Under the pieces are notes generated by a model. It made no database searches. It was not told where the DNA came from and saw only the letters and a list, made by a program, of their open reading frames with translations. Below, one piece after another: positions 1 to 64,000 of a stretch of DNA of 64,000 bases. Numbering within the stretch: position 1 is the first letter of the stretch; each line of letters begins with the position of its first letter. The position numbers and the translations under genes are program-made. Location of the stretch: assembly GCA_947501005.1 (NCBI GenBank), contig CANMTU010000001.1, positions 1,760,501 through 1,824,500 on the forward strand, written 5' to 3'. The DNA is from an uncultured Erythrobacter sp. (GTDB lineage Bacteria; Pseudomonadota; Alphaproteobacteria; Sphingomonadales; Sphingomonadaceae).

Positions 1-933
1 GGACATGTTCGGCATGGCAATGGCCCGGATGTAGGGCGTGGGATCGGACAGACGGTCGGACAGCCAGGTGCCGCCGAGTTGGCGGCAATCCTGCGCCAGA
101 ACATCGAACGGTTCGAGGATTTCTGGAGCGACATAGGGATCGGCGCATGCCTCCAGCGCCGCCGCCATGCCCAGCGCGCCGGGCAGGTTTTCCGTCCCCC
201 GCCGATACCCACGCTCTTGCCCGCCCGATGGCTTCAGCATGGCGTAGTCCTTCACGAGCAACGCGCCGATACCGATCGGACCACCGAATTTGTGGGCCGA
301 TATCATGGCCATATCGCAATCCGGCAGGGTCCATTTGCCCGCGCTTTGCGCGCAATCGACCAGCAGGATCCGGTTTTGCGCCCCTACGGTGTCGCGGATC
401 GCCTCGATGTCCTGCCGGTTGCCGATTTCGGAATTGACGTACTGGACCGCAACCAACGGACGTTCGCGCGCAGCCGCCTCGACAAGGTTTTCCATGTCAA
501 GCGCGCCATCGGCCATAACGAACAGGCGTTCCGCATCCTTAGCCGCCTGCACAACGCAATCATGCTCGACCGTACTGACCAACCGTGCCCCGGCCTCGGC
601 ATTATGCAGCGCCAATGCAGCCGCCTCGCTCGCGCCACTGGTGAAGATCAGCTCGCCATCCCAGCTCAGCGCCGCCTTGATGCGTTCGCGCGCATCTTCA
701 AGCGCCGCCCGCGCCTTGCGCCCCTCGGCATGGGGCGAGCTGGGATTGGCCCACAGCGCGAAGCCTTCCTCCATCGCGCGGCGCGCTTCGGGGCGCAGCG
801 GAGTGGTCGCGGCATGGTCGAGATAAATGCGGTCCGGAATGAGACGTGGCCTTAAACAATTGCGAAATACGCGCGTAACACTATATAGCCCGCGACCTTG
901 CGCAAGGGGTGCTGCCCCGGCGCCGACCGACAT
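1..933 (-). CDS. cysteine desulfurase (NifS/IscS-like), 3' end outside window
   Basis: PLP-dependent class V aminotransferase fold that removes sulfur from cysteine for Fe-S cluster or thio-cofactor synthesis. The reverse-strand translation shows the family N-terminus (YLDHAATTPLRPEA), the PLP-loop region (FTSGASEAA), a central VEHDCV segment and the Schiff-base lysine in SAHKFGGPIG. The gene runs off the left edge, so the C-terminal loop with the persulfide cysteine is not visible. The only canonical in-frame start is ATG at 933, which adds about 35 residues before the usual YLDHAAT start and slightly overlaps the divergent hydrolase leader. A non-canonical start nearer 840 is possible. Family assignment is firm; the IscS, SufS or NifS subtype is not decidable. 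Confidence 0.85.
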   Translation of the reverse strand, partial: MSVGAGAAPLAQGRGLYSVTRVFRNCLRPRLIPDRIYLDHAATTPLRPEARRAMEEGFALWANPSSPHAEGRKARAALEDARERIKAALSWDGELIFTSGASEAAALALHNAEAGARLVSTVEHDCVVQAAKDAERLFVMADGALDMENLVEAAARERPLVAVQYVNSEIGNRQDIEAIRDTVGAQNRILLVDCAQSAGKWTLPDCDMAMISAHKFGGPIGIGALLVKDYAMLKPSGGQERGYRRGTENLPGALGMAAALEACADPYVAPEILEPFDVLAQDCRQLGGTWLSDRLSDPTPYIRAIAMPNMS

Positions 934-953
934 TCTACCGACAGGATTGCTTC

Positions 954-1610
954 ATGCCGACCGTGATCTTTCCCGGCCCCGAAGGCCGCCTCGAAGGCCG
1001 TTTCTCTCCCGCCCCGCGCCCGCGCGCGCCGGTGGCGATGATCCTTCACCCGCATCCCCAGGGCGGCGGCACGATGAACGAGCAGATCACGCAGAAGCTC
1101 TACAAGAATTTCGTCGATCGCGGCTTTGCGACCCTGCGCTTCAATTTTCGCGGCGTCGGCCGCAGCCAGGGCAGTTTCGACAATGGCGTCGGGGAATTGA
1201 GCGATGCGGCCAGCGCGCTCGACTGGGTGCAGCAGATCCATCCCGAAGCGCAGGTGACGTGGGTCGCCGGGGTCAGCTTCGGTTCGCTGATCGGCATGCA
1301 ATTGCTGATGCGCCGTCCGGAAATTCGCGGGTTCCTCTCGATCGGCGCCCCGGCGAGCATGTATGACTTCAGCTTCCTCGCCCCCTGTCCGGCGAGCGGG
1401 ATCTTCATTCACGGCGCGCAGGACACGGTGGTGCAGCCCAACGCGGTGCAGAAGCTGGTCGACAAGCTTCGCACGCAGAAGCACATCACCATCCACCACG
1501 AAGAAATCCCCCGCGCGAACCATTTCTTCGAGAACGAGCAGACCGAACTGATGGCCGCGGTCGACAACTATCTGAATTTCCGGCTCGATCCGGCCTGCCC
1601 GATCACCTGA
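954..1610 (+). CDS. alpha/beta hydrolase of the small COG2945-like family
   Basis: A 218-residue cytosolic alpha/beta hydrolase. Visible are the oxyanion-side motif HPHPQGGG near the N-terminus, the strand RFNFRGVGRSQG, a nucleophile-elbow-like GVSFGS and a late HFFE that would supply the catalytic histidine. The substrate is unknown; members of this family are often described only as putative esterases. I use ATG 954 rather than an upstream in-frame start at 909, because an AGGA ribosome site lies just before it and homologous proteins begin at this point. The gene is divergent from the cysteine desulfurase and followed by a hairpin at 1635-1662. Confidence 0.85.
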   Translation: MPTVIFPGPEGRLEGRFSPAPRPRAPVAMILHPHPQGGGTMNEQITQKLYKNFVDRGFATLRFNFRGVGRSQGSFDNGVGELSDAASALDWVQQIHPEAQVTWVAGVSFGSLIGMQLLMRRPEIRGFLSIGAPASMYDFSFLAPCPASGIFIHGAQDTVVQPNAVQKLVDKLRTQKHITIHHEEIPRANHFFENEQTELMAAVDNYLNFRLDPACPIT

Positions 1611-1634
1611 CGGGCGAGGATTTCGGATCATTTT

Positions 1635-1662
1635 ACGGAGCGCGCAGGCCCGCGCGCTCCGT
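1635..1662. terminator. 11-bp perfect inverted repeat, terminator-like hairpin
   Basis: ACGGAGCGCGC (1635-1645) and its exact complement (1652-1662) flank a 6-base loop 25 bases after the hydrolase stop. There is no T-tract on either side, so it may be a weak terminator or an RNA 3'-end stabiliser. Confidence 0.5.
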
Positions 1663-1702
1663 GAAACGCCCTGTGCGCACGACGAACTTGCGGGGCTCAG
1701 CG

Positions 1703-1733
1703 TAATGTTGTATCGTTATTGTTACAATATAAC
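1703..1733. promoter_or_regulatory. AT-rich dyad upstream of tonB, candidate Zur/Fur-family operator
   Basis: An AT-rich island in otherwise GC-rich DNA lies 17-47 bases before the tonB start. Its core GTTACAATATAAC (1721-1733) is a dyad (GTTA...TAAC) resembling alphaproteobacterial Zur boxes, and a second related element TGTTGTATCGTTAT sits immediately upstream. The position fits a promoter-overlapping repressor site. The identity of the regulator is inferred only from resemblance. Confidence 0.4.
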
Positions 1734-1749
1734 GTGAGAGGAGCCTGCC

Positions 1750-2448
1750 GTGTCCTATATCGATCAATCCAGCCGCCCTTCACCCGCCTCGATGGCCGCA
1801 GTCATTGGCATCCATGTCGGCATCGGGGGCCTGCTGATCGCCGGGCTGACGGTGAGCGGAGTGATTGCTGAGATAGACAAACCCCTGCCCGTCACCGAAT
1901 TTCCGGTAACGCCGCCGCCGCCCCCTCCGCCGCCGCCGACCCCGGATACGACACCGCGTCAATCCGACCCGGTAACGCCGGCGACCAATCCCCCCGCCGC
2001 GCCCCGCCCGGACATCAACATCAACCCCCGGCCGACCGAGTTCAGCACCACCGAACTGATCCTGCCCCCGATCCCGAACGTGCAGCCCGGACCGATACGG
2101 CTCGATCCGCCGCCGCCCAGACCGCTGCCCTCGCCGCAGGAGACCGGCTTCGATCCGGTCGGCGCGAAGCCGCGCAACGATCCGGGTGCCTGGCTGCGCG
2201 ACAGCGATTACAAGAGCAGTTGGGCGCGACGCGATCTTACCGGGGTGGCACGATTCCAGCTCGACATTTCGAAGACCGGCACGATCACCGGTTGCCGGGT
2301 GACCGGATCGACCGGCCATTCCGAACTCGACGATGCGACCTGCGTCCTCCTGCAGAAGCGCGCCCAGTTCGAACCCGCACGGGGCAAGCAGGGCGAACCG
2401 ATCGCCGGCCGCTATGCCGGGGCGGTGCGCTGGGAACTGCCGAACTGA
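1750..2448 (+). CDS. TonB family energy transducer
   Basis: Couples the inner-membrane proton-motive force to TonB-dependent outer-membrane receptors. The 232-residue protein has one N-terminal membrane segment (about residues 18-38, SMAAVIGIHVGIGG...), a long periplasmic proline-rich linker (about 48-140, with runs of PPPPPP) and a C-terminal TonB domain (about 155-232) with the typical GVARFQLDISKTGTITGC and CVLLQKRAQFEPA segments. Translation starts at GTG 1750, supported by GAGAGGAG 7 bases upstream. No exbB or exbD lies nearby, so it must use a complex encoded elsewhere. A zinc or iron regulated promoter is suggested by the dyad at 1703-1733. Confidence 0.92.
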   Translation: MSYIDQSSRPSPASMAAVIGIHVGIGGLLIAGLTVSGVIAEIDKPLPVTEFPVTPPPPPPPPPTPDTTPRQSDPVTPATNPPAAPRPDININPRPTEFSTTELILPPIPNVQPGPIRLDPPPPRPLPSPQETGFDPVGAKPRNDPGAWLRDSDYKSSWARRDLTGVARFQLDISKTGTITGCRVTGSTGHSELDDATCVLLQKRAQFEPARGKQGEPIAGRYAGAVRWELPN

Positions 2449-2449
2449 G

Positions 2450-2659
2450 CTATCGGGCGCCCCGTTCCAGCTTTCCGAGCGGGGCGTCGCCCGATCCGTC
2501 CGGCACCGTCCAGATGGCGACGTTGAGCAAGGCGATTGCTGCCAGCACGATCATCAGCAGGGCGTTCCGCCGGTTGCCGGTGCGGCGCCACAGCACCACC
2601 GCGCCGGTAATAAGGGCAAGCGCGGCAAGCACGCAGAGCGAGAGGACCAGCGGCAGCAT
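2450..2659 (-). CDS. small two-helix membrane protein
   Basis: A 69-residue protein with two hydrophobic segments (about residues 2-25 and 34-52) separated by the basic turn RRTGNRRN. A strong GGAGGGTGGG ribosome site precedes the ATG at 2659. Its stop is one base from the tonB stop on the opposite strand. It is not recognised as a named family; a small inner-membrane protein is all that can be said. Confidence 0.7.
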   Translation of the reverse strand: MLPLVLSLCVLAALALITGAVVLWRRTGNRRNALLMIVLAAIALLNVAIWTVPDGSGDAPLGKLERGAR

Positions 2660-2779
2660 CCCACCCTCCTACCCCCACCGCGAGCGCATGCAAGCGGAGG
2701 AACGGCGAGGGCCGCGTTCCGTTCTGTGATGAACGTACCCGGCCGTATGTCGCGCAAGGGTCCTTTCATGGAGCATCGC

Positions 2780-3208
2780 ATGAGTATTTTCGGCAAGATC
2801 AAGGATGCCATTCTGGGCAAGCCGGCGCAGGCCCGGCCTGTCCCCGCCCCCTCTCCCGCCCCTTCGCCAAACGCGGCGCCCCCCGCCCGACCGGGAACGG
2901 CGCCGCAGACCGGCAATGCCTGGGCCAATGCCCCGGTCGTGGAGGAACGGGCGGTTCCCGTGGTCGATGTGCAGAACCACCTCGATACGATGCCGGGGGC
3001 CGATCGCCTCAACTGGCGCACCTCGATCGTCGACCTGATGAAGCTGATCGGGGTCGATTCCGATTACGAATCGCGCAAGGCCCTCGCCACGGAACTGGGG
3101 CGCCAGGAATATACCGGCAGCGCGGAGGATAATGTCTGGCTGCATCGCCGGGTAATGAACGAACTCGCCGCCAATGGCGGGAACGTCCCGGCGGACCTGC
3201 GCGACTGA
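2780..3208 (+). CDS. DUF3597 domain-containing protein
   Basis: A 142-residue protein beginning MSIFGKIKDAILG, the hallmark start of the DUF3597 family, then a Pro/Ala-rich linker (about 15-60) and the globular domain (about 65-142) containing NHLDTM, LNWRTSIVDLMKLIGVDS and ALATELG. Function is unknown; a LysM-partner or cell-envelope role has been supposed for the family. I choose ATG 2780 because a GGAG lies 7 bases before it; an in-frame ATG at 2768 would add MEHR. Confidence 0.85.
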   Translation: MSIFGKIKDAILGKPAQARPVPAPSPAPSPNAAPPARPGTAPQTGNAWANAPVVEERAVPVVDVQNHLDTMPGADRLNWRTSIVDLMKLIGVDSDYESRKALATELGRQEYTGSAEDNVWLHRRVMNELAANGGNVPADLRD

Positions 3209-3245
3209 ATTGACTTGGCGTGACGGGGGCCGCACACCCCCGTGC

Positions 3246-5099
3246 ATGACCGGTTTCCCAAGCGACATCACCCGCCGCCAGGCCCTTGCCGGGTTTGGCG
3301 GCGTTTCCGCCCTCGCCCTGTCGGGATGCGCGTTGACGTCCCGGCCGCAGGGCGTCGCCGCCGCGCAGTCGATCGGGGCGGACCGGCTGCTGGAAGTCGT
3401 CGCCTACAATCTGCTCGCCCACGAACCGGAACGGGCGACGAGCCTGGGCGTCGATACCGGCAACCACGCCTATCTGCGCACTCGCCTTGAAGACCAGCGG
3501 CCCGAGGCACAGCAGGCCTATGCCGCCACCCTGCGACAGGATCTGGAGCGGGTGCGTGCCTTCCCGCGCGAGGGGCTGGCGCCCGAAACCCTCACCAGCC
3601 TCGAAGTCGTCGAAAGCGCCTACACAACCGCGCTGGAAGGCTTCGCCCTGCCCTATGGTGACGTGGCGGTCGGCAGCTGGCGCAATGCGCCCTATGTCGT
3701 CATCCAGAATGTCGGCAGCTATCTCGACATGCCGCGCTTCATGGACTCGGTCCACCCGGTGAAGAGCGGCGAGGATGCCGATGCCTACCTCGCGCGGCTG
3801 GCCCAGTTTCCCGCGGTGATGGAAGGCGAACTGGTGCGGATGAAGGCCGCCCGGGCGATGGGCGTCGTCCCGCCCGACTTCCTGCTCGAGGCGGCGGACC
3901 GGCAGATGTCGCAAACCGTGCAGAGCGCGATGGACGGCACGCTGTTCACCGCCCAGTACCGTGATAACCTTGCGGCGGCGGGCATGCCGGCCGCCTATGC
4001 CAACGGCGTCGAGCGGCTGGTCAAGGGCCCGATCGCCGAAGCGCTCGAACGGCAGCTCGCCGAATTGCGGACCGAGCGGAGCCTGGCCAAGGGCGATGCC
4101 GGCATGTGGGCGCAGCCCGGCGGCGATGAATGGTACGCATGGGCGTTGAAGGCGAGTACGACCACCACGCTCAGCCCAGACGAGGTGCATGAACAGGGGC
4201 TCGACGAACTGGCTGCCCTGCACGGAAGGATGGACCCGATCCTGAAGGACATCGGCTACACAACCGGCACGGTGGGCGAGCGGATGCAGGCCTTGAGCGA
4301 GGACCCGCGCTACAAATTCGCCCCCGGCGACCCCGGCCGAGCCGAGATCATGGCCTTCATCAACGAGCGGATCGCGTGGATCACCGCGCAGATGCCACGT
4401 GCATTCAACACGCTGGTCGATCCCAATCTCGAGGTACGCCGCCTGCCGCTGGCCGAGGAACCCGGGGCGCCGGGCGCCTATGGCGGGGCGGGCAGCAAGG
4501 ACGGTTCGATCCCGGGGCGCATGTGGATCAATCTGCGCACGACCGACCTGCACCGCAAATACGATCTGGCCGACCTCACCTATCACGAGACGATCCCCGG
4601 CCATGTGTGGGAAGGCGAATTTTCCAACCGTCTGCCGCTGATCCGCTCGATCCTTGCTTTCAACGCCTTCAGCGAAGGCTGGGCGCTCTACGCCGAACAG
4701 ATCGCCGACGAGTTGGGCGCGTATGACGATTTCAAGGTCGGGCGGCTCGGCTATCTGCAGAGCCTCGCCTTCCGGGCGTGCCGCATGGTGGTCGACACCG
4801 GACTGCACCACAAGCGCTGGACGCGCGAGCAGGCACGGCAGTTCTTCGTCGAACGCAACGGCTCGAAATATGACGAGGTCGTCTCCGAGGTGGACCGGTA
4901 TTGTAGCTGGCCGGGCCAGGCCTGCGGCTACAAGGTCGGACACAGCGAAATCCTGCGCCAGCGCGAAATCGCGCAAGCCCAACTCGGCGATGCCTATGCG
5001 TTCAAGGCGTTCAACGACGCGGTCGTGCTGGGCGGCAACGCCCCGCTCGACGTGATGGGGCGAAACGTGGCGCGTCACGTCGCCGACGTTCAAGCATAG
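3246..5099 (+). CDS. DUF885 family metallopeptidase-like lipoprotein
   Basis: A 617-residue exported protein. The start at 3246 gives MTGFPSDITRRQALAGFGG followed by a hydrophobic stretch and SGC, so a twin-arginine-like signal ending in a lipobox is likely. The DUF885 signature HETIPGH is at about residues 447-453, with the downstream GWALYAEQ helix that completes the zinc-peptidase-like site. Length fits the family. Members are annotated only by domain; some act on small peptides. The next gene encodes another zinc-peptidase-like protein, separated by a short hairpin. Confidence 0.88.
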   Translation: MTGFPSDITRRQALAGFGGVSALALSGCALTSRPQGVAAAQSIGADRLLEVVAYNLLAHEPERATSLGVDTGNHAYLRTRLEDQRPEAQQAYAATLRQDLERVRAFPREGLAPETLTSLEVVESAYTTALEGFALPYGDVAVGSWRNAPYVVIQNVGSYLDMPRFMDSVHPVKSGEDADAYLARLAQFPAVMEGELVRMKAARAMGVVPPDFLLEAADRQMSQTVQSAMDGTLFTAQYRDNLAAAGMPAAYANGVERLVKGPIAEALERQLAELRTERSLAKGDAGMWAQPGGDEWYAWALKASTTTTLSPDEVHEQGLDELAALHGRMDPILKDIGYTTGTVGERMQALSEDPRYKFAPGDPGRAEIMAFINERIAWITAQMPRAFNTLVDPNLEVRRLPLAEEPGAPGAYGGAGSKDGSIPGRMWINLRTTDLHRKYDLADLTYHETIPGHVWEGEFSNRLPLIRSILAFNAFSEGWALYAEQIADELGAYDDFKVGRLGYLQSLAFRACRMVVDTGLHHKRWTREQARQFFVERNGSKYDEVVSEVDRYCSWPGQACGYKVGHSEILRQREIAQAQLGDAYAFKAFNDAVVLGGNAPLDVMGRNVARHVADVQA

Positions 5100-5104
5100 G
5101 ACGC

Positions 5105-5124
5105 GGCAAAAATATCGTTTTGCC
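5105..5124. terminator. GGCAAAA/TTTTGCC hairpin between DUF885 gene and TPR gene
   Basis: GGCAAAA at 5105-5111 pairs with TTTTGCC at 5118-5124 across a 6-base loop, 5 bases after the DUF885 gene stop. The T residues sit inside the stem rather than after it, so termination efficiency is uncertain. Confidence 0.4.
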
Positions 5125-5175
5125 TAAAGTCTTTGAGGTATAACCTGCCCCCTGGAGATTTGGGGGAATCGAACC

Positions 5176-6726
5176 ATGAATATTCGCTTGGCGCTGTGTG
5201 CGGCGTTTCTCGGCCTCGCGGCGCCCGCGCAAGCGGATTGGTACGAGGCGTCGAGCGAACATTTCGTCATCTACGCGGATGACGGCGAGAAGGATATCCG
5301 CGAGTTCGCGACCAATCTGGAACGCTACCATTCGGCGATGGAATTCATCACCGGCCGGCAGTCGGAAACGCCCAGCCCGTCGAACCGGCTGACGATCTTC
5401 GCGGTCGGCAATTCAAATACCATGCGCAAGCTTTCGGGCGACAGCATGGTTGCCGGCTTCTACGTTCCGCGCGCCGGCGCCGCGCGCGCCTTCGTGCAGA
5501 ATATCCGCAATCGCAGCGGCAGCTATCCCGACTTCTCGGTCGTCGTGCTGCTGCACGAATATGCGCATCACTACATGATGTCGACGACGCCCTATGCGAT
5601 GCCGCGCTGGCTTTCGGAAGGAGGGGCGGAGTTCTTCGCCTCGACCTCGTTCGAAAGTGACGGATCGGTCAAGATCGGCCGGCCGGCACAGCACCGCGCG
5701 GGGGATTTGGCCTATGCGGAACGAGTGAAGCTCGATGCCCTTCTCGACGCCGATATCTACGAGAAGACGCGCGGGCGCCAATACGACCAGTTCTACGCCC
5801 GCAGCTGGCTGCTCTATCATTATCTGGCCTTCGAGGAGAGCCGCAAGGGGCAGCTGCAGGATTACCTTGTCCGCGTGGCGAAGGGGGAGAAATCCATTCA
5901 GGCTGCGGAAGCGGCCTTCGGCAAGCTCGACGATCTGCAGCGCGATCTCGATCGCTATCTGCGCCAGCGCCGGATGATGACGTTCCTGCTGCCGCCCGAC
6001 AGGATCAAGGTAAGCCGGATCGATCTGCGGCGGCTGCCGGAAGGCGAGGCGAAGATGATGGACCTGCGGATCGTGTCGCAGCGCGGCGTCGGCCGGGAAG
6101 AGGCGCTGGAACTGGTGACCGATGCCCGCGCGATCGCGAGCAAATACCCGGACGATCCCGGCGTTCTGATTGCGCTCGCCGAAGCGGAATTCGATGCCGG
6201 CTACAGCGATGCCGCCATCGCCGCCGCCGACCGGGCGCTGGCGCTCGATCCCCGCCAGGTGAACGCCTATGTGCAAAAGGGATACGCGCTGTTTCGGAAA
6301 GCCGAGGAAAGCGGCGAGAAAGGCGCCTTCAACGCCGCAATCGCGCCGTTCACGGCATTGAACAAGATCGAGAACGACCACCCACTGCCGCTCATCTACT
6401 ACTACCGGAAATTTATCGAGGAGGGAGCGGAACCGACCGAAAACGCGCGTCACGCGCTCGAGCGGGCATCGCAGATCGCGCCGTTCGATCAACCGCTGGC
6501 GCTCAACGCAGCGCTGATGCTGGCGGGCGAGGGGAAGATCGCGCTTGCCCGGTCGAAGCTGCATCCGTTGACTTCGAACCCTCATGGGGGGACGCTGTCG
6601 GAAGTGGCGGCGAAATATCATGCGGCGCTGGAAGCGGTCGAAGAGGGTACCCTGTGGCAGCCGAACGCGGAGGATGTCGGCAAGGCGCAGATCATCGAGG
6701 CGAGGGATCCTGCCGCGACGGATTGA
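5176..6726 (+). CDS. exported TPR protein with HExxH zinc-peptidase motif
   Basis: A 516-residue protein with a classical signal peptide (MNIRLALCAAFLGLAAPAQA, cut near residue 20). The N-terminal half resembles DUF1570/M48-like peptidases: HEYAH at residues 127-131 supplies the HExxH zinc ligands, followed by WLSEGGAEFFA, a likely third ligand region. The C-terminal half (about 315-490) carries tetratricopeptide-type helical repeats (for example DAAIAAADRALALDP). A GGGGGA ribosome site precedes the ATG. The role is probably periplasmic proteolysis or protein scaffolding; no named orthologue is recognised. Confidence 0.8.
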   Translation: MNIRLALCAAFLGLAAPAQADWYEASSEHFVIYADDGEKDIREFATNLERYHSAMEFITGRQSETPSPSNRLTIFAVGNSNTMRKLSGDSMVAGFYVPRAGAARAFVQNIRNRSGSYPDFSVVVLLHEYAHHYMMSTTPYAMPRWLSEGGAEFFASTSFESDGSVKIGRPAQHRAGDLAYAERVKLDALLDADIYEKTRGRQYDQFYARSWLLYHYLAFEESRKGQLQDYLVRVAKGEKSIQAAEAAFGKLDDLQRDLDRYLRQRRMMTFLLPPDRIKVSRIDLRRLPEGEAKMMDLRIVSQRGVGREEALELVTDARAIASKYPDDPGVLIALAEAEFDAGYSDAAIAAADRALALDPRQVNAYVQKGYALFRKAEESGEKGAFNAAIAPFTALNKIENDHPLPLIYYYRKFIEEGAEPTENARHALERASQIAPFDQPLALNAALMLAGEGKIALARSKLHPLTSNPHGGTLSEVAAKYHAALEAVEEGTLWQPNAEDVGKAQIIEARDPAATD

Positions 6727-7451
6727 GCGGCAGTTGGCGTTCTATCGCGCTGACGATGGTGCTTGGGGCACTGCTGACCGGTGACGCTCTTCTCCAGCCG
6801 TCGAGTTTTGTGCGCTGTTCCTCGGCGGCTGGGCTTTGCTGTTGCAGGTATACTTCACGACCGCAGTGACAGGCATGGGCAGCATCTTGGAGGTCGATTC
6901 ATAAAACCGGGGAACGCACGCAACGGTGACCGTTCGCGTGAGATTGTGCTTGAGCGAGGCAGGGATCAGCAAAATGCTTCCGTCAATTTTTGTAACCGCC
7001 GCCCCGGCTGACATAGTGGTGTAAGAAGATTTCGCCGGGAAAGTCGTTACGCGGCGGCTCGGCCGACATTCCGTTGTCCAGAGATCTCTTTGCGAATGTC
7101 GTGCCCGGCGCCCCGGGTGCAGTTGCCGGCACAGCGCGCTGTAGTTCGAGACGGCGCCATGCCCGCTTTCGCCGCTGAAGCGTGCGCCGCGCATAGTCTG
7201 CAAGGTTTTGGCGAGGCTTAGACCCAAAGAGACATGACGTGAGCGACGCTCCAATGACCTAACACTGCAGTTCAGTGACGAACGCGGGCACGAGCCCAGT
7301 AACTTCCCTCTACCCGCACGCGCGGGCGCGCTTTTCCGCCCCACTCGTCATCAAGCCGATCGATCCGTTCTGAATCAAACGTTCCAAAAGGTCGCCCCAC
7401 ACGATCTCTTGCTACTTGCGCATCGCATCCATGAAACTAGGCTCGAACAAG
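6727..7451. other. about 725 bases with no convincing gene
   Basis: Between the TPR gene and the pckA terminator no reading frame shows a recognisable family, a good ribosome site or sphingomonad-like codon use. A 200-codon open frame on the minus strand (6742-7344) is low in recognisable structure and rich in Ser/Arg. Base composition is mixed, with A/T-rich patches such as around 6960-7010. It may be remnant DNA from a lost gene. Confidence 0.5.
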
Positions 7452-7490
7452 TGAAACCCCCGGTCCGGTTGCCCGGCCGGGGGTTCTCCT
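7452..7490 (-). terminator. intrinsic terminator of pckA
   Basis: AACCCCCGG (7455-7463) and CCGGGGGTT (7477-7485) form a strong GC stem just downstream of the pckA stop on the minus strand, followed on that strand by TTTCAC. It can close transcripts from pckA. Confidence 0.75.
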
Positions 7491-7525
7491 CTCCAACTCG
7501 AACGTGCCCGCGGGCGCGATTTCGG

Positions 7526-9112
<1,587 letters not shown>

Positions 9113-9159
9113 TTGCGTTCTCCCGAACGAAAAGGGTTCGTAAACATAATGGGTTCATC

Positions 9160-9180
9160 AAGCGCATACGAATGCGCGCT
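9160..9180. promoter_or_regulatory. dyad AGCGCAT-ACGA-ATGCGC in the pckA/chvI intergenic region
   Basis: AGCGCAT and ATGCGC(G)CT form an interrupted palindrome about 50 bases upstream of pckA and 120 bases upstream of chvI. It lies within the only non-coding stretch between the divergent genes. It is a possible binding site for a dimeric regulator; which one is not known. Confidence 0.3.
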
Positions 9181-9297
9181 TTATTCCGCTCGCATACCCT
9201 CGCCAAGATCGGTCGTCAAACACCTGCGGCATAATCGTGTCCAGAACGGGACAGCGCGAATTGTCTTGCCGCGACAAAGCGGTTATTCGCGCGAGGG

Positions 9298-10053
9298 ATG
9301 GAGCAACACCCCGCCCCCGAAACCGCCGCGCGCAGCGATCGCACGGTCATCGCCCTGGTCGACGACGACCGCAATATCCTCACCACGGTCTCGATCGCCC
9401 TGCAGGCCGAGGGGTTCGCCACCCGCGTCTATTCCGATGGCGAGGCGGCCCTGTCGGCCCTGCTGCAGAACCCGCCGGATCTCGCGATCTTCGACATCAA
9501 GATGCCCAAGATGGACGGGATGGAATTGCTGCGCCGGTTCCGCGAACATTCGCCGCTGCCGGTCATCTTCCTCACCAGCAAGGACGAGGAGGAGGACGAG
9601 GAAGCCGGGTTCGAGATGGGCGCGGACGATTACATCGCCAAACCTTTCAGCCTGCGCCTGTTGCTCGCCCGCATCCGCGCGATCCTGCGCCGGGGCGAGG
9701 CGCGCAAGCCTCATCCGCACGATACGCTCACCCTCGACGAGCCGGTCGGCGAAATCATCGAGCGCGGGCGGTTGACAATGGATCCCGCGCGCCACCACGT
9801 GACCTGGGACGGGCGCATCGTATCGCTGACGGTCACCGAATTCCTCCTGCTCGAGGCGCTGGCGGCCCATCCAGGCGTCATCAAGAGCCGCAATCAGTTG
9901 ATGGACGCCGCCTATCCCGACGACGTGTTCGTCGACGATCGCACGGTCGACAGCCATATCAAGCGGATGCGGCGCAAGTTCCGCACCGTGGATCACGACT
10001 TCTCCGCCATCGAGACCCTCTACGGAGCCGGCTACAGTTTCACCGATGGCTGA
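9298..10053 (+). CDS. chvI: response regulator ChvI (OmpR family)
   Basis: DNA-binding partner of the ChvG kinase that controls envelope and acid stress and central carbon genes in alphaproteobacteria. The 251-residue protein has a receiver domain with the acidic pair in ALVDDDRN, the phospho-acceptor in [10 protein letters not shown] and the lysine in [10 protein letters not shown]-terminal winged helix follows, with [16 protein letters not shown] and [15 protein letters not shown] 9298 follows GAGGG directly, so spacing is poor and the exact start could shift. The stop overlaps the chvG start by 8 bases. Confidence 0.95.
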
Positions 10054-11611
10054 ACCGGGATCCGCCCCGCGCGTGGACCGAGGGCTGGACAAATGGCGGC
10101 CGAGCCTGTCCCTCACCGGGCGTATCCTGCTCGTCAATGTCCTGCCGCTGGTGCTGCTGGGCGGCGGGGTCCTTTATCTCGACAGCTATCGCAAGCAATT
10201 GCTGGACGAGCGGTTCAAGCTGGCCCTGGTCGAGGCGCAGATCACGGCCGAGGCGCTGGCCGGGGCGACGAAGCAGCGGCAGGAAGCGCTGCTGATCCAG
10301 ATCGGCAAGGAGCAGCGGCTGCGCTTGCGGGTCTATGCCGCCGACGGCGCGTTGAAAGCCGACAGTTTCGCCCTCGCCGCCCCCAGCTTCGGCCTGCCGG
10401 ACCCTGCGGATGTCGACCAGTCGGCCTTCGCCCTCCAGCTCGACCGCCTGTTCGACCGGGTGGTCGATGCCCCGGCCCTGCCCGATTACGTCGAACCGGC
10501 GAGCGACGATGTCGCGGACTGGCCCGAACTGACCCGTGCGCGCGAGGAAAGCCTGACCCAGATCGTGCTGCGCGACGCGCCCGACGGCACGCATGTGATC
10601 AACGCGGCGGCGCCGGTCGGCCTCGACGGGGAGACGCTGTTGCTGACCCGCAATCCGGTCGACATTACGGCGCGGGTGCGCGAAGTGCGGACCACGGTCG
10701 CGCTGATCGCGTTCCTGTTCCTGATCGTCTCCACCCTTCTCTCCCTGTTCCTCGCGCGCACGATCGTGCGACCATTGCGCGAACTGGTCGCCGCCACCCA
10801 GCGCGTGCGTCAGGGGCGCGACCGGCGGGTCCAGGTGCCGCGCCTGCCTGACCGGCGGGACGAGATCGGCCTGCTGGCGCGGGCGGTTTCCGACATGACC
10901 GCCGCCCTGCGCCACCGGATCGACGCGGTCGAAAGCTTCGCCGCCGATGTCGCGCACGAGATCAAGAATCCGCTCGCCTCGCTGCGCAGCGCGACGGAAT
11001 CGCTCGGCAAGGTCGACGATCCGGAACTGCGCAACCAACTGCTCGACATCGCGGTGCACGATGTCCGCCGGATCGACCGGCTGGTGACCGAGATTTCCGA
11101 CGCCAGCCGGATCGACGCGGAGATTTCCCGCACCGAATTCGAGCGGCTCGATCTGGCTTCCCTCGTGCACAACGTGATCCTCAGCCGCCGCGAACGGGGT
11201 GCGGATGCCGGGCGCACCGTCGAACTCTCCATCGAGAACGGCGGACCATGGCTGGTCATGGGCGTGGGAATGCGACTGGAACGCGTGTTGCAGAACCTTC
11301 TCGACAATGCCGTGTCCTTTTCGCCCGCGGGCGGCCGGATCGACGTCGCCCTGCGGCGCCGCGCCGGGCGGATCGCCCTGTCCGTATGCGACGAGGGGCC
11401 GGGCATACCGATCGAAAAGCGCGAGAAAGTCTTCCTGCGCTTCCACTCCGATCGGCCGGAGGGCGAGGATTTCGGCAACCATTCCGGACTGGGGCTGGCC
11501 ATCGGCCGCACCATTGCCGAAGCGCATGAGGGGACGCTCACCGCCCATGCGCGCAGCGATGGCGGGCCGGGGGCCTGCCTGTCGCTCAACCTTCCGGCGA
11601 TAGCGGCATGA
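10046..11611 (+). CDS. chvG: sensor histidine kinase ChvG
   Basis: Inner-membrane kinase that phosphorylates ChvI. The 521-residue protein has two membrane segments (about residues 27-48 and 215-238) bracketing a periplasmic stimulator_ChvG-type domain, a HAMP linker ([17 protein letters not shown]), a HisKA dimer helix with the phospho-histidine in [15 protein letters not shown], and an ATPase with [11 protein letters not shown] (N box), CDEGPGIP (G1) and GLGLAIG (G2). It overlaps chvI by 8 bases and hprK by 4, so the block is translationally coupled. Confidence 0.95.
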
Positions 11612-12066
11612 GCGGCCTTCATCCCAACCTCACCGGCGTCAGCATCGGCGGGCGCGGCTTGCTGATTGAAGGCGCCCCGGGCAGCGGGAAGACCTCGCTC
11701 GCCCTTGCCCTGATCGATCGCGGCGCGACCCTGATCGGCGATGACGGCATGAGGCTGGCGGTCGAAGGCACGGCGCTCGTCGCCCATCCGGCCGAGGCCA
11801 CGCGCGGGCTGATCGAAATCCGCAATCTTGGCATCGCCAAACTGCCATGCACCAGCGCGCCAGTCGCCCTGCTGCTGTCGCTGACCGCCGACGCGCCGCG
11901 CTTCATCGACCGAGCATCCGAGCGCGAACTTGCCGGAAAGGCCATTCCCGCGCTGGCTTTCGCTGCCTGCGACGCGGTGCAGGCCATTCGCGCGGAACAT
12001 GCCTTGCGAATGTATGGCTTGCCGTCCGGCCCTCCTTTTGCGACCTTGCGCGGCGATATCGCATGA
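11608..12066 (+). CDS. hprK: HPr kinase/phosphorylase, short alphaproteobacterial form
   Basis: Phosphorylates a serine of HPr in response to metabolic state. At 152 residues it contains only the catalytic C-terminal domain; the N-terminal DRTGG-type domain of Gram-positive HprK is missing, as in other alphaproteobacteria. The P-loop is GAPGSGKTSLALAL (about residues 25-38), followed by the GDDGMRLA acidic segment and a RGLIEIRNLGI signature of HprK. ATGA overlaps couple it to chvG upstream and rapZ downstream. Confidence 0.92.
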   Translation: MSGLHPNLTGVSIGGRGLLIEGAPGSGKTSLALALIDRGATLIGDDGMRLAVEGTALVAHPAEATRGLIEIRNLGIAKLPCTSAPVALLLSLTADAPRFIDRASERELAGKAIPALAFAACDAVQAIRAEHALRMYGLPSGPPFATLRGDIA

Positions 12067-12959
12067 CGGCCACCGCCCCGCCCCCCGCCCGGCAGATCCT
12101 GCTGATGGTCACCGGACTGTCCGGCGCCGGCAAGTCGACCGCCCTCCAGGTGCTCGACGATCTGGGCTGGGAGACGATCGACAATTTCCCGGTTCGCCTG
12201 CTTTCCGGCCTGGTCGCGGGGGGCGACGATACGCGGCTCGCCATCGGCTTCGATGCCCGGACTCGCGGCTTCTCGGCCGAGGCGGTCATCGCCCTGTGCG
12301 AGGATTTCGCAGCCGGCGGGGTCGACATCGCGACCCTGTTTCTCGACGCCGCGAGCGCGGAAATCGAACGCCGCTACAACGAAACGCGGCGGCCCCATCC
12401 CATGGCCCGCGGACGGCCGATCGCGGACGGTATCGCGGCGGATCGCGAATTGCTGATGCCGCTGCGCCGCTGGGCCGATACGGTGATCGACACGACCAAC
12501 CTCTCGGTCAGCGAATTGCAGCGCGCCATGCGCGAGCGGTTCGCCGCGCCGACGGATGACAGCCTGACCGTCACCATCACCAGTTTCGGTTTTTCGCGCG
12601 GCATGCCGCCGCTGGCCGACCTGGTGTTCGATATGCGCTTTCTCGACAATCCCCACTGGATCCCGGCCTTGCGCGAACAGACCGGGCTGGACAGTCCGGT
12701 TGCCGACCATATCGAGGGCGATCCCGCCTTCGGCCCGGCCTTTTCCCGCATCGCCGACCTGCTGCTCGACCTGCTTCCGCGCTACCGCGCTCAGGGCCGC
12801 AGCTATCTCAACATCGCCTTCGGTTGTACCGGAGGGAGACACCGGTCGGTCTACAGCGCGGTGCGCGCCGGGCAGGTCTTGCGCGAGGCGGGATTTTCGC
12901 TCACGATACGACATAGAAACCTGGGAAGCCGGCCCGCCGATCCGCTCGAGCGCCGTTGA
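12063..12959 (+). CDS. rapZ: RNase adapter protein RapZ (P-loop nucleotide-binding)
   Basis: RapZ/YvcJ-family protein; in enterobacteria it delivers the GlmZ small RNA to RNase E, while in alphaproteobacteria the target is not established. The 298-residue protein shows the Walker A GLSGAGKSTALQVL, the conserved NFPVRLL segment, TRRPHPM and the C-terminal signature FGCTGGRHRSVY. The start overlaps the hprK stop (ATGA). Its place between hprK and the PTS proteins is conserved in the class and suggests a link to PTS phosphorylation state. Confidence 0.93.
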   Translation: MTATAPPPARQILLMVTGLSGAGKSTALQVLDDLGWETIDNFPVRLLSGLVAGGDDTRLAIGFDARTRGFSAEAVIALCEDFAAGGVDIATLFLDAASAEIERRYNETRRPHPMARGRPIADGIAADRELLMPLRRWADTVIDTTNLSVSELQRAMRERFAAPTDDSLTVTITSFGFSRGMPPLADLVFDMRFLDNPHWIPALREQTGLDSPVADHIEGDPAFGPAFSRIADLLLDLLPRYRAQGRSYLNIAFGCTGGRHRSVYSAVRAGQVLREAGFSLTIRHRNLGSRPADPLERR

Positions 12960-13026
12960 TTCCCGTCATGACCACGGTTAACGACCGGGCGCCGCAAGGG
13001 CGGGCTATGCAGGACGATATTCACCC

Positions 13027-13452
13027 ATGATCGGCATGATCCTTGTCACGCACGGCAAGCTGGCGGAAACCTTCATCGACGCGATGGAGCATGTCGTTGG
13101 CCCGCAAGATGCCGTCGCGACCATCTGCATCGGCCCGAACGACGACATGGAACGGCGCCGCAAGGATATCGCCGATTCCATCGCCGAGGTCGATACCGGC
13201 GAAGGGGCGATCATCCTCACCGATCTGTTCGGCGGTACGCCGTCCAACCTTGCGATCTCCCTGCTGGATGCCGGGCGGATCGAGGTGATCGCGGGAATCA
13301 ACCTGCCGATGCTGATCCGCCTGGCGGGCGCGCGCAAGACCATGAACGTCACCGATGCCGTGAACGCCGCGCAAATCGCCGGGCGCAACTACATTACCGT
13401 TGCCAGCGAATTTCTCGGCCAGGATCTCGAAGCCGCGCGGTCAGGCGCATGA
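13027..13452 (+). CDS. PTS EIIA protein, mannose family
   Basis: A 141-residue stand-alone EIIA-Man type domain. The phosphorylatable histidine is in VTHGKLAE near residue 9, and TDLFGGTPSNLA (about residues 61-72) is the family signature. No EIIB, EIIC or EIID sugar permease is encoded nearby. It therefore most likely acts in a regulatory relay with HPr and HprK and, through ChvG-ChvI or RapZ, with other targets. The stop overlaps the HPr gene start by 4 bases. Confidence 0.93.
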   Translation: MIGMILVTHGKLAETFIDAMEHVVGPQDAVATICIGPNDDMERRRKDIADSIAEVDTGEGAIILTDLFGGTPSNLAISLLDAGRIEVIAGINLPMLIRLAGARKTMNVTDAVNAAQIAGRNYITVASEFLGQDLEAARSGA

Positions 13453-13727
13453 GCGCGCTGCGGCGCACGCTGACGGTCGTCAACCAGCGCGGGCTGCATG
13501 CGCGAGCCAGCGCGAAGTTCGTCGGCGTGGTCGCACAGCTTCCCCCGGGCTGCGCGGTGCGCGTCGCCAAGGACGGGAACGAGGCGGCCGGCGGCTCGAT
13601 CCTCGGGCTGATGATGCTGGGCGCGGCCAAGGGCGATACGATCGAACTGATCGTGGAAGGCGCCGATGACGAGGCGGTGATGGCCGAACTCGCCGCGATG
13701 ATCGAAGGCGGCTTCGGCGAACCGTGA
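13449..13727 (+). CDS. HPr family phosphocarrier protein
   Basis: A 92-residue HPr that carries phosphate from enzyme I to EIIA. The active-site histidine is in RGLHARASAKF (about residue 17) and the regulatory serine, target of HprK, is in AGGSILGLMML (about residue 48). Having both sites next to hprK suggests HPr-Ser-P signalling is used. Enzyme I (ptsP-like) is not in the window. Confidence 0.95.
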   Translation: MSALRRTLTVVNQRGLHARASAKFVGVVAQLPPGCAVRVAKDGNEAAGGSILGLMMLGAAKGDTIELIVEGADDEAVMAELAAMIEGGFGEP

Positions 13728-13743
13728 CGGGGCACGGCCAGGC

Positions 13744-14553
13744 GTGAGGATCCGCCGTTCGATCACCGGGTTTTCCAACCCCACCGTCAAGGCCCTGCGC
13801 CAGTTGCGCGACAAGAAGCACCGCCGCCGCGAAGGCCGCTTCCTGGCCGAGGGGCTGCGCCTGCTGACCGATGCACGCGAATGCGGCCATGTGCCGCAAA
13901 CGCTCGTCCTGTCCGACCGGCGCGATCCCCACCCTTTGCTTGATGCCCTGGAAACGGCGGTGGCAGAAGGTGGAGGCGAGATTATCGAGACCACGCCCGA
14001 TATCCTGTCCAAGATCACCGGAAAGGACAATCCGCAGGCGGTCGCCGGGGTGTTCGAGGAGTTCGACACCGCGCTTGGCACGCTGGACCGGATGCGCGGC
14101 GATATCTGGCTCGTCGCGCAGGCGCTGCGCGATCCCGGCAACCTTGGCACGATGCTGCGCACCGCCGATGCCGTGGGGGCCGGCGGCGTGATCCTGATCG
14201 ACGACTGTGCCGACCCGTTCTCGGTCGAGGCGGTGCGCGCCAGCATGGGCGCGGTGTTCACCGTGCCGATCGGTCAGGCGGAGTGGGACGCGTTCCTGCC
14301 ATGGCTGCGCACAGGGCCAGGGCAATTGGTTGCCGCGTCGCTGCGGGACGCGGTGCCGTATCGCGGGGCAGGTTATGCCGCGCCGTGCTTCGTGCTGGTC
14401 GGCAACGAATCCCAAGGGCTACCGCAGGATTATGAGGATGCCTGCGACCTGCGCGTCACCATGCCGATGCTGGGCCGGGCAGACAGTCTCAACGCGGCCG
14501 TCGCCGCGGCGGTGCTGGCGTACGAGGTGCTCGCCGCGCAGACCGCCGGGTAG
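13744..14553 (+). CDS. TrmH family RNA methyltransferase (SpoU type)
   Basis: A 269-residue SAM-dependent 2'-O-methyltransferase with the trefoil-knot SPOUT fold. The N-terminal substrate domain includes LRDKKHRRREGRFLAEG, typical of RlmB/TrmH-like enzymes. Motif 1 is ALRDPGNLGTMLRTADAVG, motif 2 LVGNESQGLPQD and motif 3 MPMLGRADSLNAAVAAAV, all required for SAM binding and catalysis. The start is GTG 13744 with a weak ribosome site. The RNA substrate (23S rRNA or tRNA) cannot be told. Confidence 0.92.
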   Translation: MRIRRSITGFSNPTVKALRQLRDKKHRRREGRFLAEGLRLLTDARECGHVPQTLVLSDRRDPHPLLDALETAVAEGGGEIIETTPDILSKITGKDNPQAVAGVFEEFDTALGTLDRMRGDIWLVAQALRDPGNLGTMLRTADAVGAGGVILIDDCADPFSVEAVRASMGAVFTVPIGQAEWDAFLPWLRTGPGQLVAASLRDAVPYRGAGYAAPCFVLVGNESQGLPQDYEDACDLRVTMPMLGRADSLNAAVAAAVLAYEVLAAQTAG

Positions 14554-14559
14554 GACGGA

Positions 14560-15117
14560 TCAGGCGTAGGCGACCCGGACGGTGCGGCGCCGCGAGGCGC
14601 GCATGGCCCCGCCCACCGCGCCGAAGCCGAGGATCAGGAAGGCCCAGGTCGCCGGTTCCGGTATCGCCCCACCCATCCGGTCGACAGCGATGGTGTAGCC
14701 CGCCCCGTTGTCGGAGAAGAATTCAATGGTGCCGCCGGTCAGCCGGAACTGCGTGTAGGTGACGAACTCGCCATCCTCGCCGTAGAACGGGGCCGGCACC
14801 GCGAAGGTGAAGGCGGCGCTGGTGAGCGGACCGGCATCGGTGACGAAGGGATAGGCAACCACATCGTTGCCCCCGATCGAGGTCGACAGATCGTCAGGAT
14901 AGAACTGGTCGAAGATTTCGAGAAGCTCGACCGAGAGATACAATTCCTCGACCGGCGCGGTGAAGTTCACGGTTACCCGGTAATTGCCAGGCGCGGTCAC
15001 GTCGAGGCCGAAACTGTCGGCATACGGGCCGGCATCGCCTTCGCCGATGATCGTCGCCGCCTGTGCAGGCACCGCGATGAAAGCCAGAACGACGGACAGT
15101 AATTTCCACAAGCGCAT
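14560..15117 (-). CDS. PEPxxWA-CTERM sorting-domain protein
   Basis: A 185-residue exported protein. The N-terminus MRLWKLLSVVLAFIAVPAQA is a signal peptide. The C-terminus has the sphingomonad PEP-CTERM variant: PEPATWAF, a hydrophobic helix (LILGFGAVGGAM) and a basic tail (RASRRR), which directs processing by an exosortase at the inner membrane. The middle is an Asp/Gly-rich beta-type domain without recognised family. I start at ATG 15117 because GGAGG lies 5 bases upstream; an ATG four codons earlier lacks this. A matrix or exopolysaccharide-associated role is inferred. Confidence 0.88.
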   Translation of the reverse strand: MRLWKLLSVVLAFIAVPAQAATIIGEGDAGPYADSFGLDVTAPGNYRVTVNFTAPVEELYLSVELLEIFDQFYPDDLSTSIGGNDVVAYPFVTDAGPLTSAAFTFAVPAPFYGEDGEFVTYTQFRLTGGTIEFFSDNGAGYTIAVDRMGGAIPEPATWAFLILGFGAVGGAMRASRRRTVRVAYA

Positions 15118-15231
15118 AACAGCCTCCAACCCCGAGTCGGCCTAGAATACGATGGGGTTATGGTTAACGTCCAGGCAATTAAGGGTTCGACAAGCGCAAC
15201 TCGCATACCGTGTGGTGCCTTTGCGACACAA

Positions 15232-15927
15232 TCAGTCGCCGGACATGAACCCCGCGATCCGCCATTCGCCGCCGTTCTGGCCTACGAACAGGCGATAATC
15301 CACCAGACTGCGCAGCTTGCCGGAATCGATATAGCCCTCCTCGCCGGCCCGGGTGCGAACCCGGACCGCGCCGCCGCGCGGCGGCCCGTCGAGCAGCGTC
15401 ACCGTGTCCCACGAAACGCGGCTGACCACGGGGCTTTCGGGATCGGGACCGGAGCGCAGGGCGACCGCGCTATCGGTGACCATCATGGCGGCGAAGGGAT
15501 CTGCGACCTGCAGATCCTGCGCGAAATACCACGGCAGGACCATGGTGCCGCCCTCCTCCATCGCGCAGCCAAGGGCGAGGACGCGTTCGAGTTGCGCCCA
15601 CAATTCGCTATCGGGTGCTTCCAGCCGTTCGCGAAACGTGGTCAAACCGCCGCCGCCACCGAAATCGAGGCGCACGCCCGCGCCCGTCAGTGCCAGCAAT
15701 TCGTCGGCCTTGCGGTCGCGGATCGCCTGTTCCAGCGCGACGAAAAACGGCTTGGCGCCCGGCGCGTCGATGCATTCGTTGCGCGGCGCGAAACGGCCCT
15801 GGGGCGGGGTTTCGGGCTGTTCCGGCTCGGCGGGAAAGACGGCGATATCCGCCGCGCTGTCGGACGCATCCGACCCGCCGCAGGCGCCGAGCACAAGGAT
15901 CGCGATCGCCATAAGCGGATAGCGCAT
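15232..15927 (-). CDS. lipoprotein with SH3-like domain
   Basis: A 231-residue protein with a lipoprotein signal ending in VLGAC (cysteine at about residue 16). The C-terminal third reads as a bacterial SH3-like fold (ALRSGPDPESPVVSRVSWDTVTLLDG, with VRVRTRAGEEGYIDSGKLRS and a final YRLFVG strand), as in peptidoglycan-binding envelope proteins. The middle (about 55-130) is a helical domain seen in sphingomonad homologues of unknown function. The gene lies 18 bases downstream of rmuC on the same strand. Confidence 0.75.
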   Translation of the reverse strand: MRYPLMAIAILVLGACGGSDASDSAADIAVFPAEPEQPETPPQGRFAPRNECIDAPGAKPFFVALEQAIRDRKADELLALTGAGVRLDFGGGGGLTTFRERLEAPDSELWAQLERVLALGCAMEEGGTMVLPWYFAQDLQVADPFAAMMVTDSAVALRSGPDPESPVVSRVSWDTVTLLDGPPRGGAVRVRTRAGEEGYIDSGKLRSLVDYRLFVGQNGGEWRIAGFMSGD

Positions 15928-15944
15928 GAATGTCCTCCCCGAAG

Positions 15945-17441
15945 TCAGCGCGATTTATCATCCCGAACCGCCGCAAGCTGCGGCTGTTCCGCGACGTCGT
16001 CGTTATTGTAGCGCGGGCTGGCTTCGACCTTTGGCACCTCGTCGATCTCGCGCTTGCCGATCTCGATGCCCTTTTCCTGCAAGCGGCGCCCGGCCGACAG
16101 CACGTTGCGCTCGAAACTGCCGACGAACTTGTTGTAATTGTTGACCGCCGTTTCCAGCCCGCCGCCGACACGCTTCATATGCTCTGCCGCGACGGCGAGC
16201 CGGTCGTACAGCTCCGCCCCGGCCTTGCCGATCGCCATGGCCTCGTTGGCGATGGTATCCTGCCGCCACACCTGCGCCACCGTGCGCGCAATGGCGACGA
16301 GGTTGGTCGGTGTCGCCAGCAGCACCTTGTTGCGGAAGGCAAAATCCCACAATTCCGGATCGTGTTCGAGCGCGGCGGCGACGAAATGTTCACCTGGCAC
16401 GAACATCACCACGTAATCGGGCGCATCGTCGAACTGGCTCTGATAGGATTTGGAGCCGAGCGTCTGCACATGGTTGCGCATCGACTTCGCATGGGCGTCA
16501 AGGTGGCGGATGCGCTCGTCGTCATGGTCGGCCTCGAACGCGGCCTGATAGGCGTTGAGCGAGACCTTGGCGTCGATCACCAGCTTCTTCTGCCCCGGCA
16601 CATTGACGATGGCATCGGGCCTGAGGCGTCCGCCCTCCGTCTCCACCGAATGTTCGAGAATGAAGTCGGTATGTTCCGACAATCCGCATTGTTCGAGCAC
16701 GTTCTGCAATGCCCGCTCGCCCCAGCGGCCGCGCGCCTTGGGTGCGTTGGTGAGGCTGTTGCCGAGCCGCTGCGCCTCGCGCCGGACCTCTTCCTGCCCG
16801 CGCTGCATCTCCACGATCTGCTGATGCAGCCGGCCGAAGGCGTCGGTGCGTTTTTCCTCGAGGTCGGCGACCTGCCGTTCGTATTTCGCTAGCCGCTCTC
16901 CCACGGGGTCGAGCAGGGCCTTGAGCTTGGCTTCCGAGGTCTTCTCCGAATGGCCCAGCCGCTCGTTCGCGCGTTCCAGAAAAGCCTCCTGCGCCCTGGT
17001 CAGCACGGCCGAGCCGGTGTTCTGGAATTCCTTGAGCAATTCCTCGCGCGCCTCGACCAGCAAGCGCTTCTGCTCGTCGAAATTGGCGGTCTTTTCTTTC
17101 AGCGTGGCGAGTTCGGAGGACAGGGCGCCGTGCCGCCCGCGCAGATCCTCCATCGCCTGCTCGTGCCCGGCGCGGGTTTCGTCCAGCAGCCGTTCGTGCC
17201 CGGCCCGCGTTTCGCGCAATTCGCGGTCGAGGGCGTCGGCACGTTCCGCCCGGACGGTCGCATTCTCCAGATCGACGATGGCGCGGCGAAACTTCTCGTC
17301 CAGCGCCCGCGCCTCGCCATCGCGTTCCGCATGGCGGGCCTTCCAGTCCGCCACCGGGCCGGAGCCCGACTTGTGCCCGAAAAACCACCCCAGGCCGAGA
17401 CCAAGGACGAGTGCGACGATGATGAAAATAGCGGATTCCAT
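15945..17441 (-). CDS. rmuC: DNA recombination protein RmuC
   Basis: A 498-residue protein of the RmuC family, linked to limiting inversions and replication fork restart. It has an N-terminal membrane anchor (about residues 4-22, FIIVALVLGLGLGWFFG), a long coiled coil (about 30-220) and the C-terminal nuclease-like domain with LRPDAIVNVPGQKKLVIDAKVSLNAY, which holds the D...DAK residues of PD-(D/E)XK nucleases, then SPDYVVMFVPGE-like residues. It lies 60 bases downstream of def, possibly in one operon. Confidence 0.93.
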   Translation of the reverse strand: MESAIFIIVALVLGLGLGWFFGHKSGSGPVADWKARHAERDGEARALDEKFRRAIVDLENATVRAERADALDRELRETRAGHERLLDETRAGHEQAMEDLRGRHGALSSELATLKEKTANFDEQKRLLVEAREELLKEFQNTGSAVLTRAQEAFLERANERLGHSEKTSEAKLKALLDPVGERLAKYERQVADLEEKRTDAFGRLHQQIVEMQRGQEEVRREAQRLGNSLTNAPKARGRWGERALQNVLEQCGLSEHTDFILEHSVETEGGRLRPDAIVNVPGQKKLVIDAKVSLNAYQAAFEADHDDERIRHLDAHAKSMRNHVQTLGSKSYQSQFDDAPDYVVMFVPGEHFVAAALEHDPELWDFAFRNKVLLATPTNLVAIARTVAQVWRQDTIANEAMAIGKAGAELYDRLAVAAEHMKRVGGGLETAVNNYNKFVGSFERNVLSAGRRLQEKGIEIGKREIDEVPKVEASPRYNNDDVAEQPQLAAVRDDKSR

Positions 17442-17500
17442 CCCGCCACACTATGCGGAACGGAGAGGGAACGCCAGAGGCGTGTTCCTACAATCCCCGG

Positions 17501-18067
17501 TTAAGCCATTTCGCGCGTCTTGCGCAGCTTTTTCAACGCCATGTTCCGCTTGAGGCGCGACAGATGGTCGATGAACAGGATGCCTTCGAGATGGTCCATC
17601 TCGTGCTGGATGCAGGTGGACATCAGGCCGTCCAGTTCTTCCTCGTGGACCTCGCCTTCAAGATCCTGATAGCGCACGCGGCAAGTCGCCGGCCGGTCGA
17701 CATCGGCATAGATGTCGGGCACCGAAAGGCAGCCTTCCTGATAGACGGCCAGTTCCTCTGCCGGGTCGAGGATTTCGGGGTTCACGAACACCCGCGGTTC
17801 GCGCCGCGTGGGCTGATGGGTATGTTCGTGCCCGCCGTGATTGCAGACTTCCGGTTCGGCATCCGGATCGTCGGGCTGAAGATCGATGACGAGGACGCGT
17901 TTCGGCACCCCGACCTGGATCGCGGCGAGGCCGATGCCGGGCGCATCGTACATCGTCTCGAACATGTCGGAGACGAGCGTCTTCAACTCGTCGTCGAATT
18001 CAGTGACGGGTTCGGATACGGTCTTGAGCCGGGGGTCCGGCACTTCCAGGATTTCGCGGATAGCCAT
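17501..18067 (-). CDS. def: peptide deformylase
   Basis: Removes the N-formyl group from new proteins. The 188-residue protein has motif 1 GIGLAAIQVG, motif 2 EGCLSVPDIYADV and motif 3 CIQHEMDHLEGILF, giving the metal-binding Cys and two His plus the catalytic Glu. It carries an insertion (about residues 66-82, with HGGHEHTHQPTRRE) between motifs 1 and 2 that is histidine-rich and longer than in E. coli Def. Start chosen at 18067 (MAIREILEVPD), eight codons inside the longest frame. Two further genes, rmuC and a lipoprotein, follow on the same strand. Confidence 0.95.
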   Translation of the reverse strand: MAIREILEVPDPRLKTVSEPVTEFDDELKTLVSDMFETMYDAPGIGLAAIQVGVPKRVLVIDLQPDDPDAEPEVCNHGGHEHTHQPTRREPRVFVNPEILDPAEELAVYQEGCLSVPDIYADVDRPATCRVRYQDLEGEVHEEELDGLMSTCIQHEMDHLEGILFIDHLSRLKRNMALKKLRKTREMA

Positions 18068-18208
18068 AGCGTCCAGATAATTCGCCCGCACCGGAATTAC
18101 AACGCTTTCGCGAGGGGCCCGGCCGACCCCTATGTCGCAAACAAACGTTGCATTTGCCGGGCAAGTGCCCTTCGCGGATACACGCTACGCTAGTGGGGAC
18201 ATTCGATC

Positions 18209-19534
18209 TTGCAGACCTCCGATACCCCCAGGCTCGACACGCGCACCATCTGGGTGATTGCCCTGCCCGCGATGGTCACCAACGTCGCCACCGCGCTGAT
18301 CGGGCTAGGCGACATGTGGATCGTCGGGCGGTTGAACGATGCGCCGACGCAAGGGGCGGTCGATATCGGGGCGCGCCTGTTCGCGGTGCTGTTCACAGTG
18401 ATGAATTTCCTCAAGACCGGGACCACCGGGCTGGTCGCGCAGGCGGGCGTGCGGCAGGGTGAGGCGGAGCAGGTGACCGTGCTGCTGCGCGGGCTGCTGG
18501 TGGGGCTGGCCATCGCCGCGCTGCTGCTGATCGCGAAACCGGTGCTGCTGCCGCTCCTGCTCGATCTGTTGGGGGCGCAGAACCGCGTGCTGGGCGCGGC
18601 GACGACCTATGCCGAGATCCGGTACTGGAGCGCGCCGGCGGTAATGGCCAATTTCGCGGCGATCGGCTTCCTGGTCGGGCAGCGGCGGATGAAGACGGTG
18701 CTGGCCGTCGAGATCGCCTACAATCTCATCAACGTCGCGCTGGGCCTGTGGTTCGTGCTCGGCCTCGATCTGGGTATCGCAGGCATCGGCTGGTCGAGCT
18801 TCATTGCCGAATGCGCGAAGCTCGCCGCAATCGCCGCGCTGCTGTTCGCCGGGACCGAGGGGCGCGAACTGGTCCGCCGGGTGCGGGCGGGCGGGGTCGC
18901 GCGGTGGGGCGCCCTGCGCCCCTTCCTCAGCGTCAACCGCGACCTGTTCCTGCGCACGGTCGTGCTGACGCTGGCGCTGGCGGGCCTTACCCGGCTGTCG
19001 GCAGAGCGCGGGCCGGTGGTGCTGGCGGCGAACGGGATCATCTACCAGCTGTTCGTGTTCTCCGCCCTGCTGCTCGACGGGTTCGAGAATGCCGCCCAGG
19101 TCCTCAATGGCGAGCGGCGCGGTGCGGACGACAGGGCAGGCTTTGCCGCCTATATCCGCGCGATCCTGCTGCGCAGCATGGCGGCGGCAGCAATCGTGGC
19201 GGCGGTCTTCGCGCTATTCGCCGATCCGATTCTCGCCAGCTTCGCCGCCACGAAAGAAGTCGCCCGGGTCGCCCAGTCGCTGGCGATCTGGCTGGTCATC
19301 ATTCCGTTCGCCGGGGCGGCGGGGTTCGTCCTCGACGGCGTGTTCGTCGGCGCGAGCTGGACCCGGGCGCTGCTGGTGACGATGGTTGGCGCCACAGCAG
19401 TCTATCTCGCCGCGCTATGGCTCAGCTGGCCGCTGGGCAGCCAGGGGTTGTGGCTGTCCTTCGTACTGTTCCTCGTTGCCCGGGCGGGCTTCCAGCTGGC
19501 GATGCTGCCGCGCCTTCTCAGGCGCGATTTCTAG
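18209..19534 (+). CDS. MATE family efflux transporter (DinF-like)
   Basis: A 441-residue inner-membrane protein with about 12 hydrophobic helices in two halves, the MATE topology, exporting cationic drugs or metabolites against Na+ or H+. Recognisable are the N-terminal IWVIALPAMVTNVATALIGLGDMWIVGRL, a DinF-like feature set (GTTGLVAQAGVRQGE), and LLLDGFENAAQVL in helix 7-8. Translation starts with TTG 18209, preceded by GGGGAC. It is convergent with the M28 peptidase gene, 5 bases between stops. Confidence 0.9.
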   Translation: MQTSDTPRLDTRTIWVIALPAMVTNVATALIGLGDMWIVGRLNDAPTQGAVDIGARLFAVLFTVMNFLKTGTTGLVAQAGVRQGEAEQVTVLLRGLLVGLAIAALLLIAKPVLLPLLLDLLGAQNRVLGAATTYAEIRYWSAPAVMANFAAIGFLVGQRRMKTVLAVEIAYNLINVALGLWFVLGLDLGIAGIGWSSFIAECAKLAAIAALLFAGTEGRELVRRVRAGGVARWGALRPFLSVNRDLFLRTVVLTLALAGLTRLSAERGPVVLAANGIIYQLFVFSALLLDGFENAAQVLNGERRGADDRAGFAAYIRAILLRSMAAAAIVAAVFALFADPILASFAATKEVARVAQSLAIWLVIIPFAGAAGFVLDGVFVGASWTRALLVTMVGATAVYLAALWLSWPLGSQGLWLSFVLFLVARAGFQLAMLPRLLRRDF

Positions 19535-19539
19535 GCGGC

Positions 19540-20919
19540 TTACTCTGACGCCGGCGCGGGCGCAGGCAAGGTGATCGGGCCTGCCCGATTGGCGAGGATG
19601 TTCACCACCGCCGTATAGACCGCGACGTTCTGGCGCAGCTGGGCGGGATCGATCTTGTCGAGCGTATCGTCCGGCGTGTGGTGCAGCTCGAAATAGCGGG
19701 TGCCGTCCTGCTGCAGATCGACCAGCGCGGCGTTCTGCTCGCGCACGACGTCGAGGTCCGCCCCGCCGGTCGCCATCTCGCCGCCCGGCGCCACGCCGAG
19801 GGTCGCCAGGGCATTCGCCAGTTCGCGATAGAGCGCGGGGTCGGTCCGGGTGAAACTGGTGTCGAGCCGCCAGATCCGGTCGGCGCCGAAATCGCTTTCG
19901 ATGCCGGCATAGATCGGCTCGCCCCGGTGCGCGGCGGCATAGGCGCGGCCGCCCCAGACGCCGGTTTCCTCGGCGCCCGCGAACAGCACGCGAATGGTGC
20001 GCAGCGGCTGGCCGATCGCGGCGACATGCTTCGCCGCGGCGGCTACGATGCCGCAGCCCGCCCCGTCGTCGATCGCGCCGGTGCCGAGATCCCAGCTGTC
20101 GAGATGACAGGCGAGCAGCACCGGCGGGAGCGAGGGATCGCGCCCGACGATTTCGCCGACGACATTGCCGCTCTTCGTGGTGCCCAGATCGCGCGGCGTC
20201 AGGACCAGCTTCATGCGAATGGGAGTATCGCCGGTGCGGGCGAACATGCGCTCTAGATTATCCGCATCGGGGTTCGACAGCGCGCCCGCCGGCGTCGGCG
20301 TCTGCCCTTCGGCGAAGGTGGTGCCCCCGGTATGCGGCGTGCGGTGGTTCTCGGTCCCGATGGAGCGGATGACGGTGGCGACCGCGCCCTTGCTGGCGGC
20401 AAGCCCCGGCCCGGTCCAGCGAGCGGGTCCGGCGAAGCCGTAGCCCGAACCGTCCTGCGTCGGGCGCATGTCGTGGCTGATGAAGGCGATCTTGCCCTTC
20501 AGGCTGCCCGGCGCGGCAGCGGCCAGATCGGCATAGGTCGGGAAATAGACGACCTCCGCTTCCAGCCCCTTCGCCCCCGTCGAGGCGCTGTTGCCGAGTG
20601 CCACGATCCGCATCGGCTGGGCATAGGGCGCTGTGACATAGGCTTCTTCCGTGCCGCGCACCCAGGTCTGCATGTCGTACGCTTCGTCCGCGACATTGGC
20701 GAAGCCGTTGGCGGTGAGCCAGCGCATCGCCCATTCGCGCCCCCGCGCCTCGGCCGGCGTTCCCGCCTGCCGCGGGCCGACTTCGGTGGTGATGCCTTCC
20801 ACGAAATCCCACGCCCATTCGTCGGACTGCAACGCGGTCTGCGCCTGCTCCCCGGCGGTTTGCGCGATGGCGGGCGTTGCGAGCGAGAGGGCGACAAGTG
20901 CGAGGAGCGATGTTTTCAT
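19540..20919 (-). CDS. M28 family zinc aminopeptidase, exported
   Basis: A 459-residue periplasmic peptidase. A signal peptide (MKTSLLALVALSLATPAIA) is cut near residue 20. Residues that bind the two zincs are in ACHLDSWDLGTGAIDDGAG (His, Asp), GAEETGVWG (Glu pair) and ESDFGADR (Asp), with a final HHTPDDTLDK histidine; this is the M28 arrangement. A protease-associated insert lies in between. The same frame stays open upstream to 21984, antisense-free but inside the glycosyltransferase gene, so ATG 20919 with its signal peptide is the credible start. Confidence 0.93.
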   Translation of the reverse strand: MKTSLLALVALSLATPAIAQTAGEQAQTALQSDEWAWDFVEGITTEVGPRQAGTPAEARGREWAMRWLTANGFANVADEAYDMQTWVRGTEEAYVTAPYAQPMRIVALGNSASTGAKGLEAEVVYFPTYADLAAAAPGSLKGKIAFISHDMRPTQDGSGYGFAGPARWTGPGLAASKGAVATVIRSIGTENHRTPHTGGTTFAEGQTPTPAGALSNPDADNLERMFARTGDTPIRMKLVLTPRDLGTTKSGNVVGEIVGRDPSLPPVLLACHLDSWDLGTGAIDDGAGCGIVAAAAKHVAAIGQPLRTIRVLFAGAEETGVWGGRAYAAAHRGEPIYAGIESDFGADRIWRLDTSFTRTDPALYRELANALATLGVAPGGEMATGGADLDVVREQNAALVDLQQDGTRYFELHHTPDDTLDKIDPAQLRQNVAVYTAVVNILANRAGPITLPAPAPASE

Positions 20920-20966
20920 GGCCGCGCTTGCTATCAGGCCGTGCGGCAATGCCAAGTGCGAATGCG

Positions 20967-22148
20967 CTATGCCTCGGTCGCCGCGTGCCAGAACGCCGCG
21001 ATCCGTTCCGCTGCCGCATCGGCGCTGTCCGGGAAGATCAGCGTTTCGATCGCATCTGCGAACCGCTCGACGTCGCCGAACCCGGCGCGTGCCGCCGTCG
21101 CCGCGCTGTGGCGCCGCCATTCGCCCTCGTCCGCCGCCAGCGCCAGCATGGCCCGCGCAATCCCCTCGACCGAGTGGGGTTCGACCACGAAGCCGTTCAC
21201 GCCGTTGCGCACCAGCACGTCGCGCGCGCCGACGGGGGTGGAGACGATGGCGGGCACGCCCACCGCCGCCGCCTCGTTGACGACCAGTCCCCATTGCTCG
21301 ACCGTGCTGACGAGGCACAGGGCGAGCGCGTTGCCGATCCGCCGCGCGACATCCTCGGCGCGCAGGAAGCCCGTGAAAACCACCCCCTCGCCCGCGCTTG
21401 CCTGCATATCCCCCGCCAGCTCCCCGTCGCCAACCAGGATCAGGCGGCGCGGCGGCACAGGCGACAGGTCGCGATACCGGGCATAGGCGGCAAGCAATGC
21501 GGGCAGGTTCTTCTTGCTCACGAAGCGCCCGACATAGAGGAAGTCGCGCGTGCTCCACGGCCGGCTCGGCACGCCCGCCTGCCGCCGGATGCGTGCACAT
21601 CCCACCGTGTCGTAGCCCGGCAGGATCGGCTTCTTCCCGAAACCGAGGAAGCGCACATAGTCGCGCTGGCGCGGCCCGCCGACGATGGCGGCGCGATAGG
21701 GGGCGAGCAATCTTGCCTTGGCCTGTTCGCGCCACAGCGCGCGGGGGAAATCGTCGAACTTGCTTTCGGTCATCATCACCATGCGCTTGCCCGCGGCGGC
21801 AAGCCGCCAGGACAGGGCGATCATGTGCGCTTCTGAATAGGGCACGCCGACGCACACCATGTCCGCATCCGCCAGCGCCGCGCGGGCGGCTCCGAACAGC
21901 TCGCGCCGCCCGATGGTCTCGTAGCTGCGGCCGGGAAACAGGGAGATGTGTCGCGCGGCATCGAAGCCCTGCGCCGGCTCCCACGCATAGGTCGCGCTGC
22001 TGGGCGCATATTCCACCGCCAGCACTTCTGCCCGGCCCGCCAGCCGGCGCGCGGCGGCCTCGACCCGGTCGACATGGAACGCGCCGAACTGGCTGAACAG
22101 GATGGCGATCCGGGGCGGCCCGGCCGGTTGTGCTTCGCTTCGAACCAT
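20967..22148 (-). CDS. glycosyltransferase, GT4/GT-B fold
   Basis: A 393-residue GT-B glycosyltransferase. The N-terminal domain opens with RIAILFSQFGAFHVDRVEAAAR. The C-terminal Glycos_transf_1 domain has FLYVGRFVSKKNLPALLAAY, LILVGDGEL, the GFLRAEDV loop and EQWGLVVNEAAAVGVPAIVS, the E-x7-E nucleotide-sugar site. It probably builds a surface or capsular glycan. It stands alone, without a polysaccharide cluster, between an exported peptidase and ettA (divergent). Confidence 0.88.
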   Translation of the reverse strand: MVRSEAQPAGPPRIAILFSQFGAFHVDRVEAAARRLAGRAEVLAVEYAPSSATYAWEPAQGFDAARHISLFPGRSYETIGRRELFGAARAALADADMVCVGVPYSEAHMIALSWRLAAAGKRMVMMTESKFDDFPRALWREQAKARLLAPYRAAIVGGPRQRDYVRFLGFGKKPILPGYDTVGCARIRRQAGVPSRPWSTRDFLYVGRFVSKKNLPALLAAYARYRDLSPVPPRRLILVGDGELAGDMQASAGEGVVFTGFLRAEDVARRIGNALALCLVSTVEQWGLVVNEAAAVGVPAIVSTPVGARDVLVRNGVNGFVVEPHSVEGIARAMLALAADEGEWRRHSAATAARAGFGDVERFADAIETLIFPDSADAAAERIAAFWHAATEA

Positions 22149-22289
22149 CGCCCGCCCGCTAGGTCAAAACGCCGCCGCGCGCCACAGGCTTGCCCGAAAG
22201 CGCCGCTGCCATTATCTGCACCCGCAATCGCATGGCGGCCCGCCCGCCATCCCGCTTTTCCAGAACACGATCCCCGAAGGAACCCGCCG

Positions 22290-23963
<1,674 letters not shown>

Positions 23964-23973
23964 CAGCTGGGCG

Positions 23974-24002
23974 GGTCGTAAGCAGTTGATCTGCTTACGA
24001 CC
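23974..24002. terminator. 12-bp perfect hairpin after ettA
   Basis: GGTCGTAAGCAG (23974-23985) pairs with its exact complement (23991-24002) around TTGAT, 10 bases after the ettA stop. There is no T-tract. It may terminate ettA, and it marks the left edge of the compositionally different stretch that follows. Confidence 0.55.
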
Positions 24003-24357
24003 TAATTGCGGGCGTCGGCGAAACCTTAATGTGACTACGGAAGCTGGGGGGGTGTGATCCAGTACAGCGCGTGGTCACCTTCCGCAATTTGGTGATCACT
24101 GTTGCGTTGTGCTTTGTCGGCTCGGGGAGGATAGAACTCGCACCTGTTTTAGTCCGTGTACCCCGCTTTCCCTTTTTCGCGACCGATTGGTAGTCCTTGA
24201 TGATAGTCGCGACTTCCTTCGTTGTCCGAAAGCAGAATAGGTCAGTCACACCGAAATCATCCGGTGGGATAGGCCAACTGCGCTGGCGATTGTCTTCTTG
24301 CCGATTGTGAGACATTTCGCGCTTCAACGCAGAAACGCTGGTCCGTACCGCCGACAT
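23995..24357 (-). CDS. hypothetical protein, weakly supported
   Basis: An open frame of 120 codons (an internal ATG at 24315 gives 106). It is not recognised. It is rich in Lys, Thr and Ser, unlike the Ala/Arg-rich proteins around it, and has no signal peptide or membrane segment. It ends inside the hairpin after ettA. It may be a transferred gene, a fragment or non-coding. Confidence 0.3.
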   Translation of the reverse strand: MSAVRTSVSALKREMSHNRQEDNRQRSWPIPPDDFGVTDLFCFRTTKEVATIIKDYQSVAKKGKRGTRTKTGASSILPEPTKHNATVITKLRKVTTRCTGSHPPSFRSHIKVSPTPAIRS

Positions 24358-24775
24358 TCCTCCACCCCGGTGAGTTCAACGTTGGCTTCCAATCCATAGC
24401 CGGGTGCTCAATCATGGCTCAGCGCAGCTCAGAAACCGACAGGCAGCTTTAGCGCCTTTCGATTTGCTAACCGACTTTCCGCTACCGACTCTGCCTCATT
24501 TGGGATCAGGAAGCGCTTTGTCGTCTTCAAATCTGGAGTTCGCAGCGGGATACGTGTCAGAGATCAAACGCAAGGACGGCGATCCTGCCGAACTTTGCCA
24601 ACTTGCCGTGAACTGGTTGGAATTGAATCCTAGGCCGGCGAACCTGCAAACACCCAAGTATAGCCGTTGACAACTGGCAGCGTCGCGACCGCTTCGGAAA
24701 CGTCGGCTTTCGTCGCGCGGTATCGTAAAGCATCCGATCTCCGACCCCCATATTTGCGGAAATTCCGAGTGCTAG
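24358..24775. other. about 420 bases with nothing recognisable
   Basis: Frames here are short, overlap on both strands and show no family resemblance or good ribosome sites. Base composition is lower in G+C than in the flanking genes. I see no repeats, transposase fragments or RNA gene. Confidence 0.4.
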
Positions 24776-25069
24776 GTGCGCAACACAACCTTACCGACCG
24801 CTCCCCGCGATGCTGGTTACAAGCCGGACCAGCCGCTTCCAACCCCATGGCGAGCATTCAACGACGATGCAGCGAAGGCGAAAACGGATCCAGAGTATAT
24901 CCGTCAGAGCAATGGATCATACTATTGCACCTGTAATAGTGCTCTGTCGCCACGTCGGACCGGCAACATCTACTTCGATAGAATAATGCGCGGAGTGGAC
25001 AAATCGCCTTGGCTGGAATACACAGGTGGTGAAAAGGACCTTACCAATCGCGAGAAGAAGTCATGCTAA
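24776..25069 (+). CDS. hypothetical protein, upstream partner of a small exported protein
   Basis: A 97-codon frame whose end overlaps the start of the next frame by 7 bases. It is not recognised; the C-terminal part has SNGSYYCTCNSALS and a Lys/Glu-rich tail. The true start is unclear because the first 20 codons show no ribosome site. Base composition differs from flanking core genes. The overlap with a better supported frame is the only argument for coding. Confidence 0.35.
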   Translation: MRNTTLPTAPRDAGYKPDQPLPTPWRAFNDDAAKAKTDPEYIRQSNGSYYCTCNSALSPRRTGNIYFDRIMRGVDKSPWLEYTGGEKDLTNREKKSC

Positions 25070-25341
25070 CATTATTTGCTGCTGCCCTAGTCCCTTTGGT
25101 TCCAATAACGATCGACGATCCCCGGTTAGATAGCGATAGAACGTTTGTATCCGATAAGGCAAAAAACGCCTTAGCTAGTGAACTGTCGGATGACGTGCTT
25201 TGTATCGACGATGCCCCTTCGCGATATGACAGCATATGTTTGACCCATGAGGAATGGGTAAAAGCAATTGCTTTGGCTAATGATGGGAAGGGAAAAGAAC
25301 CCCCGCGGTTCGTTAACCGAATTCAACACCTTCAAAATTAG
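25063..25341 (+). CDS. small exported protein with a two-cysteine motif
   Basis: A 92-residue protein with a short hydrophobic N-terminus (MLTLFAAALVPLVPI), then an acidic region and the pattern DDVLCIDD...SICLTHEEW. Sphingomonad genomes hold many small secreted proteins with a Cys, 10-15 residues, Cys-x-T-x-x-E-W arrangement, and this fits loosely; the function of those is unknown. It lies in the lower-GC stretch, so it may have been acquired by transfer. Confidence 0.5.
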   Translation: MLTLFAAALVPLVPITIDDPRLDSDRTFVSDKAKNALASELSDDVLCIDDAPSRYDSICLTHEEWVKAIALANDGKGKEPPRFVNRIQHLQN

Positions 25342-25640
25342 AAGTCGTTCACCGGTTTGACCCACAAACATCGTTCTATGATCGCCATGGTGTTTGGCTA
25401 ATTGACTGATCGTGGTGCGCATAAGATTTCTGTCAAATCACCAAATCGGCATAATACTATCTCGTCGAAAGGTCCCCTTTCGTCACTCCGATGCTATAAG
25501 CCGACATCCCGCTCACAACCCCAGCTATGGTGGTTCGTATCCATTTCTCTGTTGCACCAAAACGGTCGCTGCCTTTGTGGCTCGCCCCATTTGACACGCC
25601 CCACCCATCTTTGACAGACTCGTGCGTGACAGTGCCCGGA
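25342..25640. other. about 300 bases of non-coding, lower-GC sequence
   Basis: No frame here is convincing on either strand. The last 60 bases probably hold the promoter of the FKBP gene. No repeat or attachment-site-like sequence was noticed. Confidence 0.4.
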
Positions 25641-25701
25641 TCGCGGGCACAACCGGGCCGGCGCTTTCCCGCCGGACACGCGAAAGCTTCAAAGGATATT
25701 C

Positions 25702-26139
25702 ATGACCACACCCAATAACGGCGATACCGTAACCATCGACTACACCCTCAAGCGCGGCGACGGGGAAGTCGTCGGCAGCACCGAGGAAGTCGGGCCGCAG
25801 CAGGTCCAGCTCGGCGCCGGGCAGACCTTTCCGCAGATCGAGCAGGCGCTCACTGGCATGGAAGTGGGCGAGAACAAGGTCGTCTCGATCGATTGTGCCA
25901 ACGCCTTCGGCCCGCGCAACGACCAGCTCGTGATCGACATTCCGCGCGGCAACCTCCCACCCGAACCCGCCCCGCAGCTCGGCATGGCCTTGCAGGCGCA
26001 GCAGCCCGACGGCACGCCCATGACGCTCTACGTCGTCGAGGTCGGGGACGAGGCGATCAAGGCGGACGGCAATCACCCGCTCGCCGGCGAGGACATCACC
26101 TTCGACCTCACGCTGCGCGACATCAAGCAAGCCGCCTGA
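25702..26139 (+). CDS. FKBP-type peptidyl-prolyl isomerase, SlyD-like
   Basis: A 145-residue cytosolic isomerase/chaperone. The N-terminal FKBP half (TVTIDYTLKRGDGEVVGST) surrounds an IF (insert-in-flap) chaperone domain (about residues 65-125, with NAFGPRNDQLVIDIPRGNLPPE), then closes with ITFDLTLRDIKQA. The GxGQTFPQIEQALTGMEVGE segment is a SlyD/SlpA hallmark. The histidine-rich metal tail of E. coli SlyD is absent. A hairpin terminator follows. Confidence 0.93.
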   Translation: MTTPNNGDTVTIDYTLKRGDGEVVGSTEEVGPQQVQLGAGQTFPQIEQALTGMEVGENKVVSIDCANAFGPRNDQLVIDIPRGNLPPEPAPQLGMALQAQQPDGTPMTLYVVEVGDEAIKADGNHPLAGEDITFDLTLRDIKQAA

Positions 26140-26170
26140 CAGGGCTGCATCCGCCTCCCACCCAACCCGG

Positions 26171-26193
26171 CCTGCCGAACATCCTTCGGCAGG
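26171..26193. terminator. 9-bp hairpin after the SlyD-like gene
   Basis: CCTGCCGAA (26171-26179) pairs with TTCGGCAGG (26185-26193) over a 5-base loop, about 30 bases after the stop. No T-tract follows. Confidence 0.5.
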
Positions 26194-26222
26194 CCGTCTG
26201 GTTGGGGGACATCGCGATTGAC

Positions 26223-26441
26223 ATGTTCGGCGACGAACCGAACTATCCCACCGGCAAGGGCACGGTCACGCTCATCGAACCCAAGACGCCGATGGGTTCG
26301 ACAGCGTTCGGCAACCCCAGCGTGGCGATCGTCGACCGGCCCGACGAGAAAGGCAAGGCAATCGTCATCAGCTACACGATCTTCGCCGAGGGCGGAAAGG
26401 GCAACGAGATTGGCCCAGTGCTGTATTACTTCAACATCTAG
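26223..26441 (+). CDS. small hypothetical protein
   Basis: A 72-residue frame starting at ATG 26223; an in-frame TTG at 26202 is possible. It reads as a soluble beta-rich protein (GTVTLIEPKTPMGS, VAIVDRPDEKGKAIVISYTIFAEG) with no cysteine, signal or membrane segment. It is not recognised. It sits 15 bases before the acylphosphatase gene and might be co-transcribed. Codon use looks like the neighbours, which favours it being real. Confidence 0.5.
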   Translation: MFGDEPNYPTGKGTVTLIEPKTPMGSTAFGNPSVAIVDRPDEKGKAIVISYTIFAEGGKGNEIGPVLYYFNI

Positions 26442-26456
26442 GATGGCCCCGCTTCG

Positions 26457-26723
26457 ATGACAGTTCGCCACTTGATCGTTCACGGGCGCGTCCAAGGCAT
26501 CTTCTTTCGCGACTGGACGGTGGAAACCGCCCGATCGCTCGGCATAGCGGGTTGGGTCCGCAATCGGCCCGACGGAACGGCCGAGGCGCATCTGGAAGGC
26601 GACCCGGCAGCGGTCGACCGGATGGTGGAGGCGATGCGGGACGGCCCGCCCCGCGCGAAGGTCGACCGGATCGACCAGCACGAGGCCGAGCGCGAGGACC
26701 TGAGCGGGTTCGAACGGCGGTGA
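26457..26723 (+). CDS. acylphosphatase
   Basis: An 88-residue enzyme that hydrolyses carboxyl-phosphate bonds in acylphosphates. The acylphosphatase signature is complete: VHGRVQGIFFRDWT, with the substrate-binding Arg in FFRD, and GWVRNRPDGTAEAHLEG, with the catalytic Asn in VRN. Length and ferredoxin-like strand pattern match the family. It is convergent with the rhodopsin gene, with 10 bases between the stops. Confidence 0.95.
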   Translation: MTVRHLIVHGRVQGIFFRDWTVETARSLGIAGWVRNRPDGTAEAHLEGDPAAVDRMVEAMRDGPPRAKVDRIDQHEAEREDLSGFERR

Positions 26724-26733
26724 GGCCCGGCCC

Positions 26734-27471
26734 TTATGCCTCGGCCGAGTGCCGCAGCCTGGCCTTGGGATTAGCCTCGTCGTATTCGGGAAATTTCGGG
26801 GCGAGTTTGCGCAATTCATAGAGGTCGTAGATCGAGAAGCCCACTTTCGAGAAGATCGGCAGGATCACGAACAGGGCGACTTCGGTAAGGTCGTCGAGCA
26901 GCCCGATACCCGACGGGCCGAGCGCCCAGATGAGCGGATAGCCCAGCCACATCAGCGTGAAATAGGTGGTCACCCGCGTATAGGCGCCGCCGATCTCGGC
27001 ATTGTGGGCATAGGCCTCGCGCCGCACCCGCGTCCACAAGGTCCCGAGCATCAGGACCAGGCAGACGCAGCCGGTGGCATACCAGAACCATTGCGGTCCC
27101 TGCTCTACCGAAAGATCGGCGAACAGGCCCGAAAGGATCATGATCACGTCGAGCGCGACGAGGGTGAAGATGGTCGTCTTGTCGAGCGGGCGGAAGAACA
27201 TGCCGGTCGAACACAGCACGAAGAGCAGCAGCGGCGTGGTGACGATCCAGTCGAGATAGCGCGCGAAGTGGACCTCCTGCCCGCCCATCTCGAGCGTGCC
27301 CTGCCCCAGTGCCATCGCGGTGTAGGCCAGGCCCGACCACACCGGGATGACGATGGCGGCGGCGTATTCGTATTGCGGCACGTGCCGGGGATCGCGGCTC
27401 CACACGAAGAACAGGATCGCGCCCGCCGCCATGCATGCCACGTAGAGCCACAGCCAGCTGGTGTCCGTCAT
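26734..27471 (-). CDS. microbial rhodopsin, xenorhodopsin / Anabaena-sensory-rhodopsin type
   Basis: A 245-residue seven-helix retinal protein. Helix C reads RYLDWIVTTPLLLFV: R71, D74 (proton-acceptor position of bacteriorhodopsin D85), T78 and V85 (donor position D96, here hydrophobic). Helix F has MWLGYPLIWALG. Helix G has VILPIFSKVGFSIYDL with the retinal lysine K209 and proline P205 where proton pumps have Asp212. Pro at that site is the mark of Anabaena sensory rhodopsin and of xenorhodopsins, some of which pump protons inward. Start is ATG 27471, with GGAGAAAG upstream; TTG 27519 would add 16 residues. No retinal-forming blh or carotenoid gene lies in the window. Pump versus sensor cannot be decided from sequence. 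Confidence 0.93.
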   Translation of the reverse strand: MTDTSWLWLYVACMAAGAILFFVWSRDPRHVPQYEYAAAIVIPVWSGLAYTAMALGQGTLEMGGQEVHFARYLDWIVTTPLLLFVLCSTGMFFRPLDKTTIFTLVALDVIMILSGLFADLSVEQGPQWFWYATGCVCLVLMLGTLWTRVRREAYAHNAEIGGAYTRVTTYFTLMWLGYPLIWALGPSGIGLLDDLTEVALFVILPIFSKVGFSIYDLYELRKLAPKFPEYDEANPKARLRHSAEA

Positions 27472-27751
27472 TCCGTCTTTCTCCGATCCGCGTTCCTGGT
27501 CTCCCCAACGCCAGAGCAAGTGATTGGTTCATTTTGCAATTTCCGCGAGCCCAGCTGGCGCCCTCTGCGCGATCGAAGTCCACTACGGCGAAAGCAGACG
27601 ATCAGCAAACTTGCAGTTAATGTTTGAGTAGTCGAACCTGAACGAACGGATATATGGCCGGTTCAGAAAAGCGTCAGCGGGTTATGATACAAGACACCAT
27701 CGACACAGCCGGAGGTGGTGGGACGGCTTGGTCCAGGAAAGGAATGCGACG

Positions 27752-28723
27752 ATGACATTGACCAAGCTGATGAAAGGCACCGCGCTTGACGCGCTGGCAG
27801 CCACTCTTGCCTTCACCGCCATTTCCGCGCCCGCGCAGGCCGCCGAGGCCGGCCAGCGCGCGGAACAGCGGGACCGCGAACCCAGCCGCGCCCGGTCGGA
27901 ACGCGGCGCCAGCCAGCAGGCGCAGCGGATCCGCGAAGCCCGGCAGGAACGCAGGGCCGACATTCGCGAGGCGCGCCAGGAACGCCGCAGCGAACAGCGT
28001 GAGGCGCGGCAGGAACGCCGGAGCGAACGCCGCGAGGATGCCCGCGCACAGCAGCAACGCCGGATCGAAAATGTCCGCGACGCGCGGCAGGACCGTCGGA
28101 GCGAACGCCGCGAAGATCTCGGGGAACAGCAGGAACGCCGGATCGAGGATGCGCGCACGCAGGCCATTCGCGAAGCCGCCCGCCGCGATCGGCGCGAACG
28201 GACCTATGAGGGACGCAACACGCGCTATACCGGCGATCGCAACCGCTCCTATACCGATCGGGGGCGCGACCGGAACCTCGCCGCCGAACAGGCCGCGCGG
28301 ATCGAGCGTATCCGCCGCGAAGCCGTGCAGGACCGCCGCGAGCGGCGCGACGATATTCGCGACGCCCGCCGCGCCCGGTATTACGATGGCCGCAGCTGGC
28401 ACAACTACGATCGGTGGGACACGCACCGCTGGCGTGACAACCGCCGCTATGACTGGCGCGGATATCGCACGCACAACCGCAGCCTCTACCGCCTCGGCCA
28501 GTATTACTCGCCCTATCGCAACTACCGCTACAGCCGGTTGAACATCGGCTTCCGGCTGGGAAGCCCGTTCTATGGCAGCCGCTACTGGATCAACGACCCC
28601 TGGCGCTATCGCCTGCCGGAAGTGTACGGCCCCTATCGCTGGGTCCGCTATTACGACGACGTCCTGCTGGTCGATGTCTATAATGGCGAAGTGGTCGACG
28701 TGATCCACGACTTCTTCTGGTAA
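27752..28723 (+). CDS. RcnB family protein with a charged helical repeat
   Basis: A 323-residue exported protein. The signal peptide ends at APAQA (about residue 29). Residues about 35-140 are a polyampholyte made of imperfect 10-12-residue units (REARQERRAD, REARQERRSE, RDARQDRRSE), expected to be a long charged helix. The C-terminal third is a Tyr/Arg-rich region ending in the RcnB fold (YWINDPWRYRLPEVYGPY, VLLVDVYNGEVVDVIHDFFW). RcnB of E. coli is a periplasmic nickel/cobalt homeostasis protein; a similar role here is only inferred. AGGAAAGGA precedes ATG 27752. Divergent from the rhodopsin, followed by a strong terminator. Confidence 0.85.
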   Translation: MTLTKLMKGTALDALAATLAFTAISAPAQAAEAGQRAEQRDREPSRARSERGASQQAQRIREARQERRADIREARQERRSEQREARQERRSERREDARAQQQRRIENVRDARQDRRSERREDLGEQQERRIEDARTQAIREAARRDRRERTYEGRNTRYTGDRNRSYTDRGRDRNLAAEQAARIERIRREAVQDRRERRDDIRDARRARYYDGRSWHNYDRWDTHRWRDNRRYDWRGYRTHNRSLYRLGQYYSPYRNYRYSRLNIGFRLGSPFYGSRYWINDPWRYRLPEVYGPYRWVRYYDDVLLVDVYNGEVVDVIHDFFW

Positions 28724-28765
28724 TCGCCCGCACGGCCTGCGTCGCCAGGCGTGGCCCGCAAAAGC

Positions 28766-28797
28766 AAACCTCCGCCGAGAGATCGGCGGAGGTTTTT
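28766..28797 (+). terminator. strong intrinsic terminator after the RcnB-like gene
   Basis: AAACCTCCGCCGA (28766-28778) and TCGGCGGAGGTTT (28783-28795) form a 13-bp stem with a 4-base loop, followed by TT and preceded by AAA on the other side. It is the clearest Rho-independent terminator in the window. Confidence 0.88.
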
Positions 28798-28857
28798 GCT
28801 TACGGAGGGTCCGGCCCGCGCAGGGGTCGCGCAATCCCCTTGTCCCCCCGGACCGGA

Positions 28858-29544
28858 ATGATATTGACCGACCCCATGAGCATGCAGACCGTGATACCCG
28901 ATCAGGACGCCCTGCGCCGCGTGGGCGCCAAGGTCCGCCAGAGGCTGGAAAGCGACCCCGAGATCTATCAGGTGCCGACCAAGAAGGCGGAAATCTTTGC
29001 CGTGCCGAATTTCCTCAGCCCCGAGGAATGCCGCCGGTTCATCACCATGATCGACGTCGTCGCCCGGCCCAGCGAACTGCATGAAACCGCCTATGTGGAG
29101 AAATTCCGCACTTCCTATTCCGGCAATTTCAACCCGCACGATCCGTTCGTAAAATCCATTTCGCGCAGGATCGACGATTGTCTGGGCATGAACGCGCTAT
29201 GCGGCGAGAACATCCAGGGTCAGCGCTATCTCCCCGGGCAGGAGTTCAAGCCGCATAATGACTGGTTCTACACCGACCAGGAATACTGGAAGACCGAACG
29301 CAAGCGTGGCGGGCAACGCTGCTGGACGGCGATGGCCTTCCTTAACGTGGTCGAGGAAGGGGGCCACACGCATTTCACCGAGGTCGGCGCCTCGATCGAG
29401 CCAAAGCCCGGCGTCCTGCTGGTGTGGAACAACGCGACGCGCGAGGGCAAGCCGAACGACAATACCAAGCATGCCGGCACGCCGGTGATAAAGGGATCGA
29501 AATACGTGCTGACCAAATGGTATCGCACGCGCAAGCATCATTGA
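28858..29544 (+). CDS. 2OG-Fe(II) oxygenase, prolyl 4-hydroxylase-like
   Basis: A 228-residue dioxygenase that uses 2-oxoglutarate, O2 and Fe(II). The iron ligands are H133 and D135 in KPHNDWF and H205 in TKHAGTPV, and the 2-oxoglutarate lysine is in IKGSKYVLTKWYRTR. The P4H features SGNFNPHD, GQRYLPGQEFKPH and AMAFLNVVEEGGHTHF are all present. Start at ATG 28858 follows CCGGACCGGA; TTG 28840 or ATG 28876 are alternatives. Its protein substrate is unknown. Convergent with the LOV kinase gene. Confidence 0.92.
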   Translation: MILTDPMSMQTVIPDQDALRRVGAKVRQRLESDPEIYQVPTKKAEIFAVPNFLSPEECRRFITMIDVVARPSELHETAYVEKFRTSYSGNFNPHDPFVKSISRRIDDCLGMNALCGENIQGQRYLPGQEFKPHNDWFYTDQEYWKTERKRGGQRCWTAMAFLNVVEEGGHTHFTEVGASIEPKPGVLLVWNNATREGKPNDNTKHAGTPVIKGSKYVLTKWYRTRKHH

Positions 29545-29550
29545 CGCAGG

Positions 29551-30678
29551 CTACCGTGCGCGGGCCCTGTCATCCGATGCGGTCGGCATGGGAAGGCGGA
29601 TTTCGGCGCGGAAGCCGTCCTTGCCGAAGGATTGCTCCATCGATCCGCCCTGCCCGCCGAGGATGCCGCGGATCAGGCGCGACCCGCTGCCCGACGAAAC
29701 GTCGGCCGCTTCCTCGGCTCCGGTCTGCGAACCGCCCCGCTCGATCCAGTCGATCCGCAATTGGCCCCCTTCGTGCGCCCATTCGATCAGCACCATGCCC
29801 TCGCGCTGGCCGAGCGAGCCGTATTTGACCGCGTTGGTCGCCAGTTCGTGCAGCGTCAGGCCGACCGGGGTCACGAGTTGCTTGGGCAGTTCGATATCCG
29901 GTCCCGATAGTTCGACCGCGTCGTATTTCTCACTGCGATAGGGTTCCATCACCGTCCGCACGAGGTCGATCATCCGCGTGGTCGCGCCGACCCGGCCACC
30001 CGGCGCGATCGAGGCCGTGTGCGCCCGGCTGAGCGCCTGGATGCGCTTCTGCAGTTTCTCGGCAAAGACCGCCGCATCCGTTTCGCCGCGCACGGTGATG
30101 TTGATCATGGCCGAGAGCATGGCGAACAGATTGTTCGTGCGATGCTGCAATTCCTCGGCGACGACTTCCTGGCGTACATGCTCCTCCCGCGCGGCGAGGA
30201 TGTCGGTCACGTCCCATTGCGAGCCGTAGAAATAGGCGAGCTTGCCCTGTTCGTCGAAGATCGGCCCGACATGCAGCGCGTTCCAGAACCGCGTCCCGTC
30301 CTTCTTGTAGTTGAGGATATCGACCACGACGACATCCTCGTTCGCCAGCGCGTCGCGGATCTTGGCCACCGCGCTCGCCGCCGTATCGGGCCCCTGCAGG
30401 AAGCGGCAGTTCCGCCCGATCGCCTCGTCGCGGGTATAGCCCGTCAGGCGGACGAAGGCTTCGTTCGCATAGATGATCGGGCAATCGTCCCGGAACGGGT
30501 CGGAAACGACCAGCGCCATGCGCGTCTGCTCGGTCGCCTGCATGAACAGCTTGCCCGGATCGATCGTGAGATTGCCCGGATCGGGGTTTGAACTGTTGTC
30601 GATCGTGCGCTGGTCGATGGTCGCATCGACCTGGCCATTGCGTTCGAACATGGGGGAATCGTCTTCGTCCATACCCAT
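29551..30678 (-). CDS. LOV domain-HWE/HisKA_2 histidine kinase (blue-light receptor)
   Basis: A 375-residue cytosolic photoreceptor kinase. The LOV core (about residues 45-160) has GRNCRFLQGPDT, with C91 as the residue that forms the flavin adduct under blue light, plus NYKKDGTRFWNALHVGPIFDE and the glutamine in YGSQWDVTD. The kinase half has the phospho-histidine H179 in ELQHRTNNLFAMLSAMI, LHELATNAVKYGSLG (N box) and GSGSRLIRG. The arrangement matches the LOV-histidine kinases of Erythrobacter litoralis (EL346/EL368). AGAAGGGGGG precedes ATG 30678. No response regulator lies beside it. Confidence 0.95.
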   Translation of the reverse strand: MGMDEDDSPMFERNGQVDATIDQRTIDNSSNPDPGNLTIDPGKLFMQATEQTRMALVVSDPFRDDCPIIYANEAFVRLTGYTRDEAIGRNCRFLQGPDTAASAVAKIRDALANEDVVVVDILNYKKDGTRFWNALHVGPIFDEQGKLAYFYGSQWDVTDILAAREEHVRQEVVAEELQHRTNNLFAMLSAMINITVRGETDAAVFAEKLQKRIQALSRAHTASIAPGGRVGATTRMIDLVRTVMEPYRSEKYDAVELSGPDIELPKQLVTPVGLTLHELATNAVKYGSLGQREGMVLIEWAHEGGQLRIDWIERGGSQTGAEEAADVSSGSGSRLIRGILGGQGGSMEQSFGKDGFRAEIRLPMPTASDDRARAR

Positions 30679-30698
30679 GCGCCCCCTTCTCGTCTTGC

Positions 30699-32333
30699 TC
30701 AGGCCCGGTCCAACGCATCCGCGATGAGGGCGCGCGTATTCGCCACGCCATAAAGCGAGATGAAGCTTCCCATACGCGGCCCCTGCTCGCTGCCCAACAG
30801 TATTTGATACAGTGCCTTGAACCAGTCGCGCAGGCTGTCGAACCCGAATTCCTCGCGCTTGCCGATCTCGTAGACCTGGGTTTGAAAGTCTTCGGCGGAG
30901 GTGGTTTCATCGGACCGGGCCAGCACCTCGTCGAGCAGGCGCAGGGCGGCCGCCTCGTTGGGTTCGGGCGGACGGCGTTGCATGGTCGGCGAGACGAATT
31001 CGCGGTTATAGGCCAGCGCGGCCGTAACCAGCGCGTCGAGCTGGGGATGGCTCGCCCGGTCGGCGTTGTCCACATAGTTTGCGAGATAGGACCACACCTG
31101 ATCCCGGTCCGCTTCCGCCCCCAGCACGCCGACGAGGTTGAGCAGCAACCCGAACGTCACCGGCAGCCGATCCCCCGCACCCGGTGCCTCCGCCCCGTCG
31201 AACCCGCCATTCACGCGCAGGAGGTGCCACGCCGGATTGCCGAGCTGCTTGTCGAGCGGTTGTTCGGTCAACCGTTCGCGGAACTGCCAGTAATCGTCGA
31301 CCGCGCGTGGGATTACTCTCGCGTGAAGCTGCTTGGCGCTTTTGGGATTGGGGAAGATGTAGAAGCCGAGGCTCTCCTCGGTCCCGTAATCGAGCCATTG
31401 CTCGATCGTGAGGCCGTTGCCCTTGGACTTGGAAATCTTCTCGCCGTTCTCGTCGAGGAACAGTTCGTAGATCAGGCCCTCGGGTTTGCGCCCACCCAGC
31501 ACCTGGACGATCTTGCCCGACTGCACGCCGCTGTCGGTCAGATCCTTGCCGTACATCTCGTAATCGACGCCGAGCGCATACCAGCGCATCGCCCAGTCGA
31601 CCTTCCATTGCAGCTTGGCCTGCCCGGCGAGCGCGGACTGTTCGACAACCGTGCCATCCTCGTCGGTAAAGCGGATCGTGCCGACCTCGGCGTCGACCAC
31701 CTCGACCGGCACCTGCAGCACCTTGCCGCTCGCCGGGCTGATCGGGAGGATGGGGGAATAGGTCTGCCGCCGTTCCTCGCGCAGGGTGGGCAGCATGATG
31801 TCGAGGATCGCGTCGTTCTTGCGCAACACCTGCCGCAAGGCCTCGTCGAACGCGCCCGAATTGTAGCGATCGCTCGCCGCGATGAACTCGTAATCGAAAC
31901 CGAACCGGTCGAGGAAGGCGCGCAGCATCGCATTGTTGTGCGCGGCGAAGCTGTCAAAGCCCGCGTCGAAGGGATCGGGCACGCGGCTCAGGGGCTTGTG
32001 CAGATTGTCGGCCAGCACTTGCGGGTTCGGGACGTTGTCCGGCACCTTGCGCAGGCCGTCCATATCGTCGGAAAAGGCGACGAGGCGCGTCTTGCCGTCT
32101 TCCGGCCTGGCACCGATCAGCGCCTCGAACGCGCGGCGGACCAGCGTGGTGCGCAGCACTTCCTGGAAGGTGCCGATATGCGGCAGGCCGCTCGGGCCGT
32201 AGCCCGTCTCGAACAGAACCGACGAGCCATCGGGCTTCACGCCGTCCGGATAGCGCTTGAGCAGCCGCTGCGCCTCCTGGAAGGGCCAGGCCTTGGAAGT
32301 GCGGGCGGCGTCGATCAGTTCGGTCATGCTCAT
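30699..32333 (-). CDS. lysS: lysine-tRNA ligase, class I
   Basis: Charges tRNA-Lys; this is the archaeal-type class I enzyme that alphaproteobacteria use instead of class II LysRS. The 544-residue protein has the HIGH-type motif GYGPSGLPHIGTF and the KMSKS motif ISKSKGNGLT, followed by the class I LysRS alpha-helix cage domain. Start chosen at MSMTEL (32333); ATG 32327 is the alternative. Its 5' end is close to mscS and its 3' end is 20 bases from the LOV kinase start, so the kinase could be read through from lysS. Confidence 0.95.
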   Translation of the reverse strand: MSMTELIDAARTSKAWPFQEAQRLLKRYPDGVKPDGSSVLFETGYGPSGLPHIGTFQEVLRTTLVRRAFEALIGARPEDGKTRLVAFSDDMDGLRKVPDNVPNPQVLADNLHKPLSRVPDPFDAGFDSFAAHNNAMLRAFLDRFGFDYEFIAASDRYNSGAFDEALRQVLRKNDAILDIMLPTLREERRQTYSPILPISPASGKVLQVPVEVVDAEVGTIRFTDEDGTVVEQSALAGQAKLQWKVDWAMRWYALGVDYEMYGKDLTDSGVQSGKIVQVLGGRKPEGLIYELFLDENGEKISKSKGNGLTIEQWLDYGTEESLGFYIFPNPKSAKQLHARVIPRAVDDYWQFRERLTEQPLDKQLGNPAWHLLRVNGGFDGAEAPGAGDRLPVTFGLLLNLVGVLGAEADRDQVWSYLANYVDNADRASHPQLDALVTAALAYNREFVSPTMQRRPPEPNEAAALRLLDEVLARSDETTSAEDFQTQVYEIGKREEFGFDSLRDWFKALYQILLGSEQGPRMGSFISLYGVANTRALIADALDRA

Positions 32334-32388
32334 GCGCCTGCATGTCGCGCGAGACCGCCGCCTTCGCAAGTGCGAATTGAAAGCGCGA

Positions 32389-33513
32389 TCAGGCGGCGGC
32401 GCCCGCCGGTTGCCCCATTTGCTGCAACGCCTCGCCCGACGGGGGGCCGGCGAGTTGCAACGGCGCGACGGGTGCGATCCGGCTGCGCACGATCGCTTCG
32501 GGCATTTCGCGGGCCAGCCACTGGATCAGCGCCTCGCGAACATCGCAGCGCAGATCGAACAGCGTGGGCGAATCCTTCGCGGTCACCAGGAACCGCACCT
32601 CGATCGCATCGCGCGTCAGTTCGGTGACCTGCATGTGCCGCACGCGCCCGTCCCAGCGCGGATTGCTTTCGACCAGCGCCTCGAACTTGGCGCGGATCGG
32701 ATCGAGCCGCGTCGCCGGGTCGACGTAGAGCATGATCGCACCCAGCAGCTGGGCGGTCGTCTTGGTCCAGTTCTGGAAGGTTTCGTCGAGGAACTTGGAT
32801 GTCGGCACGACCAGCCTCCGCTCGTCCCATACCTTCACGACGACATAGGTCGTGCGGATTTCCTCGATCCAGCCCCACTCGTCCGCGATCACCACCGCGT
32901 CGCCCACGATGATCGGCTCGGTCAACGCCATCTGGATGCCCGCGATCAGCGATTTGAGCGCGGGCTGCGCCGCCGCCCCGACCGCAAGGCCCGCAAGCCC
33001 GGCGGAGGCGACCAGCGTCACCCCGATGTCGCGCACGCCGGGGATGGCCAGCAGCATCAGGCCGAACACCACGAACACGATGATGAAGGTCGCGATCCGG
33101 TTGAAGATGGCCAGCTTGGTACGCCGGCGGCGCGCCGCGCGGTTGTCGGCCATCGTATCGTCGTTGCGCAGGATCATGACCTCGACCAGCGCGTGCAGCA
33201 CCGCGATCACCGTCCAGCCGATGAAGAACGGCATGACGAACGCGCCGATCCCCTCCCATATCGCGCCCAGCGCGGGGAACACCGCCGCCACCGCCACGAT
33301 GGCGAGCATCACCAGCGCCCAGCGGCTCGGCCGTTCGAGCTTGCGCACGACGATGTTGTCGGAATGGCTTTCCGTTCCCTTCGCCAGCCGCTTCAGCAGG
33401 CGGAACCCCGCGTAATGCAACACGAGGACGATCGCGACGGCCACGGTGGCTACGAGCGCGATCGCGGCCCAGGTCGGGAGGAAGGGGAATTGCGCGGCTA
33501 TGAAGTCGGGCAT
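32389..33513 (-). CDS. mechanosensitive ion channel of the MscS family
   Basis: A 374-residue membrane channel protecting against hypo-osmotic shock. Four hydrophobic helices precede the pore helix (ASAGLAGLAVGAAAQPALKSLIAGIQMAL), which has the Gly/Ala packing of MscS TM3. A beta domain follows (IVGDAVVIADEWGWIEEIRTTYVVVKVWDERRLVVPTS) and then a cytoplasmic alpha/beta domain. The N-terminus is extended relative to E. coli MscS. It lies upstream of lysS on the same strand. Confidence 0.93.
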   Translation of the reverse strand: MPDFIAAQFPFLPTWAAIALVATVAVAIVLVLHYAGFRLLKRLAKGTESHSDNIVVRKLERPSRWALVMLAIVAVAAVFPALGAIWEGIGAFVMPFFIGWTVIAVLHALVEVMILRNDDTMADNRAARRRRTKLAIFNRIATFIIVFVVFGLMLLAIPGVRDIGVTLVASAGLAGLAVGAAAQPALKSLIAGIQMALTEPIIVGDAVVIADEWGWIEEIRTTYVVVKVWDERRLVVPTSKFLDETFQNWTKTTAQLLGAIMLYVDPATRLDPIRAKFEALVESNPRWDGRVRHMQVTELTRDAIEVRFLVTAKDSPTLFDLRCDVREALIQWLAREMPEAIVRSRIAPVAPLQLAGPPSGEALQQMGQPAGAAA

Positions 33514-33623
33514 GGCCGGAAGGTAGGCAGGCAGGCCGGATGCTGCAAGCGCGAAGGAAAGCGCCCGGTCGAAGCGTCGACAGCACTTGCCCCGCGTTCC
33601 GCCAATGTTCTAACGCTCCTTCC

Positions 33624-36377
33624 GTGAGCCAGCCTCTCCCCCTTCCCGCCCTGCACGCGAGCCATGCCGGCACATGGCTGCGCGATCCCAACGGGGAGAC
33701 GCGGGGGTGTTCCAAGGGCGAGGCGGTCATGGCGGCGGCGGATACGCCGCTGCTGCTGATGAACGCGCCGCTGGTGGCGAGCCGGCTGGGCTATCCCGAC
33801 TTGTCGGGGCTCGACGTGCTGGAGCTGTTCGCCTTCGTCCATCCGGCACAGTTCTGCGTGCCGACGCCCAAGGGTCTCGCCCATGCGCTGGGGCTGGCGG
33901 AACCGGAGGACGATGCCGCCGTGCCGCTGCTGCTGCAACGGGCGGCGGGCGCGCTGGTGGCGGTGTGCGAAAGCGCCGAATGGCCCCAGCGCGAGGGGGC
34001 GTGGTCCGGTCTGCAATCGCTCACCCGGCTGCGCTGGCCGTGGGCGCAGGTGCTCAGCCCCCATATCCACAAGCCCGAACGGGCCGAGAAATGGCTCTTC
34101 AGCCGCCTGCCCGAATGGGAGGATGCGCCCGAGCGCGCGCAGCCCGCGCAAGTCCTGATCGACGAGCCGGAGATCGAGGCACATCTCGAACGCCTGACCG
34201 GCGAAGGGGCGGAGCGGCGCGAAGGGCAACGCCTGTTCAGCCGCGGCGCCGGCAGCGTGTTTGCTCCGCGCGACAAACAAAGGCGGCCCCATGTGCTGCT
34301 GGCGCAGGCCGGCACGGGGATCGGCAAGACGCTGGGCTATCTTGCGCCTGCCTCGCTATGGGCGGCGAAGGCGGGCGGCACCGTGTGGGTCAGCACCTAT
34401 ACCAAGAACCTCCAGCGCCAGCTGCGCCGCGAAAGCGCGCGCGCCTGGCCCCCCACCCGCCCCGACGGCTCGCCGCCCGTCGTGGTCCGGAAGGGGCGCG
34501 AGAACTATCTCTGCCTGCTCAATCTGGAAGACGCGTTGCAGGGCGGGTTCGCGGGACGTCCGGCGATCCTCGCGCATCTGGTCGCGCGCTGGGCCGCCTA
34601 TAGCCAGGATGGCGACATGATCGGCGGCGACCTGCCCGGCTGGCTCGGCACGCTGTTTCGCAAGCGCGGCATCGCGGCGCTCACCGACCAGCGGGGCGAG
34701 TGCATCTATGCCGGCTGCCCGCATTACCGCAAATGCTTCATCGAACGCAGCGCGAGAAGCGCAGCGCAGGCGGACCTCGTCATTGCCAACCACGCTCTGG
34801 TGATGGTCAACGCCGCGCGCGGACGAGATCAGGGCGGCCGCCCCACCCGCATCGTGTTCGACGAGGGGCACCATGTGTTCGACGCGGCGGATTCCACCTT
34901 CTCCGCCGCGCTGACCGGGCAGGAGGCGATCGAGCTTCGCCGCTGGATCGTCGGGCCCGAGCGCAATTCGCGCGGCCGGCGGCGCGGGCTTGCCGCCCGC
35001 CTCGCCGATGTCGCGAGCTATGACGATGCCGGCGGCGCGGCGATCGAAGCGACGGTGAAGGCGGCGCAGGACCTGCCGTCGGAAGGCTGGCTCGGGCGGT
35101 TGGGGGAAGGCGCGCCGCTCGGCCCGCTCGAGGCTTTGCTGGCGCAGGTCCGCGCCGCGACCTATGCGCGCGACGAGAGCGGGCAGGAAGCGGGCTACGG
35201 CATCGAGACCGAAACCGCCCAGCTGCCCGGCGAACTGGTCGAGACGGCGATGCTGGCGGCAGAAGCGCTGGCGGCGATCCGCCAGCCGCTGATCAAGCTT
35301 GCCGGGCGGTTGGAGGCGGTGCTGGAGAACGCGCCCGACTGGCTCGACGGGCAAGGCCGCGCCCGCATCGAAGGGGCACGCCACTCGCTCGCCTGGCGGA
35401 TCGACCTGCTCGCCGCGTGGGAGGCGCTGCTGGCTCGGCTCGGCGGCCCGGCGGATCCAGATTTCGTCGACTGGCTGGCGGTCAGCCGCAACGACGTGCG
35501 CGAATTTGACGTGGGGCTTCACCGCCACTGGCTCGATCCGATGCGCCCTTTCGCCAAGGTCGTGCTCGAACCCGCGCATGGCGTGATGCTGACCAGCGCC
35601 ACTCTCACCGATCGCGGCGAGGAGGGGCCCGACTGGCCCCATGCCGTCACGCGCAGCGGCGCGCCGCATCTCGACCTCGTGCCGCGGCAGGTCGAAGCCG
35701 CCAGCCCGTTCGACTATGCGGCCCGCGCCGAAGTCCTCATCGTGACCGACATCAGGCGCGGCGACCTTCCGGCGCTGGCCGGGGCCTATGCCCGGTTGAT
35801 CGAGGCGAGCGATGGCGGCGTGCTCGGCCTGTTCACCGCCATCCGCCGAATGCGCGCGGTCTACGGCCGCATCGCCGACCGGCTGGCGCGCGCCGGCCTG
35901 CCGCTCTATGCCCAGCATGTCGACCCGATCGACACCGGCACGCTGACCGACATCTTCCGCGACGATGCCCGCGCCAGTCTGCTCGGCACCGACGCCTTGC
36001 GCGACGGGGTGGACGTGCCCGGCCGATCGCTGCGCTGCGTCGTCATGGAAAGCGTGCCGTGGCCGCGCCCCACCATCCTTCACCGGGCGCGCCGGGCTGC
36101 TGCCGCCGCCGAGGAAGGCGGGGCCAAGCGGCATGACGACCGCATCATCCGCGCCCGCCTGTCGCAGGCTTTCGGCCGGCTGATCCGCACGCGCGAGGAT
36201 AGCGGGCATTTCATCGTCCTGTCCTCGGCCTTCCCGTCCCGCCTCCTCTCCGCCTTCCCCGAAGGCACGCCGGTTTTGCGCGTCACGCTCGACGAGGCTT
36301 TACAGCGGGTGGCCAAGGGTGTTGGAGCGGGCGGGCAGACAACACCGGATTCGGCAATGGAGAACGAACAGACGTGA
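33624..36377 (+). CDS. DinG/XPD-like DNA helicase with Fe-S site
   Basis: A 917-residue superfamily 2 helicase. Walker A is QAGTGIGKTLGYLAP and Walker B is VFDEGHHVFD (DEGH). Four cysteines (NYLCLLN, then GECIYAGCPHYRKCF) between the motifs fit the 4Fe-4S cluster of XPD/DinG helicases. C-terminal motifs are LLGTDALRDGVDVPGRSLRCVVMESVPWPRPT and a QAFGRLIRTREDSG (motif VI). The N-terminal 200 residues are extra. Start GTG 33624 is preferred over the longest frame at 33540. The stop overlaps the SixA start. Confidence 0.9.
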   Translation: MSQPLPLPALHASHAGTWLRDPNGETRGCSKGEAVMAAADTPLLLMNAPLVASRLGYPDLSGLDVLELFAFVHPAQFCVPTPKGLAHALGLAEPEDDAAVPLLLQRAAGALVAVCESAEWPQREGAWSGLQSLTRLRWPWAQVLSPHIHKPERAEKWLFSRLPEWEDAPERAQPAQVLIDEPEIEAHLERLTGEGAERREGQRLFSRGAGSVFAPRDKQRRPHVLLAQAGTGIGKTLGYLAPASLWAAKAGGTVWVSTYTKNLQRQLRRESARAWPPTRPDGSPPVVVRKGRENYLCLLNLEDALQGGFAGRPAILAHLVARWAAYSQDGDMIGGDLPGWLGTLFRKRGIAALTDQRGECIYAGCPHYRKCFIERSARSAAQADLVIANHALVMVNAARGRDQGGRPTRIVFDEGHHVFDAADSTFSAALTGQEAIELRRWIVGPERNSRGRRRGLAARLADVASYDDAGGAAIEATVKAAQDLPSEGWLGRLGEGAPLGPLEALLAQVRAATYARDESGQEAGYGIETETAQLPGELVETAMLAAEALAAIRQPLIKLAGRLEAVLENAPDWLDGQGRARIEGARHSLAWRIDLLAAWEALLARLGGPADPDFVDWLAVSRNDVREFDVGLHRHWLDPMRPFAKVVLEPAHGVMLTSATLTDRGEEGPDWPHAVTRSGAPHLDLVPRQVEAASPFDYAARAEVLIVTDIRRGDLPALAGAYARLIEASDGGVLGLFTAIRRMRAVYGRIADRLARAGLPLYAQHVDPIDTGTLTDIFRDDARASLLGTDALRDGVDVPGRSLRCVVMESVPWPRPTILHRARRAAAAAEEGGAKRHDDRIIRARLSQAFGRLIRTREDSGHFIVLSSAFPSRLLSAFPEGTPVLRVTLDEALQRVAKGVGAGGQTTPDSAMENEQT

Positions 36378-36901
36378 AGATCCTCGGCCTCTTTCGCCAT
36401 GCCAAGTCGGATTGGGGCCACAGCGACAAGCGGGATTTCGATCGCGGCCTGAACGATCGCGGGCGCAAGGGCGCGGCCCTGATGGGCGATCACATCCGCG
36501 ATCACGGCGTTCGCTGGGACAAGGTCGTGGCGAGTTCCGCCGCCCGCGTGAAGCAGACCCTCGCCGCTGCCCTGCCCGAAGCGAACCCGGTATGGGAGGA
36601 ACGGCTCTACCTCGCTTCGGCCGAAACCATCTGCGACGTCGCGCGCGAACAGGGCGGCGATGCCGACAAGCTGCTGCTGGCCGGCCACAATCCCGGCCTT
36701 GGCGACATGCTGTTCGAACTGGTCGCGCCGGAAAACGAGAACGCCCTGTTCGACGAGGCCAAGGTCAAGTTCCCGACCGCCAGTTTCATCGTCTTCGAAC
36801 TCGCGATCGACGACTGGGCGGACCTGGCCGAGGGTTGCGGCACTGTCGCCCACTTCGCCCGCCCGCGCGATCTCGATGCGGACCTCGGCCCGGAGGATTG
36901 A
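36374..36901 (+). CDS. SixA-type histidine phosphatase
   Basis: A 175-residue histidine-phosphatase superfamily protein. The catalytic RHG-type motif is FRHAKSDW (phospho-histidine H9), with a second arginine in ASSAARVKQT and the second histidine in LAGHNPGLGDM. SixA of E. coli dephosphorylates a phosphohistidine in the nitrogen PTS protein NPr; since this genome has the HPr/EIIA relay, a similar target is plausible but inferred. Start is GTG 36374, overlapping the helicase stop (GTGA). Confidence 0.92.
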   Translation: MKILGLFRHAKSDWGHSDKRDFDRGLNDRGRKGAALMGDHIRDHGVRWDKVVASSAARVKQTLAAALPEANPVWEERLYLASAETICDVAREQGGDADKLLLAGHNPGLGDMLFELVAPENENALFDEAKVKFPTASFIVFELAIDDWADLAEGCGTVAHFARPRDLDADLGPED

Positions 36902-36915
36902 GGGCGGCTATATTT

Positions 36916-36942
36916 GCCGTGCCGTGCCGTGCCGTGCCGTGC
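36916..36942. repeat. five tandem copies of GCCGT
   Basis: Five perfect GCCGT units (36916-36940) plus two bases, 15 bases after the SixA stop. A 5-base microsatellite that could vary in copy number; it is outside any credible gene. Confidence 0.9.
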
Positions 36943-36992
36943 GGAAAGATCGTGCGGCAGGTCGGAAATTCGCAACCGCCCGAACCCGGCAG

Positions 36993-37730
36993 CTAGGAAT
37001 CCAGAAGCTCCAGCCGCATCGCCTCGATGACGGCCTGCACCCGCGTCGCCACACCCAATGTGCGACAGGCATTCCCGATATGCTCGTTCACCGTGGCAGC
37101 CGAAATGCCGAGAATTTCGCCGATCACGGTCGAGCTTTTGCCCGCCCGCACCCATAGCAGGCATTCCCGCTGGCGGTGGGTGATCTGGCGGTCGCTCTGC
37201 TTCGGCGCCGCGTTCAGACGCCTGGCGGCAAGGCCGTAATGGGCGCCGATCACTTCGGCGGCGGTGGCGAGAAACGGATCGCCGAGTTCGGGACAGGGTC
37301 CGGAGAGAACCACGGCCGTGTAGCTCATATCGGCTTCGCGCATCGGGATGTAGAGCCCGTCCAGCAGCCCGAAATCGCCCGCTTCGTTAAGGATGCGGCT
37401 GCCGGTGACGTTGTGGCCGGGGCGCCGGACAATACTGTTCCACGTATAGGGCAGGCTCGTCGTCAGCATCTCCAGCGCGAGAGGCGAATGCATGGCGTAT
37501 CCGCAGCGAGCGTAATGGCGGACCCAGTCGTTGGGAAGATTGCCGTTGAGCAACCCGGCATCGACCTGGCCGGCCGGCCCGAAAAAGCGCCCCACTCCGA
37601 AATAGGGCAGACCCAGCGGCGTCAGGACCGGTTCGATGATCCCGTCGAGCGCGGCGATATCGGTCGCGGCGCGAAGTGTGGCCACCGTTTCGAATGCCCG
37701 TTCCGCCAGCAGGGGGTCGAAGGAATTCAT
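36993..37730 (-). CDS. LuxR-family regulator with autoinducer-binding domain (solo)
   Basis: A 245-residue transcription factor. The N-terminal autoinducer-binding domain (about residues 20-165) has the aligned W and Y/D ligand residues in LPYTWNSIV and NEAGDFGLLDGLYIPMR. The C-terminal LuxR HTH is ITHRQRECLLWVRAGKSSTVIGEILGISAATVNEHIGNACRTLGVATR. No luxI synthase is in the window, so it counts as a solo regulator or responds to a signal made elsewhere. It is divergent from the UrcA gene, with a short dyad between. Confidence 0.92.
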   Translation of the reverse strand: MNSFDPLLAERAFETVATLRAATDIAALDGIIEPVLTPLGLPYFGVGRFFGPAGQVDAGLLNGNLPNDWVRHYARCGYAMHSPLALEMLTTSLPYTWNSIVRRPGHNVTGSRILNEAGDFGLLDGLYIPMREADMSYTAVVLSGPCPELGDPFLATAAEVIGAHYGLAARRLNAAPKQSDRQITHRQRECLLWVRAGKSSTVIGEILGISAATVNEHIGNACRTLGVATRVQAVIEAMRLELLDS

Positions 37731-37769
37731 GCCGGGATCTTAAGTCGGGAAGCCGCTTACCGCAAGGCG

Positions 37770-37783
37770 AACCCCTAAAGGTT
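37770..37783. promoter_or_regulatory. dyad AACC-CCTAAA-GGTT between luxR-type gene and urcA-type gene
   Basis: An inverted repeat of 4+6+4 bases, 40 bases upstream of the LuxR gene and 75 bases upstream of the UrcA gene. Position suits autoregulation by the LuxR-type protein. It is shorter than a canonical 20-base lux box, so the assignment is weak. Confidence 0.3.
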
Positions 37784-37858
37784 ACGAGTAGCGCCGTGGA
37801 CGGGAAACGCGGAAAGTATTGCGCATCAGGGGAAATTCATTCCAATGGAGTAAAGCTG

Positions 37859-38152
37859 ATGAAGACCAAGCTTATAGCCCTTGCCTTGATTGGCGGAGGA
37901 ATCGTCGGCACTCCGGCTGCGGCCGAAGACATCGCGATTACCTATCAGGATCTCGATCTGGCGACGGAAAAGGGGCAGCGCATTCTCCAGCACCGGATCG
38001 ACAAGGCCGCGAGGAAGGTTTGCGGATATGACGAGCAGCGCACGGGCACGCGCATCCGCCCGTGGGAAACCGACCGCTGCTACGCGCTTGCCAAAGCAGA
38101 CGGGCGAAGGGCGCTGGCGACGCTCGTTCTGAAGCAGCGTCTGAAAGCCTGA
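37859..38152 (+). CDS. UrcA family protein
   Basis: A 97-residue exported protein of the UrcA family, common in sphingomonads and caulobacters. Signal peptide MKTKLIALALIGGGIVGTPAAA, then the characteristic ITYQDLDLATEKGQRILQHRIDKAARKVCG, with cysteines at about residues 59 and 77 that could pair. Function is unknown. A GGAG lies 8 bases before ATG 37859. A terminator follows. Confidence 0.9.
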   Translation: MKTKLIALALIGGGIVGTPAAAEDIAITYQDLDLATEKGQRILQHRIDKAARKVCGYDEQRTGTRIRPWETDRCYALAKADGRRALATLVLKQRLKA

Positions 38153-38186
38153 GCCAACTCTTTCACGTCTACGCGCCTATGCGTGG

Positions 38187-38232
38187 GCCCGGGCCGGACG
38201 GTTCCAGTCGCACGGCCCGGGCAGCTTTGTTT
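38187..38232 (+). terminator. intrinsic terminator after the UrcA gene
   Basis: GCCCGGGCCG (38187-38196) pairs with CGGCCCGGGC (38213-38222), followed by AGCTTTGTTTT. The loop is 16 bases. Confidence 0.7.
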
Positions 38233-38379
38233 TGCGGCGAACCTCGAGCTTTCGCGGCGGGATGGTGTCGCGGGCTACATTGGCCCGCAGATACGATTCC
38301 GTAAGCCCCCTATTGCCTTGCGCAGAGCGTTCACCCCCACGAAAGCGGCGCCGGCCCGCACCTCTCCGGCCGCACCCCG

Positions 38380-38584
38380 CCAGCCTGAAATCCGGACAAT
38401 GCGCCTAAAGGCACCTCCTCGAACCGGCCGAGCCAGCAGCGGGCGATCTTGGCGAGGGGCATCGGGTTGAGGTAATGCCGCAGATCCGCCCATCGCGCTG
38501 CGAGGCGAGATGCTTGGCCACCGCCTGCCGCGTGATCGCGAATTCGGTGCCGAATTCCGACAGGGCGGTGAAGGCGTCGGTCAT
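38380..38584 (-). pseudogene. decayed copy of the ArsR-family gene at 39888-40226
   Basis: This stretch is a near-copy of 39934-40226. It starts with MTDAFTALS as the intact gene does, but lacks 60 bases (20 codons, early HTH) and 27 bases (9 codons, end of HTH), both in frame. A 1-base deletion near 38480 then shifts the frame, so the C-terminal half is lost. The lost parts include the DNA-recognition region, so it cannot make a working repressor. It begins 5 bases after the antiporter stop. Confidence 0.85.
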
Positions 38585-38588
38585 AAGG

Positions 38589-39824
38589 TCAGGCCGACTT
38601 TGCAGCGCACCTCTTGCGGCCATAGAGGCGGGTGAGCGGTGCACTGCTCATGCCGTGTGCGATCACGGAGCCACAGATGACCAGGCTCACCACATCCCAG
38701 ATCAAGGGTTCGCCAAGCCGGTGCTCCATCAGTGCCGCATAGTAGATCGCCGCCACCGCGATCGGGCCGAACCAGCCTACGAACAGGGCATCGGCGGTAC
38801 TGCGGATCTGGGGAACCAGCGGTCGCAGCAGCAGGATGGCCGGCGGGCGTCGCAGCAGCAGGATAGCGATGACCAGCATCACGCCGCTCCAGCCCAGATC
38901 CACCCACCCCGCCCAAGGCAGGGCTGTGCCCAGGACAACCATGATCGGAATGGCGAAGAAGCGATTGACCGCTTCCTGACCGTGCTCTTCGTTCTTGCGG
39001 TCATCGCTGTTGACGATCTGCGTAAACATGGCCCCGGCCGCGAAGATCACGAGAACCTCGTCGCTGTGGATCAGCCGGCCCGCCCCGGCCGCCAGCAGAC
39101 CGAGCGCGACCGTGTAGACGAGGCGCCAGTCCGACTGGATCGTTCCCTTGCGCTCTGCCGCCAAGAGCAGCCTGCCCGCCGCATTGCCGAGCAGGAGGCC
39201 GAAAACGGTCGCGGCGCCCACCTCCCACAGGATCGTCGTCGACAGCCATTCGGACAGCGCCTCGCCCGCCGGGCGCGTCAGCAGCAGAAAGGGCAGGAAA
39301 ACGAACAGATAGGAAAGCCCGTCATTCGCGCCCGATTCGAAAGAAATGGAATCGCGGATGCGCCGGGGGATGTTCTTCTCCGCCCCTTCGCCCGTCACGA
39401 TTGGGCTGGCCGCAATGGGGTCGGTCGGCGTCAGGATCGCGCCGATCAGCGCCGCGAGCCAGAATGGAAGGCCAAGGATGAAATAAACCAGAGCCGATGT
39501 GACCGCCCACACGACCACCGTTCCAACTCCCACCAGAACCAGCATGCCGCGCCAGTTCGCGCGGGGAAATTCCCGCGGAACGCGCAGCGCAACGCCGATA
39601 AGCCCGACACCAAGCGTCAGCCGAGCGGCCCGCTCGAGCAGGGTCGAACGATTTCCCATGGCTTCGAGATCGAGAAGGCCGAGACCCTCCGGTCCGATCA
39701 GCACGCCGAGGAGAAGAGCGACAAGGGTTGGCGGGACGGGGCTCTTCGCCAGCGGACCCGATCCAAGCCCCATCACAAGGATCAGACCCCCGAGGATCGC
39801 GACGATGGTGTTGAACTCGTTCAC
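38589..39824 (-). CDS. cation:proton antiporter (CPA1/NhaP-like)
   Basis: A 411-residue inner-membrane protein with about 12 hydrophobic helices, exchanging Na+ or K+ for H+. The family residues are in GAILTPTDPIAASPIVTG and SFESGANDGLSYLFVFLP, the ND/TP pair of CPA antiporters. There is no cytoplasmic C-terminal nucleotide-binding domain. Translation starts at GTG 39824, preceded by GGAG. It lies between an intact ArsR-family gene upstream and a decayed copy of that gene downstream, all on one strand, so transcription with the ArsR gene is likely. Confidence 0.9.
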   Translation of the reverse strand: MNEFNTIVAILGGLILVMGLGSGPLAKSPVPPTLVALLLGVLIGPEGLGLLDLEAMGNRSTLLERAARLTLGVGLIGVALRVPREFPRANWRGMLVLVGVGTVVVWAVTSALVYFILGLPFWLAALIGAILTPTDPIAASPIVTGEGAEKNIPRRIRDSISFESGANDGLSYLFVFLPFLLLTRPAGEALSEWLSTTILWEVGAATVFGLLLGNAAGRLLLAAERKGTIQSDWRLVYTVALGLLAAGAGRLIHSDEVLVIFAAGAMFTQIVNSDDRKNEEHGQEAVNRFFAIPIMVVLGTALPWAGWVDLGWSGVMLVIAILLLRRPPAILLLRPLVPQIRSTADALFVGWFGPIAVAAIYYAALMEHRLGEPLIWDVVSLVICGSVIAHGMSSAPLTRLYGRKRCAAKSA

Positions 39825-39830
39825 AACTCG

Positions 39831-39846
39831 TCTCCGGTTCCGGAGA
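39831..39846. promoter_or_regulatory. TCTCCGG-TT-CCGGAGA dyad over the antiporter ribosome site
   Basis: A 7+2+7 inverted repeat. On the minus-strand transcript the second arm carries the GGAG that serves the antiporter GTG start, so a folded hairpin would hide the ribosome site. As DNA it could instead be an operator for the ArsR-type repressor. Neither is proven. Confidence 0.45.
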
Positions 39847-39887
39847 ATACGGTTCTGCCAGACTGCCGTTCCGAGTCGTGCAGCCGC

Positions 39888-40226
39888 CTAGACCACTGAA
39901 GGTTTGCGACCAGTCTCGTTGGCCCATGCATCGCCAGCCTGAAATCCGGACAATGCGCCCAGCGGCACCTCCTCGAACCGGCCGAGCCAGCGGCGGGCGA
40001 TCTTGGCGAGGGGCATCGGGTTGAGGTAATGCCGCTTGAACCGCCCGTCGCGCTGCGAGGCAACGAGTTCGGCGGCTTCCAGCACGGCGAGATGCTTGGC
40101 CACCGCCTGCCGCGTCATCGGGAATTCGGCGCCGAGTTCCGACAGGGTCAGGCCGCCCTGCGCGCGGAGCCGGTCGAGGATCGCGCGGCGGGTCGGGTCG
40201 GACAAGGCGGTGAAGGCGTCGGTCAT
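39888..40226 (-). CDS. ArsR-family winged-helix regulator
   Basis: A 112-residue repressor-like protein. The winged helix is [59 protein letters not shown]; the recognition helix is [14 protein letters not shown]. The classic ELCVC metal site of ArsR is absent, so it is of the non-metal SdpR/GntR-like ArsR branch, often found with SRPBCC or transport genes. It precedes the antiporter by 63 bases. It also has a decayed duplicate beyond the antiporter. Confidence 0.92.
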
Positions 40227-40349
40227 GGTCGGCTAACTAAAGCGCCAATCGCCCGCTCGCTCAAGAATGCGCGCCCTCGCCCGGCCGAGTTGTCCACCGC
40301 CGGCAACGCGCAATTGCAACCGCCCGCCACTTGCGCCAAGCCCCGGACC

Positions 40350-41177
40350 ATGCCCGCCGACCTGCCCCCCTTGCGCGAAGTCATCGCCCGGCACGGGCTG
40401 AGCGCGTCGAAAAGTCTCGGCCAGAACTTCCTTCTCGACGAACAATTGCTCGACCGGATCGCCGCCATTCCCGGCGACCTGTCCGACAAGGCTGTGCTGG
40501 AAATCGGGCCGGGACCGGGCGGCCTCACCCGCGCCCTGTTGCGGGCGGGCGCGCGGGTAACGGCAATCGAGATGGACCGTCGCTGCCTCCCCGCCCTGGC
40601 CGAACTGGGCGAGGCGTTTCCCGGCCGCCTGCGCGTTGTCGAGGGGGATGCGCTCAAGCTCGATCACGCGGAGCTGATGGGGGGCGAACCGTTCGCCGTG
40701 CTGTCCAACCTGCCCTACAATGTCGGGACCGCGCTGTTCGTCCGCTGGCTGGGCGGCGAACGATGGCCGCCGCTATGGACCAGCCTGACGCTGATGTTCC
40801 AGCAGGAGGTCGCCCAGCGGATCGTGGCCGCCCCTGGCGGGTCCGCCTATGGCCGGCTCGCGGTGCTGGCCCAGTGGCGCGCGCAGGCAAAGCTGGCGAT
40901 GAAAGTGCATCGCAGCGCCTTCACCCCGCCGCCCAAGGTCATGAGCGCGGTCGTCCACATCACCCCCGCCGCGATGCCGGGCGGCGTTTCTGCGCGGACG
41001 CTGGAGCGGGTCAGCGAGGCCGCGTTCGGGCAACGCCGCAAGATGCTGCGCCAGAGTCTGAAAGCCATTCCCGGCGCCCTCGACGCGCTGGAACAGGTCG
41101 GCATCGAACCCACCCGCCGGGCCGAGACGCTTGCGATCGGGGAATTCGTCGCCCTCGCCCGCTGCCTCAACGCCTGA
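40350..41177 (+). CDS. rsmA: 16S rRNA dimethyladenosine transferase
   Basis: KsgA methylates two adjacent adenosines near the 3' end of 16S rRNA during small-subunit maturation. The 275-residue protein has [15 protein letters not shown] motif [16 protein letters not shown], the acidic [10 protein letters not shown] and the catalytic NLPYNV motif (NLPY). The last domain carries the [14 protein letters not shown] helix. The start at 40350 is the normal KsgA N-terminus ([15 protein letters not shown]). Confidence 0.97.
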
Positions 41178-41238
41178 GTACGGGACGCGCGAAACGAACG
41201 GTGCGGCTCGATCATTGGACCGAAAAAGGAGACCATCT

Positions 41239-41856
41239 ATGCCCGTGACCGCGATCGCCATAAATTGCTCGCTCAAGAAATCGTCCGGCGAAGCCAGTTC
41301 CACCGATGCCATGATCGGCGTGCTGAGAGACGCCTTCTCGCAGCACGACGTCGAACTTGCCGAAACCCTGCGCATCGCCGACTACAACGTAGCCCCCGGC
41401 GTCACCTCGGACGAAGGCGACGGCGACGACTGGCCGCAACTGCGCGAGAAAATCCTGGCGCACGACATCCTCGTATTCGGCGGCCCGATCTGGATGGGCC
41501 AGATCGGTTCGATCGCCAAGCGCGTGCTCGAGCGGATGGACGCTTTCCTCTCCGAAACCGACGATCGGGGGCGGATGCCGAGCTATGGCAAGGTCGCGGT
41601 CGCCGCGATCGTCGGCAACGAGGACGGCGCGCACTGGAGTTCGGCGCAGCTGTTCCAGTCGCTCAACGACACCGGCTGGACCATTCCGGCGGTTGCCGCC
41701 TGCTACTGGGTGGGCGAGGCGATGCACGGCACCGATTTCAAGGATCTGGACGAAACGCCCGACAAGGTGCGCCAGACCGCGGGCATGGTCGCAGGCAATG
41801 CGGCCCATCTGGCGAAACTGCTGCAGGGCGCGAACTACCCCGGTTCGGAAGGGTAG
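41239..41856 (+). CDS. flavodoxin-like NAD(P)H-dependent FMN reductase
   Basis: A 205-residue protein with the flavodoxin fold. The phosphate-binding loop is AINCSLKKSSGEAS near the N-terminus, and LVFGGPIWMGQIGSIAKRVLERMD is the flavin-contacting segment of the NADPH-dependent FMN reductase family. Strong AAAGGAGA ribosome site before ATG 41239. It probably reduces quinones or iron chelates. The 3' end overlaps the PilZ gene by 22 bases in convergent orientation. Confidence 0.9.
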   Translation: MPVTAIAINCSLKKSSGEASSTDAMIGVLRDAFSQHDVELAETLRIADYNVAPGVTSDEGDGDDWPQLREKILAHDILVFGGPIWMGQIGSIAKRVLERMDAFLSETDDRGRMPSYGKVAVAAIVGNEDGAHWSSAQLFQSLNDTGWTIPAVAACYWVGEAMHGTDFKDLDETPDKVRQTAGMVAGNAAHLAKLLQGANYPGSEG

Positions 41857-42431
41857 ACTGCGTTCGCGCCGAGTTTGCGCAGCAATTGCGCGGCAACGTC
41901 CAGCGCCTGCAGCCGCCCTGCGAACCGCGTGACGACGGCGCCGTCGAGCGCAAGGGCATCGGCGAGATCGTCGAGCGCGGCGGCCGTCCGGTGCAGGTTC
42001 TCGGCCGATACGGCGGAGGAATGCAGCGGCGCGCCCGCGTCGCATTCGGAGAATGGAAACGATTGTGCCGTCTTCAGCCGCTGAAATGTCCGGTCGACCG
42101 ATTTCTGCGCCTGCGCGCTCGGCAGCCAACCGGCGACATCGGTTTCCCGGCTGAACGACAGGCCCGCCCGGTTGGCGTTGCGCCAGACGACCGCGCCGGG
42201 CACCGCCAGCGACCCCTTGCGCAGTTCGATACGGGCGCCGCGCCCCGGCAGGTCGTCACCCTCGACCAGGGCACCGCCCGGCGAGATATTGCGCAGCTTG
42301 ACCGGCGCACCGCCCTCGCTCGCATGCAGCGCAGCCATCACGAACAGGCTGACGCGTTCTTCGCGGCGCTGACTTGCGGTGGCAGAAGACAAAGGCAGGG
42401 CGCTCCCGGTTTCGAACGCCCTGCCTAGCAT
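41835..42431 (-). CDS. PilZ domain protein
   Basis: A 198-residue protein with a PilZ c-di-GMP-binding domain at about residues 20-100: the RxxxR motif is RREERV and the partner motif is NISPGGALVEG (N/DxSxxG). The C-terminal half is helical and unnamed. It may sense cyclic di-GMP to control surface or motility behaviour. Convergent with the FMN reductase gene. Confidence 0.88.
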   Translation of the reverse strand: MLGRAFETGSALPLSSATASQRREERVSLFVMAALHASEGGAPVKLRNISPGGALVEGDDLPGRGARIELRKGSLAVPGAVVWRNANRAGLSFSRETDVAGWLPSAQAQKSVDRTFQRLKTAQSFPFSECDAGAPLHSSAVSAENLHRTAAALDDLADALALDGAVVTRFAGRLQALDVAAQLLRKLGANAVYPSEPG

Positions 42432-42466
42432 CGCGTGGTTAGCGACTCGTTGACCCTAACGCCTTT

Positions 42467-44545
42467 TTATCCCGCAGCCTTCTTGCGCAGTCGCCATGCG
42501 TGGAGCAGCGGTTCGGTATAGCCGCTCGGCTGCTCGGCGCCCTTGAAGATGAGATCCTTCGCCGCGCTGAAGGCCGGGCCGTCCTCGTTCTCCATCAGCG
42601 GCTCGTAAAGCGGATCGCCGGCGTTCTGCTCGTCCACCTTGGCGGCCATGCGGCGCAGGCTGTCCATCACCTGATCCTCGCTCACCACGCCATGCTGCAG
42701 CCAGTTGGCGATGTGCTGCGAGGAAATGCGCAGGGTCGCCCGGTCTTCCATCAGGCCGACATCGTTGATGTCCGGCACTTTGGAACAGCCGACGCCCTGA
42801 TCGATCCAGCGCACGACATAGCCGAGCAGGCCCTGGCAATTGTTGTCCAGCTCCTCGCGCATTTCCTCCTCGGACCAGTTCGTGCCTTTAGCCAACGGAA
42901 GCGTGAGCAGTTCGTCGAGCTTTGCCGCATCGGGCAGGCCCTTCTGGATCTCGAACACGTCCTCGCGGTGATAGTGGATCGCGTGGAGCGTCGCGGCGGT
43001 CGGGCTGGGCACCCAGGCGGTGTTGGCGCCGGCCCGCAGATGGCCGATCTTCTCGATCATCATCTTGCCCATCAGGTCGGGCGCGGCCCACATGCCCTTG
43101 CCGATCTGTGCCCGGCCGGAAAGCCCATGCGCCAGCCCGATGCCGACATTGCGCGCCTCGTAGGCCTTGAGCCAGGCGGCGTTCTTCATCTCGCCCTTGC
43201 GCATCATCGCGCCCGCTCGCATCGCAGTGTGAATTTCGTCGCCGGTGCGGTCGAGGAAGCCGGTGTTGATAAAGACGATGCGGTCCTTCACCGCATGGAT
43301 GCAGGCGGCAAGATTGGCGGAGGTGCGCCGTTCCTCGTCCATCACGCCGACCTTGATGGTGTGGCGCGGCAGGTCGAGCAGATCCTCCACCGCGTCGAAC
43401 AGGTCGTTGGTGAAGGCGCATTCGTCCGGCCCGTGCATCTTGGGCTTCACGATATAGATGCTGCCGGTGCGGCTGTTGCCGAACTCGCCCAGCCCCTTCA
43501 CGTCGTGCGCGCCGATGGCCGAGGTCAGCACAGCGTCCATGATGCCTTCGGGAATATCGTCGCCCTGCCAGCGCATCGCGGGGTTGGTCATCAGGTGGCC
43601 GACATTGCGCACGAACATCAAGCTGCGGCCGGGCAGCGAGAAATTCTCGCCATTGGTCCAGCTGCGATCCTCGGCCAGCGTGCGGGTGACACTTTCGCCG
43701 CCCTTGGCGAACGTCTCGCGCAGATCGCCCCGCATCAGGCCGAGCCAGTTGCGATAGGCGACCAGCTTGTCTTCCGCGTGGACCGCTGCGACCGAATCCT
43801 CGCAATCGGCGATGGTGGTGAGCGCGGCTTCGAGCAGCACGTCCTTGATCCCGAGCGGATCGGTCTTGCCGATCGGATGCTCGCGGTCGATCTGCACCTC
43901 GATATGCAGACCGTTATGCTCGAACAGGAGCGCCTTGGGGTTCGCAGGCGCGCCGCGATAGGCCTTGACCCGGTTGCTGCCCGGCCGATCCCAGTCCTTA
44001 TCCCAGCCGGGGATGGTCTCGTCGAGGAACTCGCGCACCTTCGCGACCACCGCCGCACCGCGCGCCTCGTCATAGCCGCCGGGCCGGGCGGGCGGCGCAT
44101 CGAGCGCGTCGGTGCCGTAGAACGCGTCGTACAGGCTGCCCCAGCGCGCATTCGCGGCATTGAGGAGAAAGCGCGCATTGAGGATCGGCACCACCAGCTG
44201 AGGCCCGGCCATGGTCGCGATTTCGGGATCGACGTTCTTCGTCCCGATTTCGAACGGGCCGGGTTCGGGCACGAGGTAGCCGATGTCCTCAAGAAAGGCG
44301 CGGTATTCGGCCGCGTCGTGCGGCTTGCCGGCGCGGGCTTCGTGCCATGCGTCGATCTCGCTCTGGAAAGCGGCGCGCACCTGAAGCAGGTTGCGGTTGA
44401 GCGGAACGAACCGGTCGAGCAGGTCGGCAAAGCCTTGCCAGAAACCATTGGCATCACGCCCCAGCGGCGCAAGCACCTCGTCCTCGATGAAGCGGGCGAG
44501 CGCCGGGTCGACCTCGATACCGGCGTGCGTCACGTAATCTGTCAT
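42467..44545 (-). CDS. glcB: malate synthase G
   Basis: Condenses glyoxylate and acetyl-CoA to malate, closing the glyoxylate or glycolate assimilation route. The 692-residue length is that of the G isoform. Conserved are [55 protein letters not shown] and [18 protein letters not shown], plus HQRG-type C-terminal residues ([34 protein letters not shown]). ATG 44545 follows AAGGGAA; the frame is open further upstream. No isocitrate lyase is in the window. Confidence 0.97.
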
Positions 44546-44698
44546 GAAATTCCCTTGGGCTGTACTATCGGCAATGACGAACCCGGGGAGGAGCACCCCC
44601 TCATGCCGCCCGCGACCGGCGAAAGCAAGGCCGGTCGAACCGGAGGGGTGCACAGGCGGGGGTGGACAGGCGGGCTTGCTCGCTTCAGACGGTTACCT

Positions 44699-45907
44699 AT
44701 GCAACCGGATAGTCAGAACACCGCCCTCCTCGCCGCGATCGACGATCGGACCATGCTGCGCGAGGTGCAGGAATGGGCCGCGATCAACACCGGCACCGGC
44801 AATCTCGCCGGGCTGGAAAAGATGGCCGGCATCCTCGCCGATGCATTTTCCCAGTTGCCGGGCGAGGTCCAGCTGGTCGAGCCGGCCGAGGTCACCGCGA
44901 TTGCGGCGGACGGGTCCGAGTTCGAGAAGCCGCATGGCCGGCACATGGTGCTGCGCGTCCGGCCCGAGGCCGGGCGACGCTTCATCCTCACCGGGCACAT
45001 GGACACGGTCTATCCCGAGGATCACCCGTTCCAGACCCTCGAATGGCTCGACGACGAGACGATCAACGGACCCGGCACCGCCGACATGAAAGGCGGGCTC
45101 AACGTCATCCTGCATGCGCTGAAGGCATTCGAGGCGAGCGGGAATGCCGCCAGCGTCGGCTATGACGTGATGATCAATTCCGACGAGGAAACCGGCAGCC
45201 TCGCCAGCCGCGGTCTGATCGAGGAGCTGGCGCGGGGCAAATACGCGGCGCTGACTTACGAGCCGAGCGCCCTGCCCGATGGCACGCTCGCCCATGCGCG
45301 GGGCGGCACGGGCAATTACTCGATCACGATCCGTGGCAAGTCCGCCCATGCCGGGCGCAACCCCGAGGACGGGCGCAATGCCATCGTCGCCGCGTCCGAT
45401 CTGGTGCTGCGCCTGAGCGAAATGGCGGCGGAGGATCTCACCATCAACCCGGCGAAGATCGAGGGCGGCGGGGCGAACAACGTCGTGCCTGACCTTGCCA
45501 TCCTGCGCTTCAACATCCGCCCCAAATCGACCGGCGCGATGGCGCGGTTCGACAATGATCTCAACACTTTGCTGCGCACAATAGAAGACCGGCACGAGGT
45601 CGGCGTGCATCGCCACGGCGGGGTCACCCGCCCGCCCAAGCCGGTCGATGAAAAGGCGCAGAAGCTGTTCGACCTGGTGCAGTCCTGCGGCCGGCAACTC
45701 GGCCAGAAGATCGGCTGGAAATCCACCGGCGGCGTGTGCGACGGCAACAATATCGCAGCGACGGGCGTGCCGGTGGTCGACACGATGGGCGTGCGCGGCG
45801 GGGCGATCCATTCGCCCGAGGAATTCATGATCGTTCCCAGCCTGAAGGAGCGCGCCGCCCTGTCCGCCCTCGTCCTGTCCAACCTCGCCAGCGGAGAGCC
45901 GCTTTGA
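44699..45907 (+). CDS. M20 family metallohydrolase, first gene of an arginine-succinylation cluster
   Basis: A 402-residue zinc amidohydrolase of the M20/carboxypeptidase-G2 group. The metal ligands are in TGHMDTVYP (His and Asp), GTADMKGG (Asp) and NSDEETGS (catalytic Glu and metal Glu). The dimerisation lid is GKSAHAGRNPEDGRNAI. It overlaps astA by 4 bases. Since astE (succinylglutamate desuccinylase) is not adjacent, this enzyme could perform a comparable deacylation; that is inference from position. It is divergent from glcB. Confidence 0.88.
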   Translation: MQPDSQNTALLAAIDDRTMLREVQEWAAINTGTGNLAGLEKMAGILADAFSQLPGEVQLVEPAEVTAIAADGSEFEKPHGRHMVLRVRPEAGRRFILTGHMDTVYPEDHPFQTLEWLDDETINGPGTADMKGGLNVILHALKAFEASGNAASVGYDVMINSDEETGSLASRGLIEELARGKYAALTYEPSALPDGTLAHARGGTGNYSITIRGKSAHAGRNPEDGRNAIVAASDLVLRLSEMAAEDLTINPAKIEGGGANNVVPDLAILRFNIRPKSTGAMARFDNDLNTLLRTIEDRHEVGVHRHGGVTRPPKPVDEKAQKLFDLVQSCGRQLGQKIGWKSTGGVCDGNNIAATGVPVVDTMGVRGGAIHSPEEFMIVPSLKERAALSALVLSNLASGEPL

Positions 45908-46920
45908 GTTTCCGCCTGCGTGCCGCCACCCCCACCGACCTCGAACATCTCTATGAAATGGCTAAGCTGACCGGCGGCGGGTTCACCAATCTTCCGGCCG
46001 ATCGCGACGCGCTCTCCGCCAAGCTCGAACGTGCGCGAAACGCCTTCGCGCGCAAGGGCGACACGCTGGGCGACGATCAGTTCGTGCTGGTGCTGGAAAA
46101 CACCGAGGACGGCCATGTGCGCGGCACCTGCCAGCTGTTCACGCAAGTGGGGCAGCAATGGCCGTTCTATTCCTACCGCCTCAACACCCTGACCCAGCAC
46201 AGCCAGTTGCTGTCGCGCACGGTGCGCGCCGAACTGCTCAGCCTCGTCACCGATCTAGAGGGGGCGAGTGAGGTGGGCGGCCTGTTCCTCCATCCGGGCG
46301 AGCGGGCCGGCGGCCTCGGCCTGCTGCTGGCGCGCAGCCGCTACCTCTTCATCGCCATGCACCGCCCGCGCTTTGCCGACCGGGTGCTGGCGGAACTGCG
46401 CGGGATCATCGACGATCGCGGCGGATCGCCCTTCTGGGACGGCGTGGCGGGGCGGTTCTTCGGCATGACCTTCCAGGAAGCCGACAGCTTCAACGCCCTC
46501 AACGGCAACCAGTTCATCGCCGACCTGATGCCCAAGCACCCGGTCTATGTCGCCATGCTGGACGAGGAGGCGAAGAAGGTGATCGGCCTGCCCCACCCCA
46601 CCGGGCGTGCGGCCATGCGGATGCTCGAACAGGAAGGGTTCGCCTATGAAGGCTATGTCGACATCTTCGACGGCGGGCCGACGATGATGGCGCGCACCGA
46701 CATGGTGGCCAGCGTGCGCTCGGCAATGGCCGGACGGGTCACGGCGACCGACGCGGCGGATGGCGAGCGGGCGCTGGTGGCCTGCGGCGAACTCGATACG
46801 TTCCGCTGCTGCTACGGCATGCGCTCGCCCGGGGAAGACGGCGAGGTGGCGATCGACGTGGCCACGGCGCGAACGCTGGACGTGGTGGCGGGCGACGAGG
46901 TGTGGAGCGTGGCGCGCTAG
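45904..46920 (+). CDS. astA: arginine N-succinyltransferase AstA
   Basis: First step of the ammonia-producing arginine (AST) pathway: succinyl-CoA plus arginine gives N2-succinylarginine. The 338-residue length matches. Family residues are LAKLTGGGFTNLPADR-like AKLTGGGFTNLPAD, the hydrophobic LFLHPGERAGGLGLLLARSRYLFIA, and PFWDGVAGRFFGMTFQEAD. It starts with TTG 45904, whose last two bases are in the TGA stop of the M20 gene, so translational coupling is expected. astB follows after 25 bases. Confidence 0.95.
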   Translation: MSFRLRAATPTDLEHLYEMAKLTGGGFTNLPADRDALSAKLERARNAFARKGDTLGDDQFVLVLENTEDGHVRGTCQLFTQVGQQWPFYSYRLNTLTQHSQLLSRTVRAELLSLVTDLEGASEVGGLFLHPGERAGGLGLLLARSRYLFIAMHRPRFADRVLAELRGIIDDRGGSPFWDGVAGRFFGMTFQEADSFNALNGNQFIADLMPKHPVYVAMLDEEAKKVIGLPHPTGRAAMRMLEQEGFAYEGYVDIFDGGPTMMARTDMVASVRSAMAGRVTATDAADGERALVACGELDTFRCCYGMRSPGEDGEVAIDVATARTLDVVAGDEVWSVAR

Positions 46921-46945
46921 GCGCAGCGCGAACGGAGATCGAAGC

Positions 46946-48196
46946 GTGTTACAGGAAATCAATTTCGACGGCATCGTCGGGCCGAGCCACAATTACGCCG
47001 GCCTCAGCCTCGGCAATATCGCTAGCGCCAGCCACGGGGGCGATCCGTCCTACCCCCGCGCCGCCGCGCTGCAGGGCATCGCCAAGATGCGCGGCAACAT
47101 GGCGCTGGGACTGGCGCAGGGTTTCCTCCTGCCGCTTCCCCGCCCCAACCGCGCGCTCGAAGCCCGGCTCGGCCTCGACGAGACCGCGCCGCCGCAATTG
47201 CGGGCCGCGCCGTGGTCCGCATCGAGCATGTGGACCGCCAACGCCGCCACCGTCAGCCCCGCCCCCGATACGGCGGACGGGCGCTGTCACCTCACGCCTG
47301 CCAACCTCGTGACCATGCCGCACCGCGCGCAGGAATGGCGCGACACCAAGGCACAGCTCGACATCGCGTTCGGCGACGCGGAACATTTTGCGGTCCACGA
47401 CGCCGTGCCCCCCAGTTTCGGCGACGAGGGCGCGGCCAACCACATGCGCTTTTGCGAACGCCACGATGCGGCGGGCGTCGAAGTGTTCGTCTATGGCCGG
47501 CCGGGCGGGCGCTTTCCCGCGCGCCAGCACGAACAGGCTAGCCGCGCGGTCGCCCGGCTGCACCGCCTCGATCCCGCGCGCTGCGTCTTCATCGAGCAGA
47601 ACCCCGAGGCGATCGCGGCGGGCGCCTTCCACAACGATGTCGTCTCGGTCGCCAACGAACGGGTGCTGTTCGCCCACGAACGCGCCTTTGCCCATCGCGA
47701 ACAGGCCCACGAACGGATGCGCAACGCTTTCCCCGCGCTCGAACTGGTGGAAGTGCCCGAAAGCGCGGTCAGCCTCGAGGAAGCGATCCGCACCTATCTG
47801 TTCAACGCACAGCTCGTGACTCTGCCTGATGGCGGCGGCATGGCGCTGGTCGTGCCCGAGGAATGCCGCGAAAGCGCACCCGTCTGGGCGTGGTGCGAGA
47901 AAATGCTCAATTCCAACGGCCCGATCCGCAAGGTCCTGCCGGTCGACGTGCGGCAATCGATGGCCAATGGCGGCGGCCCGGCCTGCCTGCGCCTGCGCGT
48001 GGCGGCCGCCCCTGCCCATGTCGACGCGCGCTTCCTCCTCGACGAGGCCAAGGCCGAGCGCATCGAAGCCGTCGTGGGCGAAATGTGGCCGGAACAGATC
48101 GACCCGTCCGATCTTGGCACACCCGCTCTTGCACATACGGTTAACGAGGCACGCGAGGCGCTCTTGTCCGTATTGTCGCTGAGCGAGCTTGCCTGA
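46946..48196 (+). CDS. astB: N-succinylarginine dihydrolase AstB
   Basis: Second AST-pathway step: hydrolyses succinylarginine to succinylornithine, two ammonia and CO2. The 416-residue protein starts FDGIVGPSHNYAGLSLGN and holds FGDEGAANHMRFC and, near residue 347, the nucleophilic cysteine in NGGGPACLRLRV. Start is GTG 46946, with GGAG 10 bases upstream. The remaining pathway genes astC, astD and astE are not in the window. Confidence 0.95.
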   Translation: MLQEINFDGIVGPSHNYAGLSLGNIASASHGGDPSYPRAAALQGIAKMRGNMALGLAQGFLLPLPRPNRALEARLGLDETAPPQLRAAPWSASSMWTANAATVSPAPDTADGRCHLTPANLVTMPHRAQEWRDTKAQLDIAFGDAEHFAVHDAVPPSFGDEGAANHMRFCERHDAAGVEVFVYGRPGGRFPARQHEQASRAVARLHRLDPARCVFIEQNPEAIAAGAFHNDVVSVANERVLFAHERAFAHREQAHERMRNAFPALELVEVPESAVSLEEAIRTYLFNAQLVTLPDGGGMALVVPEECRESAPVWAWCEKMLNSNGPIRKVLPVDVRQSMANGGGPACLRLRVAAAPAHVDARFLLDEAKAERIEAVVGEMWPEQIDPSDLGTPALAHTVNEAREALLSVLSLSELA

Positions 48197-48271
48197 CCGA
48201 CCGGATGGTTAACGGGCTGGACCGGAGGCGACCGCCTTCGTAATGTACGCAGACAGATGAGGGCGCTGCCG

Positions 48272-48523
48272 ATGTGGGCAAAGGTGAAAAGGCTGTTCGT
48301 GATCAAGACGCGCTTCGAGGCGTTCCTGATCATCTACGGCCTTGCCCTGGGCGCGATGACGCGCGGCGCGAACTATACCGTGCAATATCCTGGTATCGGC
48401 GGGTATCTGCTGATGGCGGCGACGGCGGGGGCGGTGTTCCTCGGCGGCGCGAAAATCCTCGATGCCCTGCGATACGAGCGCGAGGCGCAGGAGCGGCAGG
48501 CCGCGCAACAGGCGGCCGACTGA
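48272..48523 (+). CDS. small two-helix membrane protein
   Basis: An 83-residue protein conserved-looking for sphingomonads. Hydrophobic segments at about residues 14-32 (FEAFLIIYGLALGAM) and 43-62 (GYLLMAATAGAVFLGGAK) are followed by an arginine/glutamate-rich tail. Function unknown. ATG 48272 follows GAGGG with 8-base spacing, which is better than the upstream ATG at 48257. Confidence 0.75.
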   Translation: MWAKVKRLFVIKTRFEAFLIIYGLALGAMTRGANYTVQYPGIGGYLLMAATAGAVFLGGAKILDALRYEREAQERQAAQQAAD

Positions 48524-48756
48524 GCAGGCCGGTTCGCCGCCCTTTTGCCGAATGATTAGGTAAACCGGCCGGATGATGCTATTGCGCCCTTGCTGACGTC
48601 GAAATTTGCGACGGACTTCGGATTTTGACGACCGCCGCTTGCCTTTGATGGCCCCGGCGCAAAACAGACTACGACTTCCTTTCATCGGACGATTTGACGC
48701 ACGACCGCCCCGTATCTTGCGGGGCGGCAACCCTCGCGTTCTCGAAAGGAACCATC

Positions 48757-48969
48757 ATGAGCAAGACCGGCACCGTAAAGTTCTTCAACTCGGACAAGGG
48801 CTACGGCTTCATCCAGCCCGACGACGGTTCGGAAGACAGCTTCGTTCACATCTCGGCCGTTCAGGCAGCCGGCATGCAGACGCTCGATAAGGAACAGCGT
48901 CTGAACTACGAAGTCGAAACCGGCCGCAACGGCAAGGCAAGCGCGGTCAATCTTTCCGCCGCCGACTGA
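48757..48969 (+). CDS. cold-shock protein (CspA family)
   Basis: A 70-residue OB-fold nucleic acid chaperone. The two RNA-binding motifs are present: KFFNSDKGYGFIQPDDG (RNP1) and DSFVHIS (RNP2). AAAGGA precedes the ATG at good spacing. The 230-base leader upstream is long, as is common for cold-inducible csp genes, but no defined structure was worked out. A 10-bp hairpin follows the stop. Confidence 0.95.
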   Translation: MSKTGTVKFFNSDKGYGFIQPDDGSEDSFVHISAVQAAGMQTLDKEQRLNYEVETGRNGKASAVNLSAAD

Positions 48970-48978
48970 CCCTGTGCG

Positions 48979-49006
48979 CCCGCAGGCCGATTTTCCGGCC
49001 TGCGGG
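48979..49006 (+). terminator. terminator-like hairpin after the csp gene
   Basis: CCCGCAGGCC (48979-48988) pairs with GGCCTGCGGG (48997-49006) over an 8-base loop that contains TTTT. No T-tract follows. Confidence 0.6.
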
Positions 49007-49049
49007 ACACGCCGCCAATGTGCGGCAGGCCGCTAGCGAAGGACACGAT

Positions 49050-49271
49050 ATGAGCCAGACATTCGAATTCTACGACGCCCGCGCCAACGAGGCGGCGAGC
49101 GAAGCTGCCGAGGCAACGTTGCAGAACGTGAAGGATCGCAATCTGCGCGCGGAAAAAACCTGGCGCGGCCTCGCCGATCAGGCCCGGCGCGTGTCGCATG
49201 AACGGCAGAAGGCGCTGAACGAGCGCGAGGCCCGCGATCAGGCCGAAAGGGATGCCCTCGGCCAGGCCTGA
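49050..49271 (+). CDS. small hydrophilic hypothetical protein
   Basis: A 73-residue, almost wholly helical, highly charged protein (SEAAEATLQNVKDRNLRAEKTW, ERQKALNEREARDQAERD), possibly a coiled coil. No cysteine, signal or membrane segment. ATG 49050 (MSQTFEFYDARANEAAS) follows AAGGAC; a further ATG upstream has no ribosome site. It is not recognised beyond similarity of style to sphingomonad small proteins. Confidence 0.65.
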   Translation: MSQTFEFYDARANEAASEAAEATLQNVKDRNLRAEKTWRGLADQARRVSHERQKALNEREARDQAERDALGQA

Positions 49272-49307
49272 TCCGGCTGAGCCTGACACCGGCGTCACGT
49301 TGCTACC

Positions 49308-49351
49308 GAAAAAGATAAGGTGAGGGTTTCTGTTGCTAGCTACCCTCGGAG
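49308..49351 (-). terminator. intrinsic terminator of the tmRNA gene
   Basis: On the minus strand GAGGGT and ACCCTC pair, followed by ACC and TTATCTTTTT. This is the 3' end signal of the permuted tmRNA transcript. Confidence 0.7.
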
Positions 49352-49655
49352 CCCCGGTATCCCTTCTGTTGCCCGGTGGGTCCAACCGCGCTTTGGCTTT
49401 GTAAGATCTGGCCGTTAGGCCGTCAGATTACGCAGCAAGAGCGAGTGCTTCATTGTCATTGGCACTTGTGTGTTGTGAGCCTTAAACGGGTTACTCAGCC
49501 CGGGCGAAAACTGCGTCTTTCAACACACGTCGATCCTAGTTCGGCCCCGTCATCAACCGCGCTGCCGCGCCTGGTGGTGGAGCCGCCGGGTACTGCCCCC
49601 GGGTCCGTTGTGCCTATTGCACGCCGCCATTTATCGCCATAGCCGGTCGAAACCG
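49315..49655 (-). ncRNA. ssrA: transfer-messenger RNA, circularly permuted two-piece alphaproteobacterial form
   Basis: On the minus strand the acceptor piece comes first: CCCGGGGGCAGTACCCGG (T arm with the alpha-type GGCAGTA loop) and CGGCTCC-ACCA, its 3' CCA ending at 49575. A 26-base intervening loop (49549-49574) is followed by the coding piece, starting GGGGCCGA at 49548 and continuing ACTAGGATCGACG, as in one-piece tmRNA. The acceptor strands GGGGCCG and CGGCTCC can pair with one G-U-type position. The tag frame at 49463-49428 encodes ANDNEALALAA and ends in TAA. The outer ends are approximate. tmRNA rescues stalled ribosomes with SmpB. Confidence 0.93.
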
Positions 49656-49662
49656 GCCCAAC

Positions 49663-49692
49663 CCATATAGCCTGTCGTCCCTTCATTGTGAA
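49663..49692 (-). promoter_or_regulatory. probable ssrA promoter
   Basis: On the minus strand TTCACA and TATATG lie about 17-18 bases apart, upstream of the tmRNA acceptor piece. It overlaps the end of mscL. Assignment is by position and spacing only. Confidence 0.45.
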
Positions 49693-50183
49693 GGGGATCG
49701 ATCCACTTCCGTCGCACGCGACCCGCTTTTCAGTTCGGCGAGGATGTTTTTCAGCACGTCGAGCTGGGGATCGGTGGGCACTTCGTCGCTGGACGCCGTG
49801 GCCGCTTCCTCGGCCTGCTTGCGCTGTACCTCGTCGACGATGCGGTTGACCCCCTTGAGCAACAGGAACAGCGCGAAGGCGAGGATCAGGAAATTGACGA
49901 CCTGGGTCAGGAAGTCGCCATAGCCGATCATCGCGACGCCCGCCTCCTTCAGCTGCGCGTAATTGCCCCTGTCGCCCGAATAGTTTTCCGGGATCTCGCC
50001 CAGCCGGATGAACCAGTTGGAAAAATCGACGTCGCCGAACATCCAGCCGATCGTGGGCATGATGATGCTTTCGGTCAGCGCGGTGGTGATCTTGCCGAAG
50101 GCGGCACCGATCACGACACCGACCGCCAGATCCATCACATTGCCGCGCGCGATGAATTTCCTGAACTCGGTTCCCAGCGCCAT
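49683..50183 (-). CDS. mscL: large-conductance mechanosensitive channel
   Basis: Homopentameric safety valve opened by membrane tension. The 166-residue protein has the MscL N-terminus (EFRKFIARGNVMDLAVGVVIGAAFGKI, TM1), a periplasmic loop and TM2 (VVNFLILAFALFLLLKGVNRI), and a charged C-terminal bundle. The loop is longer than in E. coli, which is usual in alphaproteobacteria. I start at MALGTEF (50183); MGCEMAL (50195) is an alternative. Confidence 0.95.
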   Translation of the reverse strand: MALGTEFRKFIARGNVMDLAVGVVIGAAFGKITTALTESIIMPTIGWMFGDVDFSNWFIRLGEIPENYSGDRGNYAQLKEAGVAMIGYGDFLTQVVNFLILAFALFLLLKGVNRIVDEVQRKQAEEAATASSDEVPTDPQLDVLKNILAELKSGSRATEVDRSPSQ

Positions 50184-50316
50184 TTCGCATCCCATCCGTT
50201 TGCACTCGGCCGCCTCCTGACATGCACCACATCGCGCGACAAGTGGCGGCGCGCGCTTGAACAACGCGCTCGCTGTGCTAACTCGCTAAGGCAGTTTGCA
50301 GCACAGGGAATCCGCA

Positions 50317-51000
50317 ATGTCTCGCCTCACCGCCATCCGCGCCGCTTTCGTCGGTCTTCTCGCGTTCGCGCTCGCCGCGTGTGGGATCAATTCCGTGCCG
50401 ACCAAGGAAGAAGCCGCCAAGGCGCAATGGGGCAATGTCGAGAGCGCGCTACAGCGCCGGTCGGACATCATCCCCAACCTCGTCAGCGTGGTGCAGGCCG
50501 CCGCCATTTCGGAGCAGAACATCCTCCAGGGCGTGATCGATGCGCGCGCCCGCGCGACCAGCATCAACATCACGACCGACGATCTGTCCAACCCGGAAGA
50601 GTTCGAACGCTTCAACGCCGCGCAGAACCAGCTGACGCAGGCTTTGGGCCAGCTGCGCACGGTGGTCGAAAACTATCCGCAGCTGTCCAGCCAGCCGCGC
50701 TTCGCCGATCTGATGGTCGCGATCGACGAGAGCAACAACCTCATCAACACCGAACGCGTGCGCTACAACGATGCTGCACGCGACTACAACACCGAGATCC
50801 GCACCTTCCCGAGCAGCATCGGGGCCAACATCATTCACGGCGCCGATCCGCTCGAATATTTCGAAGCCGATGCCGCGGCACAGGCCAACCCGACGGTCGA
50901 CATGGGGCAGATCACCGGCCAGCCGGCGAACGGCAACACTGCCCGTCCGGTGAACGACAACACCTTGGGCGGCGAGCAGCGCACCGGAACCGGCAATTAA
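50317..51000 (+). CDS. LemA family lipoprotein
   Basis: A 227-residue LemA-family protein, predicted exported: a lipobox LAAC follows the hydrophobic N-terminus (residues 5-20). The core has QWGNVESALQRRSDIIPNLVSVVQ and TERVRYNDAARDYNTEIRTFPSSI, both hallmarks. LemA proteins are helical bundles of unknown function, usually next to TPM-domain genes, as here. AGGGAA precedes ATG 50317. Stop is 16 bases from the next gene. Confidence 0.93.
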   Translation: MSRLTAIRAAFVGLLAFALAACGINSVPTKEEAAKAQWGNVESALQRRSDIIPNLVSVVQAAAISEQNILQGVIDARARATSINITTDDLSNPEEFERFNAAQNQLTQALGQLRTVVENYPQLSSQPRFADLMVAIDESNNLINTERVRYNDAARDYNTEIRTFPSSIGANIIHGADPLEYFEADAAAQANPTVDMGQITGQPANGNTARPVNDNTLGGEQRTGTGN

Positions 51001-51016
51001 CCGGCGCGCCCCTTCC

Positions 51017-51892
51017 GTGATGCCTGCCATGCGGAGCTGGACGTTCCTCGCCGCACTGCTGTGCGCCCTGTGGCTCGGCATGCCGGGCGTCGCCGGGGCG
51101 CAGGACTTTCCGCCGCGCCCCACCGGGCCGGTCTATGACGGCGCAAACATGCTGTCGCCCGAAACCGAGGCGACGCTGACGCAGCGACTGGCCGAGTACA
51201 ATCGGGAAACCGGCCGCGCGCTGGTGGTAGCGACGGTCCCCTCGCTCGGCGGAACGGCGATCGAAACCTATGCCACCGAACTGTTCGCCGAATGGGGCAT
51301 CGGCGGGGCAGAACGCGATCAGGGGCTGCTGCTGCTGATCGCGCAGGACGAGCGCAAGATGCGGATCGAGGTCGGCTACGGCCTCCACCCTTATTTCGGC
51401 GGGATCATGGCGGGCCGCGTCATCCGCGACGTGCTGACCCCGCGGTTCAAGCAGGGCGATTTCGACGGCGGGGTCACCGCCGCGACCGATGCGATCATGA
51501 CCCACCTCGACAAGAGCCCGGCGGAAGCCGCCGCCATCGAGGAAGCCGCGCAAACCGCAGAACAGCAGCGGGCCAGCGGGGGCGGCTTCCCCTTCGGCGG
51601 GCTGATCTGGCTGGGCTTCATCTTCCTGTTCTTCATCCTCCCCGCCCTGCGCGGCGGCAAGCGGCGGCGGCGCCGCTATCGCCGCAGCGGCCCGTGGGGC
51701 AGCGCCGCGCGCGACATCATGCTGTGGGAAGCCGGCAAGCACATTGCCCGCGGTTTCGACGGTGATCGCGGCGGCGGGTTCGGAGGCTTCGGCGGCGGGG
51801 GCGGCTTCGGCGGCGGTGGTTTCGGGGGCGGCGGCTTCGGCGGGTTCGGTGGCGGCATGTCCGGCGGCGGCGGGGCCTCGGGGGGTTGGTGA
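51017..51892 (+). CDS. TPM domain membrane protein (YgcG-like)
   Basis: A 291-residue protein with a signal peptide (MRSWTFLAALLCALWLGMPGVAGA after the first 4 codons), a periplasmic TPM domain (about residues 30-170, VYDGANMLSPETEATLTQRL and GLLLLIAQDERKMRIEVGYGL), one membrane helix (about 197-215) and a glycine/phenylalanine-rich tail (GGGFGGFGGGG...). It forms an operon with lemA and a second TPM gene. YgcG-type proteins are linked with LemA in envelope maintenance; details are unknown. Confidence 0.92.
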   Translation: MMPAMRSWTFLAALLCALWLGMPGVAGAQDFPPRPTGPVYDGANMLSPETEATLTQRLAEYNRETGRALVVATVPSLGGTAIETYATELFAEWGIGGAERDQGLLLLIAQDERKMRIEVGYGLHPYFGGIMAGRVIRDVLTPRFKQGDFDGGVTAATDAIMTHLDKSPAEAAAIEEAAQTAEQQRASGGGFPFGGLIWLGFIFLFFILPALRGGKRRRRRYRRSGPWGSAARDIMLWEAGKHIARGFDGDRGGGFGGFGGGGGFGGGGFGGGGFGGFGGGMSGGGGASGGW

Positions 51893-52566
51893 TGGGCCGC
51901 CTCGACAAGACGCAGCACCGGATGGTCAGCGATGCAGTCGCCGCTGCCGAGAGCACGACCTCAGGCGAGATCGTGCCGGTCCTCGCCGAACAATCGGACG
52001 GCTACAGCGATGTCGCGCTGTGGTGGGCGATCGGTATCAGCTTCACCGTAATGAGTGTGTTCGCGGCGTTCCCGACCTGGCTGGTCGGTTTGCTCGACAC
52101 CATCTCGGGCGGGTGGAGCCATGTGTGGAGCGATGGGGAAAAGCTCGCCACGCTGCTCGGCATTGGGCTCGCCGTATTTCTCTTGGTGCTGTTGGCGCAG
52201 CTTTGGCAGCCACTTAAATTCGCACTCATCCCGCGGCCCTTGCGCGCGGCCCGGGCACGCGATGCCGCCATCCGCCACTTCAAGGTCGGAGCGGAACGGC
52301 GCACGCATGGCCGCACCGGGGTACTGCTCTATGTCTCGATGCACGAACACCGGGCGGAGATCGTGGCCGACGAATCCATTGCCGAAAAGGTCGAGGCCGA
52401 GGTCTGGGGCGACGCCATGGCGGACATGCTGGGCGAAATCCGCCAAGGCCGCCTCGCCGAAGGGCTGGCCGCGGGTATCCGCGATGTCGGCGCCGTGCTG
52501 ACGCAGCATTTCCCGCGCGCGGCGGACGATATCAACGAATTGCCCGACCGGCTGATCGAGGTCTGA
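51892..52566 (+). CDS. second TPM domain protein
   Basis: A 224-residue protein of the TPM_phosphatase type. An N-terminal half with DAVAAAESTTSGEIVPVLAEQSDGY and two membrane helices (about residues 42-65 and 84-102) leads into a cytosolic-looking domain (RTHGRTGVLLYVSMHEHRAEIVADESIAEKV). ATG 51892 shares one base with the stop of the previous TPM gene. It completes the lemA-TPM-TPM operon. Confidence 0.88.
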   Translation: MGRLDKTQHRMVSDAVAAAESTTSGEIVPVLAEQSDGYSDVALWWAIGISFTVMSVFAAFPTWLVGLLDTISGGWSHVWSDGEKLATLLGIGLAVFLLVLLAQLWQPLKFALIPRPLRAARARDAAIRHFKVGAERRTHGRTGVLLYVSMHEHRAEIVADESIAEKVEAEVWGDAMADMLGEIRQGRLAEGLAAGIRDVGAVLTQHFPRAADDINELPDRLIEV

Positions 52567-53118
52567 ATGCCCGTGCCCGATCACGACCAGCCGGAACAGA
52601 TCGTCTGGCAGGGCAAGTTCATCACCGCCAAGACGCGGGGGCGGTGGGAATATGTCGGCCGCGCGCGCGGCATCCGTGCAGCCGTCATCCTCGCCGTGGA
52701 CGAGGAGGACCATGTCCTTTTGGTTGAGCAATATCGCGTGCCGCTGGGCCGCGAATGCCTCGAACTGCCGGCCGGCCTGATCGGTGACGACGATGGCGGC
52801 GCCGACGAAGACCCGCTGGCCGCCGCCGGGCGCGAGCTGGAGGAGGAAACCGGCTACCGCGCCGGGCGGCTCGAGGATTGCGGCACGTTCTATTCCTCGC
52901 CCGGCATGGTCAGCGAGAGTTTCACGCTGGTGCGGGCGAGCGACCTCACGCGTATCGGCGACGGCGGCGGGGTTGAGGGTGAGAACATCACCGTGCACCG
53001 CGTGGCGCGGGCCGATCTGCCGCGTTTCGTAGCCAAAAAACGTGCGGCGGGATGCGGCATCGACGTGCGGTTGCTGATGCTGCTGGGCGACAGTCTGTTG
53101 AAGGGGAACGGCGAATGA
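52567..53118 (+). CDS. Nudix hydrolase (ADP-ribose pyrophosphatase-like)
   Basis: A 183-residue hydrolase of nucleoside-diphosphate compounds. The Nudix box ends with AAAGRELEEETGYRAG (R-E-L-x-E-E-x-G), preceded by ELPAGLIG; about 5 extra residues (DDDGGADEDP) sit inside the box, as in some ADP-ribose pyrophosphatases. The GTFYSSPGMVSE segment is typical of that subgroup. ATG immediately follows the previous stop; the end overlaps the SDR start by 4 bases. Confidence 0.9.
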   Translation: MPVPDHDQPEQIVWQGKFITAKTRGRWEYVGRARGIRAAVILAVDEEDHVLLVEQYRVPLGRECLELPAGLIGDDDGGADEDPLAAAGRELEEETGYRAGRLEDCGTFYSSPGMVSESFTLVRASDLTRIGDGGGVEGENITVHRVARADLPRFVAKKRAAGCGIDVRLLMLLGDSLLKGNGE

Positions 53119-53897
53119 GCGGACGGGTTGCGGGCAAGCTGGCTCTGGTTACCGGCGCGGCACAAGGGCTCGGCGCGGCCCATGCGCGGCTGCTTGCCCG
53201 CGAAGGGGCGCGCGTGGTCTGCACCGACATCAACGGCGAAGGCGCAGAGGAAACCGCCGCCGCCATCGTGCGCGAACACGGCGCGGGAACGGCCGTCGGC
53301 GCGCAGCACGACGTCACCGATCCGCAGGCGTGGGAGCGCGTGGTCGCTCTCGCCAGGGACGAGATCGGCGGGTTGAACGTGCTGGTCAACAATGCCGGCA
53401 TCGGCGTCGGCGGCAATATCGAGACCTGCGATTTCGACGGCTGGAAACGCTGCTTCGCGGTCAATGTCGATTCGATCTTCCACGGCTGCCAGAAAGCTTT
53501 GCCCCTGATGCGCGAACATGCGCCCGGCTCTATCGTCAACATCTCGAGCATTGCCGGACTGATCGCCAGCGATACCATGCCCGCCTACAATGCGAGCAAG
53601 GCGGCGGTGTGGATGCTGACCAAGTCGATTGCGCTGCACTGCGCGAAGAACCGCATGGATATCCGCTGCAACTCGGTGCACCCGACTTTCGTCGATACGC
53701 CGATCCTCGACGGGACGGCGCGCAATCACAATCTCGACAAGGACGTGCTGTTGGAAAAGCTGGCCCGGCAGATACCGCTTAAAAAGGTCGGCGAGCCGGA
53801 CGATATCGCCAATGCGGTGCTCTATCTTGCAAGCGACGAGAGCAAGTTCATGACCGGCGCGGAGTTGAAGCTCGACGGCGGCATCTCGGCCATGTGA
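53115..53897 (+). CDS. short-chain dehydrogenase/reductase
   Basis: A 260-residue classical SDR. Cofactor motif TGAAQGLG (TGxxxGxG), NNAG (NVLVNNAGIG), the catalytic Ser in NISSIAG, and Tyr/Lys in YNASKAA (YxxxK). The acidic residue at the end of beta 2 (CTDINGEG) favours NAD. Close to the 3-alpha-hydroxysteroid/20-beta dehydrogenase group. The substrate cannot be named. Last of the operon that starts with lemA. Confidence 0.9.
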   Translation: MSGRVAGKLALVTGAAQGLGAAHARLLAREGARVVCTDINGEGAEETAAAIVREHGAGTAVGAQHDVTDPQAWERVVALARDEIGGLNVLVNNAGIGVGGNIETCDFDGWKRCFAVNVDSIFHGCQKALPLMREHAPGSIVNISSIAGLIASDTMPAYNASKAAVWMLTKSIALHCAKNRMDIRCNSVHPTFVDTPILDGTARNHNLDKDVLLEKLARQIPLKKVGEPDDIANAVLYLASDESKFMTGAELKLDGGISAM

Positions 53898-53920
53898 GCG
53901 GCGCCAAGCGCACCGCCCGC

Positions 53921-54139
53921 TCAGTCAGCGAGCAACCAGATTGCGAGGTAGATCAGCACCCCGCCGAGGCCGAGTAGGGCACCGAGAACGAAGGCGATGC
54001 GGATCAGGTTGACGTCGAAGCCGAAATAATTCGCCAGTCCGGCGCTTACCCCGGCGATCTTGCCGTTCCGCTTGTCGAGCCGGAACGCGCGGCTCCGGCT
54101 CGGCGGGGTTTCACGGTCGCGGAATTTCAGGTCACTCAT
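53921..54139 (-). CDS. pspC: PspC domain small membrane protein
   Basis: A 72-residue protein that is almost only the PspC domain: FRLDKRNGKIAGVSAGLANYFGFDVNLIRIAFVLGALLGLGGVLIYLAIWLLAD, with one to two hydrophobic helices at the end. PspC senses envelope damage in the phage-shock response. The start overlaps the stop of the microprotein upstream (ATGA), so it is the third gene of a small operon behind a sigma-54-type promoter. No pspA or pspB is next to it. Confidence 0.88.
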   Translation of the reverse strand: MSDLKFRDRETPPSRSRAFRLDKRNGKIAGVSAGLANYFGFDVNLIRIAFVLGALLGLGGVLIYLAIWLLAD

Positions 54140-54255
54140 GCGATGACTCCGTTGGGCGAGGCGGGCAGGATCGCAGTCGCCATGACGACGATCGTCAGTG
54201 TCAGAGAAAACGCGGCGGCGAACAGTTTGTTGCCGGAATTGCTGAAATCGAACAT
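54136..54255 (-). CDS. 39-residue membrane microprotein, paralogue B
   Basis: A 39-codon frame with ATG 54255 and an AGGA ribosome site. It starts with a short polar end (MFDFSNSGNK), has one hydrophobic helix (about residues 11-30) and ends ATAILPASPNGVIA. It aligns without gaps to the microprotein at 54292-54411, with about 17 of 39 identical residues, especially MATAI and PASP. Its stop overlaps the pspC start. A membrane regulator of PspC is inferred. Confidence 0.72.
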   Translation of the reverse strand: MFDFSNSGNKLFAAAFSLTLTIVVMATAILPASPNGVIA

Positions 54256-54291
54256 CGGGATGGTCCTGTTGCGGGAAGTTGGCGGGTCGGA

Positions 54292-54411
54292 TCAGGCGAC
54301 GAGGCCGATGGGGCTGGCGGGCACGATAGCGGTCGCCATGAACACGGCCGACACGGTGAAGGCGAAGAGCGCGGCGAGGGCCTTGCTGGCGAAGAATTCG
54401 TTGGTTTTCAA
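54292..54411 (-). CDS. 39-residue membrane microprotein, paralogue A
   Basis: A 39-codon frame starting with TTG 54411, with AGGAG 8 bases upstream. Sequence starts MKTNEFFASKALAALFAF, has one hydrophobic helix and ends MATAIVPASPIGLVA. It is a gapless paralogue of the frame 37 bases downstream. It is the first gene after the sigma-54-type promoter at 54472-54488. No known family is recognised. Confidence 0.7.
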   Translation of the reverse strand: MKTNEFFASKALAALFAFTVSAVFMATAIVPASPIGLVA

Positions 54412-54471
54412 AGTGGTAACTCCTGTTTGCGTGGTGTCCGGTTCGACCATTCGATCCGGTACGAACAGGGT

Positions 54472-54488
54472 TGCAAAGCGTGTGCCAA
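54472..54488 (-). promoter_or_regulatory. sigma-54-type (-24/-12) promoter
   Basis: On the minus strand TTGGCACACGCTTTGCA has GG and GC exactly 10 bases apart, as in the YTGGCACG-N4-TTGCW consensus with mismatches only in weak positions. Predicted start of transcription is about 50 bases before the first microprotein. Phage-shock operons are sigma-54 dependent in other bacteria, which supports the reading. Confidence 0.72.
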
Positions 54489-54495
54489 ACTACGC

Positions 54496-54507
54496 AAACC
54501 GCGGTTT
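54496..54507. promoter_or_regulatory. AAACCGCGGTTT palindrome upstream of the sigma-54 promoter
   Basis: A perfect 12-base palindrome 8 bases upstream of the -24 element. It is too close for a usual enhancer site, so it may bind a repressor or IHF-like factor. It is also about 130 bases upstream of recF on the other strand. Confidence 0.35.
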
Positions 54508-54638
54508 CGCGCCATTCTTGCTAGCGCCGGTCTGACGTGAGCGGTTCACCTATCCGAAAGGTTGGCGAAATTCCCCAATTGTTGCGTGCGGCATAATCGG
54601 TGGCGGGAAAATCCGCGCGCCGCTAGGCCGATGGGACC

Positions 54639-55718
54639 ATGCTCGACCGCATCGCCCTCACCCGATTTCGCAATCACGGCGACACCGCGCTCGACGGAAC
54701 GGGGCGGTTCAATCTCCTCGTGGGAGAGAACGGCGCGGGCAAGACCAACATTCTCGAGGCGCTGTCCTTGCTCGCGCCGGGGCGCGGATTGCGCCGCGCG
54801 GCGCTCGCAGACATGGGAAGCGCGGCGGGGGATGGCGGCTTTGCCGTCGGTGCCGACCTCGCCGCGGGCGGTAGCGACCCGGCGCGCCTTGGCTCCTATG
54901 TCGAGGCGGCGCAGCCCGGCCGCCGCAAGGTCCGTATCAATGGCGCGGAAGCCAGCGCGAGGCAGCTCGGCGAGTGGCTGGCGATCACGTGGCTGACCCC
55001 CGCGATGGACGGGCTGTTCACCGGCCCCGCCGCCGACCGCCGTCGCTTCGTCGACCGGATGGCGCTGGCGCTCGACCCGCGCCACGCCGCCCATGCCGCG
55101 CGCTACGAAGCGGCCTTGCGCGAGCGCAACCGCCTGCTCTCCGATGACCGCGCCCCCGATCCCGTTTGGCTCGACGGGATCGAGGCCCAGATGGCGCGGC
55201 ATGGCGGCGCGTTGATGGAAGGGCGGGCCGCGCTAATCGATACGCTGATGGCCCGCATCGCCGCCATGCCCGCCGAACCCTTCGCGCGCCCCGCCCTCAC
55301 CTATATGCCCGGTGGGCCGGACAATGCCGAGAACCTGTCGCAGACGCTGTTCGACAATCGCGGGCGCGACCGGGCGGCGCAGCGCACGCTTGCCGGCCCC
55401 CATCGCGACGAGCTCGACGTGATCCATGCCGCGAAACGCGTGCCCGCCGCGCAGAGCTCGACCGGCGAGCAGAAGGCCATGCTGGTAGCTATCACCCTCG
55501 CCCATGCCGCGCTCGCGGCGCAGGGGCGGCCGGGCGTGCTGCTGCTCGACGAGGTGGCCGCGCATCTCGATCCGGTCCGCCGCGCCGCCTTGTTCGACCA
55601 GCTTGCGGCGAGCGGCGCGCAGGTCTGGATGACGGGCACCGAACCCTCGCCCTTCTCCAGCATCCTTGGCGAAGCGGCGCTGTGGCGCGTTGCCGACGGC
55701 AACGTCACGCGCGGCTAG
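54639..55718 (+). CDS. recF: DNA replication and repair protein RecF
   Basis: SMC-like ATPase that helps load RecA at gapped DNA. The 359-residue protein has Walker A GENGAGKTNILEAL, the LTRFRNH start, signature SSTGEQKAMLVAI and Walker B LLLDEVAAHLDP. Length fits the family. Unlike in many bacteria it is not next to dnaN or gyrB here. The stop shares bases with the stop of the convergent esterase (CTAG). Confidence 0.95.
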   Translation: MLDRIALTRFRNHGDTALDGTGRFNLLVGENGAGKTNILEALSLLAPGRGLRRAALADMGSAAGDGGFAVGADLAAGGSDPARLGSYVEAAQPGRRKVRINGAEASARQLGEWLAITWLTPAMDGLFTGPAADRRRFVDRMALALDPRHAAHAARYEAALRERNRLLSDDRAPDPVWLDGIEAQMARHGGALMEGRAALIDTLMARIAAMPAEPFARPALTYMPGGPDNAENLSQTLFDNRGRDRAAQRTLAGPHRDELDVIHAAKRVPAAQSSTGEQKAMLVAITLAHAALAAQGRPGVLLLDEVAAHLDPVRRAALFDQLAASGAQVWMTGTEPSPFSSILGEAALWRVADGNVTRG

Positions 55719-56425
55719 CCTTGGGGTAGCGGCAAAGCAGCCTCGACCTCGTCCACCGTATCCTCGACCAGCGTCGCGATCCCCTCTTGCGTGGGATGGA
55801 CACGGTCATTCTGGAACAGCGTGGGGTCGAGATAGATACTTTCCAGCCAGAACGGGATCAGCCCCGTATCGTATTCCCGCGCCAGATCGGAATAGAGCCC
55901 GTCGAACGCCTGCTGGTATTGCGGCCCGTAATTGGGCGGTGCGCGCATGCCCATGATCAGCACCGGGATACCGCGGCGCTGCAATTCGGCCAGCATCGCG
56001 GCGAAATTGGCGCGCGTTTCCTCGGGCGGAAGACCGCGCAGCATGTCGTTTCCGCCCAGTTCGAGGAGCACGAGGTCGGGCTTCACCTGCTGGTTATCTA
56101 GCGCGAAGGCGAGCCGCTGGCGCCCCGCCCCGCTGGTCTCTCCCGAAACCGCGGCGTTGACGATTTGCGCGTTCACGCCCCGTCCGCGCAAAACCTCCTG
56201 CAATTGCGCGGGGTAGCTGTTTTCCACGCCGATGCCGTATCCCGCGAACAGGCTGTCGCCGAAAGCGAGGATAGTGCGGGTCGGTCCGCTCACCTCGGCG
56301 GCGGCGGTTGCGGCCGGGCCATCGGAAGGCGTTTCGCGCGCCGGAGCTTCCGCCACCTCACCGCCTTCACCGCATGCCGTCAGCGCAAGGGCCGTCAGCC
56401 CGATCGACCAAGCCCGCATATCCAT
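55715..56425 (-). CDS. SGNH esterase/lipase, lipoprotein (TesA-like)
   Basis: A 236-residue lipoprotein: the signal ends LALTAC. The SGNH motifs are FGDSLFAGYG (nucleophile Ser), VSGETSGAG (Gly), GGND (Asn) and DRVHPTQ (Asp and His), close to TesA/arylesterase. It probably hydrolyses short acyl esters or thioesters in the periplasm. GGAAGG precedes the MDMR start at 56425; an upstream ATG would add 8 residues. Confidence 0.9.
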   Translation of the reverse strand: MDMRAWSIGLTALALTACGEGGEVAEAPARETPSDGPAATAAAEVSGPTRTILAFGDSLFAGYGIGVENSYPAQLQEVLRGRGVNAQIVNAAVSGETSGAGRQRLAFALDNQQVKPDLVLLELGGNDMLRGLPPEETRANFAAMLAELQRRGIPVLIMGMRAPPNYGPQYQQAFDGLYSDLAREYDTGLIPFWLESIYLDPTLFQNDRVHPTQEGIATLVEDTVDEVEAALPLPQG

Positions 56426-56472
56426 CGGCCACCTTCCTTGTTCATTCATGCGCCCTATGCCATCGCAGCGGC

Positions 56473-57162
56473 GTGACGAACACTCAAGATGCGATCCGTG
56501 CGCGCGATCTTCGCCTGACGCTGGGATCCGATGCCGCGCCCGTCGAAATCCTCAAGGGACTGGACCTGACCGTCGCCCGGGGGGAGACGGTGGCGCTGCT
56601 CGGCCCGTCTGGTTCGGGCAAGAGTTCGCTGATGGCGGTGCTGTCGGGGCTGGAACGCGCCTCGTCGGGCAGCCTGCACGTCGCGGGCGCGAATTTTTCC
56701 GCCATGGACGAGGATGCGCTGGCCCATGCGAGGCGGGGGCGGATCGGCATCGTGTTGCAGGCCTTTCATCTCCTCCCCACCATGACCGCGCTGGAAAACG
56801 TCGCGACCCCGATGGAACTGGGCGGCGAGCCCGAGGCGCAGGCCCGCGCCCGGGCCGAACTCGAGGCGGTCGGCCTCGGCCACCGTCTGTCGCATTATCC
56901 GCAGCAGCTTTCGGGCGGCGAGCAGCAGCGCGTCGCCCTCGCCCGCGCCATCGCGCCGCGCCCCGAACTGATCTTCGCAGACGAGCCGACCGGCAATCTC
57001 GATGCCGCGACCGGGCACGAGATCGTCGACCTGCTGTTCGCGCGGCGGGCGGAAACCGGCGCCACCTTGCTGGTCATCACCCACGATCCCGAACTGGCCG
57101 CGAAATGCGCGCGGGTGCTGACCCTGGGCGACGGCCTGATCGCCAGCGACACTGCCGCGTGA
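56473..57162 (+). CDS. ABC transporter ATP-binding protein (LolD/YbbA-like)
   Basis: A 229-residue ATPase with Walker A LLGPSGSGKSSL, Q loop VLQAFHLLPTMTALENV, signature LSGGEQQRVALARAI, Walker B LIFADEPTGNLD and the switch histidine in ITHDPEL. This spectrum is that of the LolD/MacB/YbbA group, which powers FtsX-type permeases. Start is GTG 56473. It overlaps the permease start by 4 bases. Confidence 0.93.
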   Translation: MTNTQDAIRARDLRLTLGSDAAPVEILKGLDLTVARGETVALLGPSGSGKSSLMAVLSGLERASSGSLHVAGANFSAMDEDALAHARRGRIGIVLQAFHLLPTMTALENVATPMELGGEPEAQARARAELEAVGLGHRLSHYPQQLSGGEQQRVALARAIAPRPELIFADEPTGNLDAATGHEIVDLLFARRAETGATLLVITHDPELAAKCARVLTLGDGLIASDTAA

Positions 57163-59684
57163 GCGCAGCGTCGGGCATGGGTTGGAGCGGGGCCTGGCGC
57201 ATCGCCCGGCGCGATCTTAATGCGCGGTTCAAGGGGCTGCGCCTGCTGCTGGTGTGCCTGTTCCTCGGCACCGCCGCGCTGGCCGCGATCGGCACACTGA
57301 CCGCGGCGATCGAGCGCGAGCTCACGACGAACGGCCGCGCGTTCCTCGGCGGCGACCTGCAGATCGAGGTCTGGCAGCGCCCGCTGACCGGCGAGGAACG
57401 CGCCGCGCTGGAGGAATTGGGCGAAGTTTCGCCCGGCACGCGTATCCAAGCGATGGCCCGGTTCGGAGACACTGCCGCCCCGATCGAACTGAAGGCGGTC
57501 GCGCCGAACTACCCGCTTTACGGGACGCTGACGCTGGACGATGGCAAGGCGGTCTCCGCGCCGCGAGGGGACGACGTCTATCTCAGCCCCGACGCCGCCG
57601 CGCGCCTCGGCGTGAGCATCGGTGATGCGCTGGAAATCGGCACGACGAACGTGCGGGTCGCGGGGCTGATCGGCAGCGAACCCGACCGGCTGGGCGAAGG
57701 CTTCCAGCTCGGCCCGACGGTGATTGCGGCTGAGGACCTGCCGCAGCGCGCGGGTCTGATCGCCCCCGGCTCGATGTACGAAAGCAAGACACGGGTGCGG
57801 TTCGACACGCCCCGCGATCTGGAAGCGGTGCAGGACGACATTGAAGCCCGCTTCCCCGGCGCCGGGTTCGACATCGACACCGCTGAGCGCGCGGCACCCG
57901 GCACCGAGCGGTTCATCGGCCGGATGAGCGAATTTCTCACCCTCGTCGGCCTCGCCGCGTTGGTGATCGCGGGCATCGGCATTGGCGGCGGGGTAACGAG
58001 CTATCTCGACGGGCGGCGGCAAGGCATCGCCACGCTCAAGATCCTCGGCGCGACCAGCCGCGACATCACGCGCATTTATGCGTTGCAGATCGCGGCGGCA
58101 GCCGTGGTCGCGAGCGTGGCAGGGCTGGTGGTCGGCGTCGCGGTGGTGCCGCTGCTGGCGGGCGCGCTCGAAGGGTTGCTCCCGGTCGAGATGGGGTTCG
58201 TGCTCGATGGCGGCGCCCTGTTGCTGGCGGCGACCTACGGTCTGCTGGTCGCGCTGGTCTTCGCCGCGCCGCCGCTGCTGCGCGCCCGCCGCTTTCCGGC
58301 GATGGCACTGATGCGGGCGCGCGTCGCGCCGCTGGCGCGGGACCGGACGGCGCTATGGGTGGTGGGCGCGGGGCTTGGCGGCATCGTCGCGCTTGCGCTG
58401 CTGACGTCGGAGCAGCCGCTGCTGGCCGCCGGCTTCCTTGCGGGCGCGGCGGCGGTGCTGGGCCTGTTGTGGCTGCTCGGGTGGGCGATCCGGCGCGGGG
58501 CCGCGCGCCTGCCCCGCCCCGCCAGCCCGATCGTACGCAGCGCCCTTGCCAATCTGCACCGCCCGGGTTCGAACACCGGGGCACTGGTGACCGCGCTCGG
58601 CTTCGGCCTGTCCGCCTTCGTCCTCCTCGCCGCGGTACAAAGCGCGATCGACGGCAATATCGAAAGCCGGGTGCCGGACCGCGCGCCGGACTATTTCGTA
58701 CTCGACATCCCGCGCGACGGCGAGGCGCGGTTCCGCGATATCGTCCGCGCCGAGGACCCGCAGGCGACCATCCGCATGGTCCCCGCCCTGCGCGGATCGG
58801 TGCTGGCTTTCGGGCCACGCGGCGACATGACCCGCACCGCCGATCTGGAGAATATTCCCGACGGCGCCTGGGCACTGCGTGGCGAACGCGGCCTCACCTA
58901 TTCCGACGATCTGCCGCAGGGCAACAGCCTCACCGAAGGGGAATGGTGGGGGCCGATGTGGCGGGGCGAGCCGCAGGTCTCGGTCGACGCGGAATTCGCC
59001 GAAGCGGCCGGGCTCGGCATCGGAGACTACATCACCTTCGGCGTTCTGGGGGTAGAGCGCACGGCGCGCATCGCCAATCTGCGCCAGATCGACTGGGAAA
59101 GCCTCGGCTTCAACTACGTCTTCGTCCTCAGCCCCAACACCCTGGCCGACACGCCGCACAATCTCGCCGCGACGATCGAACTGGCCAAGGACGCACCGAC
59201 CGGCCCCTTGTTGCAGGACATGGTGCGCACCTTTCCGTCCGCCTCGGTGATCGAGGTCGGCGGGGTGCTGGAACAGGCGCGGACAATCCTCGAACAGGTC
59301 GGCCTCGCCACGCTGGCGGCGGCGAGCGTGGCGGTGCTGGCGGGCCTCGCCGTGCTGCTCGGCGCGATCGCGGCGGCGCGCGCTGCGCGGACTTACGACA
59401 CGGTGATCCTGCGCGTGCTGGGTGCGGACCGGCGGCAGATCCTCACGATGCAGCTCATCGAATACGCCCTGCTTGCCGCCGCGCTTGCCGTGGTCGCGCT
59501 CGGCCTCGGCAGTCTGACCGCTTGGCTGATCGTCACCCAGCTGTTCGAGTTCGACTGGCTGCCCGACTGGGGCGAGGTCTTCGCCGTGCTGGGCGCCGGC
59601 CTTGCCATCGTGTTCGCCTTCGCGCTGGGCGGTTCGCTCCCGCTGCTGCGTGCGAAACCGGCCCAGGCACTGCGCGCGCTCTAG
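57159..59684 (+). CDS. FtsX-like ABC permease (YbbP type)
   Basis: An 841-residue inner-membrane protein with ten predicted hydrophobic segments arranged as two FtsX units, each with a large periplasmic domain, as in E. coli YbbP. Segments include LLLVCLFLGTAALAAIGTL near the N-terminus, VGLAALVIAGIGIGGGVTSYLDGRRQGIATLKILGA, and the final VLRVLGADRRQILTMQLIEYALLAAALAVVALG. With the ATPase it forms a lipid- or lipoprotein-handling or efflux complex, and the adjacent TesA-like esterase mirrors the E. coli tesA-ybbA-ybbP order. Start is GTG 57159, within the GTGA overlap. Confidence 0.92.
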   Translation: MSAASGMGWSGAWRIARRDLNARFKGLRLLLVCLFLGTAALAAIGTLTAAIERELTTNGRAFLGGDLQIEVWQRPLTGEERAALEELGEVSPGTRIQAMARFGDTAAPIELKAVAPNYPLYGTLTLDDGKAVSAPRGDDVYLSPDAAARLGVSIGDALEIGTTNVRVAGLIGSEPDRLGEGFQLGPTVIAAEDLPQRAGLIAPGSMYESKTRVRFDTPRDLEAVQDDIEARFPGAGFDIDTAERAAPGTERFIGRMSEFLTLVGLAALVIAGIGIGGGVTSYLDGRRQGIATLKILGATSRDITRIYALQIAAAAVVASVAGLVVGVAVVPLLAGALEGLLPVEMGFVLDGGALLLAATYGLLVALVFAAPPLLRARRFPAMALMRARVAPLARDRTALWVVGAGLGGIVALALLTSEQPLLAAGFLAGAAAVLGLLWLLGWAIRRGAARLPRPASPIVRSALANLHRPGSNTGALVTALGFGLSAFVLLAAVQSAIDGNIESRVPDRAPDYFVLDIPRDGEARFRDIVRAEDPQATIRMVPALRGSVLAFGPRGDMTRTADLENIPDGAWALRGERGLTYSDDLPQGNSLTEGEWWGPMWRGEPQVSVDAEFAEAAGLGIGDYITFGVLGVERTARIANLRQIDWESLGFNYVFVLSPNTLADTPHNLAATIELAKDAPTGPLLQDMVRTFPSASVIEVGGVLEQARTILEQVGLATLAAASVAVLAGLAVLLGAIAAARAARTYDTVILRVLGADRRQILTMQLIEYALLAAALAVVALGLGSLTAWLIVTQLFEFDWLPDWGEVFAVLGAGLAIVFAFALGGSLPLLRAKPAQALRAL

Positions 59685-60103
59685 CGGAAGGTGACGCCGC
59701 CCGAGGTATCGGGACGGTCGAGACCGTCCCGGCCTTTCGGATCGGCGCCGTACTTGTTCGGCCCCGGCGTACCGTCGAGGCACATGAAGACGAAAACCAC
59801 GAGGCTTCCCAGATACGGAACGAAATTGAGCAGCACGAACCAGCCCGAACGGCCCTGATCGTGAAACCGGCGGACCTGCACTGCCAGCGCCGGTATGAAC
59901 GACGCGACCAGGAAAATTGCCATGAGAATGAAGCCCGGTCCCAATCCCTCGGTCGGATCGGCAAGGAAGGCCGAACTCCCGGCGACGAAAGCCAGCACCG
60001 TGTAGACGATCACCATCAACAAGGTGAACATCCAGTATTCCTTACGCCGCGAGCGCCCCGCGAAATCGGCGTAGCGCTCGTATGGCAAGATCATCCATTC
60101 CAT
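59681..60103 (-). CDS. DUF805 membrane protein
   Basis: A 140-residue membrane protein of the DUF805 family. The N-terminus has YADFAGRSRRKEYWMFTLL (family signature F-x-G-R-x-x-R), followed by four hydrophobic segments and the second signature VRRFHDQGRSGWFVLLNFVPYLGSLVVF. The C-terminal tail is soluble (PGPNKYGADPKGRD). Function unknown. It is convergent with the ftsX-like gene (overlap of 4 bases). Confidence 0.9.
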   Translation of the reverse strand: MEWMILPYERYADFAGRSRRKEYWMFTLLMVIVYTVLAFVAGSSAFLADPTEGLGPGFILMAIFLVASFIPALAVQVRRFHDQGRSGWFVLLNFVPYLGSLVVFVFMCLDGTPGPNKYGADPKGRDGLDRPDTSGGVTFR

Positions 60104-60293
60104 CTTCAGCCCCCCTTTGGTCTGGCGACAGGTCTACACATACCGTTCGGCAGGTAAAGCGACTGGCGAAGGCTTGGATCGTCTCTCCGCGTCCAACCGT
60201 CTTGCCGCCGCCGCCCTCTTGGGCTAGGGGCGCCCACAAATTGCGCGGGCTGGGTTCAGCTCCGCCCCCACTGCACCAATCGAAAGCATCATT

Positions 60294-62114
60294 ATGTCCC
60301 GCGATCTGCGCAACGTGGCGATCATCGCCCACGTCGACCATGGCAAGACCACTCTGGTCGACCAGCTCTTCCGCCAGTCCGGCACCTTCCGCGAGAACCA
60401 GCGCGTCGAAGAGCGGGCGATGGATTCGAACGACCTCGAAAAAGAACGCGGCATCACCATTCTTGCCAAGTGCACCAGCGTCGAATGGAACGGCACCCGC
60501 ATCAACATCGTCGATACCCCGGGCCACGCCGATTTCGGCGCCGAGGTGGAACGCATCCTCAGCATGGTCGACGGGGTCATCCTGCTGGTCGATTCCGCCG
60601 AGGGGCCGATGCCGCAGACCAAGTTCGTCACCGGCAAGGCGCTCGCCCTGGGCCTGCGCCCGATCGTGGTCGTCAACAAGATCGACCGCGGCGATGCGCG
60701 CCCGCAGGAAGTGCTGGACGAGGTGTTCGATCTGTTCGCCAATCTCGACGCGAATGACGAGCAGCTTGAATTCCCCTCGCTCTGGGCCTCCGGCCGCGAC
60801 GGGTACGCGAGCGAGGACGAAACCGCGCGCAGTGGCGATCTCAACCCGTTGTTCCAGCTGATCGTCGATCACGTTCCGCCGCCGGGCCTCGACACGGACG
60901 GGCCGTTCAGCTTCCTCGCCACCCTGCTCGATCGCGACAATTTCATGGGCCGCGTGCTGACCGGTCGCGTGCAGTCCGGCAAGATCAAGCTCAACGATCC
61001 GATTCACGCCCTCGACGGCGAAGGCAAGGTGATCGAGGTCGGCCGCGCGACCAAGCTGCTGAGCTTCGACGGGCTGGAGCGCGTGCCGGTGGACAGTGCG
61101 CAGGCAGGCGACATCATCGCGCTTGCGGGCCTCGAAAAGGCGACCGTGTCCAACACCATTGCCGATCCGTCCGTCTCCGAACCGATCCACGCCCAGCCGA
61201 TCGACCCGCCGACCCTCGCCATGCGCTTTGCCGTCAACGACAGCCCGCTGGCCGGGCGCGAAGGCACCAAGGTGACCAGCCGCATGATCCGCGACCGGCT
61301 CTACCGCGAGGCGGAAACCAACGTCGCCATCCGCATTACCGAGAGCGAGGACAAGGACGCCTTCGAAGTCGCCGGGCGCGGCGAGTTGCAACTGGGCGTG
61401 CTGATCGAGACGATGCGCCGCGAAGGCTTCGAACTCGGCATCTCCCGCCCCCGCGTGCTGTTCCGCGAGGAAAACGGGCAACGTATGGAGCCGTTCGAGA
61501 CCGTCGTGATCGACGTGGACGACGAATATTCCGGCACGGTCGTGGAAAAGATGCAGCGCCGCAAGGCCGAGCTGACCGAGATGCGCCCCTCGGGCAGCGG
61601 CAAGACCCGCATCACCTTTTCGGCCCCGTCACGCGGGCTGATCGGCTATCATGGCGAATTCCTGTCCGACACGCGCGGCACGGGCATCATGAACCGCCTG
61701 TTCGAGAAGTACGACACCCATCGCGGCCCCATCGAAGGGCGGCAGAACGGCGTGCTGATCTCGATGGTGCCGGGTGAAGCCGTCCCCTACGCGCTCAACG
61801 CGCTGGAGGATCGCGGCGAGTTGTTCATCGGCGGCGGCGCGAAGATCTACGAAGGCATGGTGATCGGCGAGAATGCCAAGCCCGACGATCTCGAAGTCAA
61901 TCCGATGAAGTCAAAGCAGCTCACCAACTTCCGCTCGACCGGCAAGGACGATGCGATCCGCCTGACCCCGCCCCGCGTGATGACGCTGGAACAGGCGATC
62001 GCCTATATCGACGACGACGAGATGGTCGAGGTGACGCCTGCCAGCATCCGCCTGCGCAAGGCGATCCTCGATCCGCACGAGCGCAAGCGGGCCAAGCGTT
62101 CGGGCCAGAACTGA
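60294..62114 (+). CDS. typA: translational GTPase TypA/BipA
   Basis: Ribosome-binding GTPase needed for 50S assembly and stress adaptation. The 606-residue protein has G1 [11 protein letters not shown]2 ERGITI, G3 DTPGHADF and G4 NKID ([11 protein letters not shown]), EF-G-like domains II, III and V, and the TypA-specific C-terminal domain with [10 protein letters not shown]-like [22 protein letters not shown] and the KQLTNFRS segment. Confidence 0.97.
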
Positions 62115-62130
62115 GGCTGCAACCGCCTGA

Positions 62131-62925
62131 TCAGTCCTGATCCTTCCAGGCCATGAAATTGGGCTGCCCGTTCGACGCGCTCACCCCGCCGTCGACGGGC
62201 AGGTTCGCCCCGGTGACGAAGCGCGCGTCCTCGCTGGCAAGGAAGGCAATCACGGCGGCAACGTCGTCCGGCTCGCCCGGCCGGCCCAATGGAATGCGGC
62301 GCACGAAGGCGTCGAGCAGCTTCTCGTCGGCTCGGATCGCATCGCTCATCTCGGTCCTGGTAAGCGAGGGGCAGACGGCGTTCACACGGATGCCGCTGGC
62401 GCCGAGTTGCAGCGCCAGGGCGCGGGTGAGGTTGGTGATCGCGCCCTTCGCCGCATTGTAGATCGGCATGGTCCAGTCGCCCCCGGTGCCCGACACGCTG
62501 GAGGTGTTGACGATGGCAGCGCCGCCCGCCGCCTTGCTTTGGGCCAGTGCCGGGATTGCCGCGCGGCACAGATAGAGCGTGCCCTTCACGTTGATGTCGA
62601 TCACGCTTTCGATATCGCCGTCATCCGCCTCGGCCAGCATGCCGGCCGCCGCGACGCCGGCATTGTTCACCAGCACGTCGAGCCCGCCGAACCGCTCGCA
62701 TGTCCGTTCGACGATCTGCGCGGCGAAGGCCTTGTCGCTCACATCGCCCTCGACGATCAGCGTGCGGTCGCCGTCGAGATCGGCGGCGACCCGTTCGAGA
62801 TCGTCCCGGCTCCGGGAATTGAGGACCACGTTCGCCCCCTCGCGGGCAAATCGCCGGGCGGTCGCTGCGCCGATACCGGACGATGAGCCGGTGACGATGA
62901 CGGTTGCGGATTGAAAGCGGTTCAT
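62131..62925 (-). CDS. short-chain dehydrogenase/reductase
   Basis: A 264-residue classical SDR. TGSSSGIG (cofactor), LVNNAGVA, the catalytic Ser in NTSSVSG and YNAAKGA (YxxxK) are present. The C-terminal PLGRPGEPDDVAAVIAFLASEDARFVTGANLPVDGGVSA is typical. The substrate is unknown. GGAGG lies well placed before ATG 62925. Confidence 0.92.
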   Translation of the reverse strand: MNRFQSATVIVTGSSSGIGAATARRFAREGANVVLNSRSRDDLERVAADLDGDRTLIVEGDVSDKAFAAQIVERTCERFGGLDVLVNNAGVAAAGMLAEADDGDIESVIDINVKGTLYLCRAAIPALAQSKAAGGAAIVNTSSVSGTGGDWTMPIYNAAKGAITNLTRALALQLGASGIRVNAVCPSLTRTEMSDAIRADEKLLDAFVRRIPLGRPGEPDDVAAVIAFLASEDARFVTGANLPVDGGVSASNGQPNFMAWKDQD

Positions 62926-63017
62926 TGGTATTGCCTCCGGGTTATTCGAAACGGGTTTGCCCATGCAACCAGCCTCGCCCCCGGAAAGGTCCTGGCGCCC
63001 CATCGACCCTTTCGGCG

Positions 63018-63770
63018 TCAGTCGACCAGGTAGAATTCACCCACCACGAGGCTGGCATACAGCGCCACGCCGATGAGGAAGGGCAGGAACCGGCTTTCCC
63101 GCTCCGCCGGCAATTCCTCCTTCAGGATCAGCAATATCATCGCACCGCCGACGAAGGCGAACAGGCAGCCGATCACGATCTGCGGCAGCTCCACGAACAG
63201 ACCCGTCAGCCAGCCCGCCAGCGTGGCCGCGACCAGCGCCCAGCGGCCCGCGCCGTCATAGATTTCGGGGTGGTCCGCCCGGCTCGCGAAGTCGGCGGTG
63301 ACGAAATGCAGCAGCAGGGCGATGAAGAACAGGACGAGGCCGCCCAGTGTCGGATCCTCGCGGTGATTGAGGAGATAGGAGATGATGAAGATCAGCAGGC
63401 AGCTGGCCGCGATATGGGTCCAGAATATCCCGCTTCCGGGCCGCCGGCCGCCGCCGCGTTTCTGCCCGCCGCGCGAGCCGACGACTGCCCGTTCGATACC
63501 GTAGAACAACGCCAGCCCGGCCAGCGACAGCGTATAGACCGAGGCTTCCGCCGCGCCGCGCGCCAGACCGAGGGCGCGCTGGAAAGTGGCGCTATGTGCG
63601 CCAAGTTCGGGCAGGATGTGCAGGAACACGTAGGCAACCGCCACCCCGCCCGCGAAGCTGAGCCAGCGACTGCGCGGCTCGGTATCGAGAAACCGCAACC
63701 GCCCGACGAATATGTGTACGGCGCAGAACGCGAGTGCCATCAGAGCGGTGATAGGTTCGATACCAGGCAT
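63018..63770 (-). CDS. multi-pass membrane protein of unknown function
   Basis: A 250-residue protein with about seven hydrophobic segments. The motifs VFLHILPELG and LLLHFVTADFASR carry conserved-looking His/Glu/Asp residues, loosely like a ZIP metal transporter, but the match is not enough to assign it. A basic loop (GSRGGQKRGGGRRPG, about residue 97-112) separates two halves. It lies on the opposite strand from the symporter, 84 bases away. Confidence 0.7.
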   Translation of the reverse strand: MPGIEPITALMALAFCAVHIFVGRLRFLDTEPRSRWLSFAGGVAVAYVFLHILPELGAHSATFQRALGLARGAAEASVYTLSLAGLALFYGIERAVVGSRGGQKRGGGRRPGSGIFWTHIAASCLLIFIISYLLNHREDPTLGGLVLFFIALLLHFVTADFASRADHPEIYDGAGRWALVAATLAGWLTGLFVELPQIVIGCLFAFVGGAMILLILKEELPAERESRFLPFLIGVALYASLVVGEFYLVD

Positions 63771-63854
63771 TGCGGCAGCTTATTCGCACACCCGCCGCCA
63801 GCGCCACCCCCGCCCCGGTAGTCATTCCCGGTTTCCTTTGTTACGTGGCGGTTC

Positions 63855-64000
63855 ATGCAAACCGGAACCCTCATTTCACTCGCAATCTACTTTGCCCTGA
63901 TGATCGCCATCGGGCTGTGGGCCTGGAAACGCTCGACCGACACGAGCGAGGGCTATCTGCTGGCCGGGCGCAACCTGCACCCCGCCGTCGCCGCCCTGTC
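63855..64000 (+). CDS. sodium:solute symporter family protein, 5' part
   Basis: Only the first 48 codons are in the window. The residues LISLAIYFALMIAIGLWAWKR and SEGYLLAGRNLHPAVAAL match the N-terminus of SSS-family transporters such as PutP, where the GRxL segment ends helix 1-2. The substrate cannot be told. Confidence 0.75.
   Translation, partial: MQTGTLISLAIYFALMIAIGLWAWKRSTDTSEGYLLAGRNLHPAVAAL

Follow-up and report, generated by a model that had tools for sequence, protein, structure and literature searches.

A DTV-motif xenorhodopsin encoded by an uncultured Erythrobacter, probably an inward proton pump

The DNA analysed here, a 64-kb stretch of 64,000 nucleotides from an uncultured Erythrobacter sp. 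(referred to as the window), carries on its minus strand an uninterrupted frame of 245 amino acids, complement(26734-27471), with an ATG at 27471 and a stop codon at 26736-26734. The original prediction had proposed a rhodopsin gene at 26734-27471 and gave no strand; the ORF proved to be real and belongs to the minus strand, while no rhodopsin was found in the frame translated from the plus strand of this region. The protein matches the Pfam family PF01036 (Bac_rhodopsin) with an E-value of 4.2e-52 and 177.3 bits (cut-off 24.6); a search of NCBIfam with all three rhodopsins of the genome gave no match at E 0.001. A GGAG motif located 9 nt before the ATG is the probable ribosome-binding site (Table 1), and scans for promoters and terminators found nothing. 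Because relatives in other genera are 83, 81, and 73% identical and the dN/dS values against these are 0.11-0.20, the ORF is far beyond what chance would produce; these values indicate that the gene is under purifying selection.

On one side, the gene is flanked by genes for an FKBP-type isomerase and an acylphosphatase, both on the plus strand. Further out from the FKBP gene is a gene at 22284-23963 which, from a reading of its sequence, we take to be an ABCF gene. On the other side are genes for an RcnB-like protein, a 2OG-Fe(II) oxygenase, a PAS/HWE histidine kinase of the LOV type, a class I lysyl-tRNA synthetase, and an MscS-like channel. The kinase, encoded 2 kb from the rhodopsin, is probably a blue-light receptor to judge from its model matches (Table 1).

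Table 1. Coordinates of the xenorhodopsin gene, its key codons, and the nearby kinase gene, given as positions in the window.
Feature	Position	Strand	Basis
Xenorhodopsin gene, 245 aa	26734..27471	(-)	ORF, Pfam, structure-sequence search, tree, fold match
GGAG, 9 nt before the ATG, probable ribosome-binding site	27481..27484	(-)	sequence; function inferred
E35 codon, equivalent of pump-critical PoXeR E35	27367..27369	(-)	alignment and PMC5118547
D74 codon, Schiff-base counterion	27250..27252	(-)	alignment and PMC5118547
T78 codon, BR T89 site	27238..27240	(-)	alignment
V85 codon, BR D96 donor site	27217..27219	(-)	alignment; Val in 3/83 xenorhodopsin rows
D108 codon, pump-critical in PoXeR, Gln in ASR	27148..27150	(-)	alignment and PMC5118547
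P205 codon, BR D212 site, xenorhodopsin signature	26857..26859	(-)	alignment and PMC5118547
K209 codon, retinal lysine	26845..26847	(-)	alignment
D216 codon, cytoplasmic proton acceptor in PoXeR	26824..26826	(-)	alignment and PMC5118547
PAS/LOV-type HWE histidine kinase gene	29551..30678	(-)	NF010077 above cut-off; blue-light kinase model NF052306 below its cut-off

Relatives were collected by a profile scan of genome contigs with a seven-row alignment as query (85 relatives, 80 kept), and residues were assigned in an alignment of 83 xenorhodopsin rows, namely the window protein, these 80 loci, and two PDB sequences. K209, D74, T78, V85, and P205, as claimed in the original prediction, were all confirmed at their positions in the minus-strand translation and in the alignment. 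D74 had been called the acceptor, which is bacteriorhodopsin (BR) wording: the residue is there, but in PoXeR, the inward pump of Parvularcula oceani, the Schiff-base counterion is D74, and the proton is accepted by D216 (PMC5118547). Inward pumping by PoXeR is significantly reduced in the mutants E35D/Q, D74E, D108E/N, and D216N (PMC5118547), and all four of these carboxylates are present in the window protein with identical numbering. Pro in place of BR D212 is described as a xenorhodopsin feature (PMC5118547); that it marks xenorhodopsins and Anabaena sensory rhodopsin (ASR), as had been assumed, agrees with the alignment, where P205, like E35 and D74, recurs in all of the 83 rows that have a letter at the site.

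The other positions vary. The D216 site is occupied by Asp in all rows but two, which carry Glu (L089, L090). At the D108 site, Asp is found in 30 of the 83 rows and Gln in 53, all of the latter being cyanobacterial; one cyanobacterial row (L082) is an exception with Asp. D108 is also found in the four DTG-type rows of the alignment and, while needed in PoXeR, is thus no mark of transport direction. V85, the last residue of the DTV motif, is restricted to three rows (the window protein and its orthologues from Parapontixanthobacter aurantiacus, L034, and Actirhodobacter atriluteus, L035); PoXeR has Leu, and the remaining rows have Ala, Ser, or Thr. Among the characterised proteins compared, V85 has no counterpart (L in PoXeR, A in BcXeR, S in ASR). 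For xenorhodopsins, one description gives Trp or Phe as the residue at the BR R82 site (PMC9601134), which, taken strictly, would not cover the window protein. This site is R71 in the window protein and Arg in 83/83 rows, PoXeR, BcXeR, and ASR included, so that Trp/Phe does not define the PoXeR/ASR group.

The closest relatives from the scan are alphaproteobacterial: four proteins from Erythrobacteraceae with 83, 81, 57, and 57% identity to the window protein, one from Sphingomonas lenta (73%), and PoXeR itself (57%). More distant relatives come from Hymenobacter, Bacillaceae, one Anaerolineae bin, and many cyanobacteria. When solved structures were searched with phmmer, ASR came first among the best 60 of 132 matches (2.6e-64), followed by the xenorhodopsins 7zng (3e-61) and 7zmy (4e-61), with the next family at 1e-28.

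A tree was computed from 50 rows: the window protein, 39 of the 80 loci, two PDB-derived sequences, and eight other rhodopsins. Seven partial frames were left out and 34 cyanobacterial loci were removed by thinning; the tree is without NsXeR (which is outside the 80 kept loci), RmXeR, and schizorhodopsins. The xenorhodopsin side comprises 42 of the 50 rows with a branch support of 94/93, the outgroup branches being long (program warning). Within it, the window protein groups with L034 and L035 (100/98) and then with S. lenta (4-row clade, 100/99), and this clade is joined by L036 and L038 (6-row clade, 99/92). PoXeR is the next sister to this alphaproteobacterial clade, giving seven rows with weak support (90/41). 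The cyanobacterial ASR clade (13 rows, 100/99) does not include the window protein.

An AlphaFold2 model, built on a 40-row alignment, has a mean pLDDT of 93.6 and consists of seven long helices and a weak tail. The first ten Foldseek matches in the PDB are chains of BcXeR, under the title light-driven inward proton pump (TMt 0.96-0.98). ASR (1xio, TMt 0.97) and an ASR mutant follow, and the first 13 matches are all BcXeR or ASR chains. Other rhodopsins rank below ASR, bacteriorhodopsin mostly with TMt 0.87. Because ASR fits the model as well as BcXeR (TMt 0.97 each), the fold confirms the class and does not separate pump from sensor.

That the protein is a xenorhodopsin is supported by sequence, tree, and fold. 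The features of the xenorhodopsin/ASR class are all present, namely the grouping with these proteins, Pro at the BR D212 site, K209, and D74, and the earlier assignment as xenorhodopsin type rather than classic proteorhodopsin is borne out. No description of the window protein was found among the listed papers on xenorhodopsins (Sphingomonas, Erythrobacteraceae, inward pumps, motifs, and physiology), judged mostly by titles and the opening of abstracts. The window protein adds an example, with the rare DTV motif, to an established protein family, and DTV is a donor-site variant that is new to the characterised set compared.

We consider it probable that the window protein is a light-driven inward proton pump of the PoXeR/BcXeR type. 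An inward pump or a sensor had originally been predicted; this holds and can be narrowed towards the pump, which is favoured because the four PoXeR carboxylates are kept, the protein is outside the 13-row ASR clade, and an ASRT gene is absent. By analogy to PoXeR, light would isomerise the all-trans retinal bound to K209. With P205 in the place of the second counterion (BR D212), D74 would hold the Schiff base only weakly, and the Schiff-base proton would leave towards the cytoplasm, to the E35/D216 site. Reprotonation from the extracellular side would then result in net H+ import. In the cell, such a pump might serve the light-dependent tuning of internal pH and ion balance, alongside the NTQ rhodopsin described below, rather than energy gain.

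The protein might instead be a photochromic light sensor like ASR, which transports no ions and signals via a soluble partner, but we regard this as rather unlikely. Wild-type ASR does not transport ions (PMC5118547), and E35 and D216 are found in it as well, so that few substitutions part pump from sensor; D74 and P205 are likewise common to ASR and the window protein. ASR is also the best phmmer match (among the best 60 of 132), and its fit to the model is close to that of BcXeR. When the seven alphaproteobacterial rows were constrained to group with the 13 ASR-clade rows, the resulting sister relation was not rejected (p-AU 0.066); p-AU was 0.025 when PoXeR was left out of the alphaproteobacterial rows. 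The value for the window row alone with ASR (7.8e-64) says little, since this constraint also tears the protein from its own 83% orthologue. Against a sensor stand the position outside the ASR clade (100/99), D108 where ASR has Q, and the C-terminal tail, which has 29 residues after D216; a long Arg-rich tail is described for ASR and reported as missing in PoXeR (PMC5118547).

Candidate signalling partners were also considered. The ASRT transducer family (PF07100) was not found in the genome of the window (one of 14 control genomes was positive). Since it was detected in only 4 of the 42 xenorhodopsin genomes searched, not finding it counts only a little against a sensor; in P. aurantiacus, the source of the closest orthologue, an ASRT-family protein is encoded. 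The LOV-type histidine kinase gene 2 kb away would suit a sensor, as would a PAS-GGDEF-EAL gene in Actirhodobacter, which shares its strand with the orthologue and ends about 230 bp upstream of it, but neither tracks the presence of the rhodopsin. The kinase was dropped as a partner because its gene also stands at this locus in 5 of the 8 same-genus loci sampled, all of them without the rhodopsin. The GGDEF-EAL gene was dropped as a conserved partner: neither the window nor L034 has a match to it, and the eight same-genus loci gave a single one, of 31%.

It is highly improbable that the inward-pump reading has to give way to an ordinary outward proton pump of the proteorhodopsin kind with unusual residues. 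The window protein shares with such pumps the Pfam family, D74, and T78, and D108 with the DTG-type rows, but its BR D212 site is occupied by P, its donor site lacks a carboxylate, and its first 13 fold matches are BcXeR or ASR chains. A position inside the outward-pump clade, proposed at the outset as the outcome that would speak against a xenorhodopsin, was rejected on the tree (with ASR and PoXeR, without NsXeR) both when the window row was constrained with all eight outward and Cl- pump rows (p-AU 0.0079) and when its 4-row clade was constrained with the four DTG-type rows (p-AU 0.033). In view of these values and the long outgroup branches, the rejection is consistent in both constraint forms, if not overwhelming. 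Equally remote is a passive or leaky photochromic protein or a light-gated proton channel: V85 chemistry is without precedent among the characterised proteins compared, and a pH change in E. coli alone could not part pump from channel for ASR D217E (PMC5118547), but the PoXeR current was inward at all voltages measured (PMC5118547) and all critical carboxylates of PoXeR are present in the window protein.

The assembly to which the window belongs (3.12 Mb, 6 contigs) encodes three rhodopsins. The second (C1:1111350-1111994) has a DTG motif, Asp at the D212 site, and an HH pair, and in its sequence resembles mirror proteorhodopsins, which are acid-pH outward pumps (PMC10154332). The third (C1:2055990-2056679) has the NTQ motif of the chloride-pump type, a motif read as inward Cl- transport (PMC5118547). 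The NTQ gene is followed directly, on its own strand, by a Brp/Blh-like dioxygenase gene (C1:2055092-2055754; 54 bits, matched in none of 14 control genomes). A lycopene cyclase gene (crtY) is at C1:552135-553250 (3e-81; the same Pfam model matches in 10 of 14 control genomes). With both blh and crtY, for which a genome search had been suggested, present, this bacterium can probably make retinal.

Additional rhodopsins were seen in related genomes. P. aurantiacus has a DTG-type rhodopsin gene that is broken by a stop codon (L151). S. lenta encodes a TTG-motif rhodopsin (L152:4572-5627), in which Thr takes the primary counterion site while Asp remains at the D212 site. Three cyanobacterial genomes with a xenorhodopsin also encode a second rhodopsin that has a TSD motif (L245, L246, L247).

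The xenorhodopsin is rare among close relatives. In a family sample of 397 genomes, 18 were matched, five of them by a true xenorhodopsin (57-100% identity) and the other 13 at 22-37%. Only one of 60 genomes in the genus sample has the gene; six others were matched at 24-33%, and the four of these with a retrieved locus are all DTG (L214-L217). Eight sampled same-genus loci show the ABCF/FKBP/RcnB neighbourhood without a xenorhodopsin, and a search for a rhodopsin remnant in the matching slot of one same-genus genome (G450) turned up nothing significant (best E 0.77). This distribution fits an old gene that was repeatedly lost and moved locally, and it also fits a gene that entered a variable site several times. 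For comparison, there are close relatives that lack the gene.

In the seven alphaproteobacterial genomes with a xenorhodopsin (window, L034-L038, L111), the gene is accompanied by an NTQ rhodopsin in six cases and by an NDQ rhodopsin in S. lenta. The P. oceani record contains four rhodopsins (L037, L144, L146, and L155, with one DTL, one NDQ, and two NTQ motifs), whereas PMC5118547 counts three. Within the family sample, 24 genomes have a close NTQ homologue, the best locus reading as NTQ in every one, and all five xenorhodopsin genomes belong to these 24. In a post hoc Fisher test, this co-occurrence has a p-value of 5.3e-7 over the 397 genomes; the value is 0.009 among the 58 genomes matched by either protein search (a lower bound of the rhodopsin-bearing genomes) and 0.025 when counted as four genera. 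Genome G026, with a broken NTQ-type match, was excluded from the count. A shared need for blh may explain the association. The xenorhodopsin is the sole rhodopsin in 12/12 Bacillaceae, in 5 of 15 cyanobacterial genomes, and in the Anaerolineae bin, which argues against a general pairing rule; in Hymenobacter, the partner rhodopsins are mixed (DTE, DTK, DTQ, and NDQ). In Rubricoccus and Rubrivirga, xenorhodopsins have been reported together with TSA rhodopsins related to halorhodopsin (PMC5877348).

A single cluster of S. lenta (L145:6679-10953) carries, in this order, the genes for the NDQ rhodopsin (NaR), blh, the xenorhodopsin, and an NhaA-type Na+/H+ antiporter, which suggests a possible light-driven role in pH or ion balance. 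NhaA is found beside the xenorhodopsin in one of 80 loci, some of which are short; it was therefore rejected as a general neighbour, and S. lenta is kept as a single case. Na+/H+ antiporter genes have already been noted beside nanohaloarchaeal xenorhodopsins, for which a reviewer argued an ion-pump role (PMC3198991).

A speculative and, in our judgement, rather doubtful extension is that the alphaproteobacterial xenorhodopsin forms half of a charge-balanced light-driven ion machine. It would import H+; at the same time, an NTQ partner would import Cl-, for a net uptake of HCl, or an NDQ partner would export Na+, for a net exchange of Na+ against H+. In this way, light could lower the internal pH without collapse of the voltage, as a response to alkaline pH or salt. 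Together with a DTG rhodopsin that might pump H+ outward, the DTV protein of the window and its NTQ partner would then be a three-pump version able to push pH either way. A testable setting is offered by the seven genomes in which the xenorhodopsin has an NTQ or NDQ partner; in one of these (S. lenta), the two genes share a cluster with blh and a Na+/H+ antiporter gene. We consider this partner-pump pattern the part worth following.

Compared with known systems, NsXeR from Nanosalina is also an inward pump and needs the cytoplasmic Asp D220 for pumping (PMC8518763); the place of NsXeR H48 is Ala in BcXeR (PMC13093656). The Trp/Phe at the BR R82 site in the xenorhodopsins of PMC9601134, a feature of the nanohaloarchaeal (NsXeR-like) subtype, is absent from the window protein, which has R71. 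ASR (PDB 1xio, 2m3g) is the top sequence match among solved structures (best 60 of 132), has a TMt of 0.97 for 1xio, and has equivalents of E35, D74, P205, K209, and D216. It differs by Q at the D108 site and by its separate clade in the unconstrained tree, and no transducer gene was found in the genome of the window.

BcXeR, the inward proton pump of Bacillus coahuilensis (PDB 7zmy), is the first fold match (TMt 0.97) with 45% identity and the same carboxylate set, but has a DSA motif in the aligned row instead of DTV. The xenorhodopsin is the sole rhodopsin in the 12 Bacillaceae genomes searched, to which the genome of BcXeR itself does not belong. The orthologues from P. aurantiacus and A. 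atriluteus are 83 and 81% identical, have the same DTV motif, and share the ABCF-FKBP-RcnB gene neighbourhood. They differ in that their gene is between ABCF and FKBP, whereas that of the window is between acylphosphatase and RcnB. P. aurantiacus further differs by an ASRT-family gene (L150, PF07100, G397:C5:3219-3569) on a contig other than that of the xenorhodopsin; none was found in the genome of the window.

PoXeR (L037; PMC5118547) is 57% identical to the window protein and has E35, D74, T78, D108, Pro at the D212 site, K209, and D216 in the same places. Both are devoid of a carboxylate at the donor site of outward pumps. The host of PoXeR is likewise an alphaproteobacterium and carries NTQ and NDQ rhodopsins. 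The two proteins differ in their motifs, DTL in PoXeR and DTV in the window protein, and their hosts differ as well: P. oceani is reported to have no outward H+ pump (PMC5118547), whereas the genome of the window has the DTG rhodopsin of the outward-pump type.
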